Assembly: GCF_000014045.1 (NCBI RefSeq)
Contig: NC_008209.1
Span: 3,371,001-3,435,000, forward strand
DNA from: Roseobacter denitrificans OCh 114
GTDB taxonomy: Bacteria; Pseudomonadota; Alphaproteobacteria; Rhodobacterales; Rhodobacteraceae
Length of the DNA: 64,000 nt
Direction of reading: 5' to 3'
The translations under genes were made by a program, and so were the position numbers. Each line of letters begins with the position of its first letter. The stretch's first letter is position 1. The notes under the pieces were generated by a model, which saw only the letters and a program-made list of their open reading frames with translations, was not told the origin of the DNA and did no database searches. Positions 1 through 64,000 of the stretch are shown one piece after another.

Positions 1-167
1 GCAGGCCGACGAGGGCGTCGCCGCCGAATAACTCTGGCACTGCTTGAAAGCAAACGCAGCACCCCTGCCGGGTGTTGCGTGCGTACGGTGGGTTAAGGGC
101 ACGCTCACCCGCCTTATGGATAACGCTGGATATGCCGCCTTTGCGGCCCTTTAAAGCGAGGTCCAAC

Positions 168-1487
168 ATGCCCACCCGAGCCGCCCTGTCCCATATTCCC
201 GGCCCGCCGACGCCGCCCCTGATCGGCCATACGCTGAAAATCGCCCGGGACAGCTATGGCACGCAGCAAGACTACATCAAGCGCTACGGCCCTGTTTACA
301 AAACCAAAATGCTGGGTGTGTGGCGGGTGAACCTCTGTGGGCCGGATGCCTTGCAACATGTGCTGCTGGACAAGGACAAGATTTTCTCTTCGACCGGAGG
401 GTGGGATGCGCTGCGCCGCATCTATCCCGGCGGGTTGATCCTGCAGGACTTTGACAAACACCGGCAGGACCGTCGCATACTCACCGCCGCGTTTCGCGCC
501 TCGGCCATCCGCGATTACCGCATGCGAATGGGCGAGATCATGCTTGATCTGTTGCAACACTGGCCCAAAGATGCACCTTTCGACTTTTACGAAGCGATCA
601 AGGACCTGACCCTGCGCATGGGGGGCGCCGTGTTCATGGGCCTGCCGCTCGACGGTGATCTGGCCAAACAGATCAACCGGGCGATCACCGATGAAATCCG
701 CGCCTCTGTCACACCAATCCGAACCGCGATCCCCTTTACCCCGATGTGGCGCGGCATCCGCGGGCGCGATTTTCTGCGCGAAACCTTCCGCAAGATGATC
801 CCGGAACGACGTGCCCGCGGCGGGGACGATTTCTTTTCGCAGATGTGCATGGCCAAGGATGAAGACGGCAAGGGCTGGAGCGAAGACGAAATCCTCAACC
901 ATTTCAACCTGTTGATCATGGCAGCACATGATACCACCGCCACATCCCTGACCGTGATCATGGCGGCGCTGGGGACACATGGCGATTGGCAACAGCGCCT
1001 GATCGACGAAGTGGATGGCTTGGGCGATGGCGATCTGGACGAGGAAGCGCTGGGTCAGATGAAGGAAACAGACAAGGTTTTCCGCGAAGCCCTGCGTCTG
1101 GTGCCGCCCGTCCCGTTCATCCCGCGCATGGCCACACGGGATTTTCACTGGCACGGCTATGACATCCCCGCTGGGACCTCGCTTGCGCTGAACCCCGGGG
1201 TGACAATGCTCTCACCAGAGCTGTTTTCAAATCCGACACAGTTTGATCCCGACCGCTTTGCACCAGACCGGGCAGAGGACCGCATCCACCGTTTCGCATG
1301 GACGCCCTTTGGCGGCGGCGCGCATAAATGCATCGGCATGCATTTTGCTACGATGCAGGTAAAACTGTTCATCGCGACACTCTTGCGTCAACGCAGGATA
1401 GAACTGCCCGGCGGCGCGCCGGAATGGCACAGAATGCCTATTCCAAAGCCCAAAGGCGGGTTGCCCGTTCTTTTGCCCGCGCGGTAG
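168..1487 (+). CDS. Cytochrome P450
   Basis: A 439-residue cytochrome P450, a haem-thiolate monooxygenase that needs external redox partners; none is encoded nearby. The I-helix oxygen-activation motif AAHDTT is at residues 252-257, the K-helix ExxR at E307-R310, and the haem-binding loop FGGGAHKCIG has the ligand at Cys388. The ATG at 168 is chosen over the upstream ATG at 72 because it gives the usual soluble bacterial P450 length and begins just before the proline-rich hinge (IPGPPTPP). The overall look is closest to the CYP51/CYP26/CYP120-like branch, but the substrate cannot be read from sequence. A short frame ending in TAA at 29-31 may be the tail of an upstream gene on the same strand. 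Confidence 0.93.
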   Translation: MPTRAALSHIPGPPTPPLIGHTLKIARDSYGTQQDYIKRYGPVYKTKMLGVWRVNLCGPDALQHVLLDKDKIFSSTGGWDALRRIYPGGLILQDFDKHRQDRRILTAAFRASAIRDYRMRMGEIMLDLLQHWPKDAPFDFYEAIKDLTLRMGGAVFMGLPLDGDLAKQINRAITDEIRASVTPIRTAIPFTPMWRGIRGRDFLRETFRKMIPERRARGGDDFFSQMCMAKDEDGKGWSEDEILNHFNLLIMAAHDTTATSLTVIMAALGTHGDWQQRLIDEVDGLGDGDLDEEALGQMKETDKVFREALRLVPPVPFIPRMATRDFHWHGYDIPAGTSLALNPGVTMLSPELFSNPTQFDPDRFAPDRAEDRIHRFAWTPFGGGAHKCIGMHFATMQVKLFIATLLRQRRIELPGGAPEWHRMPIPKPKGGLPVLLPAR

Positions 1488-1500
1488 GGCGGACACAAAA

Positions 1501-1526
1501 AAAGCCGCGGCATGCGTCGCGGCTTT
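1501..1526 (-). terminator. Rho-independent terminator after the Hsp20-DUF1150 pair
   Basis: A 9-bp perfect stem (aaagccgcg / cgcggcttt) with an 8-nt loop is followed, on the minus strand, by a run of T (the A run at 1497-1503). It lies between the convergent P450 and DUF1150 genes and is oriented to end minus-strand transcripts; it may also stop the P450 message. Confidence 0.8.
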
Positions 1527-1549
1527 CACCAAGGCTCAACTGTCTAGGG

Positions 1550-1774
1550 TCAGTGCACCGGCACCGGAGCGTAATCATTCTGGCGCGCCAGCACAAAGGC
1601 CAGTTTTCTGTCCGCGACCAGCGCCAATTGCTGCCCGTCACTGTCGTGCACCGCATAAAGCTGCTCAAGCCCTTCGATCTTGCCCTGCACTTCGGTCGGC
1701 AGATCGCTCACATCAACTGTTTTGACGTAAACGATACGGTTGTCGCGTGATGGTGTTTCAAACGGTTCCTGCAT
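1550..1774 (-). CDS. DUF1150 family protein
   Basis: A 74-residue protein of the DUF1150 family, which in Rhodobacterales is commonly found directly behind an Hsp20 gene. No catalytic motif or membrane segment is visible; the sequence reads as a compact alpha/beta domain. It starts 4 nt after the Hsp20 stop, with an AGGGG ribosome-binding site lying inside the end of that gene, so the two are translated from one message. The pairing suggests a role in the stress response, but the biochemical function is unknown. Confidence 0.85.
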   Translation of the reverse strand: MQEPFETPSRDNRIVYVKTVDVSDLPTEVQGKIEGLEQLYAVHDSDGQQLALVADRKLAFVLARQNDYAPVPVH

Positions 1775-1778
1775 GGTC

Positions 1779-2192
1779 TTACCCCTTCTTGATGTTGATG
1801 GTCTGAACGACAGTCGGTGTTTTTTCCCGGCTCAGATCCAGATGCAGCAGACCGTTTTCCATCACGGCCTCCCCCACATCCACGCCCTCAGCCAGCACAA
1901 AACTGCGCTGGAACTGGCGCGCGGCGATCCCTCTGTGCAGGAAAACACGGCCCTCGTTGTCATCTGTCTGACGCCCCCGGATGACCAGCTGGCGGTCCTC
2001 AACGGTGATCGACAGATCGTCTTCGGAAAAACCCGCCACAGCCAGTGTGATGCGGTACGAAAACTCCGACGTCTGTTCGATGTTAAACGGAGGGTAGCCT
2101 TCGTTGCCGGCTTTCGCCGTGCGTTCCAGCAAACGTTCGAGTTGTTCAAATCCCAACATGTGGGGATAAGACGCCAAGGTCATTTTTGTCAT
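1779..2192 (-). CDS. Small heat-shock protein, Hsp20 family
   Basis: A 137-residue alpha-crystallin-type holdase chaperone that binds unfolding proteins without ATP. The central alpha-crystallin domain (about residues 35-125) includes the typical segments FSYRITLAVAGF and VFLHRGIAARQFQRSF, and the C-terminus carries an INI (IxI) motif used for oligomer assembly. The ATG at 2192 has AAGGA eight bases upstream; an internal ATG at 2183 is the alternative. An RpoH-like promoter lies about 70 bp upstream, and DUF1150 follows in the same transcript. Confidence 0.93.
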   Translation of the reverse strand: MTKMTLASYPHMLGFEQLERLLERTAKAGNEGYPPFNIEQTSEFSYRITLAVAGFSEDDLSITVEDRQLVIRGRQTDDNEGRVFLHRGIAARQFQRSFVLAEGVDVGEAVMENGLLHLDLSREKTPTVVQTINIKKG

Positions 2193-2259
2193 GCGACACG
2201 TCCTTTTAGGATTAAGCGACAGTCAGCGCCGGCCCCTTTGAGGCAACCGGCTAACATCA

Positions 2260-2288
2260 ATATGGGAAGGCTTGTCGCGCAAAGCAAG
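2260..2288 (-). promoter_or_regulatory. Putative RpoH (sigma-32) promoter for hsp20
   Basis: On the minus strand, CTTG (complement of 2285-2288) is followed after 17 bases by TCCCATAT (complement of 2260-2267). This fits the heat-shock layout of CTTG, about 16-18 bp, then CCCCATNT. The position, about 70 bp before the Hsp20 start, is suitable. It is a pattern match only. Confidence 0.5.
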
Positions 2289-2351
2289 GGCTATGCGCTC
2301 AAAGGGTTATCGCTTATTATGCGGCGAAACGGTCAACGGAATCACAGTCCC

Positions 2352-2576
2352 ATGAATGCGCCTACCGATCTGTCGATGAAAACGGATGAAGTCCTGCGGG
2401 TCGAGCTTGCAGTTTTCCGTCGTGAGCATCGCGATTTGGACGATGCAATTCATGCACTGGTCGAGCAGGGAACAGCCGATCAGCTGACCCTGCAGCGCCT
2501 GAAAAAGCGCAAGCTGCTGTTGAAAGACATCATCGCGCGGATCGAAGACCGTCTGACCCCGGATATCATCGCCTGA
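2352..2576 (+). CDS. DUF465 (YdcH-like) small protein
   Basis: A 74-residue, highly charged and largely helical protein ending in the DUF465/YdcH pattern (LxxLKKRKLLLKDxIARIEDRL). The family is small, cytoplasmic and of unknown function. The ATG at 2352 is taken as start; the ATG at 2376 (MKTDEVLRVEL) would give a 66-residue core and cannot be excluded. It is divergent from hsp20 and lies 80 bp before purE without an obvious operon link. Confidence 0.8.
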   Translation: MNAPTDLSMKTDEVLRVELAVFRREHRDLDDAIHALVEQGTADQLTLQRLKKRKLLLKDIIARIEDRLTPDIIA

Positions 2577-2657
2577 GGCATGCCCGGTGCATTGCGCACC
2601 CCATCCGTTTGATTATAGTCCGGATTTAGAAATATCAGGCGCAAGGGGCCCTTTTCA

Positions 2658-3146
2658 ATGACACCTCCCTCTGTCGGAATAATCATGGGCAGCCAGTCGG
2701 ATTGGCCAACCCTGCGTGAGGCCGCACTGGTGCTGGATGATCTTGGCGTTGCGTATGAAAAACGTATCGTTTCGGCCCATCGCACACCGGATCGGCTCTG
2801 GGACTATGGCGTCACCGCCGTGGACCGGGGCTTGCAGGTGATCATCGCCGGTGCCGGGGGCGCGGCCCATCTGCCCGGCATGATGGCATCAAAAACGCGC
2901 GTGCCGGTCATCGGGGTCCCTGTGCAGACACAGGCCCTGTCCGGTGTTGATTCGCTTTATTCGATCCTGCAGATGCCGCGCGGCTATCCGGTCGCGACAA
3001 TGGCAATCGGGGCCGCCGGTGCCAAGAACGCCGGGCTGATGGCCGCAGGAATCCTTGCGCTCAACGATGCCGACCTTGCGGCACGTCTGGACGCATGGCG
3101 CGCTGCACTTTCTGCCTCCATCCCTGAGGAACCCGTTGATGAATGA
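2658..3146 (+). CDS. purE: N5-carboxyaminoimidazole ribonucleotide mutase
   Basis: Class I PurE, 162 residues, the usual size. It converts N5-CAIR to CAIR in de novo purine synthesis. The phosphate-binding GSQSDW motif is at residues 11-16 and the catalytic SAHRTP stretch with His41 at 39-44; the central glycine-rich [11 protein letters not shown] segment is intact. It overlaps purK by 8 nt, so the two steps (PurK then PurE) are made from a coupled transcript, as is typical for this pair. Confidence 0.97.
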
Positions 3147-4206
3147 ACCCTTGAAGACCGGATCCACCATCGGGATCCTGGGTGGCGGGCAGCTGGGCCG
3201 GATGCTGGCCGTGGCGGCGGCCCGTCTTGGCCTCAAGACACATGTCTTTGAGCCCGGTGCTGAGCCCCCCGCAAGCCACACCGCGCACCGGCTGACAACC
3301 GCAGCTTACAGTGACACGGAAGCGTTGATCGCATTTGCACGCTCCGTTGATGTGGTCACATATGAGTTCGAGAACATCCCCACCGACGCGCTGGATACGA
3401 TCGAGGCCATCACCCCGATAAGACCGGAACGCGAAGCCCTGCGCGTCAGTCAGGACCGCCTGATCGAAAAGGCATATCTTGAGGGTCTGGGCTTGCAAGT
3501 GGCTCCCTTTGCGCCGGTGAACGATGCTGCGAGCCTGCAAAAGGCGGTCGATCAGATCGGCACCCCCTCAATCCTCAAAACATGTCGCTTTGGCTATGAT
3601 GGCAAAGGTCAGGCCAAGCTGAACACGCCTGACGACCAGCCTGCGGCACTGGCGGCGATGGCAGATCAGCCTGCCGTGCTCGAAGGGTTTGTGACCTTCA
3701 GCCGCGAAGTCTCCGTCATTGCCGCGCGCAGCGTCAATGGCGATGTGGCCTGTTTCGATCCCGGCGAAAACATCCACAAAAACGGCATTCTGCACACGAC
3801 GACCGTCCCTGCATCCCTTAGCGCCACACAGCGCACAGATGCCGTATTGATGGCCGCGAAGATATTGAACGCTCTCGATTATGTTGGCGTGTTGGGGGTT
3901 GAGCTTTTCGTGACGCCCCAAGGTCTGATCGTGAATGAAATTGCACCACGGGTGCATAATTCGGGGCATTGGACGCAGAACGGCTGCGCCATCGACCAGT
4001 TTGAACAGCATATCCGCGCGATCGCAGGCTGGCCTTTGGGCGACGGAACGCGCCATTCGGATGTGGTCATGGAAAACCTGATCGGCGACGATATGGACCG
4101 CGTCGCAGAAATTGCACGCGAAAGCGGCGCAGCCTTACATCTTTATGGCAAGGCTGACGTCAAACCGGGGCGCAAAATGGGCCATGTGAACCGTATCGCA
4201 CGCTGA
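3139..4206 (+). CDS. purK: 5-(carboxyamino)imidazole ribonucleotide synthase
   Basis: ATP-grasp enzyme of 355 residues that carboxylates AIR with bicarbonate and ATP to give N5-CAIR, the substrate of PurE. The N-terminal [12 protein letters not shown] nucleotide-fold motif, the central ATP-grasp segment ([12 protein letters not shown]) and the C-terminal metal-binding stretch ([14 protein letters not shown]) are all present. The ATG at 3139 overlaps the purE stop; the longer frame upstream would run through purE and is not used. The gene ends 4 bp from the convergent phnM-like gene. Confidence 0.97.
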
Positions 4207-4210
4207 TCGC

Positions 4211-5356
4211 TCAGGCGGCGAAAAATCGGGTCGCGACATCGCCTGCCATATGGCTGATTCGCCCTTTGACCAGCGTCGCCGCGACGCGCCGGGTTTCTCT
4301 GTCAAGGATTACCAGATCAGCGCGTTTTCCGGGCGACAGCACGCCGCGATCCTCAAGACCCAGAACCTTTGCCGGGCCGCAGGACACAAGCCCCCACGCA
4401 TCAGCAAAAGAGGCAAGCCCGGTTTTCGCCAGCATCAGCGCCGCGCGCCTCGGGCTGGGATAGTGGTAATCTGACGCGATGGCATCACACAGGCCAAGCG
4501 CGATCAGATCAACGGCGCTGGCGTTGCCCTTGTGTGAGCCCCCGCGCACCACATTCGGTGCGCCCAGAACCACAAGATCCCCCTTGGCTTTCGCGGCCTT
4601 GGCAGCCTCAAGCGTTTCGGGGAATTCGGCGATATGCGCGCCGCGCTCATGCCAGTCGTCCCGTATTGATTTTTGCGCATCGTCATGGCTGCCCATGCGG
4701 ATACCCTGCGCGCTCAGTTGCGCACAAAGACCATCCAGCGCCACCGGTACATCGTCTGAGTGCGCATGCAAATCCATCATCATCTGAAAATGCACATCCG
4801 GGTTACGCCCGGCCTTGAGCGCCTGCCCGACCATGCGGGGCGGTTGGCGACCCTGCGCCAGACGCGCATGCGGCAGGTGATCGTTGAAAACGATGTATTC
4901 AACGCCCCACTGCATCATCTTTTCCGGAATATCCGGATAAAGGTCCAGCAAATGCGTCTCCAGCCGCAATTGCGCCCGCAGGTCCGTGACCAGCTTGGGC
5001 GCAGTTTCCTTTATCGCGCGGAACACCTGATCTGCAAAAGTGAGACCGCGCAATCCGCCCTCCCAACTGACGAATTGCGCCAGTACCCCCGTCGTAATCC
5101 CATTGGCGGCGAGTTCGGTTTCCGTGGCAATCAACCCTTCGGCCATTTCTTTCATCGCGCCACGACGCGGCGCGAGGTGACGCTCAAAACCATCGCCATG
5201 CACGTCGATAATACCCGGCAGCACCATATAGCCGCTGAGGTCCACATCGCGCCCTGCCCCTTGCGCGCAAATCATGCCATCGCTCATGCAAAGCGGGTCG
5301 TTATGCATGCCCACAGGGCCGAGCACGTCGCCACCGACAAATCTAAGGTCTTCCAA
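4211..5356 (-). CDS. phnM: PhnM-type amidohydrolase (alpha-D-ribose 1-methylphosphonate 5-triphosphate diphosphatase)
   Basis: Amidohydrolase-superfamily protein of about 381 residues, matching PhnM. In the C-P lyase pathway PhnM removes pyrophosphate from ribose-1-methylphosphonate triphosphate. The metal-binding HGD of [10 protein letters not shown] is near residues 53-55, further ligand regions are [10 protein letters not shown] and GSHDDAQKS, and the C-terminal [10 protein letters not shown] is standard for the superfamily. No ATG gives a family-like N-terminus; a TTG at 5356 behind GGGGGA gives MEDLRFVGG and a 14-nt overlap with the upstream lipase gene, so it is preferred (GTG at 5371 is possible). 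No other phn gene is in the window, so the physiological substrate is uncertain. Confidence 0.85.
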
Positions 5357-6140
5357 TCTGATCCCCCACACCCGGCACGCAACTGCCATCCGGACAGCCC
5401 AGTTGATCCAGTATCGTGTCAAACCACGTGATGCTCTGGTCAAAAGCACCTGTGTTCAGAAACGCCATGACCTGACCGATCACCGTCGGGCTGTTCATCA
5501 TGAAGGTATGCGTAACAGGCAGAATGATATGATCTTTCATGCCCGCTACACGCGTTGAATAAACGGCGACCTTGCCGTCATCCGCGCCGGGCAGGAGTGT
5601 CGAAAAATAGGGGTTGATCGACTGGTCCCCCGCAATGACCCCCAATTCAAAATTCACAGGCGGCAGGCTGCGCGGCAGATCATTCGGCCCGGTGCCAAGC
5701 TGTTCGCCTGCAGGGCCGTTGATCCAGCCGAAGGCTTCGATGTCGTCAAAAGCATCGACCACCTCGCTGCCTTGATTGGGCGGGCCCAGCATCACGACGC
5801 GGCCGATCCTGTCAGAGCCGACCTCGGCCGCCCATTGGCGCAGCAAAATGCCACCCATGGAATGGGTCACAAAATCGACGCGGGGCACATCCCCGCAGGC
5901 GGCCACCGCATCCGGCAGGGTTCTGGCAACCAGTTCTTCGACAGGTGCCTCTGTTGACGGATATCCGGGACGCACCACGCGGTAGTTCTCTGAGGCGAGG
6001 GCCGCCTCCATCAGCGCAAAGGAGAGTTCGGTGCGCGCCAGCCCATGCAACAGGACGACACATCGGTTTTGCACATCCGCCGCCCCGAGCGTTGCCCAAA
6101 AGCTCGCAACCATCAAAACAGATAAGAAGACGCGTTTCAT
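5343..6140 (-). CDS. Secreted alpha/beta hydrolase, lipase-like
   Basis: A 265-residue protein with a clear N-terminal signal peptide (about residues 1-21) and an alpha/beta-hydrolase fold of the triacylglycerol lipase/PGAP1 type. The oxyanion region [10 protein letters not shown] comes first, the nucleophile is Ser94 in THSMGG (Thr replaces the first Gly of GxSxG), the acid is Asp187 or Asp188 in GADDGKV, and the base is His211 in PVTHTF. It is likely a periplasmic or exported esterase/lipase. Its end overlaps the phnM-like start, suggesting one transcript although the functions are not obviously related. Confidence 0.88.
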
Positions 6141-6212
6141 AGGCTGTCAGATAGAGCTATTGTGCGCCATTAAAAAGGACGACGTAACGCTGTTTGACAG
6201 GAATTTGCACGA

Positions 6213-6668
6213 ATGCGCCCAAAATCACCAAGAATTGCGGCACGCGCGATCATCGTCAGGAACAACCGTATTCTTCTGGTAAACGCCTGGCCTGACGGCA
6301 AAAGCACGCTGCTTTGTGCGCCCGGTGGTGGGGTGCACGTCGGCACCTCGCTGCCGCAGAACCTTGCGCGCGAAGTCCATGAAGAAACCGGCTTGCGCAT
6401 CGAGGTCGGTGCCCCCTGCCTCATCAACGAGTTTCACGACCCCGATACGGGCTTTCACCAGATCGAGGTATTCTTTCGGTGCACATTGTCGGGCAGCGAC
6501 ACGATTGACCCCGACTGGAATGATCCGGAAAACATCGTCTCCCAATGGGTCTGGGCATCACCGGAGGAGATGAAAAACCACAGGGTGAAACCCGACAGCC
6601 TGTTTCCGGTCGCGTTCGGGGACGAGATGGCATTCAGCTACGATCCGCTGGAGACGATTGTTTTGTGA
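6213..6668 (+). CDS. NUDIX hydrolase
   Basis: A 151-residue NUDIX domain protein, which hydrolyses nucleoside diphosphates linked to another moiety. The Nudix box begins at G39 and includes REVHEETGL (R53-E54 and E57-E58-G60), but the first Glu of the consensus, expected at position 45, is Thr. The remaining metal-binding glutamates are present, so activity is plausible but may be altered. The substrate is not predictable. The 3' end overlaps the convergent EamA gene by 35 nt. Confidence 0.9.
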   Translation: MRPKSPRIAARAIIVRNNRILLVNAWPDGKSTLLCAPGGGVHVGTSLPQNLAREVHEETGLRIEVGAPCLINEFHDPDTGFHQIEVFFRCTLSGSDTIDPDWNDPENIVSQWVWASPEEMKNHRVKPDSLFPVAFGDEMAFSYDPLETIVL

Positions 6669-7482
6669 CCGCAAGGCCGATGCCCGCGACAACAAGTGCC
6701 GCCGCCACTGCGATTTCGAGGGTAAGGCGTTCATTCAGCACCAGGGCCCCAGCGAGGATCGCGATGATCGGCACGCTCAGTTGAACGACAGCGGCGACGC
6801 TTTGCTGCAGGCTTGGCAGCACACTGTACCACAGCGCATAGCCCAGACCAGAAGTCAGCGCCCCACACAGGATCGCCAGCAAAACGCCGATACCCGAGGC
6901 CTGTTCGATAAAGGCGAAGGTCAGGATCAACAATATCGGCAGGCAAATCAGAAAATTCGCTGCGGTCGCCGCCAGCGGGTTGGCTTCGGATTTTCCGCTG
7001 ATCGTATAGGCGGCCCAGCCAAGCCCGGCACAGATCATGCTCGCAGCCCCCAGTATCCCGCCGCTGTCACCCGGTTCCGGCCAGAGCGCGACAACCAGCC
7101 CCAGAAAGGCAATTCCCGCCCCCATCAACTGGCGCAGGGTCGGCGTGACCCCATAGACAGCCCCGTAGGTAAACATGGAAATCTGCACAACCCCAAAGAG
7201 GATGAGCGCCCCAAGCCCCGCATCAAGTGTGATGTAAGCCACTGAAAAGCCGATCATATAGATGCAAAGGCTCACCGCTCCAATCAGGCGCGCACGCCCG
7301 CGCACGGGCACCTTTGCGCCCTTCATCAGCACAAGACCACACAGCAGCGCCGCCCCGGCAAGAACGCGGATCAAGGCAAAGCTGATGGGGTCGATGTGCC
7401 CCGGTTCAATCGCCATACGGGTCAGGATGGAATTCGACGCAAAGGCGATCATCGTGAAACTGGTGACGAAAAACAAGCGCAT
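6634..7482 (-). CDS. EamA/DMT-family inner-membrane transporter
   Basis: A 282-residue protein with about ten hydrophobic segments arranged as two EamA halves, the drug/metabolite transporter pattern; members export amino acids, metabolites or drugs. The start is set at the ATG at 7482 (MRLFFVTSFTMIAFASNS), directly before the first membrane helix; the frame upstream is rich in Arg and not membrane-like. The tail overlaps the convergent NUDIX gene by 35 nt. The substrate is unknown. Confidence 0.9.
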   Translation of the reverse strand: MRLFFVTSFTMIAFASNSILTRMAIEPGHIDPISFALIRVLAGAALLCGLVLMKGAKVPVRGRARLIGAVSLCIYMIGFSVAYITLDAGLGALILFGVVQISMFTYGAVYGVTPTLRQLMGAGIAFLGLVVALWPEPGDSGGILGAASMICAGLGWAAYTISGKSEANPLAATAANFLICLPILLILTFAFIEQASGIGVLLAILCGALTSGLGYALWYSVLPSLQQSVAAVVQLSVPIIAILAGALVLNERLTLEIAVAAALVVAGIGLAVTKQSSPADRS

Positions 7483-7633
7483 GGCCGTTCCCTGATGCTG
7501 AACCTGCGGTCCGTTGATGCGCCTTGGCATGGGCAACTGCCTATACTGGAAGCGTATCGAGGGAAAGAGGGGGACCATCGCGCGCGTCCCGCGCAAGCCC
7601 GTGGACCACGCCCGCGCAGACCCGTGCGCGATA

Positions 7634-7666
7634 GAAAAAGGGGCCCGCCATCTCTGGCGCGCCCCC
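7634..7666 (-). terminator. Terminator of groESL
   Basis: On the minus strand a GC-rich stem-loop (GGGGGCGCGCC / GGCGGGCCCC with mismatches) is followed by TTTTT, about 30 bp beyond the groL stop. This is a typical intrinsic terminator at the end of the groSL transcript. Confidence 0.75.
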
Positions 7667-7694
7667 ATAGTTCATACCGTCAGGTATGGCATGA

Positions 7695-9356
<1,662 letters not shown>

Positions 9357-9393
9357 TTAAGTGTTCAGCGTTGGATCAGACAATCCGGGGCTT

Positions 9394-9705
9394 TCAGGCC
9401 GCTTTGGCTTCTGCCGCGGCTGCGATGATCCCGAGGATGTCGCTCTCTTTCATGATCAACAGCTCTTCACCGTCGAGGGTGACTTCTGTTCCGGACCATT
9501 TGCCAAAGAGGATTTTATCACCTTCGGATACGGCCATCTCGATCAGTTCGCCGCTGTCCTTGCGCGCGCCTTCACCGCAGGCAACAACGATGCCCTCTGC
9601 GGGTTTTTCTTTCGCGCTTTCGGGGATGATCAATCCGCCGGAAGTTTTCTCTTCGCTTTCAACGCGGCGCACCAAAACACGGTCATGAAGTGGTTTGAAT
9701 GTCAT
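9394..9705 (-). CDS. groS: Co-chaperonin GroES (10 kDa)
   Basis: A 103-residue GroES, the lid of the GroEL chamber. The N-terminal [11 protein letters not shown], the mobile loop with SGGLIIP, and the C-terminal beta strands with GKWSGTEV are standard. It is the first gene of the groSL operon; the CIRCE element and a sigma-70-like promoter lie about 70-130 bp upstream. The short Ala-rich tail (AAAAEAKAA) is common in alphaproteobacteria. Confidence 0.98.
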
Positions 9706-9771
9706 CTTTGCAGCTCCTTAAGGCTCAAAGTTTCTCCCAGACAGCATCCTCGTTCCTGTGGAATGCCGTCG

Positions 9772-9798
9772 TTATCACTCATTCGGTACGAGTGCTAA
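9772..9798 (-). promoter_or_regulatory. CIRCE operator (HrcA-binding) of groESL
   Basis: An inverted repeat with arms TTATCACTC (9772-9780) and GAGTGCTAA (9790-9798) separated by exactly 9 bp. This matches the CIRCE consensus TTAGCACTC-N9-GAGTGCTAA except for one base in one arm. CIRCE is the binding site of the repressor HrcA. It sits just downstream of the predicted -10 element, so bound HrcA would block transcription. Confidence 0.92.
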
Positions 9799-9805
9799 CG
9801 CGCTG

Positions 9806-9834
9806 TAGTTAGGGATAGGCGCGATACGAGTCAA
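9806..9834 (-). promoter_or_regulatory. Sigma-70-like promoter of groESL
   Basis: On the minus strand a TTGACT -35 element (complement of 9829-9834) and a TAACTA -10 element (complement of 9806-9811) are separated by 17 bp. CIRCE begins 8 bp beyond the -10 box, the expected geometry for HrcA repression. Confidence 0.65.
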
Positions 9835-9886
9835 CAGCGACGTCCGCAAATTTTTCCCAATCTCGAACACTTCTGCTTTTCAGGAC

Positions 9887-10555
9887 TCAATCACCCAAAA
9901 CCCGAGGCGTCAGCGCCACGGCTTCCGCCCCTGCAGAGGTCAGTCCATAGACACCGGTTGCCACTTTTTCAAACCAGTTATAGTGGTCATCCCGCATGAT
10001 ACGCGTCGCGTTCACAACGCCTGTTTCGCGTGCAACCTCGGCCCCTTTCGACGCCCCGACCTCAAACAGGTAAAGCGCAATCTTGGTCGCATCCTGCCGA
10101 TAGGCGGTTATCAGCCCCGCGCGGGTCTGCCCGCCTTCATTCGGGTCCCCCGCACGGCGCGCAAACTCGCGCAACAGGGCCGACTGGCGTTTTTTCGATT
10201 TGCGCGGCCGATAGGGTCCGGGGTCGCAATGCACCTCAACCAGACCATCAGACAGACGCACCGTAATCACACCCAGCGACAAACGCCGCGCAAGGGCGAC
10301 ATTCTCTTTCAGAGATCTGGCAAACCGCTTGCCGGCCAACCTCGGAACCGCAAGATAGACGTCATCCGTCACCGCCTGACGCGCGATGCATTGATGAAAC
10401 AGCGCCAGGGAAAACCCCGTTTTCAACTCGACCACAACCGGCGGCTCATCCCCGCGCAGCGCAACCACATCCACCGCCCCGATCTCGGACTTGACACGAT
10501 ACCCCTGCCCTTCGAGCAAGGATTTTATCGGCGGATACAAGTCAGTCTCTCGCAT
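9887..10555 (-). CDS. DUF2161 family PD-(D/E)xK phosphodiesterase-like protein
   Basis: A 222-residue protein of the DUF2161 family, annotated as a putative phosphodiesterase with a restriction-endonuclease-like fold. The active-site pattern is visible in the N-terminal half: Asp29 in GAVDVVAL followed by Glu43-Leu-Lys45 in VVVELKTG. The basic central segment (PRKSKKRQ) could bind nucleic acid, and the C-terminal part resembles a winged-helix. It stands alone, with no methylase or helicase beside it, so the cellular substrate is unknown. Confidence 0.82.
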   Translation of the reverse strand: MRETDLYPPIKSLLEGQGYRVKSEIGAVDVVALRGDEPPVVVELKTGFSLALFHQCIARQAVTDDVYLAVPRLAGKRFARSLKENVALARRLSLGVITVRLSDGLVEVHCDPGPYRPRKSKKRQSALLREFARRAGDPNEGGQTRAGLITAYRQDATKIALYLFEVGASKGAEVARETGVVNATRIMRDDHYNWFEKVATGVYGLTSAGAEAVALTPRVLGD

Positions 10556-10743
10556 GTTTTTCCTCTGGCATGCCGTTCATTGGCACGCGAAAACTCAAAA
10601 CAGATATGTCCACAGCCGGGGTTTGGTGTCACTGGTCGCCAGCGCCAAGGCAGCCACCTGCGGTTGAAAAACCATAGAATAAGGGCTCATTCAACTTTGA
10701 GTTATGCACTATTTTGTTCTGGCGGCGGCCCGGAGGGTGTAGG

Positions 10744-10776
10744 GTTAACGAATAATTAAAAAATAAAGTTAACGAA
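10744..10776. repeat. Two GTTAACGAA direct repeats upstream of the VPLPA-CTERM gene
   Basis: GTTAACGAA occurs at 10744-10752 and again at 10768-10776, spaced 24 bp start to start, i.e. just over two helical turns, and ends 17 bp before the start codon. Each holds the palindrome GTTAAC. Such placement suggests a binding site for a regulator or overlap with the ribosome-loading region; no known motif is recognised. Confidence 0.4.
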
Positions 10777-10793
10777 ACTGGGACAATCAAACC

Positions 10794-11537
10794 ATGAAAA
10801 TTAGAACAACGATAGCGGCTGCAATGGCAGCTACAATAATCGCGGGCGCCGGATCGGCGGGTGTGATTTCTGGCGACTACCGAGCATCCTCTGCGATTGG
10901 ATCGGGAACGCAAACATCAGACCATAGCTTGTGGATCCAAAACGGCCTTGGCGGCGCCATTGGCAGTGACTTCGACTTTTCGCCCGACGGGCTTCTAAGC
11001 GTTTTGGGCGATGGCACGATGAACCTGTCCGGCACCGTCATTTCACAAGACAATGCGAACGCGGGTTTCGTCATCAGCTTCGATTACAATAATGTTTTTG
11101 AAACGGCTGGCGGCACGGCGTTCACACCGACGTTCAAAAGCGAAAACGGATCAGCATCGGCGCCCGATACGATACTGCGCAATTTGACCGGTGGCACGAT
11201 GATGGGCACCGGAATTCTGGCTGGTTTGAACCTCAGCGTGACGCGGTTGCCGGAAAATGGAAGTGACGCCACGCAAGTCGGGTCAAGCCCGGCAGCGGGA
11301 ATCCGCGGCGCAAACAACAAGAACGAAAACCTGGGCATGGCGAACTGGTTCAAAATCGCTGTTACGTCGAGCAACTGCGGCACTTTTTGCACCAATAACG
11401 CATCGGACATTTCGAGCCTTGCCGGCCGACAGGGCGATATCAACGTAGATCTCGCACCGGTGCCTTTGCCTGCCGGCATGTTGCTTTTGCTGACAGGTAT
11501 TGGCGGTCTGGCCGCCGCGCGCCGCCGCAAAAGCTGA
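10794..11537 (+). CDS. VPLPA-CTERM sorting domain protein, exported
   Basis: A 247-residue exported protein with an N-terminal signal peptide (about residues 1-22, ending near GAGSAG). The C-terminus has the tripartite sorting signal VPLPAGM, a hydrophobic helix LLLLTGIGGLAAA and a basic tail RRRKS, which is the VPLPA-CTERM variant of PEP-CTERM signals found in Rhodobacterales. The middle is a Gly/Ser/Asn-rich beta domain without recognised motif, containing one close Cys pair (SSNCGTFCTNN) likely to form a disulphide. It is probably a surface or matrix protein processed at the membrane. No sorting peptidase is in the window. Confidence 0.88.
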   Translation: MKIRTTIAAAMAATIIAGAGSAGVISGDYRASSAIGSGTQTSDHSLWIQNGLGGAIGSDFDFSPDGLLSVLGDGTMNLSGTVISQDNANAGFVISFDYNNVFETAGGTAFTPTFKSENGSASAPDTILRNLTGGTMMGTGILAGLNLSVTRLPENGSDATQVGSSPAAGIRGANNKNENLGMANWFKIAVTSSNCGTFCTNNASDISSLAGRQGDINVDLAPVPLPAGMLLLLTGIGGLAAARRRKS

Positions 11538-11556
11538 ACCCGCCAAAGTGACAAGG

Positions 11557-11583
11557 CCGCGCCCAATTAGGGCGCGGTTTTTT
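11557..11583 (+). terminator. Terminator after the VPLPA-CTERM gene
   Basis: A 7-bp GC stem (CCGCGCC / GGCGCGG) is followed directly by six T residues, 20 bp after the stop codon. It is a textbook intrinsic terminator on the plus strand. Confidence 0.9.
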
Positions 11584-11699
11584 CATGTCCGCCATTCAGC
11601 CAAGTAAAAATGCCGCGCCGCAGCATTGATGGGGTGACAAGCCGCAGGACGGTGTTATAAGGCGCGCAACACTCAAATTGCGTATGAATGGATCATCTC

Positions 11700-12620
11700 A
11701 TGACAACCCTCGTTTTTGGCCATAAATCCCCCGACACCGACAGTACCGGATCCCCGATCATCTGGTCGTGGTACCTCAACACCATCAAGGGAACAGAGGC
11801 CAAGCCGGTTCTGCTGGGGGAACCGAATACCGAAGCGCTTTTCATGCTGGATCACTGGTCGCTGGATAAGCCGGAAATCATTTCAGAATTGGCAAGCGAT
11901 ACGCCCGTTGTCATCGTGGACACCAACAACCCCGCTGAGCTGCCCGACAACATCAACGACGCCGATATCACGCAGATCATTGATCACCATAAACTGGTGG
12001 GCGGCCTTGAAACCAAGGGTCCGATTGACATCAGAATTGAACCGCTGGCCTGCACCGCGACATTGATGTGGAAGATGATCGGCAAGGATATGGCCCAGAT
12101 GCCAACGTCGATCAAAGGCGCGATGCTGTCCTGCATCCTGTCAGACACGCTCGAATTCCGCAGCCCCACCACGACGCAGGAAGACAAGGCCATCGCCCAT
12201 GATCTGGCCAAAGACCTGGGCGTCGATATTCCGACCTACGCCAGCGCATTGTTCGCCGCGAAATCCGACGTCTCCGCCTTTTCCGAGGCTGAACTGCTGC
12301 GTATGGACAGCAAGGAATACGCCGTGGGCGGCAAGCAATTCCGTGTCTCCGTGCTGGAAACCACGTCGCCTGCACAGGTCCTTGATCGCAAGAATGCGCT
12401 GATGGCGGCCATGCCCGGTGTGGCCAAAGAGGACAGTGCAGACGAGGTTCTGTTGTTCGTTGTGGACATCCTCAATGAAGAAGCAACGCTTCTGGTCCCG
12501 AATGACACAGTGAAAACCGTCGCGGAAAAGAGCTTTGGCGCAACGGTCGATGCGGATACTGTCGTCCTGCCCGGCATCATGAGCCGCAAGAAACAAATCA
12601 TTCCGAACCTGAAAATCTGA
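11700..12620 (+). CDS. ppaC: Manganese-dependent inorganic pyrophosphatase (family II)
   Basis: A 306-residue family II pyrophosphatase of the DHH superfamily; it hydrolyses PPi to phosphate using Mn2+. The N-terminal metal-site residues His8, Asp12 and Asp14 (FGHKSPDTD), the VDTNNP segment and the DHH motif (IIDHHKL) are present, and the C-terminal DHHA2 domain has the SRKKQIIP substrate-binding motif. The ATG at 11700 gives the family N-terminus MTTLVFGHKSPDTDS; an ATG 12 nt upstream is possible. A strong terminator follows. Confidence 0.97.
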   Translation: MTTLVFGHKSPDTDSTGSPIIWSWYLNTIKGTEAKPVLLGEPNTEALFMLDHWSLDKPEIISELASDTPVVIVDTNNPAELPDNINDADITQIIDHHKLVGGLETKGPIDIRIEPLACTATLMWKMIGKDMAQMPTSIKGAMLSCILSDTLEFRSPTTTQEDKAIAHDLAKDLGVDIPTYASALFAAKSDVSAFSEAELLRMDSKEYAVGGKQFRVSVLETTSPAQVLDRKNALMAAMPGVAKEDSADEVLLFVVDILNEEATLLVPNDTVKTVAEKSFGATVDADTVVLPGIMSRKKQIIPNLKI

Positions 12621-12646
12621 TCACAGGGCCGCGTGCCTTTTCACTT

Positions 12647-12689
12647 GTCGGCCAGCGTCGGTTCGCCCGCGCTGGCCGACAGTCTTTTT
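12647..12689 (+). terminator. Terminator after ppaC
   Basis: A perfect 11-bp stem (GTCGGCCAGCG / CGCTGGCCGAC) with a 12-nt loop is followed by TCTTTTT. It lies between the ppaC stop and the next start, so the HAD gene is probably transcribed separately. Confidence 0.9.
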
Positions 12690-12708
12690 ATCTGCAAAGG
12701 ATCTGACC

Positions 12709-13581
12709 ATGACACGCATTATCTCGGCCCTTTCGGATGTATCGGCGCAGTATGACGCGCTTTTTGTCGACCTCTGGGGCTGTGTCCATAACGGTGTGCA
12801 GGCTCTGCCCGAAGCGGTCGCGGCCTTGCAGGAATACCGCGCGCAAGGGGGCAAGGTCGTGCTTGTCACCAACTCGCCCCGCCCGCGCGCCGGGGTTCAG
12901 AAACAGCTGGCGCATTTCGGCGTGCCGGACGATTCCTGGGACACGATCGCGACCTCGGGTGACAGCGCGCGCGCCGCTCTTTATCGCGGTGTCGTGGGTC
13001 AGAAGGTCTGGCACATCGGCCCGCCCACGGATCTGAAGTTTTTCGAACCCCTGCTCCTGTCGGAGACCCCTGTCGATATCGAACGCGTCGAACTTAACCA
13101 AGCCGAAGGTATGGTTTGCACGGGTCCCTTCGACAGTCTGGCCGACCCTGCGGTGATGCGCCCGCAGTTTCTGATGGCCAAGCAGCTTGGGCTGAAACTG
13201 CTCTGTGCCAACCCGGATATCATTGTTGATCGCGGCGAGACGCGCGAATGGTGTGCCGGTGCACTTGCCAAGCTGTACGAGAAAATGGGCGGAGAGAGCC
13301 TTTATTTCGGCAAACCGCATCCCCCGATCTATGATCTGGCGCGCCGCCGTCTGGCCGAGTTGAACGTCGATATCCCCGACGGTCGTATTCTGGCCATTGG
13401 CGATGGCGTGCTGACGGACATCGCAGGCGCCATGGGCGAAGACATTGATTCCCTGTTCATTTCAGGGGGATTGGCGGCCCGGGAAACCAAAACCGGGCAC
13501 CAGCCCGATGCGCAAGCCCTTGAAACTTACCTGAATAACGAAAAATCCAACCCCACCTTCACAATCGGCTTCCTGCGCTGA
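12709..13581 (+). CDS. HAD-superfamily hydrolase, TIGR01459 type
   Basis: A 290-residue HAD hydrolase of subclass IIA (NagD-like), matching the TIGR01459 subgroup typical of alphaproteobacteria. The nucleophile region is FVDLWGCVHNG (Asp21), motif II is VTNSPRP, and the C-terminal GDGVLTDIAGAMGED holds the metal-binding acids of motif IV. The second position of the usual DxD pair is Trp here, as in this subgroup. The substrate is unknown; sugar phosphates or nucleotides are the usual targets. Confidence 0.88.
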   Translation: MTRIISALSDVSAQYDALFVDLWGCVHNGVQALPEAVAALQEYRAQGGKVVLVTNSPRPRAGVQKQLAHFGVPDDSWDTIATSGDSARAALYRGVVGQKVWHIGPPTDLKFFEPLLLSETPVDIERVELNQAEGMVCTGPFDSLADPAVMRPQFLMAKQLGLKLLCANPDIIVDRGETREWCAGALAKLYEKMGGESLYFGKPHPPIYDLARRRLAELNVDIPDGRILAIGDGVLTDIAGAMGEDIDSLFISGGLAARETKTGHQPDAQALETYLNNEKSNPTFTIGFLR

Positions 13582-13670
13582 CGTCTTTTTGCTTGATTTT
13601 CTGCGCGCGCAAAGTAATAAAGTTTCAAGACTTATCGCTTAGCTGTTAGAAAATTACCGGAAGGGTCATC

Positions 13671-14114
13671 ATGTTGGACAATCTGCCACGCGGAACAATC
13701 TGCATTGAAGACATTGAAATGGGCATGTCGCGCCACCTGAACAAGGTTGTGACCGATGAAGATATCGAGATGTTCGCGCAGATCTCAACCGACCGTAACC
13801 CGGTGCACCTTGACGATGATTACGCGCGGGACACGATTTTCGAGGGGCGCATCGCGCACGGTATGCTGACCGCAGGTCTGATTTCAGCCGTGATCGGGGA
13901 ACAATTGCCCGGGCACGGCACGGTTTATCTGGGGCAATCGCTCAAGTTCCTCGCGCCCGTGCGTCCCGGCGATATGGTCTACGCAGAGGTCAAGGTCATT
14001 GACATCGACCCCGCAAAACGGCGGGTCAAAATGGAATGTCACTGCGCGGTTGATGGCAAGAAGGTGCTGGTCGGCGAAGCGACCGTGATGGCGCCGTCAC
14101 GCAAGTTCGACTAA
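13671..14114 (+). CDS. MaoC-like (R)-specific enoyl-CoA hydratase
   Basis: A 147-residue single-hotdog protein of the MaoC/PhaJ type. The hydratase motif D-x4-H is present at Asp41 and His46 (DRNPVHLDDDYA), followed by the conserved GRIAHGML. PhaJ-like enzymes hydrate trans-2-enoyl-CoA to (R)-3-hydroxyacyl-CoA and can link fatty-acid oxidation to polyhydroxyalkanoate synthesis. No pha gene is adjacent, so this role is inferred from the family only. It lies 60 bp ahead of ribF. Confidence 0.9.
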   Translation: MLDNLPRGTICIEDIEMGMSRHLNKVVTDEDIEMFAQISTDRNPVHLDDDYARDTIFEGRIAHGMLTAGLISAVIGEQLPGHGTVYLGQSLKFLAPVRPGDMVYAEVKVIDIDPAKRRVKMECHCAVDGKKVLVGEATVMAPSRKFD

Positions 14115-14174
14115 GCATCACGCGCACCCCGCACGGCGCTTGCGTGTTTTCACGCTGCGGGCTACGCAGGGCGC

Positions 14175-15107
14175 ATGAAAATACTGCGCGATTACCAATT
14201 CGTTGAACCCGAGCATCGTGGCGCCAGCGCTGCGATTGGCAATTTTGACGGCGTCCACCTAGGGCATCAATCCGTTATCGACCTTGCGCGCAGCGTCGCG
14301 CCGGATGCCCCTTTGGGTATCCTGACGTTTGAGCCACACCCGCGCGCGTTTTTTGCCCCCGACGCACCGCCCTTCAGGCTGATGAGCCGCGAGGCACGCG
14401 CCAGCCGGTTGGAAAAACTCGGTGTGGATATCCTCTACGAAGTGAACTTCAACGCCGCCCTCGCCAGCCTGACCCCCGAGGACTTCGCCGTGCGCGTCAT
14501 CCACGAGGGGTTCGGGCTGAAACATGTCATCGTCGGTGCGGATTTCTGCTTTGGCAAAGGGCGCAGCGGGACGGCTGATGACCTCAGGCGTTTCGGCCAG
14601 ACCATGGGGTTTGACGTCACGGTGGCACCGCTGATGGCACGCTCCGACATCACCGTGTCCTCAACGGCCATCCGCAGCGCGCTGAGTGCGGGCAAGCCCC
14701 GTGAGGCCGCCGAGATGCTGGGCCACTGGCACCGGATCGAAGGGCCCGTGATCGGCGGGGAGCAACGCGGCCGCGAACTGGGCTATCCGACCGCGAACAT
14801 GTCGATTGACGGTCTGCACCCTCCGGCCTTTGGTGTTTATGCCGTGCTGGTTGACGTGCTCGACGGGGCGCATGCGGGCAGCTATCACGGCGTTGCCTCA
14901 ATGGGCGTGCGCCCCATGTTTGGCGAAAACCGCCCCAATCTGGAAACTTTCATCTTCGACTTTTCCGGCGATCTTTACGGCACGCCCTTGTCGGTTGCAT
15001 TGGTGGAACATCTGCGGCCAGAACTCAAATTCGACGGGCTGGATGCGTTGATTGCGCAAATGGATCAGGACAGCACCGCCGCGCGCACCATTCTGGACGC
15101 TTTATGA
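14175..15107 (+). CDS. ribF: Bifunctional riboflavin kinase / FAD synthetase
   Basis: A 310-residue RibF that makes FMN and then FAD from riboflavin. The N-terminal nucleotidyltransferase domain has NFDGVHLGHQ (residues 23-32) and the later STAIRSAL motif; the C-terminal riboflavin kinase domain has RGRELGYPTAN and the FGVYAV strand. It is the first of three coupled genes: its TGA overlaps the ATG of the ycgN-like gene by 4 nt. Confidence 0.97.
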   Translation: MKILRDYQFVEPEHRGASAAIGNFDGVHLGHQSVIDLARSVAPDAPLGILTFEPHPRAFFAPDAPPFRLMSREARASRLEKLGVDILYEVNFNAALASLTPEDFAVRVIHEGFGLKHVIVGADFCFGKGRSGTADDLRRFGQTMGFDVTVAPLMARSDITVSSTAIRSALSAGKPREAAEMLGHWHRIEGPVIGGEQRGRELGYPTANMSIDGLHPPAFGVYAVLVDVLDGAHAGSYHGVASMGVRPMFGENRPNLETFIFDFSGDLYGTPLSVALVEHLRPELKFDGLDALIAQMDQDSTAARTILDAL

Positions 15108-15574
15108 GCGACCCGATTGACCGCAAGGGCCTCAAGGACCGCTATTGGGAGCGCAAGCCGCTGTCCGCGATGAACCAGCGCGAGTGGGAAGCACTGTGCG
15201 ATGGATGCGGGAAATGCTGCCTGAACAAACTTGAGGACGAAGACACCGGCGAGGTGGCCCTCACGCGCATCGCCTGCCGCCTGCTGGATGATGACAGCTG
15301 CCGCTGCGCGCATTATGAAAACCGGCACCAATTCGTGCCTGACTGCATTGTTCTCAAACCTGACAACCTCGACACCCACGCCTATTGGATGCCCCAAACC
15401 TGCGCCTATCGCCTCTTGTGGCAAGGCGATGCGCTGCCTGACTGGCACCCGCTGATCTCAGGCACGGCGCAATCCGTCCATGACGCGGGCATCTCGGTGC
15501 GTGGCATCACACTGAGCGAATTCGATGTCCCGCAGGACGAATGGGAAGAACATATCATTGAGGAGCCGTCCTGA
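15104..15574 (+). CDS. YcgN-family cysteine-cluster protein (UPF0260)
   Basis: A 156-residue cytoplasmic protein of the YcgN/YkgJ group, defined by a cysteine cluster probably binding Fe-S or zinc. The CDGCGKCC cluster near residue 28 and further cysteines (ACRLL, CRCAHY, DCIVL, TCAYR) are conserved. Function is not established. Start and stop are coupled on both sides: ATGA overlap with ribF and TGATG overlap with the threonine aldolase gene. Confidence 0.9.
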   Translation: MSDPIDRKGLKDRYWERKPLSAMNQREWEALCDGCGKCCLNKLEDEDTGEVALTRIACRLLDDDSCRCAHYENRHQFVPDCIVLKPDNLDTHAYWMPQTCAYRLLWQGDALPDWHPLISGTAQSVHDAGISVRGITLSEFDVPQDEWEEHIIEEPS

Positions 15575-16611
15575 TGTATCTCGCCTCTGACAACACCGGA
15601 CCCGCACACCCGCAAGTGATGGAACATGTGCTGGCTGCCAATGAAGGCTACGCTATGCCCTACGGCGCAGACCCGATCATGGAACGCGTGCGTGACAGGA
15701 TGCGCGATGTCTTTGAAGCCCCGGATGCGGCGGTCTATCTGGTCGCCACTGGCACAGCGGCCAATGCGCTGGCGCTGGCGTGTTATGGTCAGCCGTGGCA
15801 GACGGTTTTCTGCTCACCAGTGGCGCATATCCACGAGGATGAATGCAACGCGCCTGAATTTTACAGTGCGGGCAGCAAACTCACCCTCGTGCCCGGTTCG
15901 GACAGGATGACACCGGATGCACTGCGGTCATCAATCGAAACAGAGGAAAGCCGCGGCGTGCACGGGCCGCAGCGTGGTCCCGTCTCGATCACACAGGTCA
16001 CGGAACGCGGCGGTGTCTACACCCTTGATGAGATTACCTCCCTCACGGATGTTGCAAAACACTATGGTCTGCCTGTGCATCTGGACGGGGCACGGTTTGC
16101 AAATGCCATGGTGGCGCTGGAATGTTCGGCTGCTGAAATGACGTGGAAACGCGGCGTCGATGTCGTCAGCTTTGGGGGTACGAAAAACGGCTGTCTGGGG
16201 GTGGAGGCCGTCGTTTTCTTTGACCCTGACAAAGCCTGGGAATTCGAATTGCGCCGCAAACGGGGCGCGCATCTTTTCTCAAAACACCGCTTTTTATCTG
16301 CCCAGATGGAAGGGTATCTGAAAAACGATATCTGGCTGGATATGGCGCGCCAATCCAATGCGCGCGCGGCACAGCTCAGCGCGGGGCTGTTGGAAAAAGG
16401 CGCGCATTTCCTCCATGCGCCTGATGCCAATATGATTTTCGCAAGTTTCCCGCGCCGGATACACCAGCGCCTGCATGACGCGGGCGCGAAATACTACATC
16501 TGGTCCGGAAATCTGGAAGGGGATGACCCGGACGCGTTGCTCGCCGCCCGCCTCGTTTGTGATTGGTCCCTGAGCGAAGAACACATCGCTGAGTTCCTAA
16601 GCCATTTTTAG
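15574..16611 (+). CDS. ltaE: Low-specificity L-threonine aldolase
   Basis: A 345-residue PLP enzyme of the beta-eliminating lyase/threonine aldolase family; it cleaves L-threonine or L-allo-threonine to glycine and acetaldehyde. The PLP-binding Lys is K204 in SFGGTKNG, preceded by HLDGARFANA, which positions the Asp that contacts the pyridine nitrogen. The N-terminal LASDNTGPAHP motif is typical. Its start shares one base with the ycgN stop, and its 3' end overlaps the convergent hydrolase by 15 nt. Confidence 0.93.
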   Translation: MYLASDNTGPAHPQVMEHVLAANEGYAMPYGADPIMERVRDRMRDVFEAPDAAVYLVATGTAANALALACYGQPWQTVFCSPVAHIHEDECNAPEFYSAGSKLTLVPGSDRMTPDALRSSIETEESRGVHGPQRGPVSITQVTERGGVYTLDEITSLTDVAKHYGLPVHLDGARFANAMVALECSAAEMTWKRGVDVVSFGGTKNGCLGVEAVVFFDPDKAWEFELRRKRGAHLFSKHRFLSAQMEGYLKNDIWLDMARQSNARAAQLSAGLLEKGAHFLHAPDANMIFASFPRRIHQRLHDAGAKYYIWSGNLEGDDPDALLAARLVCDWSLSEEHIAEFLSHF

Positions 16612-17379
16612 AAACGACAGAAGCGCTTGCCCCACGGCCTCTGGGTGCGTGATCGGCGACATATGCCCTGCCCCCGCGATCGTCACGCTGCGCGCATCGG
16701 GCAAACGGTGCGCCAGCGCATCGACGATCGAACCCGCGATTTCCGGACTTTGTGCGCCCTTGATCAGCAACACCGGCATCCGCGCCCGTGCCAGCCGCCC
16801 GGGCGCAAGAAGCGCATGGCTGTCGTCAAGAATGGCAGCATGTTGCGCAGGGATAAGATGCATACGGTCGGTCATGTAGCGCCGGGTCGCAGCTGGAATA
16901 TCCGCCCATGCAACGCCACTGCCCCAAAGCCGGTTGAACGCACGGGCCGCATCCTCCCAATCGCCCTTGTGCAGCGCCGCTTCATAGGGTTTTGAAACAT
17001 GCATGAACCGCGCCAGCGCGTCCGGCGCATCCACTTTGGTAATCGCAAAGAACACGGGCTCAATGAGGGTCAGCGATCTGACCATTTCCGGCCGCGACAC
17101 AGCCAGCAACAGTGCAACGACAGACCCGTAGGAATGGCCAATCACATCGACCGGTTCAGTGAGATATGGCGCGGCATCACTGAGGGACAGGGCGGTTAAA
17201 TCACATTGCCGGTCCCACGCCGGGCTGGTCCCGTGCCCCGGAAGATCAATCGCGGTCAGGGACAGTTTTTCCCCGATAACCTGCCCCAAACCCCGCCACG
17301 CGCCAGAATGTGCGAGGCTGCAATGGATGGCCAGCGCCTTGCGCGCCCCGTCACCAAAACGTCTTGTACCTGCGCTCAC
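16597..17379 (-). CDS. Alpha/beta hydrolase
   Basis: A 260-residue cytoplasmic alpha/beta-hydrolase. The nucleophile is Ser83 in IGHSYGS, the family segment DLPGHGTSP precedes it, and the catalytic His lies in AGAGHMSPITHPE near the C-terminus. The profile resembles C-C bond hydrolases and esterases of aromatic degradation. It follows the 2-hydroxychromene-2-carboxylate isomerase-like gene with a 4-nt overlap, so both may act in one catabolic step series; the substrate is not known. Confidence 0.88.
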   Translation of the reverse strand: MSAGTRRFGDGARKALAIHCSLAHSGAWRGLGQVIGEKLSLTAIDLPGHGTSPAWDRQCDLTALSLSDAAPYLTEPVDVIGHSYGSVVALLLAVSRPEMVRSLTLIEPVFFAITKVDAPDALARFMHVSKPYEAALHKGDWEDAARAFNRLWGSGVAWADIPAATRRYMTDRMHLIPAQHAAILDDSHALLAPGRLARARMPVLLIKGAQSPEIAGSIVDALAHRLPDARSVTIAGAGHMSPITHPEAVGQALLSFLKMA

Positions 17380-17975
17380 ATTTTTCCCGCAAGCACCGCA
17401 TCCAGATCGTCAATCCGGTCCTGCCCCCAGAAACGCTGATCACGATCCGTGATGTAAAAGGGGGAGCCGAACACGCCCCGTTCCACCGCCTCTTCAAGGT
17501 TGGCCGCGTAGGTTTCGGCCCCCTCAAGCAATCCGCTGTCTGCAAGTGCTGGATCAAACCCGGCCTCGGACAGACAGCTTCGCACCACGCCGTCCTCGGC
17601 AATATCCTTGTTTTCGGCCCAGACGGCGCGGGTGATCGCAAACATCAGCTTGCCCAGATCGCCGCCCCCTGCGTTTTGCGCTGCGATGAACGCATAGGAG
17701 GACGGCGCCCCATTGGTGGGCCAATGTGCAGGTTTGAGGTTGAAGGCCAACCCCAGCTTGGCGGCTTGGCGCACAAGTTCCTGCGCGCGGTATTCCACGC
17801 GACTCACGTGCCGGTCTTTTGGCGCTGTCCCGCCTGTGCGCGCGAAAAGCGCCATGATATCGAGCGGTTTGTAGGTAATCGTCGCATTGTGTTTCGCTGC
17901 AACCTCTTCGGCCCGGTTCCCGGCCAAGTAGGCATAGGGCGACAGTGTTGAGAAAAACAAATCGATATGTGCCAT
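17376..17975 (-). CDS. 2-hydroxychromene-2-carboxylate isomerase-like (DsbA-fold, kappa GST)
   Basis: A 199-residue member of the HCCA isomerase/kappa-class glutathione transferase family. The N-terminal FFSTLSPYAYL carries the conserved Ser-Pro-Tyr site where glutathione binds, and the C-terminal GVFGSPFYI cis-Pro loop is intact. In naphthalene degradation the enzyme isomerises 2-hydroxychromene-2-carboxylate; homologues in non-degraders have unknown substrates. It is translationally coupled to the alpha/beta hydrolase downstream. Confidence 0.9.
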   Translation of the reverse strand: MAHIDLFFSTLSPYAYLAGNRAEEVAAKHNATITYKPLDIMALFARTGGTAPKDRHVSRVEYRAQELVRQAAKLGLAFNLKPAHWPTNGAPSSYAFIAAQNAGGGDLGKLMFAITRAVWAENKDIAEDGVVRSCLSEAGFDPALADSGLLEGAETYAANLEEAVERGVFGSPFYITDRDQRFWGQDRIDDLDAVLAGKM

Positions 17976-18089
17976 TTTTACGTTTCCTTGTGGCCTTGGG
18001 TTCTTTGCCGATTGGTAAGGCCGTGTTAGGTGAAGTCAACATCACGAATCTGTCACAATTCCCTCTTCCTAATCTCGGAAACACCTCCC

Positions 18090-19109
18090 ATGCCACACGT
18101 CCAAGAACCCAAGCTGATTTCTGGAAATGCAAATATGCCCCTCGCGCAGGGTATCGCGCGACGCATGAGCATGCACCGTGGCGTCCCTGTCGGACTGGTC
18201 GACGCGCGGGTTGAGCGGTTCAATGACGGAGAGATTTTTGTCGAAGTGTTCGAGAATGTGCGCGGCGAGGATATGTTCATCCTTCAATCCACGTCCAACC
18301 CGGCCAATGACAACCTGATGGAATTGTTGATCATGGCGGATGCCCTGCGACGCTCTTCCGCGGCGCGGGTCACGGCGGTGCTGCCCTATTTCGGCTATGC
18401 GCGGCAAGATCGCCGAACCAAGGCGCGCACGCCCATTACCGCGAAACTGGTGGCCAACATGCTGGTCGGGACAGGTATCGAGCGGGTTTTGACCATGGAC
18501 CTGCATGCCGCGCAAATTCAGGGGTTTTTCGATATACCGGTTGATAACCTTTATGCCTCGCCCATCTTTGCCCTTGATATCAAGAGTGAGTTCAAAGGCC
18601 GGATGGATGAACTCATGATTGTTTCCCCCGACGTGGGCGGGGTCGCGCGTGCACGGGAGCTGGCCAAACGCATCAATTCCCCGCTTGCGATCGTAGACAA
18701 GCGACGCGAAAAGCCTGGCGAAATTGCCGAGATGAAAGTGATTGGCGATGTGACAGGCAAAACCTGCATCATCGTCGACGACATGTGTGACACGGCGGGT
18801 ACGCTGTGCAAGGCCGCGCAGGTGCTGATCGAACATGGCGCAAAAGAGGTGCATTCCTACATCACGCATGGCATCATGTCCGGACCGGCGGTTGAGCGCG
18901 TCACGAATTCTGTAATGAAATCGCTTGTGATCACAGACACCATCGCACCCACAGATGCCGTGAAAGAGGCAACCAATATCAGGATCGTGCCAACAGCACC
19001 TGTTTTTGCGCAAGCCATCCTGAACATTTGGAACGGCACGTCCGTATCGTCGCTGTTTGAAGCGGAAACGCTCGGCCCGATCTACGATGGAATGTACGCG
19101 GCCGAATAG
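18090..19109 (+). CDS. prs: Ribose-phosphate pyrophosphokinase (PRPP synthetase)
   Basis: A 339-residue Prs that makes PRPP from ribose-5-phosphate and ATP, feeding purine, pyrimidine, histidine and NAD synthesis. The flexible-loop [11 protein letters not shown], the metal-binding [13 protein letters not shown] and the PRPP-binding [14 protein letters not shown] (around residue 230) are intact. The ATG at 18090 ([12 protein letters not shown]) is chosen; the frame extends 60 nt further upstream without a good initiation context. It is somewhat longer than the 315-residue E. coli enzyme, as in other Rhodobacterales. Confidence 0.96.
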
Positions 19110-19130
19110 GGTCGCAAAGTCGGTCGGGGC

Positions 19131-19706
19131 TTAACGCGGGGCGCTGCCGGCCTCGCGCGCTATTTTCGCCTGGTATTTGCGTTCCAGAACAAGCTGCTGC
19201 GGCTCCCAGAAGTAGCGTTGATCCTCCAGCGTTGGCGACCAATAAAGCAATCCACCCGTGCGCCATGGGTCCAAAACGATACCGTCGTTCATCGTCTCAC
19301 CGCGCGCGCTGATGATCGCCGTGCTATGGTCAATCCGAAGCTCATTTCCTTCGGCAATTGCGCGGTGCATCTCAAGTGTCTGAAAGTCTTCGGCATTCAG
19401 TCGCTTTTGAATATCCTCCGCCCAGTGGACGCACAATCCGCGCGCGCGCCATCCGTTGTTAACCTTGGCGTTGTGGATGATCGGGATGTCGGTGACGTTA
19501 TACTCTTCGGCCAATTGCAGCGAGTAGGTATAAGCAATATGAGCGGCGCGGTCGGCCTCTTGCGGGTCAACATTTGGGCTGAGGTTGCGTATCTCACGTG
19601 CAAGCATATTGATATCGTTTTGTGTCACGTCTCTGGGTGCTGGTGCGCAAGCCGTCACAAAAACAACTGCCACGAGCAGTCCAAACAGATTTAGTAATCG
19701 CCGCAT
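19131..19706 (-). CDS. Lipoprotein with possible Cys-His-Asp catalytic triad
   Basis: A 191-residue predicted outer- or inner-membrane lipoprotein: a lipobox ends at Cys20 (FVTAC) after a hydrophobic signal. I do not recognise the family. The mature part has Cys92 at the start of a predicted helix (RGLCVHWAEDI), His127 in IDHSTAII and Asp146 in IVLDPW, in the order and spacing seen in papain-like/transglutaminase-like folds, with a Trp/Tyr-rich end (LLYWSP). A peptidase, transglutaminase or inactive relative is possible. It is convergent with prs, 21 bp apart. Confidence 0.75.
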   Translation of the reverse strand: MRRLLNLFGLLVAVVFVTACAPAPRDVTQNDINMLAREIRNLSPNVDPQEADRAAHIAYTYSLQLAEEYNVTDIPIIHNAKVNNGWRARGLCVHWAEDIQKRLNAEDFQTLEMHRAIAEGNELRIDHSTAIISARGETMNDGIVLDPWRTGGLLYWSPTLEDQRYFWEPQQLVLERKYQAKIAREAGSAPR

Positions 19707-20588
19707 ATAACACCCTGCCTGCCCTATTGTGCGAGTAAACTAAGGGAATAACGCGAAAAGCGCAGCCGCAAAATGAAAGACAGCAAAAGAAATCGGCGGA
19801 TTGGCCGTAACATTTCTTTTGTTTCGGTACGCACATGCACCGTTTCTGACCTGCGCCTCAACAGGCCGCTCGTTCACAACAAGGGACTGTCGATTAGAGT
19901 TCTTGCTTTCGAAGCTCGGACCGTCGGGAGCGGATTGCAGAGCAGTCTCACGATGACAGGTCGGTGACGCTATCGGGATATTGCACAGCGATCGGACGGC
20001 TAGTGCTGTAGGGATTGGCTTCGTTGTGGCGCCCACGTCAATACTACAGACATTTTCGCGCATTTTCTGGATGAATGAGCCGCTGCGCGATCAAACACAA
20101 CGCCTTCAACTTTCTGTTGAGCAGATTCAATTGCGCTGTTGTCCGCGGGTTTTCGAGGCATTAAGTCGACGTTCGCGCAGATACTGTAATCCAGTTTGCG
20201 AAAGACAAATCCGCCGATGCGACCGCCTCTTTTTCTATTGCGATGTCAGGTCCCACCACGGCCCCATTTGTACACCTGAAAGAGACGTTCGCCCTGATCT
20301 GCGAAACCAATATCGACCACCGAACCAATTGCAATGGGTGGCGACACAGCTTGTGCGCAGGCCGAGCCGGACCTCGCTCTTTTTCTGGCGTACGGACACC
20401 ATTCCAGTTCACGATTTCTTTGTGATCCTCGCACTGCTTAGGGTGCGCCTGTCATATCGAATTTTTTTGCTCAACCAAAACCCACCTTAATCTTGACCCC
20501 ACGGGACTTATTCCGTGTGATCATGCCTGCTTCCCGGCGAAGTCCACCGTCAAGGCAGAGGCGCCTGCCAATTCGAACGAACGCTGAG
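19707..20588. other. Gene-poor stretch between the lipoprotein and chemoreceptor genes
   Basis: About 880 bp without a gene I can support. The open frames inside are short, lack family motifs and have rare-residue-rich composition. On the minus strand between 20161 and 20434 two overlapping frames contain stretches (for example IGSVVDIGFADQGERLF) that faintly resemble a decayed PilZ-like domain, but no continuous reading frame exists. Confidence 0.5.
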
Positions 20589-23039
20589 TCAGGCGGTTTT
20601 TCGCATTACTTTTGACGCACCGTCTGACAACGCGGCACCGGGTTGCAAACGAAACGCGGCGACAGACTTTGTCAGATCTACCGAAACACTTCTGAGCGAC
20701 TGAACTGCCGTTTCCGTCTCTGCAAATACTACTGAATTGTTCTTGGTATCCGCGTCCAGATCGCTGGTGGCTTTGGAGATTGTTCTGATGCCTGTTGATG
20801 TTTCGGTTGTTGCGATAACAATATCCTCCAGCTTGGAAGAGGCATCCGCCACAGCTGAAACTATGCCGCTCAGGGCTTCGCCAGAAGCATTTACGAGATC
20901 AACGCCACGGTTGACCTGATCCGCCGAAACATTCGTAAGATCGGCGATTTCCTGCGCTGCCCGAGAAGACCGCATCGCCAACTCTCGTACCTCAGTCGCA
21001 ACAACTGCAAAACCTCTTCCTTGCTCACCAGCCCGCGCGGCTTCTACTCCGGCATTCAAGGCCAACAAGTTTGTTTGGAAAGCGATATCATCAATCAACT
21101 TCAGCACTTTGGCGATTTCATCGGAAGAGGACTTGATTTCATTCATCGCATCAATGGTTTGGGTAACGATCTGATTTCCTGATGCGGCCATTTCCTCAAC
21201 CGACTTCACGGCACTGCCGGCTGTTTTTGCCGCATCCGCCGCGGTGCTTACCGAGTTTGTCATCTGCGCCAAGTCCTCGGCGGATTGCGCAAGCGATGAC
21301 GCATTTTTCTGTGACCGACGGCTCAAATCCTTGGAGGCTTCAGCAATGTTATGTGATGCCTCGTCAAGCAGATTGGAGGAGCCGGAGATGTCAGAGATCG
21401 TTTTGGACAAGCTGTTCGTCGTATTGTTCATGGCGACCGCTATTTCGGCAAAAATTCCCTCAAAGTCTTCGGGCATACGATGGGACAGATTTCCTTCTGC
21501 CAACTGGTCCAGCGCATGACGCACAGCGCCCAATCCCAAATCAGCTGCCTGGCCAATTCTATTCATTCCGTCGCAAATTTCTGCAAAAACGCCCTCCTTG
21601 TCTTCGATGTTCAAGCGCTGCGAAAAATCCCCTGCCGCACAGGCCTCAACGACTTTTGCGATATCTTCTGCCGCCTTGCGCTCTTTCGCATAGCGCTTTT
21701 GCGCATCGGCTTTCTCTTTCTCGGCAAGGGCCGCCTGCTGCTCAATCTGGTCTTTTTCCTGTTGGGCGCTCTGTATTTCCAATGCCCGCTGCTGCGCTGC
21801 TGCATCAGCTTCTGCCTGACGCGCCTGCAACATCTTTTCCCGAAAGGCCATGACCGCTTTGTGCAGGTCCTTGATCTCTTCAAGCTCTTTTCGGTTTTCC
21901 CGAACTCTGATATCCAAGTCACCTTGGGCCATCGCTTTTAGAATGCGGGATGTTGCCCCCAACAGTCCCCCGACACGCGCACGTATCTGGAAATAAATCA
22001 CACAAAGCACTGTAAATGTGGTGAATGCGACGGCGATGCTTCCAATTGCCATCATCCATGCCGAGCGCTCCCGACCCGTCCAATAGGCATTGAGCGCTTC
22101 ACCGCTGTCTTGTGACAGGTTTTCCATGGCACCCAACGCCGCATTGGAGCGTTCAAAGAAATCCGCAAATGATATGCTGTAGTTTACAGGCGCCCCGTCA
22201 AGCGCAGCTTCTGATTCCGTTTTAAGGTCCGCCAGAATAGACTGATATTCACTGAAATAGAGTTGCTCTGCTGCAGATATATCGTTCACGATGCTTTCCG
22301 GAAGCCCGCTGACCCCCAAGGTTTTGTTCCGTAGTGCATTCCATGCACCTCGCGCCCGTGATTGATCAAGCCGAAGCTGACCAGCATCTACTTCTCCTAT
22401 CGCTTCGTTGTTGAGAGTTGCGATCGCGAAATATGTCCGTGCGCGTCCACCGAATTCCCGGACTTCCCATGCGCCCAGTTGCGCAGCTTGCAATGCCCCC
22501 GCTACTTTAGACGAAACGCTCACCCTGTTGCGCAGCAACTGAGTGGCATTTTTCAATGCGATGACTTCGGTTTTCAACTCAAACGGCAATTCGTATGAGC
22601 GTTTCGCATCCCGCTCAGAACGGCTCACCCTGAGCAGACTGTCAATTTCCCGGCGCATCGCATTTACGCGCGCAAGGCTTTCCCGTGTTTGATTGATAAA
22701 CGTGTTCTTGACCGGAAGATGAGCGGCACTTTCAGCGATCTCTATCGCCGCTTTGAGCCCCGCGTCAGCCAACGCGCGTTGTTGGTCAATCAGGTCGCGG
22801 AAGTTCGCAGGGATTGGTTCCTCAAACGCCAAAGCCACCTGCGTCACGCTGCGCTCCAATGACATGGCGACCGTCGCGCTCATGGCTGTGGTTTCCGTGT
22901 CGACGAATACCGCAGCGCTGCGAACATCCTGCAACTCTCGCACAGATTTCAGCGCCACAGTACCGCCGAGCGCCAGTAACATGGTGCCAATGATACCAAA
23001 ACCAACCAAAATAAACACCGAAAGCCGCATGTAACGCAT
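20589..23039 (-). CDS. Methyl-accepting chemotaxis protein with several HAMP modules
   Basis: An 816-residue transmembrane chemoreceptor. TM1 is at about residues 6-29, a helical periplasmic sensor of about 300 residues follows, and TM2 is at about 327-350. HAMP1 (about 351-403) is followed by a long Ala/Gln/Glu coiled coil (about 405-460), then two more HAMP-like units ending in AGDFSQRL and EGNLSHRM. The signalling hairpin tip [20 protein letters not shown] near residue 648 and the following [18 protein letters not shown] are canonical. No CheB/CheR-tethering pentapeptide is at the C-terminus. No che gene is nearby; the ligand is unknown. Confidence 0.95.
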
Positions 23040-23439
23040 CCTATTATTCTACGTCTGGTGAGCGTAATCACTAAAAGTGAATTATAGATTGATCGTCATA
23101 TCTGGTATTTCATGCTGAATGATACTTTTTGAAACCAAGCGACCCTACGAGCGAGCGATATGACAGCGGGTCATTCCGGCCCTGCATGATCACCGACAAC
23201 ACCCCAAGCACAGCGGTAAATGGCTGTCATGGCGAGGGTTCCCGGACAAACACAAACGCTTGTTGGCGTCTGCCAGTTCCTCAAGTCCGCGTCCAAAAAC
23301 CGGTATCGCGATATAAAAGACGGGTCGCGAGCAAGCCCCTAACAGTGGCGAGCGTGCATCACAGCCGCCCGAACCCCGGTCACAACAAAGAAAGGCCCCG
23401 CGTCTCCGCGAGGCCTTTGAAATTGTCTGATGCACATGC
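23040..23439. other. Intergenic region between the chemoreceptor gene and atpC
   Basis: About 400 bp on which I see no gene. It holds the terminator of the atp operon at 23391-23418 and, next to the chemoreceptor start, an AT-rich stretch (23050-23130) likely to contain that gene's promoter. Confidence 0.6.
23391..23418 (-). terminator. Terminator of the atpHAGDC operon
   Basis: A 12-bp stem with one mismatch (AAAGGCCTCGCG / CGCGGGGCCTTT on the minus strand) with a 4-nt loop, followed by CTTTG, lies 20 bp beyond the atpC stop. It fits an intrinsic terminator with a short T tract. Confidence 0.75.
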
Positions 23440-23856
23440 TCAGAGCGTGATGTGATCGCCCACCGCCACCATGTCAGCCAGCATCTTTGCGGCATCGTCG
23501 ACGGGTCCGGGTTCATTCGCAAAGGCTTCTTTTGCCTTGACCAGCGCCTCTTCGGCTTCTTTCACCATCGCGTCGTGATCCGCCTTGGTCACTTCCGCTT
23601 TGGGGATCGCACGCTCGGCGAGGACGGAAATGCTGCTTGCGGTGATTTCGGCGAAACCGCCCGTGACGACGTATTCTGACGTGCCATCGGGGCCTTCGGT
23701 CACCAGCAGGCCGGGGCGCAGGGTGGTGATGGTGGGCGCATGCTCCGCCATCGCCGTCATGTCGCCATCGGCACCCGGAATCTGCACTGCCGTCACCTGC
23801 CCGGAGGCAAGCAAGCGTTCAGGCGAAACGAGGTCGAACTGGACTGTATCTGCCAT
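23440..23856 (-). CDS. atpC: ATP synthase F1 epsilon subunit
   Basis: A 138-residue epsilon subunit, part of the rotor stalk that couples proton flow to the catalytic head and can inhibit ATP hydrolysis. The N-terminal beta-sandwich starts [24 protein letters not shown]; the C-terminal helical part is shorter and Ala/Lys-rich, as in other alphaproteobacteria. It is the last gene of the F1 operon, 12 bp after atpD. Confidence 0.96.
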
Positions 23857-23868
23857 GGGTCAGGCTCC

Positions 23869-26188
<2,320 letters not shown>

Positions 26189-26203
26189 TGCCTATCTCCC
26201 GCT

Positions 26204-27742
26204 TCAGGCGAAGTCGGATGCGAATTCGCTGATCGCGGCTTTGAGTTTATCTGCGGCATCGCCTTTGATCTTGGGATCTTCGTTCGTGATCCAGTCCAAT
26301 ACGTCGCTGTGCTTGGAACGCATGTGGTTGAGCAGTGCTTCTTCGAAGCGGCCCACATCCTTGACGTCGACCTTGTCGAGGAAACCGTTCGTACCGGCAA
26401 AGATCACGCAGACGATCTCGGCATTGGTCAGCGGCGAATATTGCGGCTGCTTCATCAGTTCGGTCAGACGCGCACCACGCGCCAGCAACTGCTGTGTCGA
26501 TGCGTCAAGATCGGAGCCGAACTGCGCAAAGGCGGCCATTTCGCGATACTGCGCAAGGCTCAGTTTCACCGGACCCGCTACGGAGGACATTGCCGAGGTC
26601 TGCGCCGAAGACCCAACGCGCGAAACTGACAGACCGGTATTCACCGCGGGGCGGATACCTTGATAAAACAGTTCCGTTTCGAGGAAGATCTGACCGTCCG
26701 TGATCGAAATAACGTTCGTCGGAATAAAGGCCGACACGTCACCGCCTTGCGTTTCGATGATCGGCAGCGCGGTCAGGGACCCGTTGCCCGCATCGTCCCC
26801 AAGTTTCGCGGAGCGCTCAAGCAGACGGGAGTGGAGGTAGAAAACGTCACCCGGATAGGCTTCGCGACCCGGTGGACGGCGCAGAAGCAGCGACATCTGA
26901 CGATAGGACACGGCCTGTTTGCTGAGATCATCATAGACGATCAGCGCGTGGCGGCCATTGTCGCGGAAATGCTCGGCCATGGCTGTCGCGGAGTAAGGCG
27001 CGAGGAACTGCATTGGTGCAGGCTCGGACGCTGTCGCAGCCACGACGATGGAATAGTTGATCGCGCCTGTTTCTTCGAGCTTCTTGACCAACTGAGCAAC
27101 GGTTGAGCGTTTTTGGCCGATCGCGACGTATACGCAATAAAGCTTCTTGCTCTCGTCATCGCCCGCGGCGTCGTTGTAGGATTTCTGGTTCAGGATCGCG
27201 TCCAGAGCAACGGCAGTTTTGCCGGTCTGACGGTCGCCGATGATAAGTTCGCGCTGACCACGACCAATCGGGATCATCGAGTCAACCGCCTTGAGGCCGG
27301 TCGCCATTGGCTCATGCACGGACTTGCGCGGGATGATGCCCGGCGCCTTGACGTCGGCCACGGAGGTTGTTTTTGTCTTGATCGGGCCTTTGCCGTCAAT
27401 CGGGTTGCCGAGGCCATCGACCACACGGCCCAAAAGTTCATCACCGGTGGGCACGGACACGATGGAATTCGTGCGCTTTACCGTGTCGCCTTCCTTGATG
27501 TCCCGGTCAGAGCCGAAGATAACCACACCGACGTTGTCGGATTCCAGGTTCAGCGCCATGCCCTGAATACCACCGGGGAATTCGACCATCTCACCGGCCT
27601 GAACATTGTCCAGCCCGTAGACCCGCGCGATCCCGTCACCGACGGAAAGTACGCGACCAACCTCGGCCACTTCAGCTTCTTGACCGAAATTCTTGATCTG
27701 GTCCTTCAGGATCGCAGAAATTTCTGCTGCTTGGATACCCAT
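26204..27742 (-). CDS. atpA: ATP synthase F1 alpha subunit
   Basis: A 512-residue non-catalytic, nucleotide-binding alpha subunit. GDRQTGKT at residues 169-176 is the P-loop and [17 protein letters not shown] near the C-terminal third is characteristic. The start codon abuts the atpH stop (no gap). Length is normal for alphaproteobacteria. Confidence 0.99.
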
Positions 27743-28303
27743 TTATCCGACCTCTTTCATTGCATTCTGGAGGGAATTCAGTTTCGAGCGGATTGACGTA
27801 TCAATCATGCGCGAACCGACTTTAACGACGAGACCGCCGATGAGGCTTTCATCAACGGACGCATTCAATGTGACAGTTTTGCCTGTGGAGGCTTTGAGCG
27901 TTTTGGCCAGCTTATCGGCCTGCGTTTTGGTCAGCGCCTTGGCGGAGACGACATCGGCCGTCACTTCACCCTTGTCCTCTGCGATGATCTCGCGCAGCGT
28001 GGACAGCAGTTGCGGCACCACGAACAGGCGGCGCTTCTGAGCCATCAGGGAAAGTGTATTCGCCATTGTCGCACTAAGCCCCATTTTCGCGGCAAGTGCG
28101 GAAATGGCAGCTTCCTGTTCTTCTCTTGTGTAGATCGGCGACATGATCAGAGCACCGAAATCAGCGCTTTCGGCAAGCGCGCCTTGCAAGACGTTTATGT
28201 CATCTTCGAGTGTTTTTACCGATTTGGAGTCTTTAGCAATATCATAAACAGCCGTTGCATATCGCGCAGCAACGCCAGTGGAAATCGAAGCTGGTTCTGA
28301 CAC
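27743..28303 (-). CDS. atpH: ATP synthase F1 delta subunit
   Basis: A 186-residue delta subunit, part of the peripheral stalk joining F1 to the b subunits. The start is set at the GTG at 28303 because it gives the family N-terminus (MSEPASISTGVAARYATAVYD); a GTG six bases upstream is the alternative, and a purine-rich GGAAGGGTGG site precedes both. It is the first gene of the F1 operon; the F0 genes (atpI-B-E-F) are elsewhere, as is usual in Rhodobacterales. Confidence 0.96.
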   Translation of the reverse strand: MSEPASISTGVAARYATAVYDIAKDSKSVKTLEDDINVLQGALAESADFGALIMSPIYTREEQEAAISALAAKMGLSATMANTLSLMAQKRRLFVVPQLLSTLREIIAEDKGEVTADVVSAKALTKTQADKLAKTLKASTGKTVTLNASVDESLIGGLVVKVGSRMIDTSIRSKLNSLQNAMKEVG

Positions 28304-28602
28304 GTCCACCCTTCCGATGTTCTGGTCCCGACATACGCGGAATGCCCGCGCGGTCTAAGAAGTTGGTGCGGACAAAGTTGCCTCTGACCGACGAAATCAG
28401 CGGTGATGTAGCAGAGGAGGTTCCACCCCGCAACATGTCTTAGCATTTGTTCATTTCGGCGGTTTCCTCATGTTTTCAGGCGCTTGGCGAAAGTGCGACG
28501 GTTTGGCCCTCCAAAAAGTTTTGATTTTGCAACGCAAAGGCAGCCAGATTGCGATTCTGCGCTGCCGAAACTTTGTGCAATCGCGCGAAATCGGTTCTGT
28601 GC

Positions 28603-29337
28603 TCAGACCGGTTTGGCCGCGGGTTTCAAAACGCCAACCGGGGCAACGCGGCGTTTGGGTTCCACTTTGCCCTTTGGCGGATAGACCAGCTTGGTCGCCT
28701 CGACCATGAACGCGCCGCTGGCAATGAACGTCGGCATGCGGCGACCGATCTTTTCAAGCGCGGCCCCGGATTTCATCCACAACCGCTGCGATGACGGCAC
28801 CTGATACAATGCGCCAAGGTGGCGTTCGGGCAAGAACTGATGTTTTCGCAACTGTGTTTCCAGCTGGCTCGTCGAATAGGGCCGCCCATAGCCAAAGGGC
28901 GTGCGGTCGCGCCGCGCCCACAGCCCCGCACGGTTTGGCACAATAAACAGTGCCCGCCCCCCCGGACCCAGTACGCGCCAGCATTCCTCAAGCAGATCAG
29001 ACACCCGTTCGGATGTCTCAAGCCCATGCAGCAGGACGAGCTTGTCCACATGTCCGGTTTCGATGGGCCAGGCGACCTCTTCGGTCAGCACCGACACATT
29101 GGGCAGGCCGGAGGGCCATGGCATGACACCCTGCGGCCCGGGCATCAGGGCCATCACCCGACGCGCATCTTTCAGGTAGGGGCGCAGCAAAGGGGCCGCA
29201 AAGCCGAAGCCGACCACGGTCTGCCCCTTCGCTTCGGGCCAGATTTCCATCATCCTGCTGCGCAAAGACATCTGCGCGGCCCGCCCCAGTGCACTGCGGT
29301 AGTAGAAATTTCGCAGGTCCTGTACGTCCAGATGCAT
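28603..29337 (-). CDS. Class I SAM-dependent methyltransferase
   Basis: A 244-residue Methyltransf_11-type protein. The SAM-binding start is [13 protein letters not shown] near residues 41-53, the post-II region is [10 protein letters not shown] and the family segment [18 protein letters not shown] is clear. The C-terminal third is basic and Pro-rich ([14 protein letters not shown]), possibly contacting nucleic acid or membrane. The substrate is not predictable. It is divergent from gloB, 63 bp apart, suggesting a shared promoter region. Confidence 0.88.
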
Positions 29338-29400
29338 TGCGGCCAGCCTCGTGATCGGTCACTCTTGAAACCAGTGTCGCAAAGCCGGAGGAAAATGACC

Positions 29401-30168
29401 ATGCCCATCGAGATACTGACCATTCCCTGCCTGAACGACAACTACGCGTTTCTGGTGCATGACACGGCGACGGGTCAGACCGCGCTGATTGATGTTCCCG
29501 AGGCGGCCCCGATTCTAAAGGTGCTTGCAGAACGGACGTGGCAGCTGAGTGAGGTCTGGATCACCCATCATCACGCAGACCACGTACAGGGCCTCGGAGA
29601 TATCTTGTCCGCGCATCCGGCGCAGGTGCGCGGGGCAGCGCGCGATGCGCACCGTCTGCCGGCACTTGATGTCGAATTGCGCGACGGGGAGAGCTTTGAT
29701 TTCGCCGGCCACAAGGTCGACGTGATGGACGTTTCCGGACACACGGTCGGCCACATCGCCTATTATTGTGCAGACGCAAAGGCCGTGTTCACCGCAGATA
29801 GCCTGATGGCACTGGGCTGCGGGCGCCTGTTCGAAGGCACCGCCGATCAGATGTGGGACAGCCTGAGCAAGCTCGCGGCCCTGCCCTCCGAGACACAAGT
29901 ATATTCGGGTCATGAATACACCGCCGCCAACGCTAGGTTTGCATTAACCATTGATCCGCATAATCCAGATCTTATATCGCGCTCGGAGGGCATAACGGCG
30001 GCGCGCGCGGCCGCAAAGCCCACCGTTCCATCCACCTTGGCGACAGAAGCCGCAACAAACCCCTTTCTGCGGGCCGCCGACCCTGCCATCCGCGCGCACC
30101 TCAATATGCAGCACGCGAGCGACAGCGAAGTCTTTGCTGAAATTCGCGCCCGCAAAGACGCATTCTAA
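29401..30168 (+). CDS. gloB: Hydroxyacylglutathione hydrolase (glyoxalase II)
   Basis: A 255-residue metallo-beta-lactamase-fold enzyme that hydrolyses S-D-lactoylglutathione in methylglyoxal detoxification. The metal-binding THHHADH motif is at residues 55-61, with further ligands in SGHTVGH, TADSL and YSGHEYT. The ATG at 29401 is preferred to the one six bases upstream because the GGAGG site is then at normal spacing. The C-terminal substrate-binding domain (NPFLRAADP) is present. Confidence 0.95.
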   Translation: MPIEILTIPCLNDNYAFLVHDTATGQTALIDVPEAAPILKVLAERTWQLSEVWITHHHADHVQGLGDILSAHPAQVRGAARDAHRLPALDVELRDGESFDFAGHKVDVMDVSGHTVGHIAYYCADAKAVFTADSLMALGCGRLFEGTADQMWDSLSKLAALPSETQVYSGHEYTAANARFALTIDPHNPDLISRSEGITAARAAAKPTVPSTLATEAATNPFLRAADPAIRAHLNMQHASDSEVFAEIRARKDAF

Positions 30169-30343
30169 CGCCCACATCGTGACCCCTGCGCGGCCTGAAT
30201 CACAAAATGTGAATGGAAAAATGAAGAAAAAACTTGAAGCCGCGCTAGGATCAACCAAACTCTAACTTAATGAGGCTATGGTTGGATGAAGGGCTGATAT
30301 CCCTCGGCTCTGATACCGACCCCGATCAGAAGGAGCACACAAC

Positions 30344-32665
30344 GTGCCTTCATTTTCAACGACACTGGAACAGGCAATTCATTCGGCATTGGCACTCGCA
30401 AACGCGCGTCGCCACGAATTTGCCACGCTGGAACATTTGTTGCTGGCCCTGATTGACGAGCCTGACGCCTCCCGCGTGATGAAAGCGTGCAGCGTGGATA
30501 CCGATGATCTCCGCAAGACACTTGTCGAATTTGTCGACGAGGATCTGAGCAACCTGGTAACCGACATAGACGGATCCGAAGCCGTGCCGACCGCTGCTTT
30601 CCAGCGCGTCATCCAGCGCGCCGCGATCCATGTGCAATCCTCGGGCCGAACAGAAGTGACCGGCGCGAATGTGCTGGTCGCCATTTTTGCCGAGCGCGAA
30701 AGCAATGCCGCATACTTCCTGCAGGAACAGGATATGACGCGCTATGATGCGGTGAACTTCATTGCGCATGGCGTAGCGAAAGACCCTGCATATGGTGAAC
30801 CGCGCCCCGTGTCCGGCGCGCCCGAAGCCGAAGAAGAAACACAAGGCGTGACCGACGGCGAAAAGAAAGAAAGCGCGCTTGAAAAATACTGCGTCGATTT
30901 GAACGCAAAGTCGCGCGAGGGCGATATTGATCCGCTCATTGGCCGCGACTCAGAGGTCGAGCGTTGTATCCAAGTGCTGTGTCGGCGCCGCAAGAACAAT
31001 CCTTTGCTGGTCGGCGACCCCGGGGTCGGGAAAACAGCAATCGCTGAAGGGCTGGCGCGCAAAATCGTTGCGGGCGAAACACCTGAGGTGCTTGCCAAGA
31101 CGACCATTTATTCCCTCGACATGGGCGCGCTGCTGGCCGGCACGCGCTATCGCGGTGATTTCGAAGAGCGTCTGAAGGCCGTCGTGTCCGAGTTGGAAGA
31201 TCATAAAGACGCGGTGCTTTTCATCGACGAAATTCATACCGTGATCGGTGCAGGGGCGACATCGGGTGGCGCGATGGATGCCTCCAATCTGCTCAAACCC
31301 GCCTTGGCGGGCGGCAAACTGCGCACCATGGGGTCCACGACCTACAAGGAATTTCGCCAGCATTTCGAGAAGGACCGCGCGCTGAGCCGCCGGTTCCAGA
31401 AGATCGACGTGAATGAGCCATCTGTCGAAGATGCAGTGAAAATCCTGCGGGGTCTGAAACCCTATTTCGAGGACCACCACGCGGTGAAATACACGGCCGA
31501 TGCGATCAAGACGAGCGTCGAACTGGCCTCGCGTTACATCAACGACCGCAAGCTGCCCGACAGCGCCATTGACGTGATCGACGAAGCGGGCGCCGCTCAG
31601 CATTTGATCGTGGCCGCGAAACGGCGCAAAACGATTGGCACCAAGGAGATCGAAAACGTCGTTGCTAAGATCGCGCGTATTCCGCCGAAGAACGTGTCCA
31701 AAGACGATGCAGAAGTCCTGAAGGACCTCGAAGGGTCGCTGAAACGCGTGGTGTTTGGTCAAAACGCAGCGATTGAAGCGCTTTCATCCGCCATCAAACT
31801 GGCACGTGCCGGTTTGCGCGAACCGGAAAAGCCCATTGGCAACTATCTCTTTGCCGGGCCCACCGGTGTCGGCAAAACTGAAGTCGCCAAGCAACTGGCG
31901 GATACGCTGGGGGTTGAACTTCTACGCTTCGATATGTCCGAATATATGGAGAAGCACGCGGTTTCGCGCCTGATCGGTGCCCCACCGGGATATGTCGGCT
32001 TCGATCAAGGCGGCATGTTGACCGATGGCGTTGATCAGCATCCGCATTGCGTATTGCTTCTTGATGAAATGGAAAAAGCGCATCCGGATGTCTACAACAT
32101 TCTCCTGCAGGTCATGGATCACGGCAAACTGACAGACCACAATGGGAGAACCGTTGATTTCCGAAACGTCGTTCTGATCATGACCTCCAACGCGGGCGCC
32201 GCTGAACAGGCCAAGGAAGCGATTGGCTTTGGGCGTGATCGACGCGAAGGCGAAGATACCGCCGCCATTGAACGCACATTCACGCCTGAATTCCGCAACA
32301 GGTTGGATGCGGTGATCAGCTTTGCGCCGCTACCCAAAGAGGTGATCTTGCGCGTGGTCGAAAAGTTTGTGCTGCAACTCGAAGCGCAGTTGATGGACAG
32401 AAATGTTACAATCGAACTGACAAAACCCGCCGCAGAGTGGCTCGCGGACAAAGGTTACGATGCGAAAATGGGCGCGCGCCCCTTGGGCCGTGTCATTCAA
32501 GAGCACATCAAGAAACCGCTCGCCGAAGACTTGCTGTTCGGCAAGCTTGCCAAGGGCGGCGTTGTAAAAGTAGGTGTCAAGAATGGCGAGATCGATCTCA
32601 AAATCGAAGGACCGGACAAACCGCGTCTAGCCGGGGACAAACCACCTCTGCTGACTGCTGAGTAG
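30344..32665 (+). CDS. clpA: ATP-dependent Clp protease ATPase subunit ClpA
   Basis: A 773-residue AAA+ unfoldase that feeds ClpP. The N-terminal ClpN repeats (residues 1-145) are followed by two AAA+ modules with Walker A motifs at 224-231 (GDPGVGKT) and 505-512 (GPTGVGKT). An acidic linker (EAEEETQGVTDGEKKES) separates the N-domain from D1. The ClpP-docking IGF loop is present (KEAIGFGRDR). Translation begins at a GTG behind AGAAGGAG. The adaptor gene clpS, often directly upstream of clpA, is not in this window. Confidence 0.98.
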   Translation: MPSFSTTLEQAIHSALALANARRHEFATLEHLLLALIDEPDASRVMKACSVDTDDLRKTLVEFVDEDLSNLVTDIDGSEAVPTAAFQRVIQRAAIHVQSSGRTEVTGANVLVAIFAERESNAAYFLQEQDMTRYDAVNFIAHGVAKDPAYGEPRPVSGAPEAEEETQGVTDGEKKESALEKYCVDLNAKSREGDIDPLIGRDSEVERCIQVLCRRRKNNPLLVGDPGVGKTAIAEGLARKIVAGETPEVLAKTTIYSLDMGALLAGTRYRGDFEERLKAVVSELEDHKDAVLFIDEIHTVIGAGATSGGAMDASNLLKPALAGGKLRTMGSTTYKEFRQHFEKDRALSRRFQKIDVNEPSVEDAVKILRGLKPYFEDHHAVKYTADAIKTSVELASRYINDRKLPDSAIDVIDEAGAAQHLIVAAKRRKTIGTKEIENVVAKIARIPPKNVSKDDAEVLKDLEGSLKRVVFGQNAAIEALSSAIKLARAGLREPEKPIGNYLFAGPTGVGKTEVAKQLADTLGVELLRFDMSEYMEKHAVSRLIGAPPGYVGFDQGGMLTDGVDQHPHCVLLLDEMEKAHPDVYNILLQVMDHGKLTDHNGRTVDFRNVVLIMTSNAGAAEQAKEAIGFGRDRREGEDTAAIERTFTPEFRNRLDAVISFAPLPKEVILRVVEKFVLQLEAQLMDRNVTIELTKPAAEWLADKGYDAKMGARPLGRVIQEHIKKPLAEDLLFGKLAKGGVVKVGVKNGEIDLKIEGPDKPRLAGDKPPLLTAE

Positions 32666-32687
32666 CCTTTTGGTATGGTGATACATT

Positions 32688-32717
32688 GAGCCTCTCTGTT
32701 GTAAAACAGGGAGGCTC
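32688..32717 (+). terminator. Stem-loop after clpA
   Basis: An 11-bp stem with one G-T pair (GAGCCTCTCTG / CAGGGAGGCTC) and an 8-nt loop lies 23 bp after the clpA stop. No T tract follows, so it may act as a 3'-end stabiliser or Rho-assisted end instead of a classic intrinsic terminator. Confidence 0.55.
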
Positions 32718-34387
32718 GATTGCATTGAAAACCGCGACTGAAGCAGAACAGCAGAGCTGGAGAAACGAACATCTGCCGGTTCTGAAACACCCTGCGTTAT
32801 TCCTCGCACTCCCAGGACTCTTGAAATAGTTCCGGCACGCGCGGCGTGTCCCGGTCGCGGTCTCCGGTGAGCGCATTGAGCATGTCATCAAGGGATCACG
32901 CAACGATCCTGCGCAGGTGCACGGCGAGTTTTAAGAAGGCCAACTCGATCGGGCGCCGGTCACGGGTATGTGGCAGCAAGAACCAAAGCCAACATCCGGC
33001 ACGTCGCTTTCGCAGCGGCGGCGTTCGCGTGTGGGGCGGGGTTTTCCGGGGCAACCGCAGGGTTCAGCTCCGGCGCGGGGGTGAAAACTGACCGACGGCA
33101 GTAGCGAATGCCGCAACCTTGATGATTCAAAGTGCGACCACGCCCACGGCGCTCAGGCCTGCGGCGCAAATCCGAGTTCCGTGGGGATCTGACTAAATTC
33201 CTGCAACACCAAGTATCACGTAATGCGTTGAAACCTTTGGTTTCGGGCAGCGTTACGTGATCGAGGTTCTTCGCATGACGCTTTAGGATCAAAAGGGGCA
33301 TCCATGAGCAAACCGTTCTCCCCGTTGTGCCCACCCCGGCTGGCCGGTCATGTTGCCTCATCCACTAGCTGGCCCGATATTGCGCAGTGATGCCCCAAGA
33401 CGCAAAAAAGACAACACGCTCTGATTGCTCGGAACCGGCGCGCGCGCTGCTCAATCCAGCCATCGCGCTGTTTCCCTGCCTTTGCGCGGTACCCTTGTCG
33501 CTCGGACCATTGGCACTCAACGAACAACCGCTAGGTCGCGACCCGTGCCTTTTTGGGCGTGATGCCCGGCCCGCTTAGAAACTGCCCAACCACGTCCGCA
33601 TGCGCCTGAACACCGGTCACACCTGCCAGCGCAGCGCTTCGCAACGGCATCCGCATTGTTTCCATGGGACACCACGTCGGACGCATTCGAAGTCGGCAGT
33701 GTTAAGGAGACAAAACACTGCAAGAGAGGCTGCAAATGCACCGGCAGGCCATGATGAAGCAACCTCTCGCGCTTCCCGCGCTGTCTCCGACGCGCCCAAT
33801 CAATCGCCGTCTCCCGAACTGTGGACTCCGAAGGATTCGCTTTGATTTCTAAACATGTAAGACGGTTGGATTCTCCGCTTTCGAGCGCTGCCATTTGAGC
33901 GACGTACTGCGACGCGTTCAAGACCTGCGCCGCCTTACATGCAAGGGCGACGTCACAACCGGCGAGTTTAGTTGCGCGGGACTCTGCGCGCCGGACAGCC
34001 ACCGTTAAATGGGGCGCGCTGGTAACTGGGGCCGTCTATGGACTGACCGAGAATTGGCGCGCTGCGCGAGCGGCAAGACGGTCACGCCGGTTGACCGCTT
34101 GATCATTTTCGGCCGCCGACGGATGTGGGTGCCCACCCATCGCCCCGCAGAAGAACCGGACGAAAAGGAGCCGATTGACCCGTTACAGCTTGCCGCGCTT
34201 GCGTCGGCCCGCGTCGCGTCGCGTGTCTCTGCCGGTGCAGTGCCAAGACTTTTGCCGCCTCCGGTTCCCAAGAGAGGCCATTTGCGCGACTGCCGCTAAA
34301 GGCCGAAAGCGGAGTTGGCGCAAAGCAATAGCTTGCACTCAGCTGAAAAAAGCTTTCAATTGCTTTGAGTTGAGAGGTTTCGTTGAA
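32718..34387. other. 1.7 kb stretch without a supportable gene
   Basis: Between clpA and the giant helicase gene I find only short frames on either strand with no recognised motif, irregular composition and no convincing start sites. The longest is 161 codons on the minus strand (33517-34002). A 96-codon plus-strand frame at 34009-34299 is also unsupported. No inverted terminal repeats, tRNA or CRISPR are seen. It looks like decayed DNA, possibly a remnant insertion, next to the accessory helicase. Confidence 0.55.
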
Positions 34388-37300
34388 ATGGGGTCGCACC
34401 ATCAGGCATTTTTGGCGCGCTGCTTGTCAATTGACATTGAAGTTGATCCCGGGTCGGCAATTGTATTTGGTCTTGCCGCGGTCCGCGTCGATGGTCCGGC
34501 GATACCCAAGCGCACAAAGGGTCTGCAAAAGCGGGATCTTGATGCCCTTCACCAGGCGCTTGAAAACGTCAGTCATCCACTCGGGCACAATATTCTCAGC
34601 CATGATCTACCCCATCTTGCGGCTCTGCGGCCCGACCTTCCGGTAACGGGCGCCATTGATACGCTATGGCTGAACCCGCTGGCCTTCCCGCGCAACCCTT
34701 ATCACCACCTGGTAAAACACTATCAGGATGGTCGGCTCGCCACGGGCCATATCAACGATCCCGAGCAGGATGCGCTGCTGGTATTCGACGTTCTGGACAA
34801 TCAGCTTGAGGCCTTCGGCGCTCTGCACAAGAGCAACCCGGATGCACTTGCCTGCTATCACTACCTGACGACCCGCGCGGAGGGCATGACGGGGTTTGAT
34901 GCGGTGTTTCGTTACATACGCGGACATGATTGCCCCTCTCAGACCGAGGCGCAAGACGCGCTGGTGCGGATGCTGGCAGGGCAGGTTTGTGGTGCCCGGC
35001 TCGCGCAAACGCTGGAGCGGCTTTCAAGCCCCAAAAACGGCTGGCCCATGGCCTATGCGCTGGCATGGATAACGGTCGCCGGTGGGGACTCCGTGATGCC
35101 GCCCTGGGTGCGGGCGCAGTTTCGCAAGGCGTCGCTGATCGTCAAACATTTGCGTGATACGTCTTGCGGCGATCCGAACTGTGCGTGGTGCGCAGAGCAA
35201 AACGATCCTTTGCGCGCCTTGCAAAAATGGTTTGGGTTCGAGGCATATCGCCCGCAACCGGTAGATCCGGAGGGGCGTCCACTGCAGGAACGGATCGTGG
35301 ATGAGGCTATGTCGGGCAAGAGCGTGCTGGGCATTTTGCCGACCGGCACCGGGAAATCTGTGTGCTACCAGGTGCCGGCGTTGTCGCGATTTGACAAAAC
35401 CGGCGCGCTGACCGTAGTGATTTCGCCGCTGGTTGCGCTGATGGCGGATCAGGTGCAGGGGATGGAGCGCGCAGGGTTAACCTGTGCGGTCACCATCAAC
35501 GGCATGTTGTCTATGCCCGAACGTCAGGACGCGCTCGACAAGGTCCGGCTGGGCGAGGCCGGCATTCTGATCATCTCACCAGAGCAATTGCGCAGCACGG
35601 CCGTGCGCTCTGTGCTGGCGCAGCGCGAAGTCGGCCTCTGGGCGATCGACGAGGCACATTGCCTGTCGAAATGGGGGCACGATTTCCGGCCCGACTATCG
35701 TTATCTTGGCCGCTTCATCCGCGAGTTTTCAGGCGATCAACCCCCTGCTCCGATCATCTGCCTGACCGCGACGGCCAAGCCGGAAGTGGTGGCCGAAATT
35801 GTCGAGCATTTCCGCGCCCGTCTGGATGTGCCGCTGACGGTGCTGGACGGCGGAAGTACCCGGCAAAACCTGACATTCGACGTCCGGCCAACAACCAAGA
35901 CCACAAAACTGGCGGATGTGCTGTCGGTCATTGAACAGAGCTTGCCCAGCGAGGGCCGTTCCGGCGCAGTGGTTTACTGCGCCTCACGTAAGTCTACGGA
36001 GCGCGTTGCGGAGTTTCTCAAGGCCCAAGGTCTTGACGCTGCCCATTTTCACGCAGGGCTCAGCCCCGATGACAAACAGACCGTTCAGGAACGGTTCCGC
36101 ATCGGCGATCTGCGGGTGATTGCCGCGACCAACGCCTTTGGCATGGGCATTGACAAGCCTGACATCCGCCTCGTGGTCCATGCGGATATTCCCGGCTCTC
36201 TGGAAAACTACCTGCAAGAGGCAGGGCGTGCAGGGCGCGACAGACTGCATGCAAATTGCGTTCTGCTCTATGCCACAGATGACGTGGAACGGCAGTTTGG
36301 CTTGACCTCCAGCGCGCGCCTTGCCCGGCACGAGATTGGCGCGATCCTCAAAGCGCTGCGGCGGATCGATGACAAGACGCAGAAATCCGGCGCCGTTGTC
36401 GCCACAGCGGGTGAAATTGTTCGCCACGAAAAGGATCAGGACTTCGAACGTGACAGTGCGACCGATGACACGCGGGTCAAGACAGCGGTGTCCTGGCTGG
36501 AAGAGGCGCAGCTGCTCTCGCGCGAGGAAAACCGCGTTCGGATATTCCCGTCGTCTTTGACTGTGCGTTCGCTGGCCGAGGCCAAGACCAAACTTGCGGG
36601 CGCCAAGATCACCATGGCGCACCGCAATGCGCTGCTGGCAATCGTGCGGCATTTGATACAGGCGGCTGCGGATGAAGGCGTGTCGACCGATTCTCTTTGC
36701 GGCGTGGCCGGGTTGACACCGGGAGCGCTGACCAAGGCACTGGTCACTCTGGAAACCTTGGGCATCGCACGCAACGACATGGCTCTGACGGCGTTTGTGC
36801 ACGTCGGCGTCGCGGACGCTTCGATCGCGCGGTTGGGGAAGATCACCGGTCTGGAGCGCGATCTGATCGCTCAGATGCAAGAACTTGCCCCTGATGCGGA
36901 TGCGCAGACCCCACAGCCGCTGAACCTGCCGGAGGCCTGCACAGCCCTCAGGTCACAGGGCCATCACGATGTGCGTCCCGATCAAATTGACAAGCTTTTG
37001 CGCGGCATGGCGCGCGACGGGCGCGATCTGGATGGCGGGACGGGCAACCTGCGCCTGCGCAAGGCGAGCCGCAAGACCCTGATGGTCACTCTCCTGCGCC
37101 CATGGCGTAGCATTGCCCGCACAGCAGAAGTGAGGCATGTGGCTGCCTCCCTGCTGCTATCGCATTTGATCGAAAAGCTGGCGAAAGGCACGCGGGGCAA
37201 GGATTTGCAGGTTGAGACGACCTATGGCGACTTGCTGGCCGCGGTGGCTCAGGACGCGTTTCTCAAGACGTCAGGTGTTGCGGATATGACCCGCCTGATG

Positions 37301-39487
37301 GAACGTGCGTTATTGTGGTTGCATGAACAGGGTGTCCTGAACCTTGGGAAGGGCCTGACCGTCTTTCGCCAGGCCATGACCGTTCATCTCAACCCAAAGG
37401 GCGGACAATTTACGCAGGTCCATTTCACTCCGCTGGAAGAGCATTATGCCGAACAGACCCTGCAAACCCATGTGATGGCGCATTACGCCGAAACCGGGCT
37501 GGTCGCGATGCCCGATGCGATGCGTTTGTCGGAGGACTACTTCCTGCTCACCCAGGACCAGTTCATGAAACGCTGGATGCCTGGCAAAGCGCGAGAGTTG
37601 CGCAGGCAGACCACCAGCGCCTCGTGGAAAAAGATCGTCGAAGACCTTGGCAATAAGACCCAAGAGAGCATCGTCGCCGATGACCGGGCCAGCACCAATG
37701 TGCTGGTTCTTGCGGGTCCCGGTTCTGGCAAGACGCGGGTCCTGGTGCACCGGGTCGCATATCTTTTGCGCATCAAGCGCGAGGATCCACGCGGCATCCT
37801 TGTGCTGGCCTATAATCGCCATGCGGCATCCGAGATCCGGACGCGTCTGGCCGCGCTGGTGGGCGAAGATGCGCGCGGCGTGACGATTTGCACCTGCCAT
37901 GCGCTGGCGATGCGCCTTGTGGGTGCGAGCTTTTCCGGCTTCGATGCGCAAAACGCCGATTTCGACCGCATCGTGACAGATGCGGCGGGGCTTCTGAACG
38001 GTGATGGGCTCTCGAAATCCGAGGCGGAAGCGCAGCGCGACAGTCTGCTGGATGGCTATCGCTGGATTCTGGTCGACGAGTATCAGGACATCGGACCCGA
38101 GGAATACGCCTTGATCTCTGCAGTGGCGGGTCGATCTCTGGAGGATGCCGATCTGAAGCTGAGCCTGTTTGCCGTGGGCGATGATGACCAGAACATCTAT
38201 GCATTCACGGGCGCGTCCGTGGATTTCATTCGCCAGTTTGAGGCGGACTATCACGCCAGACCGTCCTTTCTGATCGAAAATTACCGCTCGACGGCACACA
38301 TCATCGCCGCTTCCAATTCGGTGATCGAACCGGCCCCGGGCCGCATGAAGGCAGAGCAGGCCATCCGCATCAACGCAGCGCGCAGCGTCGGAAATCCGGG
38401 AGGCCGCATGGCCGACGCCGACCCAGTCGCGCAGGGCCGCGTGCAACTCCTAGATGTCCCACCCGGCCCAAAGCCACAGGCCATTGCGGCGATTGATGAA
38501 CTCTTGCGTCTCTGCGCGCTGGATCCGCAATGGGACTGGCGCAAAGCGGCCGTGATCTCGCGCGATTGGAAGAGTCTCGATGCCGTGCGTAGCTATGCCG
38601 AGGCCAAAGGAATCTCCGTCGACATGGCGAATGAGGACCTGCCAACGATCTGGCGCCTGCGCGAGACGCAAGCATTCGTGGCGGCCCTGCGCGCCAAAGG
38701 GAGTGAATTGCTTGGCCTGAATGACATACTTGCGGCCCTCAATGCGCTGCAAGCCAGCAAGTGGACCGAACTGCTCGCTGAAGGCATCGCTGACCTCGCG
38801 CGCGAATTGCAAGACAAGACCATGCCCGCACCGGATGTGATCGAATGGATCGCCGAATGGGCGCGCGACACCCGCGGCGCACAACGCGGGCTGCTGCTTA
38901 CGACCGCGCACCGGGCCAAGGGGCTTGAGTTCGACCATGTGGTAATCCTGAATGGCGGCTGGGACCGAGCCTCCCAAAACGAGGATGCCGCCGCGCCACG
39001 GCGCTTGTTCTATGTCGCCATGACCCGCGCCCGGCACAGCCTCGCGGTGATGACCAGCGGCACCCATGCTTTGCTGACCAGCAAAGGTGACGCGACCCTG
39101 CGCCGAGCCCTGACGCCCCGAGATTCGGAAAGCCACGGCCCTGAAAAGGTTTTTCAACTGCCCTCACTCAAATCAGTCGATCTGTCCTATGCTGGTCGCA
39201 AAGGATCAGATGACCCCGTCCATGCAGCGATCCGCGACGCGCAAACCGGGGACGACATTACACTGGAGTACCGCGCGTCTCGCTGGGTCATTCTTGATAA
39301 AAACAGCCGCGCGCTCGCCCGCATGGCGAAAAACTGGAAACCTCCTGAGGGCAGCTCTTTTCTCTCGGGCACGCTGGGCGCGATTGTGATATGGCGCAAA
39401 ACGGATAGCCAAGAAGAATTTCAACGACATATCAAGCAGGATGAATGGGAAACGGTCTTGCCCGAGTTGGTTTTCGTGGCACCATAA
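34388..39487 (+). CDS. Triple fusion: DEDD exonuclease-like domain, RecQ helicase, UvrD-type helicase
   Basis: One uninterrupted 1699-residue protein. Residues 1-145 look like a DEDD 3'-5' exonuclease: Asp16/Glu18 in SIDIEVD, GHN at 66-68 with Asp73, and HINDPEQD with Asp128. Residues 181-285 are a linker with a possible metal site (Cys260, Cys265, Cys268). Residues about 295-640 are a RecQ SF2 helicase with Walker A PTGTGKS (318-324), DEAH 421-424 and QEAGRAGRD, but without an obvious four-Cys RecQ zinc domain. A winged-helix-like middle follows. Residues about 1090-1600 are a UvrD SF1 helicase with AGPGSGKT (1109-1116), DEYQD (1230-1234), DDDQNIYAF and FYVAMTRAR. The ATG at 34388 is chosen as the first in good context; the frame upstream to 34175 does not look coded. 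A DNA repair or defence role is plausible but unproven. Confidence 0.9.
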   Translation: MGSHHQAFLARCLSIDIEVDPGSAIVFGLAAVRVDGPAIPKRTKGLQKRDLDALHQALENVSHPLGHNILSHDLPHLAALRPDLPVTGAIDTLWLNPLAFPRNPYHHLVKHYQDGRLATGHINDPEQDALLVFDVLDNQLEAFGALHKSNPDALACYHYLTTRAEGMTGFDAVFRYIRGHDCPSQTEAQDALVRMLAGQVCGARLAQTLERLSSPKNGWPMAYALAWITVAGGDSVMPPWVRAQFRKASLIVKHLRDTSCGDPNCAWCAEQNDPLRALQKWFGFEAYRPQPVDPEGRPLQERIVDEAMSGKSVLGILPTGTGKSVCYQVPALSRFDKTGALTVVISPLVALMADQVQGMERAGLTCAVTINGMLSMPERQDALDKVRLGEAGILIISPEQLRSTAVRSVLAQREVGLWAIDEAHCLSKWGHDFRPDYRYLGRFIREFSGDQPPAPIICLTATAKPEVVAEIVEHFRARLDVPLTVLDGGSTRQNLTFDVRPTTKTTKLADVLSVIEQSLPSEGRSGAVVYCASRKSTERVAEFLKAQGLDAAHFHAGLSPDDKQTVQERFRIGDLRVIAATNAFGMGIDKPDIRLVVHADIPGSLENYLQEAGRAGRDRLHANCVLLYATDDVERQFGLTSSARLARHEIGAILKALRRIDDKTQKSGAVVATAGEIVRHEKDQDFERDSATDDTRVKTAVSWLEEAQLLSREENRVRIFPSSLTVRSLAEAKTKLAGAKITMAHRNALLAIVRHLIQAAADEGVSTDSLCGVAGLTPGALTKALVTLETLGIARNDMALTAFVHVGVADASIARLGKITGLERDLIAQMQELAPDADAQTPQPLNLPEACTALRSQGHHDVRPDQIDKLLRGMARDGRDLDGGTGNLRLRKASRKTLMVTLLRPWRSIARTAEVRHVAASLLLSHLIEKLAKGTRGKDLQVETTYGDLLAAVAQDAFLKTSGVADMTRLMERALLWLHEQGVLNLGKGLTVFRQAMTVHLNPKGGQFTQVHFTPLEEHYAEQTLQTHVMAHYAETGLVAMPDAMRLSEDYFLLTQDQFMKRWMPGKARELRRQTTSASWKKIVEDLGNKTQESIVADDRASTNVLVLAGPGSGKTRVLVHRVAYLLRIKREDPRGILVLAYNRHAASEIRTRLAALVGEDARGVTICTCHALAMRLVGASFSGFDAQNADFDRIVTDAAGLLNGDGLSKSEAEAQRDSLLDGYRWILVDEYQDIGPEEYALISAVAGRSLEDADLKLSLFAVGDDDQNIYAFTGASVDFIRQFEADYHARPSFLIENYRSTAHIIAASNSVIEPAPGRMKAEQAIRINAARSVGNPGGRMADADPVAQGRVQLLDVPPGPKPQAIAAIDELLRLCALDPQWDWRKAAVISRDWKSLDAVRSYAEAKGISVDMANEDLPTIWRLRETQAFVAALRAKGSELLGLNDILAALNALQASKWTELLAEGIADLARELQDKTMPAPDVIEWIAEWARDTRGAQRGLLLTTAHRAKGLEFDHVVILNGGWDRASQNEDAAAPRRLFYVAMTRARHSLAVMTSGTHALLTSKGDATLRRALTPRDSESHGPEKVFQLPSLKSVDLSYAGRKGSDDPVHAAIRDAQTGDDITLEYRASRWVILDKNSRALARMAKNWKPPEGSSFLSGTLGAIVIWRKTDSQEEFQRHIKQDEWETVLPELVFVAP

Positions 39488-39585
39488 CGTCATGCAACGC
39501 GCTCATAGAGGACGCTTGAGAGTTGTGGCTGCCAATCAGCATTGAGGCATGATCCCGTATCGGCGCTCGATTTTGACCTCCTTTG

Positions 39586-39603
39586 TGTCGGGTCGATCCG
39601 ACA
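39586..39603. promoter_or_regulatory. PpsR/CrtJ-like operator 1
   Basis: TGTC, 10 bases, GACA: an 18-bp almost perfect palindrome matching the PpsR/CrtJ consensus TGT-N12-ACA, including the preferred C and G next to the conserved triplets. It lies about 370 bp upstream of pucB. Confidence 0.6.
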
Positions 39604-39624
39604 CTGCATAGCCGTCATATAGCG

Positions 39625-39642
39625 TGTCTGACATCCAGCACA
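39625..39642. promoter_or_regulatory. PpsR/CrtJ-like operator 2
   Basis: TGT, 12 bases, ACA, beginning 21 bp after operator 1 ends, so centre-to-centre spacing is 39 bp. Only one half-site has the preferred flanking base (TGTC / CACA), so it is weaker than operators 1 and 3. Confidence 0.45.
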
Positions 39643-39842
39643 CACATGACTGCACGCCTATTAACCAGCCTGGGATTCGGGGGAGCCATGCCTTTACACA
39701 GCGCGCTTCAACTATGATTTCCAGAGCATTTCAGGGCGCAATGAGGACACCGTTGACAGAATAATCAGCGAAATCATGCGTTAAGAGACAAGTGCCGGGA
39801 TACATGCACAGCCAAAAGGTAAATAAAAAATGACACTTGTAA

Positions 39843-39860
39843 TGTCAACTTTTTCTGACA
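39843..39860. promoter_or_regulatory. PpsR/CrtJ-like operator 3, promoter-proximal
   Basis: TGTC, AACTTTTTCT, GACA: a full match to the TGT-N12-ACA consensus, 113 bp before the pucB start. Its AT-rich centre and its position suggest overlap with the puc promoter, where a redox- or light-responsive repressor would act. Confidence 0.65.
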
Positions 39861-39973
39861 CAATGGAGGGACGGTCCGAGTGTGCGCGTCGCGACCAATG
39901 AGCTGCATGGCAGTACCCCGTTCCTTTCGGAAACTGCGATGTACTTGGTTAGAAGCTGAATTGGAGAACCATT

Positions 39974-40129
39974 ATGTCCGACGACCCAGACAAAGTTTGG
40001 CCGACCGGTCTTACACTACTCGAAGCCGAAGAAGTTCACAGCTACCTGATTGATGGTACCCGTGTCTTTGGTGCAATCGCACTCGTTGCCCACATGCTTG
40101 TCGCTGCGTCGACGCCGTGGCTCGGATAA
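39974..40129 (+). CDS. pucB: Light-harvesting 2 beta subunit
   Basis: A 51-residue LH2 beta polypeptide that spans the intracytoplasmic membrane once and binds bacteriochlorophyll. The pattern [14 protein letters not shown] and the membrane helix [22 protein letters not shown] closely follows Rhodobacter PucB. His40 (in the AxxxH motif, with Ala36) is the expected ligand of the ring bacteriochlorophyll and His22 lies at the membrane edge. It is followed after 12 bp by pucA. Confidence 0.97.
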
Positions 40130-40141
40130 GGGGGAAAACAC

Positions 40142-40498
40142 ATGAACAATGCAAAAATGTGGCTTGTCGTTTCCCCATCTGTCGGCGTTCCGGTCTTTCT
40201 GGGCGCAGTCGCTGTAGGCTCATTCGCGGTACATGTTGCCGTGCTGAGCAACACCTCATGGGTCTCCGACTTCCTGTCGGGCAATGAGCTGGGAAGCGGC
40301 GATGCGCAAGAAGCGGCCGCAAGGATCCTGGAGAACGCGGATAATGACGTGGCAAACGCCTCTTACGTAGTTCCCTCCGCAGATGGCAGCCAGCAGGTGC
40401 TAGTGGTGATGCCGGATGGCACAACGGCGATGGCGACGTTGCAATCCCCGTCCTACGTTCAGGCCAGCGTTACGCAGCCTGTAACCATAGAGCAATAA
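40142..40498 (+). CDS. pucA: Light-harvesting 2 alpha subunit with C-terminal extension
   Basis: LH2 alpha polypeptide of 118 residues; typical PucA is 50-60. Residues 1-52 align without gaps to Rhodobacter sphaeroides PucA: MWLVVSPSVGVPVFL, then His31, the ring bacteriochlorophyll ligand, then SNTSW40. At positions 44-45, where the sphaeroides protein has Tyr-Tyr that hydrogen-bond the pigment acetyl groups, this protein has Phe-Leu. After residue 53 a polar, Ala/Val/Ser-rich tail of about 65 residues follows, predicted to lie on the periplasmic side. Extended alpha tails are known in R. sphaeroides puc2A. Confidence 0.95.
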   Translation: MNNAKMWLVVSPSVGVPVFLGAVAVGSFAVHVAVLSNTSWVSDFLSGNELGSGDAQEAAARILENADNDVANASYVVPSADGSQQVLVVMPDGTTAMATLQSPSYVQASVTQPVTIEQ

Positions 40499-40506
40499 CG
40501 CGCGGT

Positions 40507-40527
40507 CCCTCGCCCTTGTGGCGGGGG
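40507..40527 (+). promoter_or_regulatory. Intercistronic stem-loop between pucA and pucC
   Basis: An 8-bp GC stem (CCCTCGCC / GGCGGGGG, one T-G pair) with a CTTGT loop starts 9 bp after the pucA stop and is not followed by T residues. In Rhodobacter, structures at this place protect the pucBA message and lower pucC expression by attenuation, and the same role is inferred here. Confidence 0.6.
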
Positions 40528-40598
40528 GCTTGCGACACCCATACCTGCGGGGTCACTGCACCAGCAGGTCCAATTTGAATAAGAATGGCGGGAGGATA

Positions 40599-42056
40599 AT
40601 GTTCGAGTATCGCGCATTTGCCTTACGAAAGCTGGTTTCGATCGCGCCGCGCTATTTGCCATTCGCGGACGTCGCCACCAAAGAAGTGCCGCTGTCCCGC
40701 CTGCTGCGCCTCTCCCTCTTCCAAGTCACCGTTGGCATGGCCATCGTGCTGCTTGTCGGCACTTTGAACCGCGTCATGATCGTCGAACTCAGTGTTCCGG
40801 CGACGCTTGTCGCGATGATGCTCGCCCTGCCCCTGTTGTTCGCCCCGTTTCGCACGTTGATCGGCTATAAATCCGATGTGAACGTCTCCGCGCTTGGGCT
40901 GCGCCGGGTCCCGTTCATCTGGAAGGGGACGCTGTATCAATTCGGTGGCTTTGCCATCATGCCTTTCGCGCTGCTGGTCTTGTCAGGCTACGGCGAAGCG
41001 GTCGATGCGCCTCGCTGGATGGGCTTGTCAGCTGCTGCGCTCGCGTTCCTGCTGGTGGGCGCTGGCGTGCATATGGTCCAGACCGTGGGCCTTGCACTGG
41101 CCACGGATCTGGTCGCGGACGAAGATCAGCCAAAAGTCGTGGGCCTGATGTATGTCATGCTGCTTGTCGGCATGGTGCTCAGCGCGCTGGTCTTTGGCAC
41201 ATTGCTGGAAAACTATACGCCGGGGCGCCTCATACAGGTCATTCAGGGGGCGGCGGTCATGACTGTCGCGCTGAACCTGTTCGCGCTTTGGAAACAAGAG
41301 GCGCGGGATCGGGTCCGCGCGCAAAAGATGCAGACGGCGCAACACGCGCCCTTTCGCGAAACTCTGGCCGAACTGGTCCAGAAGCCCGGCCGCAAACGGC
41401 TTTTAGTTGTCATCGCACTTGGCACCTTTGGCTTTGGGGCCGCTGATGTGCTGCTTGAACCTTATGGCGCGCAGGCGCTCGGGTTTTCGGTAGCGGAAAC
41501 GACACGGCTGACCGCCCTTTTGGCGGGTGGCACGTTGATCGGCTTTGGCATCGCCTCGCGCGTTCTGAGCGAGAATGGCGCGGCCACACGGCTCGGGCTG
41601 ATCGGTGCGCTGATCGGGATACCGGGGTTTTCCGGCATCATCCTGTCGGCTTTTGGCGGCGGTGCGCCGCTGTTTCTGGCTGGAACACTGGCAACAGGTA
41701 TCGGCGCGGGCCTCTTTGGTCATGCCACATTGACCGCGACCATGCGCTCGGCTGAGCGTGAACAGATCGGCCTTGCGCTCGGCACTTGGGGTGCCGTTCA
41801 GGCAACAGCCGCTGGTGTCGGTGTGGCGCTGGCAGGCATCGTGCGCGACATCATCGTCAACATGTCCACCTATGCCGACCTGCCCGCGCATGCACCCTAT
41901 AATGCGGTTTTCCTGATCGAGATTGTTTTCCTCGCGCTCGCATGCGCTACACTCATACCTCTGTGCGGCAAAGCAAGGACGGCGCAGCACCCGGGTATTC
42001 ACCCATCCAAGCGGTCCATACCGGATCCGCATCCTAAATCGGCGGAGGCATCATGA
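40599..42056 (+). CDS. pucC: PucC-type LH2 assembly protein (BCH2 family, MFS fold)
   Basis: A 485-residue integral membrane protein of the PucC/LhaA/BCH2 group with about twelve membrane segments. PucC is needed for LH2 assembly, probably delivering bacteriochlorophyll or shepherding subunits. Typical segments include the N-terminal LRLSLFQVTVGMA, GTLNRVMIVELSVPA, the loop GLRRVPFIWKGTLYQFGGFAIMP and the central FGAADVLLEPYG. The ATG at 40599 has GGGAGG six bases upstream, so the longer frame is rejected. The stop overlaps the start of the repeat-protein gene by 4 nt. Confidence 0.94.
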   Translation: MFEYRAFALRKLVSIAPRYLPFADVATKEVPLSRLLRLSLFQVTVGMAIVLLVGTLNRVMIVELSVPATLVAMMLALPLLFAPFRTLIGYKSDVNVSALGLRRVPFIWKGTLYQFGGFAIMPFALLVLSGYGEAVDAPRWMGLSAAALAFLLVGAGVHMVQTVGLALATDLVADEDQPKVVGLMYVMLLVGMVLSALVFGTLLENYTPGRLIQVIQGAAVMTVALNLFALWKQEARDRVRAQKMQTAQHAPFRETLAELVQKPGRKRLLVVIALGTFGFGAADVLLEPYGAQALGFSVAETTRLTALLAGGTLIGFGIASRVLSENGAATRLGLIGALIGIPGFSGIILSAFGGGAPLFLAGTLATGIGAGLFGHATLTATMRSAEREQIGLALGTWGAVQATAAGVGVALAGIVRDIIVNMSTYADLPAHAPYNAVFLIEIVFLALACATLIPLCGKARTAQHPGIHPSKRSIPDPHPKSAEAS

Positions 42057-43102
42057 CACAAGTCATTACGCGATATTTTGAAAACGCGGCACAGGCGTCA
42101 TTGATAAAACGAACACTCACTGTGGAGCGGTTTCCCGGACGCGACCTGAAGGTATTTACCGAGGCCCAGGGGCTGGTCGAGGCACTGACCGCTGAAAAGG
42201 TCGACGCTGATACGGCTGAGGCCTACAAAAAGAAACTGGCATCCGGCGGTGCGGTTTTGTTGGCCAAGGCAACCTATGTGCCGCTCGGCGCGGCGCGGAT
42301 GGTGCGTGAGATCACGGCAAGGATGGGGGCCGCCGATATGGGTGACCTCGTCGAAGAGGTCTATGTCAAGGACCCGCCCGGCAGAACCGCCAGCGTGCTG
42401 AGCGGTCATCCCCACATGCTGTCGCGCAAACGCGACCCGGAATCGTCGACATATCACATGGCGGACTGGCCCATCCCCCTGATCAGCCGCCGCAAACCGT
42501 CTGACGAATTTGCCATTCCAAGGCATGGGCGGATGGCCAACTTCCCGATCCCCCTGCTGAGCAAGCGCAAGCCGAAAGACAACTTTGCCTTTCCACGCCA
42601 CGCGCGCATGGCGAATTTTCCCATCCCGCTGCTGAGCAAGCGTAAACCTTGGGACATTTTTGCCTTTCCGCGCCACAAGCGTATGGCAGATTTCCCGATC
42701 CCCCTGCTGAGTGACCGCAAACCCTATACGGGGACGATGATCGGGCGGCACACGCGGATGGCCAATTGGCCCTTCCCGCATCTCATCAATGGGAAAACGG
42801 GCACGAACTCCCTGATCCCGGGGGGGCCGCGCATGGCCAATTTCCCCATTCCGTTGCTGAGCAAGCGCAAGCCGGCAGACAAATTCGCCTTTGAGCGTCA
42901 CGCGCGGATGGCCAATTTTCCCATCCCCCTGCTGAGCAGACGTAAACCTATTGATAAGTTTGCTTTCCCGCGTCATGCGCGGATGGCGGATGCAATTCTG
43001 CCGCTGACCGTGCGCCGTGCGGATACCGAAGCGACCGAAGGCGAGGCGGCGCGGTTCTCCTTTTCCAAACTCTTTGGATTCCCAACGCTGCTGCGCCGCT
43101 GA
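42053..43102 (+). CDS. Unrecognised protein with 25-residue tandem repeats, coupled to pucC
   Basis: A 349-residue protein whose family I do not recognise with certainty. Residues 1-115 form a compact alpha/beta-looking domain with no signal peptide; residues 116-134 are a linker. From residue 135 seven full repeats of 25 residues plus a partial one follow. The consensus is RMANFPIPLLS, then KRKP, then xDxFAFPRHA. Repeats 4 and 5 are diverged. A short C-terminal tail ends the protein. The ATG overlaps the pucC stop (ATGA), so it is made with the LH2 genes. No catalytic motif is seen. The alternating hydrophobic and cationic blocks suggest contact with membrane surface or with LH2; this is inference. 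Confidence 0.88.
   Translation: MTQVITRYFENAAQASLIKRTLTVERFPGRDLKVFTEAQGLVEALTAEKVDADTAEAYKKKLASGGAVLLAKATYVPLGAARMVREITARMGAADMGDLVEEVYVKDPPGRTASVLSGHPHMLSRKRDPESSTYHMADWPIPLISRRKPSDEFAIPRHGRMANFPIPLLSKRKPKDNFAFPRHARMANFPIPLLSKRKPWDIFAFPRHKRMADFPIPLLSDRKPYTGTMIGRHTRMANWPFPHLINGKTGTNSLIPGGPRMANFPIPLLSKRKPADKFAFERHARMANFPIPLLSRRKPIDKFAFPRHARMADAILPLTVRRADTEATEGEAARFSFSKLFGFPTLLRR
42455..43024 (+). repeat. 75-bp in-frame tandem repeats (seven full units plus a partial)
   Basis: Units begin at 42455 and every 75 bp to 42979, with a partial unit to about 43024. All indels are absent, so the period is exactly 25 codons. DNA copies differ mainly by synonymous changes (for example four different spellings of the five codons for NFPIP), which shows that the peptide and not the DNA is conserved. 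Confidence 0.95.
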
Positions 43103-43152
43103 CAGGACAGCCCGGCAACCGCGTCATCAATGACGCGGCATAGACTGAAAAC

Positions 43153-43184
43153 AAAAGGGCTGATCCCGCCGGATCAGCCCTTTT
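43153..43184. terminator. Bidirectional terminator between the puc operon and mrpG
   Basis: A perfect 14-bp stem (AAAAGGGCTGATCC / GGATCAGCCCTTTT) with a 4-nt loop, A tract on one side and T tract on the other. It lies between convergent operons and can end both. Confidence 0.93.
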
Positions 43185-43210
43185 GCTGTTTCAGCCAACG
43201 CCTGCGCGGA

Positions 43211-43600
43211 TTACGGGTTGGTCTGCACCTCGATATCCCGGTCTGTTTCTGGCACATCCATGGTGGACCACATTTCATCCTTGGTGGGGGCCTGCGGCAT
43301 GTCGCATGATCGCTTGTGGATGTTCACCTTGGCAATGAAGTTGGCCGAAATCGGCGCGGTCACAAACAGGAAGGCGAGGATCAACACCTCATGAAATGAG
43401 CCCTCGGATGTGGCAAAGGAGTAGGACATCGACGCCAGCAAAAATGACCCGATCCCCAAAGTCGCCGCTTTGGTCGGCGCATGCAGGCGCGTCATCGGAT
43501 CACCCAGTTTCAGCAAGCCAATGGCGGCAACCATGGTGAAAACAGCGCCAATCAGCAAAAACGCGACCGTGATGTACAGTTCGATAACTTCAAGGCTCAT
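43211..43600 (-). CDS. mrpG: Mrp-type Na+/H+ (K+/H+) antiporter subunit G
   Basis: A 129-residue MrpG/PhaG with three membrane segments (about residues 7-28, 40-62, 68-90) and the conserved core GLLKLGDPMTRLHAPTKAATLGIG. The soluble C-terminal tail is acidic. It is the last gene of the six-gene antiporter operon and overlaps mrpF by 4 nt. Confidence 0.95.
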   Translation of the reverse strand: MSLEVIELYITVAFLLIGAVFTMVAAIGLLKLGDPMTRLHAPTKAATLGIGSFLLASMSYSFATSEGSFHEVLILAFLFVTAPISANFIAKVNIHKRSCDMPQAPTKDEMWSTMDVPETDRDIEVQTNP

Positions 43601-43884
43601 TCGATGATGTCCCCCCGCAGTATGAATCGCGCCAGCGCCACCGTCGAGACAAAACCAAGCATGGCAATGATCAGTGTGACTTCGAAATAGACGCTTGTGC
43701 CCTGTGTGATCCCCAGCAGCACAATCAGCCCGATCGCATTCATCACCATCGTATCAAGGGCAAGGATACGATCCCCTGTGCTCGGCCCGATCACGAGGCG
43801 CACCATTGCCATGAGCTGGCTGATGCCCAGGACGGCGAACCCGAGATAGAGGCTCAGTTGTACCAGTTCCAGTGCGAAGGTCAT
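43597..43884 (-). CDS. mrpF: Mrp antiporter subunit F
   Basis: A 95-residue MrpF/PhaF with three membrane helices; the conserved stretch VRLVIGPSTGDRILALDTMVMNAIGL matches the family. Start and stop overlap mrpE and mrpG by 4 nt each, indicating tight translational coupling within the complex. Confidence 0.95.
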   Translation of the reverse strand: MTFALELVQLSLYLGFAVLGISQLMAMVRLVIGPSTGDRILALDTMVMNAIGLIVLLGITQGTSVYFEVTLIIAMLGFVSTVALARFILRGDIIE

Positions 43885-44381
43885 TGAAAGATCTCCTTCA
43901 GGCGACGCTCGTAGCGGTTTTTGATCTCATCCCGGACAGCATTTGCATCCTCTGCGTCCAGCGCATGGACCAGCAGGCTGCGACCCTCGTTGGACAGATC
44001 CGCCGATACTGTGCCGGGCGTCAACGTGATTGTCCCGGCTAGGATCGTGATCGCTTCGGGCTGACGCAGGTCGAGCGGTACCTCAACCCATTTCGGCTTC
44101 AGCTTGGCATTCGATTTGGTCAGGATGATCCACGCCACTTCGATGTTCGCAACGATAATGTCCCAGAGCACGATAAGACAATAAACGAGAAACTTGCCCG
44201 CCCGGATGCTCTCCGGTCGGCCCGGCCACCACACGGCGGTGGCGCGGGGGATGATGATGCCCAGAATAACGCCGAAGACGAACATACCCGCCGAGACTTC
44301 GTTCTGTAGCATGATCCAGACGATTGTGAGGATCACCGTCAGCAGCGGATGCGGGAAAAGCCAGTGAAGCGCGCGTCCCAT
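43881..44381 (-). CDS. mrpE: Mrp antiporter subunit E
   Basis: A 166-residue MrpE/PhaE. Two or three N-terminal hydrophobic segments are followed by the cytoplasmic domain with the family motif ITLTPGTVSADLSNEGRSLLVHALD. It is flanked by mrpD (2-bp gap) and mrpF (4-nt overlap). Confidence 0.94.
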   Translation of the reverse strand: MGRALHWLFPHPLLTVILTIVWIMLQNEVSAGMFVFGVILGIIIPRATAVWWPGRPESIRAGKFLVYCLIVLWDIIVANIEVAWIILTKSNAKLKPKWVEVPLDLRQPEAITILAGTITLTPGTVSADLSNEGRSLLVHALDAEDANAVRDEIKNRYERRLKEIFQ

Positions 44382-44382
44382 G

Positions 44383-45924
44383 TCAGTAGCCCTCCTTCGG
44401 TGTGCTCAGCTTGCCCGGCGTCTCAAGCACGGTTGAGATATAGGGTGCCGGTGCAAACAGCTGTGCGGCTGTGGTGCTCATATAGCCGTGGATTGGCCCG
44501 GCAAACACCGTATGCGCGGTCAAAAGCGCCAGCAAGCCGCCCACCGCAACGCAGGACAGGACGGGTGGGCTTTGCGGCTCCGGCATGCCTTCGATGGGCG
44601 CGACGCTCTTTGCCTTCCAAAAGACGATACTGCCCGCGCGCGACAGCCCCACGACGTTTACGAGGCTCGCGATCAGGACCGTCGCAAAAACCCATGTCAT
44701 CGCGTCGGTCGGAAAAGAGGCTTGCAGGATCAGCAGCTTGCCCAGAAAACCAGACAGGGGCGGCAGCCCCGCCATGGCAATCGCACCGGCAAAGAAGAGG
44801 GCAGACACCACAACCGCGCCTCCAATGGCCGGGGTTGGCGTCAGTTCGAGGTGCGCACGGCTGGATTTCACCAGATCAACGATCAGGAACAGCGTCGCCG
44901 CCGCCAGTGTCGAGTGGATGATGTAATACAGCGCCGCCGCGATGCTTTCCGGGGTAAAGAGCGAGATCGTCACCATCACCATCCCCATGGAGCTGATCAC
45001 CGCAAAGGTCACCATCCGATCGAGCTTTTGCGCAGCAAGCACACCTGCCGCACCAAGTGCGAGCGATATCAGGGCGAAGGCCAGCAGCCAGTCGCCATGC
45101 AGGCCCGCCGTCGCCTCGAACTCCGGCGGGAAGACCATGGTGTAAACACGGATGATCGCATAGGCACCGACCTTGGTCATGATCGCAAAGAGAGCCGCAA
45201 CCGGCGCCGGTGCTTCGGCATAGCTGGAAGGCAGCCAGAAGTGCAGCGGTACAAGGGCAGCCTTGATAGCAAACACCAGCAGCAGCAGCACAGCCGCGAC
45301 CCGTATCCCGACCGTTTCCGAGGCATCAACCGCCTGCACCCTCTGGGCAAGGTCCGCCATGTTCAGCGTGCCGGTTTCGGCGTAAATGGCCCCGAGGGCA
45401 AAGAGAAACAGCGTCGATCCGATCAGGTTGAACAGCACATATTGCACGCCCGCCCGCAGGCGCGCATTGCCACCCGCATGGATCATCAAGCCGTAAGAGG
45501 CGATCAGCAAAACCTCGAAGAAAACGAAAAGGTTGAAGAGGTCACCGGTCAGAAACGCGCCCATGATGCCCATCAGCTGAAACTGGAACAGCGCATGGAA
45601 ATGACGGCCCCGGTCATCCCAGCCCGACCCGATGGCATAAAGCAGAACCATCAGGGCAAGCACGGCGGTCAGCAGCACCATGATCGTCGACAGGCGGTCC
45701 CCGACAAGGACGATGCCAAAGGGCGCGGCCCAGTCGCCAAGCTGATAAAGCATGATCGTGCCATCAGAGGTGGCCCATGCAAGCCCCACAGCCACCGCAA
45801 TCAGCGCGATGACACCCGCGATGGAAAACACGCGCTGGATGCCAATGTGATAGCGCGCAGCCAGAATGATGAAAGGCGCAACAAGGGCCGGCAGCATGAC
45901 CGGTAGAATGAGCCAGTGGGTCAT
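44383..45924 (-). CDS. mrpD: Mrp antiporter subunit D
   Basis: A 513-residue polytopic protein related to complex I subunits NuoM/NuoN. Conserved ion-path segments such as FFEVLLIASYGLMIH, KAALVPLHFWLPSSYAEAPAPVAALFA and the C-terminal AMAGLPPLSGFLGK are present. It forms an ion-translocating module of the hetero-oligomeric antiporter. Confidence 0.97.
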   Translation of the reverse strand: MTHWLILPVMLPALVAPFIILAARYHIGIQRVFSIAGVIALIAVAVGLAWATSDGTIMLYQLGDWAAPFGIVLVGDRLSTIMVLLTAVLALMVLLYAIGSGWDDRGRHFHALFQFQLMGIMGAFLTGDLFNLFVFFEVLLIASYGLMIHAGGNARLRAGVQYVLFNLIGSTLFLFALGAIYAETGTLNMADLAQRVQAVDASETVGIRVAAVLLLLVFAIKAALVPLHFWLPSSYAEAPAPVAALFAIMTKVGAYAIIRVYTMVFPPEFEATAGLHGDWLLAFALISLALGAAGVLAAQKLDRMVTFAVISSMGMVMVTISLFTPESIAAALYYIIHSTLAAATLFLIVDLVKSSRAHLELTPTPAIGGAVVVSALFFAGAIAMAGLPPLSGFLGKLLILQASFPTDAMTWVFATVLIASLVNVVGLSRAGSIVFWKAKSVAPIEGMPEPQSPPVLSCVAVGGLLALLTAHTVFAGPIHGYMSTTAAQLFAPAPYISTVLETPGKLSTPKEGY

Positions 45925-46283
45925 TGTGCATCCTCCGCAGGCTGGGTAGATGCGTCAACTGCGTCATTCACTTTGTCATCATCCCCACCCAGATAGGCCC
46001 CAAGGGCAATCATCACGACGACCGCCGTCATCCCGAAGGAGATCACGATTGCGGTCAGAACAAGCGCCTGTGGCAATGGGTCGGAATAGATCACGCCATC
46101 GACCCCCTTTTGCAGCACAGGCGGCGCACCGACGGCCAGTCGGCCCGACGTGAACAGGAACACGTTAACCGCGTAGGTCAGCAGCGAAATGCCCAGTATC
46201 ACCGGAAAGGTGCGCATGCGAAACAAGAGGTACAGACCCGCCGAGGTCAGCACACCGATGGCTGAAGCGACCAGAAACTCCAT
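45921..46283 (-). CDS. mrpC: Mrp antiporter subunit C
   Basis: A 120-residue NuoK-like subunit with three membrane helices and the conserved DPLPQALVLTAIVISFGMTA. The start at 46283 (MEFLVASAIGV) fits the family; the frame upstream lies inside mrpA and is not used. The tail is acidic and soluble. It overlaps mrpD by 4 nt. Confidence 0.95.
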   Translation of the reverse strand: MEFLVASAIGVLTSAGLYLLFRMRTFPVILGISLLTYAVNVFLFTSGRLAVGAPPVLQKGVDGVIYSDPLPQALVLTAIVISFGMTAVVVMIALGAYLGGDDDKVNDAVDASTQPAEDAQ

Positions 46284-46284
46284 G

Positions 46285-49158
46285 TCACACCTCCCCCTTA
46301 GCAGTGGTATTTGGCGGCACGTCCAGCCGTGAAGGGTCAATGTCCATCGGGTGTTCCGCATCCGGCATCTGCTGTCTGCGCGCCAGACGCGACAGGCTTT
46401 CCAGCGCAAGCATAACCGCCCCGACAACCGCCAGAAACACGCCAAGGTCAAAGAACAGCGCTGTTGCCAGTTCGAATTCGTTAAAGGGCGGAATGCGCAC
46501 ATAGGTGAAATCGGACGTAAGGAACGGTTTGCTGACAAACCACGACCCGATCCCTGTCAGACCCGCGATCAGAACCCCTGCCCCGATCACACCGTGATAC
46601 GGATAGCGCAGCCGCGCGGTTGTCCAGCTAAAGCCGCTGGCCATATATTGCGTCACGACACCGATCGACACGACCAGCCCCGCGATGAAGCCGCCACCGG
46701 GTTCGTTGTGACCCCGCAGGAAGATATAGAAACCGACCAGCATGACGATGGGCATCATCACCCGCGTCAGCACGACCATCATCATCGGATGCATGTCTCC
46801 CGCCCGGGGCTGGTCGGGTTTGCGGTTCAACAAACGCGCCCGCACTGGCCCACTGAGCAGCGATTCTGTCAGCGCATATATCAACAGCGCCGCAATCCCC
46901 AGAACGATGATTTCACCGTATGTGTCAAAGCCCCGGAAATCGACCAGAATGACGTTGACCATATTGGTGCCACCGCCGCCCTTGTAGGAATTCTCGACGT
47001 GGAAGGCCGAGATGGCAGGCTCCACCGCTTCGCGCAGCAGGTAGTGATAGGTCAGCGCAAAAGTCGATAGCCCCCCAACGACGGCCACTGCGATGTCACG
47101 GCTGCGTTGAAACGCTGAGCTTTCAACAGGCGATCTGTTGGGCAGGAAGTTCAGCGCCAGAAGCAGCAGAATGATCGTCACCGCCTCGACCGTGAACTGC
47201 GTCATCGCGAGGTCCGGTGCACTGAAATACACAAAACCGACCGAAACCATCAGCCCGCAAATCCCCATCAGGATCAGCGCCAGCAAACGGTTTCTGTGGA
47301 GGAAAACCATCGCAATCGCCGCCGCAACAAGCATCAGCCAGCCCGCAATCGGGACGACCCCGGCGGGCTGAATTGCCCGCGTGGCCTCGCCGACCGTGCC
47401 CGTCATCCAGGCGTAGATGCCCGCGCCCACAATGGCGACGGCCGCGAAAAGTGAATAGCGCGTAAACGAGCCATCATGCAGCGGGCGCATCAGCCTTTGC
47501 GACAGCGCCACGATGGCCTCGACAAGGCCCTCGAAGATGACCTTGGCCTCGGGCCGCGGGGCGGCATCCCACCCTTTGAGCAGCGGCTTGAACATGGCCA
47601 GCAGGATCACACCGCCAATGGTCGCAATCACCGACATGTAGAGCGCGGGAACCAGCCCATGCCAAATCTTGAAATAGGCCGTGGGCACATCCAGTACGCC
47701 GCCCAGAACCGAGGCCGTGACCATTTTGACAAAGGGTTCGGCCAGAAACGGGGCCACGCCGATGACAACAACCAGAACCACCAGAATGGCGGGCGGCATC
47801 CACATTCCGGCACCCGGATCATGCGGCTTGGCCGGGTAGTCGTCGCGCTTGGGGCCAAGGAAGGTATGCGCGATCAGCCTGAAGCAGTAGGCCGCCGAGA
47901 ACAGCGATCCGACAACCGCAAGCCCCGGCACAAGCCACGCCGAGCCGAAGAGTTCCGTGCGGTAGACCTCTTCGAGCATCATTTCCTTGGACAGGAACCC
48001 GTTCAGCAGAGGAATACCCGCCATGGACAGCGCCCCGAGCGTCGCAATCACAAAGGTAATGGGCATCAGGTGACGCAAGCCACCCAGCCTGCGGATATCA
48101 CGCGTGTGTGTTTCATGATCCACGATCCCCGCCGACATAAACAACGCCGCCTTGAAGGTCGCATGGTTAAGAATGTGAAACATCGCCGCCATGGCGCCAA
48201 AGGCCGTACTGGTGCCCAGCAGCATGGTGATCAGGCCGAGGTGGCTTACGGTTGAAAAAGCCAGCAAGGCCTTGAGGTCATGTTTGAACAGCGCAATCAC
48301 CGCGCCCAGCACCATGGTAATCAGCCCGGCCGTCGTCACAATCGCGATCCATTCCGGCGTGCCCGACAAGACAGGCCACATCCGCGCCATCAGGAAAATC
48401 CCGGCTTTGACCATGGTGGCCGAGTGCAGATAGGCTGAGACTGGCGTCGGTGCGGCCATCGCGTGGGGCAACCAGAAGTGGAACGGAAACTGTGCCGATT
48501 TGGTGAAACAGCCCAGCAGGATAAGCAAAAGCGCCGGCAGGTAGAGCGGGCTCTCCTGAATGAGTTCACGGTTCTGCAGGATGACGCTGAGGTCGTAGCT
48601 GCCCGCAATCTGGCCGAGGATCAGCATCCCCCCGATCATCGCAAGCCCCCCCATACCGGTCACGGTCAACGCCATGCGCGCGCCCTGACGACCTTCGGGC
48701 AGGTGTTTCCAATAGCCGATCAACAGGAATGACGACAGCGACGTCAGCTCCCAGAAAATCAGCAAAAGCAGGATGTTATCGCTCAAAACGATCCCGACCA
48801 TCGCGCCCTGAAAGAGCAGCAGGTAGGTAAAGAACTCGCCCATATTGTCGTCTCGCGACAGATAAAAGCGGGCATAGGTGATAATCAGCAGGCCAATACC
48901 AAGGATCAGCAAGGCAAAGAAAAAGCCAAGCCCGTCCAGCATGAGGTTGAAATTCAGCCCCAGTATGGGCAACCAGTCAACGCCGACGGTCACGACCTCG
49001 CCTGCAAAAACCGCAGGTGCATTGGTCAACAAGCCGATAAAGGCGGACAGGGACACCACGAAAGTGATACCCGCACAGGCTTGACGCCCGGCAGAATTCA
49101 TAAGTCCGGGCAGTAATGCGCCCAGAAAAGGCAAAGCAACGATAAGGAAGAGGGACAC
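46285..49158 (-). CDS. mrpA: Fused Mrp antiporter subunits A and B
   Basis: A 957-residue MrpA with MrpB fused at its C-terminus. The N-terminal part is NuoL-like (ALLIFWELTSLSSFLLIGYW-type segments, LLAFSTVSHLGLITMLLG, HATFKAALFMSAGIVDHETHTRD), and residues after about 810 are the MrpB domain (VMMPIVMLVGFYIFLRGHNEPGGGFIAGLV). Translation starts at the GTG at 49158 behind AGGAG; no ATG fits the first membrane helix. The A-B fusion is the form found in alphaproteobacterial Pha/Mrp systems. It is the first gene of the operon, which exports Na+ or K+ in exchange for H+. Confidence 0.95.
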   Translation of the reverse strand: MSLFLIVALPFLGALLPGLMNSAGRQACAGITFVVSLSAFIGLLTNAPAVFAGEVVTVGVDWLPILGLNFNLMLDGLGFFFALLILGIGLLIITYARFYLSRDDNMGEFFTYLLLFQGAMVGIVLSDNILLLLIFWELTSLSSFLLIGYWKHLPEGRQGARMALTVTGMGGLAMIGGMLILGQIAGSYDLSVILQNRELIQESPLYLPALLLILLGCFTKSAQFPFHFWLPHAMAAPTPVSAYLHSATMVKAGIFLMARMWPVLSGTPEWIAIVTTAGLITMVLGAVIALFKHDLKALLAFSTVSHLGLITMLLGTSTAFGAMAAMFHILNHATFKAALFMSAGIVDHETHTRDIRRLGGLRHLMPITFVIATLGALSMAGIPLLNGFLSKEMMLEEVYRTELFGSAWLVPGLAVVGSLFSAAYCFRLIAHTFLGPKRDDYPAKPHDPGAGMWMPPAILVVLVVVIGVAPFLAEPFVKMVTASVLGGVLDVPTAYFKIWHGLVPALYMSVIATIGGVILLAMFKPLLKGWDAAPRPEAKVIFEGLVEAIVALSQRLMRPLHDGSFTRYSLFAAVAIVGAGIYAWMTGTVGEATRAIQPAGVVPIAGWLMLVAAAIAMVFLHRNRLLALILMGICGLMVSVGFVYFSAPDLAMTQFTVEAVTIILLLLALNFLPNRSPVESSAFQRSRDIAVAVVGGLSTFALTYHYLLREAVEPAISAFHVENSYKGGGGTNMVNVILVDFRGFDTYGEIIVLGIAALLIYALTESLLSGPVRARLLNRKPDQPRAGDMHPMMMVVLTRVMMPIVMLVGFYIFLRGHNEPGGGFIAGLVVSIGVVTQYMASGFSWTTARLRYPYHGVIGAGVLIAGLTGIGSWFVSKPFLTSDFTYVRIPPFNEFELATALFFDLGVFLAVVGAVMLALESLSRLARRQQMPDAEHPMDIDPSRLDVPPNTTAKGEV

Positions 49159-49370
49159 GCGAACTCCTGATCTTTGGGGCCTGAAATGGTCCCCCCTAAT
49201 GTGGTAGATTTTCCCGAACCTCAAGAGAAACCGTGAAAATCTTCGTCGATATGGGGTTTCTGCACAGAACCGCGCAGGAAAAACGCATACCTGCGGCCAG
49301 ATATCGCATCTGAATGTCAGACTCCTCTGACAGTATCTGTCAGGAAGCGCTTGCCAAGGCGTGGATTATG

Positions 49371-49712
49371 TCAGTTGATCGGAAAGTCGCGCAGGCATTG
49401 TTCGGCCAAGCGCTCAAAGTCATCCAGCGTTTCCTGAACACCGCGCCGGTCGCGCACGACTTCGAGGGCGGCCTTCTTTTCGGCCCATGTGCCGGAGACA
49501 TGCCCCTGCAGGATCAGAAAGGAGATCCCGATCATGACGTCTTTTTCCTGCTCTCCCATCCGGTCGGTGTCCGACAAAACGATCGCGGTCAGCGCCATCA
49601 TGTTTGCACACCGCAAGGCACCGGCCTCCGTTCCCTCGTAAACGCGCGTTTGGGACATTGCGCCGGCGGCGCAGGATATCGTCAGCAAAAACGCGCAGCA
49701 GAAGCGTTTCAA
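49371..49712 (-). CDS. Small exported protein of unknown function
   Basis: A 113-residue protein with a signal peptide (about residues 1-18, cut before MSQ). The mature part is helical with two cysteines (LRCANMM near residue 35, AEQCLRDF near the end) that could form a disulphide. I do not recognise the family. It overlaps the Lrp-like gene by 4 nt and is probably co-transcribed with it. Confidence 0.7.
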   Translation of the reverse strand: MKRFCCAFLLTISCAAGAMSQTRVYEGTEAGALRCANMMALTAIVLSDTDRMGEQEKDVMIGISFLILQGHVSGTWAEKKAALEVVRDRRGVQETLDDFERLAEQCLRDFPIN

Positions 49713-49948
49713 AAGACCTTGAACGTCATGGTCGACATCGACCTTTCGATCCCTTTGATATTCAGAAGGTTTTCGTTGATGAACTTGCCCACATCCGCGT
49801 CCTTCGGGATATACATCTTCATCAACAGATCATATTCACCACTGGTGGAGTAAAGCTCCGAATGTATCTCGCGCAGGGCGATTTCCTCGGCCACCTTGTA
49901 GGTGGTGCCCGGCGTGCAGCGAATCTGAACAAAAACGCAAGTGGTCAT
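49709..49948 (-). CDS. Stand-alone Lrp/AsnC ligand-binding (RAM) domain protein
   Basis: A 79-residue protein that corresponds only to the effector-binding domain of Lrp/AsnC regulators: VFVQIRCTPGTTYKVAEEIALRE, then the GEYDLLMKMYIP strand and the C-terminal IKGIERSMSTMTFKVF. There is no DNA-binding helix-turn-helix; the start at 49948 has GGAG upstream. Such stand-alone proteins form rings and may sense amino acids; partners are unknown. Confidence 0.85.
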   Translation of the reverse strand: MTTCVFVQIRCTPGTTYKVAEEIALREIHSELYSTSGEYDLLMKMYIPKDADVGKFINENLLNIKGIERSMSTMTFKVF

Positions 49949-50093
49949 GAAACGGCTCCTTCGGGGCGTCACGCCCATGGGCGCAGGCTGGCATATCAGG
50001 CACAGGGGCCGCAATCCCTGAATGTGGCATCTTTTACTGCCGGGCAAGCCTGTTATAAGGGCCGCGACTTTGACAGGTGCGGAGACCGCTTCC

Positions 50094-50681
50094 ATGCGCA
50101 GCCATTCCATCACCCGCAGCACAGCGGAAACCGACATCGAGGTGAGCGTTCAACTGGACGGCACCGGGCGCTATGACAATCAGACCGGCGTCGGTTTCTT
50201 TGACCACATGCTGGACCAGCTGGCGCGCCATTCGCTGATTGACCTGAGTGTCAGGGCCAAGGGCGATCTGCATGTGGATGATCACCACACCGTCGAAGAC
50301 ACCGGCATCGCCCTCGGGCAAGCGCTGGCGGGCGCATTGGGCGACAAACGCGGCATCGTGCGGTACGGGTCGTGTCTGTTGCCGATGGATGACGCGCTGG
50401 TGCGCTGTGCGCTTGACCTGTCCGCACGTCCCTATCTGATCTGGAACGTCGATATGCCCACGGCCAAGATCGGCACCTTTGATACCGAACTGGTGCGTGA
50501 ATTCTTTACCGCACTCGCCACCCATGGCGGAATCACGCTGCACATCGACTTGCTGCACGGGATCAATTCCCACCATATCGCCGAGGCCACGTTCAAATCC
50601 GTCGCCCGTGCCCTGCGTCAAGCGGTTGAAACGGATCCGCGTAAGTCTGACGCGATCCCGTCCACCAAAGGCGCACTCTGA
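50094..50681 (+). CDS. hisB: Imidazoleglycerol-phosphate dehydratase
   Basis: A 195-residue monofunctional HisB that makes imidazole-acetol phosphate in histidine synthesis. The paired metal-binding motifs [12 protein letters not shown] and [18 protein letters not shown], and the second set [17 protein letters not shown], are intact. The ATG at 50094 ([17 protein letters not shown]) fits the family start. hisH follows after 2 bp. Confidence 0.97.
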
Positions 50682-50683
50682 GC

Positions 50684-51322
50684 GTGCTGACGGCGATTAT
50701 CGATTACGAAAGCGGAAACCTGCATTCCGCGCATAAAGCCTTTGAACGCATGGCAAATGAAACCGGGGGCGGCGACGTGGTTGTGACGGGCGATGCGGAT
50801 GTGGTGGCGCGTGCCGATCGCATCGTGCTGCCCGGCGACGGGGCGTTTCCCGCCTGCATGGCCGCGCTCAAAGGGCATTCCGGGCTCTATGCTGCGATGA
50901 TCGAAGCCGTGGAGGGCAAAGGCCGCCCCTTCATGGGGATTTGCGTTGGCATGCAGCTGATGGCGACGCTGGGCAGGGAATACCGCGACACGGAAGGACT
51001 GGATTGGATCAGTGGCGAAGTGATCAGGATCACGCCGCATGATTCGTCACTGAAAGTCCCCCACATGGGCTGGAACGATCTGATCATTGATGCCCCGCAC
51101 CCTGTCTTTGAAGGGATCACCACCGGGGATCACGCCTATTTCGTCCATAGCTATCATATGGATGTGACACATGACGCAGAACGGCTGGCGCATGTGGATT
51201 ATTCAGGCGATGTGACGGCCGTGATCGGGCGGGACAATATGATCGGCCTGCAGTTTCACCCGGAAAAGAGCCAGTCTGCCGGGCTGCGCATGATTGCCAA
51301 CTTTCTTGCATGGCGGCCCTGA
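50684..51322 (+). CDS. hisH: Imidazole glycerol phosphate synthase, glutaminase subunit
   Basis: A 212-residue class I glutamine amidotransferase; it supplies ammonia to HisF. Cys87 in FMGICVGMQL is the nucleophile, and the His-Glu pair lies in GLQFHPEKSQS. Translation starts at a GTG two bases after the hisB stop, which gives the family N-terminus (LTAIIDYESGNLHS). Its partner hisF lies 2.2 kb downstream. Confidence 0.97.
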   Translation: MLTAIIDYESGNLHSAHKAFERMANETGGGDVVVTGDADVVARADRIVLPGDGAFPACMAALKGHSGLYAAMIEAVEGKGRPFMGICVGMQLMATLGREYRDTEGLDWISGEVIRITPHDSSLKVPHMGWNDLIIDAPHPVFEGITTGDHAYFVHSYHMDVTHDAERLAHVDYSGDVTAVIGRDNMIGLQFHPEKSQSAGLRMIANFLAWRP

Positions 51323-51344
51323 GGGGCTCGGCAGCGCCCAAGCG

Positions 51345-52136
51345 TCAGTTGTCTCTGCTCATGGACTTCAAAAGCTCCTGCATGGGCGTCTGGTCGCTCA
51401 ACAGGAAACCGTGCCTTGGATCGTCTAGATCCGTGATCAGCGTGATAACACATGCAAAAGCGATCACCATCCCGGGCAGAAGTTCCGATCGCCTGCCAAA
51501 ACTGACGCCGAACCGATAGCTCGTCGTGGCAAGTCCGACGGCGGATACCACATAAAGCGCGAGCCAGATGGAGGGCGGAATGGCATAGCGCACGCCAACG
51601 GCAACGCGCAGAGTGTGCACATCAATCACCTCATTGATGCCGCTCACGGCAAGCGCATGTGTCGGCGTGGGCGCGGCCTGCCCCGCTGCGACGACTGTTT
51701 GCCACATTTCGGAATGAAGCTGCTCTGACGCACGGATGACCGAAAAATACTCAGCAATCGTTGTTTCGGGTCGGATGATGTCAACACGGATGCGGGTGTA
51801 TTCTGTGAGCAGTGCACGCAGCTTTGACCGGTCTTCCGTTTCCAGCAGATCCGCCCTCAGAAACGCCGTGCCAATGGCGTTTGCCTCATCCAGAACGACC
51901 CCGCGCCGTTCGGAGAAATTCGATGCAGCTATGCCAAAGGTGAAGGCGAGCAAAAAGCTGACCAGCCCAAGAATGGACCCGGTGACAATCCCGGTTGACC
52001 CGCTTTCGACAAAATCCGCGTGCTCACGCCGACGCCGCCCAATGCGAAAACCGACTTCGGTGGCAGCAAAGAAAAAGGCAAGGCTGAGCGCGAATGTGCC
52101 CCACAGGGGTAAAATATCGAAAGTTGAAGTCATCAT
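51345..52136 (-). CDS. DUF4239-like membrane protein
   Basis: A 263-residue membrane protein similar to the DUF4239/bestrophin-like group. Four membrane segments are seen: about residues 10-28, 47-70, and a pair near 190-235. The conserved cytoplasmic stretch between (FSERRGVVLDEANAIGTAFLRADLL) is typical. Function is unknown; a channel has been suggested for this family by analogy. It is inserted between hisH and hisA on the opposite strand. Confidence 0.75.
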   Translation of the reverse strand: MMTSTFDILPLWGTFALSLAFFFAATEVGFRIGRRRREHADFVESGSTGIVTGSILGLVSFLLAFTFGIAASNFSERRGVVLDEANAIGTAFLRADLLETEDRSKLRALLTEYTRIRVDIIRPETTIAEYFSVIRASEQLHSEMWQTVVAAGQAAPTPTHALAVSGINEVIDVHTLRVAVGVRYAIPPSIWLALYVVSAVGLATTSYRFGVSFGRRSELLPGMVIAFACVITLITDLDDPRHGFLLSDQTPMQELLKSMSRDN

Positions 52137-52223
52137 GCCGTTACTGAATTCTGTTGCCCGCCATCCCTTCAGGCTAGCAGCACAATTCAGGTAGCGCTAG
52201 AACCGCGTTGACGAACCGCCGTT

Positions 52224-52613
52224 TCAGTTCACCCGCGCCCAGGTCTGTGTCGAGCACAAAAGACCACCCGCCACACAGCCGGACAACCGCATCCTGTCCC
52301 CGTCAAGCGCGATCTTGCCACGATAGATTTTACCATTGCTGGGCCGCCAGACCTGCCCGGTGTATTTTCCATCCCCCTGAGGGGCCATATCAATCACCAG
52401 CGTTTTGCCTCGGTTGGGCGAGGTATATTCGGCCCCCTCCTTGAACGTCCGTTCGATCGTACCGCAGAAATTCGCACCACAAGGCGCGATCGCCACATGT
52501 GCAAAGGCCCCGTCATCAGGCTCGGTTTGCCAGGTTCCCAACAGGGGGTCCGCCATGGCCATGCCGCCTGCACATACCCATGACGCAATCGCCAGAGTGA
52601 TAACGCGCATCAT
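52224..52613 (-). CDS. DUF2147 periplasmic protein
   Basis: A 129-residue exported protein: signal peptide about residues 1-22 (ending AMA-DP), then a DUF2147 domain (LLGTWQTEPDDG..., a lipocalin-like beta structure ending LLCSTQTWARV). Four cysteines (APCGANFCG and SGCVAGGLLC) probably form disulphides. The start at 52613 has GGAAGGG upstream. Function is unknown. It is divergent from hisA. Confidence 0.85.
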   Translation of the reverse strand: MMRVITLAIASWVCAGGMAMADPLLGTWQTEPDDGAFAHVAIAPCGANFCGTIERTFKEGAEYTSPNRGKTLVIDMAPQGDGKYTGQVWRPSNGKIYRGKIALDGDRMRLSGCVAGGLLCSTQTWARVN

Positions 52614-52769
52614 GATCCCTTCCTTTTTCAGACGATAACACCCTGCCCCTTGCCCGCGCATTCTGGCAAGCATGACCACACGTCGCGTTGCAAATCACGC
52701 CCATCCGGTGCACAAGCCCGGCTGATATGATGCACCGCGCCATGGCGCGCCCAGACCGGAACGAAATCA

Positions 52770-53489
52770 ATGATCCTATATCCCGCGATTGATCTCAAAG
52801 ACGGACAGGCTGTGCGGCTTGTCCACGGGGACATGGACCGCACCACCGTTTTCAACGACGACCCGGCAGCGCAGGCGCGATCCTTTGTCGCGGCAGGCTG
52901 CACGTGGCTGCATCTTGTTGATCTGAACGGTGCCTTTGCTGGGGAACCTGTGAACGCGGCCCCGGTCGAGGCGATCCTCAAGGCTTGCCCGGTGCCGGCA
53001 CAGCTTGGCGGTGGCATACGCGATATGGCCACCATCGAGCGCTGGCTCAACAAGGGGCTGGCCCGGGTCATTCTTGGCACCGTCGCCGTGGAAAACCCTG
53101 ATCTGGTCCGCGAGGCGGCGCGCGCCTTCCCCGATCAGGTCGCCGTGGGGATTGATGCACGCAACGGGTTCGTTGCGACCAAAGGCTGGGCAGAGGAAAC
53201 CGATGTGCAGGCCACCGATCTGGCCAAGAGCTTTGAGGACGCCGGTGTCGCGGCGATCATCTACACTGACATCCTGCGTGATGGTGCCATGGGCGGGCCG
53301 AACACGCAGGCAACGGCGGACCTCGCGCGCGCCGTCAGTATTCCGGTGATCGCATCCGGTGGGGTTTCCTCGCTCGATGATCTGCTGGCATTACGGGACA
53401 GCGGTGTGATTTCCGGTGCCATATCAGGTCGCGCGCTCTATGATGGGGCGATTGATCTGGCGCAGGCGCTTGAAGCGCTCAAAACGTGA
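52770..53489 (+). CDS. hisA: ProFAR isomerase
   Basis: A 239-residue TIM-barrel isomerase of histidine synthesis. The general base is Asp7 in [15 protein letters not shown] and the second acid is in the [10 protein letters not shown] strand; phosphate-binding loops LGGGIRD and ASGGVSS are intact. It begins the hisA-hisF-hisE group. Confidence 0.97.
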
Positions 53490-53565
53490 GGCGCACCCCG
53501 TGATACCCGGGGGCAACAGGATCAACCCGCTTGCCCCGCCGCGCACGACACCCTAGAGATGCCGC

Positions 53566-54327
53566 ATGTTGAAAACCCGCATCATCCCCTGTCTGGACGT
53601 CGCTGATGGCCGCGTGGTCAAAGGCGTGAACTTTGTCGATTTGCGCGATGCGGGCGACCCGGTGGACGCCGCCATCGCCTATGATGCCGCGGGCGCGGAT
53701 GAGCTGTGTTTTCTGGACATCACGGCGACGCATGAAAACCGGGCGACCATGTTTGATGTGGTCACGCGCACGGCAGAACATTGCTATATCCCGCTGACCG
53801 TGGGCGGGGGTGTGCGCAGCGTGTCAGATGTGCGCGCGTTGCTTTTGGCCGGTGCGGACAAGGTGTCGTTCAATTCCGCCGCCGTGGCCAACCCCGATGT
53901 GGTCGCGCAGGCGGCGGATCAGTTTGGCAGCCAGTGCATCGTTGTGGCCATAGACGCCAAGACCACCTCGCCCGGCAAATGGGAAATCTTTACCCATGGC
54001 GGGCGCAAACCGACCGGCATTGACGCCGTGGCCTTCGCGCAGACAGTGACGGCAAAGGGTGCTGGAGAAATCCTGCTTACCTCCATGGATCGTGATGGCA
54101 CGCGGGCCGGGTTCAATCTGCCCCTCACCCGCGCCATTTCAGACGCGGTGAATGTGCCCGTGATCGCCTCTGGCGGGGTCGGCACGCTCGACCACCTTGT
54201 CGAGGGCGTAACAAAGGGCGGTGCATCCGCGGTCCTCGCCGCATCGATCTTCCATTTCGGGGATTACACGATCGCTCAGGCCAAACAGCACATGTCGGAC
54301 GCTGGCATCCCCATGAGGCTCATATGA
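53566..54327 (+). CDS. hisF: Imidazole glycerol phosphate synthase, cyclase subunit
   Basis: A 253-residue TIM-barrel partner of HisH. Catalytic Asp is in [16 protein letters not shown] and the second in [10 protein letters not shown]; the phosphate loops VGGGVRS and ASGGVGT are normal. It produces IGP and AICAR. Its stop overlaps the start of hisE by 4 nt. Confidence 0.98.
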
Positions 54328-54641
54328 CACTTGACGCTCTGTTCGCCACCATTCTGGACCGAAAAACTGCCGATCCCGCCAGCAGCTGGACGGCGCAACT
54401 TCTCTCCAAAGGACCGGAAAAATGCGCGGAAAAATTCGGAGAAGAGGCGGTTGAGGCCATAATCGAAGCTGTCAAGGGCGACCGCGACGCCCTGACTGGC
54501 GAGGCCGCGGATGTGCTGTATCATTTGCTGGTCATGCTTGCAGCCTGCGATGTGGACTTGAAAGACGTCCTGGCGGAACTTGAGCGGCGACAAAATACAT
54601 CTGGGATCGCTGAAAAACAGGGCAGATTCAAGGCGCCGTAA
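54324..54641 (+). CDS. hisE: Phosphoribosyl-ATP pyrophosphatase
   Basis: A 105-residue all-helical MazG-related HisE. The acidic metal-binding pattern [14 protein letters not shown] and [14 protein letters not shown] is complete. As in many alphaproteobacteria it is separate from hisI. It ends 9 bp from the convergent CoA-binding gene. Confidence 0.97.
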
Positions 54642-54650
54642 CCGTCAGCC

Positions 54651-55121
54651 TCAGGTCAGGCGCGAGGATATCATGCCGGTCGAAAAGCCACCCATGCGCA
54701 ATTCGCCGAACAACCTTTGATATTCAATCTTGGGGCAGCGGTTCTGCACCACGGTAATGCCGCGCGCCTGAGCTTTTTGCGCTGCCGCCTCATGCGACAC
54801 GCCGATTTGCATCCAGATGGTTTTCAGATCCGGCAGCACCGCGAGCGCTTCGTCCACAATCTCCAGCACGGCTTCGGAGCGGCGAAAGATGTCAACCATA
54901 TCAACCGGTCGATCAATACTGTTCAGCGTCTCATGCACGACCTCGCCAAACAGCGTCTCGCCTGTGTGCCTCGGGTTGACCGGCAGCACCTTGAACCCCT
55001 TGAGGTTCAGATAGCGCGCAACAAAATAGCTGGGCCGCACCGGGTTCATTGAGACACCGACAACGGCGATCGTCCTGGTCTGCTGCAATATGCGTTTGAG
55101 CGAAGCGTCCGAATAGTCCAT
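54651..55121 (-). CDS. CoA-binding domain protein
   Basis: A 156-residue Rossmann-fold protein of the CoA_binding_2 family (YccU-like). The N-terminal TIAVVGVSMNPVRPSYFVARYL nucleotide-binding segment and the C-terminal NRCPKIEYQRL are typical. The ATG at 55121 (MDYSDASLK) is preferred to 55142. Members are predicted to bind CoA or similar cofactors; the physiological role is not settled. Confidence 0.88.
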   Translation of the reverse strand: MDYSDASLKRILQQTRTIAVVGVSMNPVRPSYFVARYLNLKGFKVLPVNPRHTGETLFGEVVHETLNSIDRPVDMVDIFRRSEAVLEIVDEALAVLPDLKTIWMQIGVSHEAAAQKAQARGITVVQNRCPKIEYQRLFGELRMGGFSTGMISSRLT

Positions 55122-55148
55122 GCGCCACCCTAGCCCAGCCACGGGGCG

Positions 55149-55185
55149 AAAAAAAGAGCGTCCAGTGCCTGAGGCAAAGGACGCT
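55149..55185 (-). terminator. Terminator after the zinc-ribbon gene
   Basis: On the minus strand a 7-bp stem (AGCGTCC / GGACGCT) enclosing a second small hairpin (TGCC TGA GGCA) is followed by CTTTTTTT. It is about 150 bp beyond the zinc-ribbon stop, so the transcript has a long 3' end. Confidence 0.7.
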
Positions 55186-55330
55186 GCAAGGTACGGAACG
55201 AGGGACAGTCTAAACTCAAAAGGCGTTCCGAGCCTTCTGACATGATGAATAGATAGGGAGTGGTATCCACAGTTCCAGCCCCGCTCGCACTTCTGTGAAG
55301 GAAAGGTAAATTTGTCGCAGTGGCGCAGGT

Positions 55331-55645
55331 TCAGTCGAAAATGTCTTCGATCACGTCAAAGGCTTCTTCGAGGATATGCCGCATCAGCCCCTTGCGCCGC
55401 TTCACGGGCTTGCGGCGCTGCGCATAATCTGCATGATACTGATGCTTCTTGGATTTTTTCACCGGTTTTGACGGCACATAGCCGCGTTCCTGCCTGTTGG
55501 TTGCACGCTCCTGTTTGAAACGTTTCATGTCATGCAGGGGGGCACCGCAATTGGCGCATGTCAGCTCATGACGGTCTTTGCCAAGCACTAGTGCGGCACG
55601 TGATCCGCAATAACAACAGGTGGCGATTTTAGTCGGATATCCCAT
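55331..55645 (-). CDS. Zinc-ribbon protein of unknown function
   Basis: A 104-residue protein with an N-terminal zinc ribbon (Cys10-x2-Cys13 and Cys30-x2-Cys33), a very basic middle (KPVKKSKKHQYHADYAQRRKPVKRRKG) and an acidic helical end (HILEEAFDVIEDIFD). It may bind nucleic acid. It follows rlmB on the same strand after 27 bp, so a link to RNA is possible but not shown. Confidence 0.75.
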   Translation of the reverse strand: MGYPTKIATCCYCGSRAALVLGKDRHELTCANCGAPLHDMKRFKQERATNRQERGYVPSKPVKKSKKHQYHADYAQRRKPVKRRKGLMRHILEEAFDVIEDIFD

Positions 55646-55672
55646 GTCTGCCCTTTTCGGTCTGCACTGTTT

Positions 55673-56446
55673 TCAGACCCTCTGTGTGGCATATAAGGCG
55701 ATTGCCGCCGCATTCGATACGTTGAGCGACCCAAATTGGCCTGCCGCATCAATCCGCACGAGGGAATCGACAGTCTCTTTGGTTTTTTCGCGCAATCCCG
55801 GCCCTTCTGCCCCCAGCACCAGCGCAACGGGGCGGTCCCGCTTGCCCTCAATGGCCTGTTCCAGCGTGTCGCTGGCTTCGCCATCCAGGCCCAGCACGAT
55901 GTAGCCCATACCCTGCAAAGCACGAATCGTATCCGACAGATTGCGGACCCGCAAATAGGGCTGCCGCTCCAGCGCACCGCTGGCAGATTTGGCCAAGGCG
56001 CCAGTTTCGGGCGCTGAATGATGCCGTGTCCCGATCACGGCAGACGCGCCAAACACTTCGGCAGAGCGCAGGATCGCCCCCACGTTATGCGGGTCCGTCA
56101 CCCGATCAAGCAACAGGACGCGCGGATGCTCGGCGCCGACGCAAACGTCTTCAAGGCTGCCCCAGTTCAGCGGTTTGACCTCCAGCGCCGCCCCCTGATG
56201 CACCGAACCGGGATCAAGCGGTGCGCTGAACTTTCGAGGGTCCACCACTTCGGGCGTGATACCCGCTGCTTCAATCGCCCCTGCCAGTTTGGCCTGCGCA
56301 TTCAGCGTCACGATCAGTTGCAATTTCTGACGCGCGGGATTTTCCAGCGCATCGCGCACCGCATGCAGGCCAAACAGCCAGATTGTCTCGCGATTTTCCG
56401 ATTTTTTGTCCTGCTCCTTGCGCACGACCCATTTTGGTTTTTTCAT
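55673..56446 (-). CDS. rlmB: TrmH/RlmB-family 23S rRNA 2'-O-methyltransferase
   Basis: A 257-residue SPOUT methyltransferase. The N-terminal substrate-binding domain (WLFGLHAVRDALENPARQ) precedes the three knot motifs: LLDRVTDPHNVGAILRSAEVFGA, LVLGAEGPGLR and LNVSNAAAIALYA. RlmB methylates G2251 of 23S rRNA in E. coli; the exact target here is inferred. The start at 56446 (MKKPKWVVRKEQ) is chosen over an upstream ATG because the intervening residues are not family-like. Confidence 0.93.
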   Translation of the reverse strand: MKKPKWVVRKEQDKKSENRETIWLFGLHAVRDALENPARQKLQLIVTLNAQAKLAGAIEAAGITPEVVDPRKFSAPLDPGSVHQGAALEVKPLNWGSLEDVCVGAEHPRVLLLDRVTDPHNVGAILRSAEVFGASAVIGTRHHSAPETGALAKSASGALERQPYLRVRNLSDTIRALQGMGYIVLGLDGEASDTLEQAIEGKRDRPVALVLGAEGPGLREKTKETVDSLVRIDAAGQFGSLNVSNAAAIALYATQRV

Positions 56447-56557
56447 TGCGGGCTTCCAACTGATTTTAGACGCACGAAAGCGACGGTTTTCGCCTTGACG
56501 GCTCAGGACACCGCTTGTAATCACGCCCACACTGTTTATGCAATGCATCGGCAGCGT

Positions 56558-56641
56558 GGGCGACAGGCCGCAAGGTGTGGCAGGGGACTGTAACTCCCTC
56601 GCGGAGACGCACGCCTGGTTCGATTCCAGGGTCGCCCACCA
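56558..56641 (+). tRNA. tRNA-Tyr (anticodon GTA)
   Basis: 84 nt. The acceptor stem pairs GGGCGAC with GTCGCCC, then A and an encoded CCA. The anticodon stem GGGGA / TCCCT (one G-T pair) frames loop CTGTAAC with anticodon GTA. A 14-nt variable arm makes it class II, as expected for bacterial tRNA-Tyr. The T arm is CCTGG-TTCGATT-CCAGG. Confidence 0.95.
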
Positions 56642-56710
56642 TTTTCTGACATGAAAAATCTGGCAGGCACCGTGGCCTTGGGCCTTAGCGGATTTTGAGA
56701 AACATGATGA

Positions 56711-58366
56711 TCATGCAAGACGGCTCTTCAGGAGGTCGCCGGATTTGAGCAGGATCGGGTGGCCGACCATCGAAAACGCCGTGTTTACCTGTTTCAATGC
56801 TCTGAGCGTTTCCTGATGAATATTGCTCGTCTCGATGCTTTCAGCGAGCCCTTCACGCAGGCGCCCGATATGGCTGCGCTGCAGTTTCTGTTCCACTTTG
56901 CGTACCTTTTCCTTTGCCGCCACCAGTTCGCGTGCCTCGGCAGGATTCTGGTTCATCATGACATTCAGCGCCAGTTGCACGTTGCTTTGAACCCGGTCGG
57001 CAAAATCGCGGATTTCCTCGCGTCCTTGCTGTGAGAATTGTAGCTTTTGCCTGTCCAGACGCCGGGCCAGATCCACCATGATCCGCGCAATCGCATCGGA
57101 TGCGGAATCCAAGCTGGATGAGATGGACGCAAGTTCCATCGACCGGCGGCTCAGATCTTCATCCAGACCGGTCTGACCAAGGCGGGCGAGATAGAGTTTG
57201 ATTTCCAGATGCATTTGCTTGGTCGCTTTTTCTTGATCGACAATCCCCTTTGCCGTCGCGCTGTTCCACGCGTCATAAAGCGGTTCGACCGCGACCAGCA
57301 TCTGTTCGATCTTTTGTCCCATGCCCAGCAACTCGCGCGCTGTGCAATCAAGGGCCCGCTGGGGGCGATCCAGCAAGGCCGGATCAAGCGCGCTTGTCAC
57401 ATTCAATGCAGCGTTGGCGACGGGTTTCTCGGTCATGACACGCGACAGCGCAGCCGTGATCAGGCCCACAAACGGCAAGGCTGCGATTGCCAGTATCAGA
57501 TTGAAGGCCAGATGAAGGTTAATCGTCTGGCGCACCGGGGTTGCGCCAAGGTAGCGCAAGAGTTCCGGCAGGGCAGAAACAAGCAGCAAGGCAAGGGCCG
57601 CCCCGCCACCACGCAGGATCAGATTGGCCATGACCATCCGCCGCGCGGCAACCGGGGCCGTATAGGTCAACAGGAAGGCGATCAGGCCACCGCCCAGATT
57701 GGCACCCAGGATCATGGCCGCGGCGGCAAGCACCGGCAGGATGGACTGCCCCGCAAGCGTGACGAACAACAAAACCGCCGCAACGCTGGAATGTACGCTC
57801 CAGGCAAACACCGCGCCAATCGCGAAGGCGGTTAATAGATCACGGCCCAGATAGGCCATCACGACCTGCGTGCCGGGATTGGATATCAGTGGCTCGGTTG
57901 CGGCGCGGATCATGTCCAGTGACACAAAGATCAGCGCAAGCCCGATCATGATGCGACCAATCTGGCGCGTGCTGCTGCCTTCACCACGCAGAAACACCAC
58001 GACGCCCAACAGCAGCAACAGTGGGATCAGGATGGGCTGACGCACCATCAAAAGCTGCGTAACGATGGCCGACCCCACATCCGCCCCCAGCAGGATCGCA
58101 AGCCCGGTCGCGGTGGCAAGCCCACTTTTGGACACGAAATTGGACACCAGAACAGCCACCGCAGTGGAGCTTTGCAAGAGCACAGCCGCGCCCATGCCGG
58201 TGCCCGCCGCAAGCAAGCGGTTTTTCGCGGAATGGCGCAGCCAGATGCGCATAGGCGCGGCAAACCCCCGCTCGACCCCGGTGCGCACCAAACGCACGGC
58301 CCAGATCAACAGCGCCGCAGCGCCTGCGATCTGCACGAGGACTTGGAGGATGTGAGGGTCGTTCAC
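56711..58366 (-). CDS. Na/Pi cotransporter family protein with PhoU-like tail
   Basis: A 551-residue protein. The N-terminal half (about residues 10-310) has two Na/Pi-cotransporter repeats with eight or more membrane segments and the conserved QSSTAVAVL and GANLGG motifs. The C-terminal half (about 340-540) is soluble, helical and PhoU-like, probably sensing phosphate or cyclic nucleotides. This is the NptA/YjbB type. The neighbouring gene is a phosphodiesterase, which may be more than coincidence. Confidence 0.92.
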   Translation of the reverse strand: MNDPHILQVLVQIAGAAALLIWAVRLVRTGVERGFAAPMRIWLRHSAKNRLLAAGTGMGAAVLLQSSTAVAVLVSNFVSKSGLATATGLAILLGADVGSAIVTQLLMVRQPILIPLLLLLGVVVFLRGEGSSTRQIGRIMIGLALIFVSLDMIRAATEPLISNPGTQVVMAYLGRDLLTAFAIGAVFAWSVHSSVAAVLLFVTLAGQSILPVLAAAAMILGANLGGGLIAFLLTYTAPVAARRMVMANLILRGGGAALALLLVSALPELLRYLGATPVRQTINLHLAFNLILAIAALPFVGLITAALSRVMTEKPVANAALNVTSALDPALLDRPQRALDCTARELLGMGQKIEQMLVAVEPLYDAWNSATAKGIVDQEKATKQMHLEIKLYLARLGQTGLDEDLSRRSMELASISSSLDSASDAIARIMVDLARRLDRQKLQFSQQGREEIRDFADRVQSNVQLALNVMMNQNPAEARELVAAKEKVRKVEQKLQRSHIGRLREGLAESIETSNIHQETLRALKQVNTAFSMVGHPILLKSGDLLKSRLA

Positions 58367-58381
58367 CGGGCGGACTTTCGT

Positions 58382-59185
58382 TCAGGGGGTGTCATCAAAA
58401 GGGAAGGGGCCTGCGCCAGCGACGGGCCCGATACGGATCGTTTGAAAGCCACCGTCCCAGCGATGCAAGAGGCAGCCGTCTTCTTGGTGCATATACCCCC
58501 GCGGGGCGTCAGGGCGACAGTCAAAGGCAAAGCTACTGCAGGGGGAGGGACAGGAGATCGCGATATGCCCGCCCACATCGCTGATCATCGTGCTGTGGAT
58601 GTGACCGCACAGCAAGCGCAGCGGCCCTTGATAGCCCGCCACGATCTCGCTTAGCGCGTTTTTGTTGCTGAGCCCGATGGCGTCCATAAAGCCGATGCCG
58701 CAGAGAAAGGGCTGATGGTGCAGCGCCAGCAAGACCGGCGCGCCCTCTGCCTGCGACAGGGCGTCTGACAGAAACGACAGGCTCTCAGGCGCAAGCCTGC
58801 CCCCGCCCTGCCCCTCTACCAATGTATCAAGCCCAATCAGGTGGAGATCGCCAATGGACCGGACCCAGTTGAGCGGACCGGTCGGCGCAAACTGCTCGGC
58901 AAAGGCGGCACGCAAAGTCGCGCGCCCGTCGTGGTTGCCGGGGATCACATGGATGGGCAAACCCAGCGGGGCCACCAGCCTTTTGAACCGCTTATAGCTT
59001 TCGGCACTGCCATCGTCGCTCAGATCACCACTGACAAGCACCGCATCCACCGCGCCGATCTGATCGCGGATGCTGTTGATCCGCGCCACCAATCGTTCCA
59101 ACGCATCCGCAGTATCCAGCCGCCCCGACACAAGCGCGCCCTCCGGCACGATATGGGTATCCGTGATGTGCAGGATCGTCGTCAT
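58382..59185 (-). CDS. Class III metallophosphodiesterase, GpdQ/CpdA-like
   Basis: A 267-residue binuclear metallophosphoesterase. Motifs are TDTHIV (residues 7-12), SGDLSDDG, PGNHDGR, LALHHQP and CGHIHS, which bind two metal ions and match class III cyclic-nucleotide phosphodiesterases and the glycerophosphodiesterase GpdQ. It overlaps the upstream ABC permease gene by 4 nt, so it is made with an importer. That context favours glycerophosphodiesters as substrate over cyclic AMP. Confidence 0.87.
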   Translation of the reverse strand: MTTILHITDTHIVPEGALVSGRLDTADALERLVARINSIRDQIGAVDAVLVSGDLSDDGSAESYKRFKRLVAPLGLPIHVIPGNHDGRATLRAAFAEQFAPTGPLNWVRSIGDLHLIGLDTLVEGQGGGRLAPESLSFLSDALSQAEGAPVLLALHHQPFLCGIGFMDAIGLSNKNALSEIVAGYQGPLRLLCGHIHSTMISDVGGHIAISCPSPCSSFAFDCRPDAPRGYMHQEDGCLLHRWDGGFQTIRIGPVAGAGPFPFDDTP

Positions 59186-59991
59186 TTGATCCCCGCGCGC
59201 AAAAATGCCTGAACGAACTGGCGCTGGAATATCAGGAAGGCGATCAGCAAGGGGGCTACCGACATGAGGGTGGCAGCAGAAATGATGCTGATATCAACGC
59301 CGTTTTCCGGCGCGCCAAAGATCGACAGGCCCACGGTCAGGGGCCGCGTATCGGGCGAATTGGTGACGATCAGCGGCCACAGGAAGTTGTTCCAATGGGT
59401 GGAGACAGAAACCAGCGCATAGGCCAGATAGGTCGGTTTTGCCAAAGGCACATAGACCCGCCACAAGATACCCAGCAGGCCACAGCCCTCGATGCGCGCG
59501 GCCTCGTGCAGCTCAATCGGGACCCCTTTGAACGCCTGCCGCATCAGAAAAATGCCGAACGCGCTGGCCATATAGGGCATGCCCACGCCCAGAATGGTGT
59601 CAAACAGCCCAAGGCGCGACACCATCGCATAGTTTTCCACGATCAGGACTTCGGGCAGGATAAAGAGCTGCATCAGCACCAGAATGAAGACGAAATCCTT
59701 GCCCGGAAACTGCAACTGCGCAAAGGCAAATCCGGCCAATGTGGTCAGGAAAAACTGCCCGATCAGGATCACGGTCACCAGCAGGAAGGTGTTGAGGAAA
59801 TACTTCAACCACGGCGCCCCGGCCCATGCCACGCGAAAATTTTCCAGCGTCCAGGGGGAAAAGAGGTTCAGGTTGACCGCGTCAGACGTGGAATGCGTGG
59901 CCGCCCAGAAGGCAAAGAGCAAGGGCGCCACCCAGATGACAGCCAGCAGGATCGCCCCGAAACTGTCCATGAAGTTGCTCAGGCTCTTCAT
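59182..59991 (-). CDS. ABC sugar-type permease, inner subunit (UgpE-like)
   Basis: A 269-residue MalG/UgpE-type permease with six membrane segments and the EAA loop (ELHEAARIEGCGLLGILWRVYVPLAKP) that docks to the ATPase. It overlaps the preceding permease gene by 4 nt and the phosphodiesterase by 4 nt. CUT1-type importer; the substrate is inferred as glycerol-3-phosphate or a diester. Confidence 0.92.
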   Translation of the reverse strand: MKSLSNFMDSFGAILLAVIWVAPLLFAFWAATHSTSDAVNLNLFSPWTLENFRVAWAGAPWLKYFLNTFLLVTVILIGQFFLTTLAGFAFAQLQFPGKDFVFILVLMQLFILPEVLIVENYAMVSRLGLFDTILGVGMPYMASAFGIFLMRQAFKGVPIELHEAARIEGCGLLGILWRVYVPLAKPTYLAYALVSVSTHWNNFLWPLIVTNSPDTRPLTVGLSIFGAPENGVDISIISAATLMSVAPLLIAFLIFQRQFVQAFLRAGIK

Positions 59992-60881
59992 TGGTAATGC
60001 GTCCTTTTATCGAGGTAGCTGAACTTGATCGCCGCCACGATGGCCAGCACCACGATGACCATGATGGTCATGGCAGCCGCACTTGGCGCATCAAAGAAGG
60101 CAAAGGCCATTTCCCAAATGTAATAGAGCAGCAGTTTGGAGGCGTCCGACGGCCCGCCCTTGGTGAGAATGAACAAATGGTCGATCAGCTTGACCGAATT
60201 GATCAGCGCATTGACCGCAATGAACACTGTCGTGGGCATCAGGAGCGGCAACACGATACGCCGCGTATAGGTCCAGCGGCTCGCACCCTCAATGTCGGCG
60301 GCCTCCTTCAGATCCTCGGGGATTGTTTGCAAGGCGGCGAGGTAGAAGATCATGAAAAACCCCGCCTCTTTCCAGATCGTCACGATGATGATCGCCCACA
60401 GGGCGGTTTCCGGTTGCCCCAGCCAGTTCACCGACGGCAGACCAAACAGGCTGCCGATCTGATCCAGCACGCCAAGGCCAGGGGTGTAGAAGAACAGCCA
60501 CAGGTTTGCGGCTGCAATCATCGGCAGGACGGTCGGCGTAAAATAGGCGGTGCGCACAAAACCGCGCGCGCGGATTTTTCCGTTTGCCCACAGCGCCATG
60601 GCCAGCGCAATGCCCATCGACACCGGGATCGTGACCCCGGCGTAGATCAGGTTGTTCTTGACCACGAGCCAGAAGGTCGGATCGGCAAAAAGGTCAGTGT
60701 AGTTTTCAAGACCCACATATTCGACGGGTTTGCGGCGTGTGCCGCGTGAAAACAGGCTCGTCCAAAGAGTTGCAATGCTTGGATAAAAGGCAAAGGCAGA
60801 GAGCAGCACGAGTGCCGGAGACAACAACAGCCAGCCGTAAATGGCCTGCCTGCGACGTTCGAGGGTGGCATGTTCTGACAT
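59988..60881 (-). CDS. ABC sugar-type permease, first subunit (UgpA-like)
   Basis: A 297-residue MalF/UgpA-type permease with six membrane segments. The EAA loop reads DLKEAADIEGASRWTYTRRIVLPLLMP. It forms the membrane channel with the next gene product. It follows the binding-protein gene by 64 bp and overlaps the second permease gene by 4 nt. Confidence 0.92.
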   Translation of the reverse strand: MSEHATLERRRQAIYGWLLLSPALVLLSAFAFYPSIATLWTSLFSRGTRRKPVEYVGLENYTDLFADPTFWLVVKNNLIYAGVTIPVSMGIALAMALWANGKIRARGFVRTAYFTPTVLPMIAAANLWLFFYTPGLGVLDQIGSLFGLPSVNWLGQPETALWAIIIVTIWKEAGFFMIFYLAALQTIPEDLKEAADIEGASRWTYTRRIVLPLLMPTTVFIAVNALINSVKLIDHLFILTKGGPSDASKLLLYYIWEMAFAFFDAPSAAAMTIMVIVVLAIVAAIKFSYLDKRTHYQ

Positions 60882-60945
60882 CGTGCCGCTCCGCCTTGGG
60901 ACAGCTCGGGCCGATGCGTTTCATGCACCGGCCCGACCGGAGTTG

Positions 60946-62214
60946 TTATTGGTAGTCGCGCAGCAAACGCTCGGCGGCGGCTTGCGCCTCGGCCAGTGCA
61001 TCGGCCGGTTCCTTCGCGCCGGTCAATGCAGACTGGATCGCGTTGTTCAGACCATCGCGCACGCGGGCCGTCTCGAAGGTCGAGAACTCGGCCACGGCGT
61101 TTTCCAGCTGGTTGCGCGCAACCAGTGCAGGCGGGAATTCTTCCGTATAGGTCTTGAGCGCTTCGGTCTCATAGGCGGCAGGTGACACACCCATGTAGCC
61201 TGTCCCGATGGACCATGCTGCCGCCTGCTCGGGCGCGGTCATGAACTGTATCAGCTTCAGGGCCGCCGCACGCTCTTCGTCCGTTGTGTCCTTGAACAGG
61301 TAGAAATTGCCGCCCCCCGTGGGCGACCCCTTGCGCACATTCGCAGGCAATTCGGCCACACCAAAATCAAAGCTCGCGCCATTCTTTACCGCCGTCAGGT
61401 TGCCGGTCGAATGCCACATCATGGCCGTTTGCCCCTCAAGGAAGGCCTGACGCAATGTGCCCCATTCGACAGTGCCCGTCGGCATGATGCCATGCTCGGT
61501 GGAGAGTGACTTCCAGAACTCCAGCGTTTCCACAACGGTCGGATCATCGAAATAGGTGGTCAGACCATCGCCCGACATCACCTCTTTGCCGTTCTGTATC
61601 GCCAGCGCCTGAAACATCCAATAGGGATAGCCAGTGGACGGGATCATCAGCCCGTAGGTGTTATCATTCGTCAGGGCCTTGCCCATCTCGATCATCTCAT
61701 CCCAGGTGGCGGGAGGTGCTTCGGGATCAAGTCCCGCAGCACGGAACATATCCTTGTTGTAATAGGCCACGATGGTGGATCGCTGGAACGGGATGCCCCA
61801 TGTCTGCCCTTCGATTTTGCCATTGGCCATCAGTGCCGGGTAAAAGCTGTTCAGCCATACCTGATCCGCCTCGGTTGTGGCGACCTCTTCGAACGGGATG
61901 ATGAGTTCCTGCTCGATCAGGTCATAGGCGTCGATGGAAAACATCACCGCAAGCTGCGCAGGCTCGCCGGATGCAAGGGCGGACAAGGCGCGCACACGCG
62001 TGTCATCATAATTACCCGAATAGATCGCGTTGACCTTGATGTCCGGGTTTGCGGCCTCGAAATCCGCAACAATGCCGTCCACCACTTCGGTCAACGCTCC
62101 GCCGACCGCTATCGGGTAATACATCGTCAATTCAGTCTCTGCCGTTGCTGGCACGGCAAGCCCCGCCGCCATGGCCGTGGCCAATCCCAGCCCTGTTGTC
62201 GAAAAGTGTCTCAT
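60946..62214 (-). CDS. Periplasmic ABC substrate-binding protein (CUT1 family)
   Basis: A 422-residue binding protein with a signal peptide (about residues 1-25, ending PATA-ET). The fold is that of family 1 extracellular solute-binding proteins (YYPIAVGG, then NPDIKVNAIYSGNYDDTRVRALSALASGEP, later PVGTVEWGTLRQAFLEGQTAMMWHSTGNL-like segment in the C-lobe). Relatives of this layout bind glycerol-3-phosphate or sugars; the residue pattern alone does not decide. First structural gene after the ATPase. Confidence 0.92.
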   Translation of the reverse strand: MRHFSTTGLGLATAMAAGLAVPATAETELTMYYPIAVGGALTEVVDGIVADFEAANPDIKVNAIYSGNYDDTRVRALSALASGEPAQLAVMFSIDAYDLIEQELIIPFEEVATTEADQVWLNSFYPALMANGKIEGQTWGIPFQRSTIVAYYNKDMFRAAGLDPEAPPATWDEMIEMGKALTNDNTYGLMIPSTGYPYWMFQALAIQNGKEVMSGDGLTTYFDDPTVVETLEFWKSLSTEHGIMPTGTVEWGTLRQAFLEGQTAMMWHSTGNLTAVKNGASFDFGVAELPANVRKGSPTGGGNFYLFKDTTDEERAAALKLIQFMTAPEQAAAWSIGTGYMGVSPAAYETEALKTYTEEFPPALVARNQLENAVAEFSTFETARVRDGLNNAIQSALTGAKEPADALAEAQAAAERLLRDYQ

Positions 62215-62261
62215 TGTTCTCTCCCTTGATTTTACTGGTGAATTTCGCCGCCCAGCAGGTG

Positions 62262-63281
62262 TTACCCCGCCAGCCGATGGCCTGCCGCGTCAAAAACGTG
62301 CAGGTTTTCGTCGTCAAACGTGATGTCGATTTCGCGGCCCTCCGCCATCATCGAGAGTCCAGGCTTCAGCACGCACAAACCCGAGGCATCTGCATGATCC
62401 AGACCGATCAGGGTCTCTGCCCCCAGAAACTCGCTTTCACTGACCCTGCATTGCATCCGGCCTTGCCCTTTTGGCACGATCTGGATGTTTTCCGCCCTGA
62501 TCCCAATGGTCTTATCCGTGCCAAAACCGCTGAAAACATGCGACGCGATCAAGGCCATGGGGGGCGCGCCGACAAATTCCGCGACAAAGGTGTTCTTTGG
62601 TCTGCTATAGAGGTCTTCGGGCGCGCCGACCTGCTGGATATGGCCATCCTTCATCAGGACGACGGTGTCGGCCATGCTCATGGCTTCGGTCTGATCGTGG
62701 GTGACGTATACAACCGTGATGCCCAGATCACGCTGCAGTTTCTTGATGTCCTTGCGCACCGCGTTGCGCAGCTTTGCATCAAGGTTCGACAGAGGTTCAT
62801 CCATCAGACACAGCCGTTGCCCCGCCACAATCGCGCGCGCCAAGGCGACGCGCTGGCGCTGGCCGCCGGATAATTCGCCCGGTCTGCGGCCCTCAAGCCC
62901 AAGCAGCCCGGTGATTTCCAGCGCGCGGTGCAGTTTCTCCTGCCGCTCCTTCTTGGGCACGCGCCGCACCTTCAGACCGAAGACCACATTCTCGGCAACC
63001 GACAGATGCGGAAACAGCGCGTAAGACTGAAAGACCATCGACAGGTTCCGGTCAGACGCAGCACTGGTCGTGACATCCCGGCCGTCAATCCATATCTTGC
63101 CCTCATCAGGCAGTTCCAGCCCGGCCAGCAAGCGCAGCGTCGTCGACTTGCCACACCCCGACGGGCCGAGCAGCGCAGTAAAGCTGCCCTGCGCGATATC
63201 AAGGCTGATCGCTTCCACCCCAAGCTGACCATTCCAGCGTTTTGCCACGCCATCGAGTTTCACAAACGGTGATGTCGTCAT
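62262..63281 (-). CDS. ABC transporter ATPase (UgpC/MalK type)
   Basis: A 339-residue ATPase. Walker A GPSGCGKST is at residues 39-47, the signature LSGGQRQRVALARA and Walker B LCLMDEP follow, then the H-loop VTHDQTEA. A C-terminal TOBE/MalK regulatory domain (IGIRAENIQIV...) is present. It overlaps the DeoR regulator by 4 nt and precedes the binding-protein gene by 47 bp. Confidence 0.95.
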   Translation of the reverse strand: MTTSPFVKLDGVAKRWNGQLGVEAISLDIAQGSFTALLGPSGCGKSTTLRLLAGLELPDEGKIWIDGRDVTTSAASDRNLSMVFQSYALFPHLSVAENVVFGLKVRRVPKKERQEKLHRALEITGLLGLEGRRPGELSGGQRQRVALARAIVAGQRLCLMDEPLSNLDAKLRNAVRKDIKKLQRDLGITVVYVTHDQTEAMSMADTVVLMKDGHIQQVGAPEDLYSRPKNTFVAEFVGAPPMALIASHVFSGFGTDKTIGIRAENIQIVPKGQGRMQCRVSESEFLGAETLIGLDHADASGLCVLKPGLSMMAEGREIDITFDDENLHVFDAAGHRLAG

Positions 63282-64000
63282 GCCTCATCCCCTCCTGCCA
63301 CAATCAGCTTGTCGTTGATCCGGGTCAGCAACGGCTCAAATGCATCGCCTGGCCGACGATCCGTGATGATCTGATCCATGTCTGCAATATTGTCCCCCAA
63401 GGCCGGCGCTTGCCGCCCGAATTTCAGCCAATCGACGACCAGCAAGGCCTGTTGCGCGTTTTCCCGGATGACTTGACGCGCGCGTACTTCGGTCGGGAAA
63501 AAGTCGAGCAGCCCGCCATCCTCCGCAATACCGGCCACGCCGAAGACCGCATATTCCGCCCTGAAGCGTGCGAAGAAATCCAGCACCTCATTGCCCAGAA
63601 TATCCCGATCAGGCAGGCGCATTTCCCCGCCCGGTATCAGGATACGGTTTGAGACTTCCTCGCTTAGCGCCATGGCAGCGCTGAGGTTATTGGTGATGAC
63701 TGTCAGCCCTTTGCGCCGGCGCAGCGATTTTGCCACGCGCAAGGGGGTCGAGCCGATGGAAATAAAGAGGGTTGAATCGTCCGGGATCAGATCCGCCGCG
63801 GCCTCGCCAATCACCTGCTTGCCGGGGTTGTTTGTCGCTGTGCGCTGATCAAACGGTGTGTTCAGGAACTCGCGGCTCAGCTCAATGCGGCCATGTCGCC
63901 GGTGCAGCATTTCCCCTTCGCACAGCGCATCCACATCGCGGCGGATCGTTTGCATGGAAACGTCAAACCGCTCAGCCAGAGACCCGACGGCAACCGCGCC
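63278..64000 (-). CDS. DeoR/GlpR-family transcriptional regulator (5' end beyond window)
   Basis: The C-terminal 240 codons of a DeoR-type repressor; the frame stays open to the window edge. The recognition helix (LAERFDVSMQTIRRDVDAL) is at the start, followed by the sugar-phosphate-binding domain with FISIGSTP, ITNN and the C-terminal VVDWLKFGRQAP. It overlaps the ABC ATPase by 4 nt, so it is probably in the same operon and controls it, responding to a phosphorylated compound such as glycerol-3-phosphate. Confidence 0.92.
   Translation of the reverse strand, partial: GAVAVGSLAERFDVSMQTIRRDVDALCEGEMLHRRHGRIELSREFLNTPFDQRTATNNPGKQVIGEAAADLIPDDSTLFISIGSTPLRVAKSLRRRKGLTVITNNLSAAMALSEEVSNRILIPGGEMRLPDRDILGNEVLDFFARFRAEYAVFGVAGIAEDGGLLDFFPTEVRARQVIRENAQQALLVVDWLKFGRQAPALGDNIADMDQIITDRRPGDAFEPLLTRINDKLIVAGGDEA

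Follow-up and report, generated by a model that had tools for sequence, protein, structure and literature searches.

The light-harvesting complex LH2 serves as a textbook example of how light is harvested, and its ring is described as having two subunits; the puc operon of Roseobacter denitrificans OCh 114 raises the question of what a further gene, directly behind pucC, contributes to this complex. In the window (the whole stretch of 64,000 nucleotides analysed), the forward strand carries pucB for LH2 beta (39974..40129; PF00556), pucA for LH2 alpha (40142..40498; PF00556), pucC (40599..42056; PF03209, E 7e-139) and then a gene for a protein of 349 amino acids (42053..43102, stop included). 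The start of pucC was placed by eye at the ATG of MFEYR, and the domain search used two extra upstream codons. The ATG of the fourth gene overlaps the pucC stop by four bases, as ATGA, in agreement with a preliminary description of the locus. A scan for promoters and terminators found nothing above chance. Elsewhere in the window, positions 34175-39487 hold a 1770-aa ORF that by eye looks like a fusion of exonuclease-type, RecQ-type and UvrD-type helicase parts.

The protein is dominated by an array of 25-residue repeats. Behind an N-terminal domain (residues 1-134; 42053..42454) come seven complete units, an eighth that is degenerate, and a conserved C-terminal tail, FSFSKLFGFPTLLRR (43055..43099), which confirms the seven and a half repeats counted earlier; the earlier figure of about 115 residues for the N-terminal domain was too low, as 134 residues precede the first unit. 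Units 1 (HMADWPIPLISRRKP...; 42455..42529), 2 (42530..42604), 3 (42605..42679), 4 (42680..42754), 5 (42755..42829), 6 (42830..42904), 7 (42905..42979) and 8 (RMADAILPL...; 42980..43054) begin at residues 135, 160, 185, 210, 235, 260, 285 and 310. The even spacing, with zero indels, bears out an exact 25-codon period, and Tandem Repeats Finder reported a period of 75 nt at 42473-42723 with a score of 236. The core units (2, 3, 6 and 7) have 21-22 of 25 residues in common; between them 52-93% of synonymous sites differ and 6-14% of nonsynonymous sites, and thus the proposal that the DNA differences are mostly silent and that selection acts on the peptide is supported. Units 4 and 5 have diverged, as had been noted: unit 4, in its second half, so that it is identical to units 1-3, 6 and 7 at 14-15 of 25 positions and to unit 5 at nine, and unit 5 throughout, with 8-10 of 25 positions identical to any other unit of the protein. 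The claim of one His per unit holds for units 1-4, 6 and 7, in which it occupies position 24, and fails for unit 5. The repeats are basic (the pI of the protein is 10.7) and there is no transmembrane segment, the top 19-residue hydropathy being only 1.2.

The protein has neither the LHC domain (PF00556) nor a transmembrane helix, and we found no name for the family in the open-licence literature as searched. The N-terminal domain is distantly and weakly YflT-like (PF11181): seven of 33 members of profile A4 matched YflT at E≤1, with a best E value of 0.0013; in a further search the best score was 19.5 bits against a curated cut-off of 26.2. All matches fell below the Pfam cut-off, and the window protein itself gave no YflT match.

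The window protein has 386 relatives at E≤0.001, of which the best 120 are mostly 345-350 aa long, and we counted units in these 120 and the window protein with a script that steps from unit to unit. Eight units proved to be the rule (104 of the 121 proteins); seven were found in six proteins, four in four, six in three, nine in two, and three units and one unit in one protein each. The step between units is exactly 25 residues in 791 of 809 cases. Among 60 proteins sampled from the 104 with eight units, unit 5 is best kept at its own place, with an identity of 0.76 to itself across proteins and of 0.32-0.34 to other units. In the 104 eight-unit proteins, His24 is conserved in units 1-4, 6 and 7 (96-104 proteins each), and unit 5 has Gly at this position in 74. 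Unit 5 is therefore a distinct, place-conserved unit rather than a decayed one. Since unit number, unit identity and steps are largely fixed and unit 5 is kept in place, the array is a series of units in fixed order rather than a repeat that is free to expand.

The gene follows LH2, and not phototrophy in general. We drew a sample of 295 Rhodobacteraceae genomes, some of them incomplete, and found the repeat protein in 35; a reaction-centre gene was present in 122 genomes, among them all 35 carriers (P∼1e-15). The protein was also looked for in non-phototrophs, and it occurred in none of the 173 Rhodobacteraceae genomes without a reaction-centre match. To define LH2-positive genomes we required at least four LHC matches (37 genomes) and added G098, which has two LHC matches just upstream of pucC and the repeat gene, for a set of 38; G083, with three LHC matches, was scored as LH2-less. 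The repeat gene is present in 34 of the 38 LH2-positive genomes but in only one of the 84 LH2-less phototrophs (Fisher P∼1e-24, for genomes that are not independent and uncorrected for kinship). Because 83 of 84 LH2-less phototrophs do not have the gene, we rejected the reading that the co-occurrence reflects mere phototrophy. The four LH2-positive genomes with no detectable family member (G051, G091, G111 and G252) are of the Rhodobacter type. Profile A4, applied to the same 295 genomes, gave 36 positives, the sole addition being weak matches to two stress-type proteins in G058. An empty search with profile A5 means little, since A5 likewise failed to report members in three genomes known to contain one.

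The position of the gene points the same way. In 34 of 34 cases (33 loci and the window) pucC is followed, on its own strand, by a copy at a distance of about 300 bases or less from the pucC match. We also scanned named GTDB genomes for pucB and kept the best 80 of 408 loci, a set that is biased towards window-like pucB and overlaps the 295-genome sample; all 80 genomes carry the repeat gene, 77 in the locus and three elsewhere or on another contig, and in one of the 77 (L126) the gene is split over two frames. The sole carrier among the 84 LH2-less phototrophs, G126 (L046), has a frameshifted repeat gene in two frames and an internally deleted pucC; pucB and pucA were not found, the LHC matches lie on another contig, and the reaction-centre and LH1 genes remain. 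In this genome the LH2 operon is decaying and the repeat gene along with it. Membership of the repeat gene in the LH2 operon, as first suggested from the overlap with pucC, is thus strongly supported. A search of PLSDB found no plasmid-borne copies.

The long protein of the window is one form of a wider family. A short form of about 200-240 aa has a like N-domain and fewer motifs (M-S-x-x-F-W-P-M-P-L-L-S) with a period of 26. A simple motif rule classes 19 of the 79 family ORFs in the named loci as long and the other 60 as not long, which makes the short form more frequent in these loci. Short and long forms occur together in three genomes. We noted short and long genes in tandem, or a long form away from pucC, in L032, L037, L044 and G688 (L115 is probably the same contig as L032). 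Runs of 15-residue units with H-K-F-M-A-K-F-P occur in at least two proteins of the long type; in L044 (6264-7343) and L123 (2394-3605), 15-residue units, HKFMAKFPFGHIVPG, largely replace the 25-residue units, and a unit-5-like element is kept.

We also made a class-wide search of 385 genomes, which gave 13 positives besides that of the window. The match adjoins pucBA in six of these (G358, G389, G392, G441, G618 and G631), and a seventh such operon, in G539, with the order pucB-pucA-gene-pucC, was met in a search with the γ subunit discussed below. Seven alphaproteobacterial genomes outside the Rhodobacteraceae therefore have a member with a like N-domain beside pucBA; in G389 and G392 it is on the strand opposite to pucBA. 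The other seven class-level matches (G338, G433, G538, G611, G624, G638 and G651; E 1.9e-8 to 2.3e-4) were N-domain only or weak and were set aside; five of these proteins were read (L186 and L190-L193) and are stress-type proteins without such repeats, G338 and G624 being outside this reading. The E values of G358, G441, G618 and G631 (8.5e-9 to 1.2e-7) scarcely improve on that of the set-aside G638, or are poorer, and these four were kept because of their repeats and their place beside pucBA. As G539 was in the sample and was missed by profile A4, the counts outside the Rhodobacteraceae are lower bounds, and absence there means little given incomplete genomes and finite search sensitivity. 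For the G539 protein, 335 relatives reach E≤0.001, and the source names among the 120 listed include Myxococcota, Woeseiaceae, Lysobacterales and Rhodospirillaceae MAGs.

Profile comparison shows the distant forms to be homologous to those of the Rhodobacteraceae (hhalign probability 99.4%, E 1e-21; 97.2%, E 4e-11 when only the long forms are used). In the distant form, S-S-x-F-G-x-P-L-L-S recurs every 16 residues in two alternating kinds of unit, and its autocorrelation is therefore even stronger at 32. In the 120 listed relatives of one distant member, neighbouring motifs are mostly 16 residues apart (211 cases), with 35 cases of 32 and 27 of 25; the G389 member has only one or two motifs. 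Periods within the family are thus 25, 26, 16 and 15.

We considered whether the family is related to the spectral type of LH2. A Tyr pair of LH2 alpha red-shifts B850, and R. denitrificans OCh 114 has a single LH2 band at about 806 nm. The pucA product of the window has F44-L45, as read by eye, and no Tyr pair. A published survey (PMC12654162) lists a single peripheral antenna near 800 nm (LH4) in Roseobacter denitrificans, R. litoralis, Roseicyclus mahoneyensis, Rubrimonas cliftonensis and Dinoroseobacter shibae, with F44-L45 as a common motif; a figure legend gives the D. shibae puc operon as four genes, Dshi_2897-2900. The family is carried by R. litoralis (P0001) and R. mahoneyensis (L113). 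When we tabulated alpha residues 44/45, counting rows in which one genome can appear twice, the rows with the gene in the locus were FL in 90 cases, YL in nine, other in five and YY in none. The 26 rows without the gene in the locus comprise 21 YY, which represent seven pucA genes of the four family-less LH2 genomes, and five others (FL in three, YL and FA in one each), which come from G098, L114, L138 and L171 and have the family elsewhere in the genome. In the distant operons, eight of nine alpha genes encode no H-bonding pair and one encodes YW, so the link between the family and the missing H-bonding pair is not strict, and clade effects may account for it.

The alpha subunits also differ in their C-termini. 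The window pucA (40142-40498) and the pucA genes of L031-L066 encode a conserved C-terminal extension of about 50 residues (..EVTVILPDGTTARAILQP..) in most operons read, which is expected to lie on the periplasmic side. Rhodobacter-type alphas have no such extension, and their tails are short or rich in Ala, Glu and Pro; the family-positive L067 has a short alpha. In the Rhodobacter-type loci L074, L099 and L100, a second LH2 alpha gene encodes a very long C-terminal tail rich in Ala, Glu and Pro, giving 263- and 326-aa proteins.

What, then, would such a protein do? We favour, with moderate confidence, the reading that it is an accessory LH2 subunit with a role like that of the γ subunit of Rhodopseudomonas palustris. 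What is shown, and speaks for this reading, is the anatomy of the repeats, the place in the operon, the co-occurrence with LH2 and the joint decay in one genome, the deeper family beside pucBA, and a period of 16 in distant members that equals that of γ. By analogy with γ, we infer that the protein binds the ring: the soluble N-domain would sit in the cytoplasm, and the basic, proline-rich repeats would be extended as a ribbon along the cytoplasmic rim, with roughly one unit per alpha-beta pair. At one unit per pair, about eight units could cover a ring of 8 or 9 members entirely or for the greater part. A recurring H-x-x-M-A-x-(F/W)-P element, with six conserved His in all, may supply a ligand in each unit, and the His-bearing units might each hold an extra monomeric bacteriochlorophyll of the B800 type, which would add to the single band at about 806 nm. 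Points against this γ-like reading are that homology to γ is not established, that periods differ within the family, that the candidate ligand is His instead of Ser, that γ has no N-domain, that four LH2-positive genomes have no member, and that two of the distant genes lie on the opposite strand.

The main rival is that the protein acts with PucC in LH2 assembly and is absent from the finished complex, its repeats keeping several alpha-beta pairs together on the surface of the membrane up to ring closure. We regard this as rather unlikely, but it keeps the preliminary suggestion of a scaffold or assembly factor a live option. It would suit the overlap with pucC, which probably reflects translational coupling, as well as the basic repeats without a transmembrane segment, the small, soluble, distantly YflT-like N-domain, and the presence of a second copy, unlinked or in tandem, in three genomes. 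An assembly partner sits less easily with a nearly fixed repeat number and with the arrangement of distant operons, in which the gene lies between two pucBA pairs (L196 and L199) or after pucA and before pucC (L197, L198 and L202), places typical of a structural gene. A role as a general antenna assembly factor is at odds with the near-absence of the gene from LH2-less phototrophs noted above.

Two further readings fare worse. The repeats could organise LH2 by bridging neighbouring rings or by tying LH2 to RC-LH1 or the membrane surface, a role that would suit multivalent basic repeats and a separate N-domain able to bind another partner; we consider this improbable, as the fixed order and number of distinct units exceed what a flexible linker needs. 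A transcriptional regulator is hardly credible. The suggestion comes from the name alone: the long form is listed publicly as 'PucR family transcriptional regulator' (P0001, P0003, P0005 and others). Searches of the window protein against Pfam and NCBIfam at E≤1 found no PucR domain and no HTH or other DNA-binding domain, on which ground we rejected a PucR-type regulator, and we know of no DNA-binding fold that resembles the repeats. The name is apparently a confusion of puc names, and this misleading database entry is corrected here.

If the γ-like reading is true, a third LH2 subunit would be an ordinary feature, beyond one genus: its scope would take in the Rhodobacteraceae, seven genomes of other alphaproteobacterial families, and relatives in MAGs named Gammaproteobacteria and Myxococcota. 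It would also offer a direct genetic handle on the single band near 806 nm of aerobic phototrophs such as Roseobacter. More tentatively, we propose that the LH2 of most proteobacteria may have an overlooked third subunit, in the form of tandem-repeat ribbons encoded next to pucBA and pucC, whose clade-varying period and number would set the number of ring positions with an extra monomeric bacteriochlorophyll. In Roseobacter such a ribbon would help to make the puzzling single 806-nm band, and the LH2 of Rhodobacter, the textbook model, would be an exception that lost the ribbon.

Among known systems, PucE of R. capsulatus is a 14-kDa LH2-associated protein and a puc operon product encoded downstream of pucC; by this description, the window protein shares with it the place downstream of pucC and, putatively, the association with LH2. 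The general stress proteins of the YflT family (PF11181) resemble part of the window family in a weak profile match of the N-domain, but the stress-type proteins that we read have no such repeats, unlike the window family.

The closest described protein is γ. Reported in 2022, it is described (PMC9618040; PDB 7ZCU, 7ZDI, 7ZE3 and 7ZE8) as an extended ribbon near the cytoplasmic side of Rps. palustris LH2 that encloses six of the nine alpha-beta pairs and has six repeats, in each of which a Ser ligates one extra B800 bacteriochlorophyll; a BLASTp search by its authors confined γ to Rhodopseudomonas. The PDB chain has 97 residues in 16-residue units and no N-domain, whereas the window protein is 349 residues long and combines an N-domain with eight basic units of 25 residues. 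The Mg ligand of γ is Ser, while the window-type candidate is the conserved His, which is not kept in short and distant members; the distant members have a conserved Ser pair before Gly, near that position. The G-x-P-L-(I/L) core at period 16 is found in distant members, and the units of the window protein carry F-P-I-P-L-L and recur every 25 residues.

Sequence comparison with γ gave no significant similarity. Searches of the PDB found no match for the long forms at E≤10 and chance-level matches only for one distant member, and hhalign gave a probability of 4.6% for γ against the distant members. In a permutation test that shuffled positions in the same way within each repeat, 35 of 3000 scrambles scored as high as γ against 26 distant members (superseding a first run with three of 400), and some scrambles scored up to twice as high as real γ; the signal was weaker for the window's long type (22 of 400), the short type gave five of 400, and an N-domain control gave no signal (293 of 500). 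A plain search with γ found G539 (E 0.0065), in an LH2-linked gene; we rejected it as proof of homology, since the matches of G612 (4e-4) and G434 (4e-3), two genomes of a distant family whose matches we take as probable chance, do as well or better.

Homology to γ is thus only suggestive at the sequence level, and for this reason we say that the family works like γ and do not file it as γ. The likeness lies in occurrence with LH2, in tandem repeats with a P-L-(I/L) core, in the lack of a transmembrane stretch, and in a period of 16 that γ and the distant members beside pucBA have in common; a place on the cytoplasmic side, shown for γ, would extend to the window family by analogy. A stoichiometric partner of LH2 at the membrane surface, as the preliminary description put it, would fit γ well.
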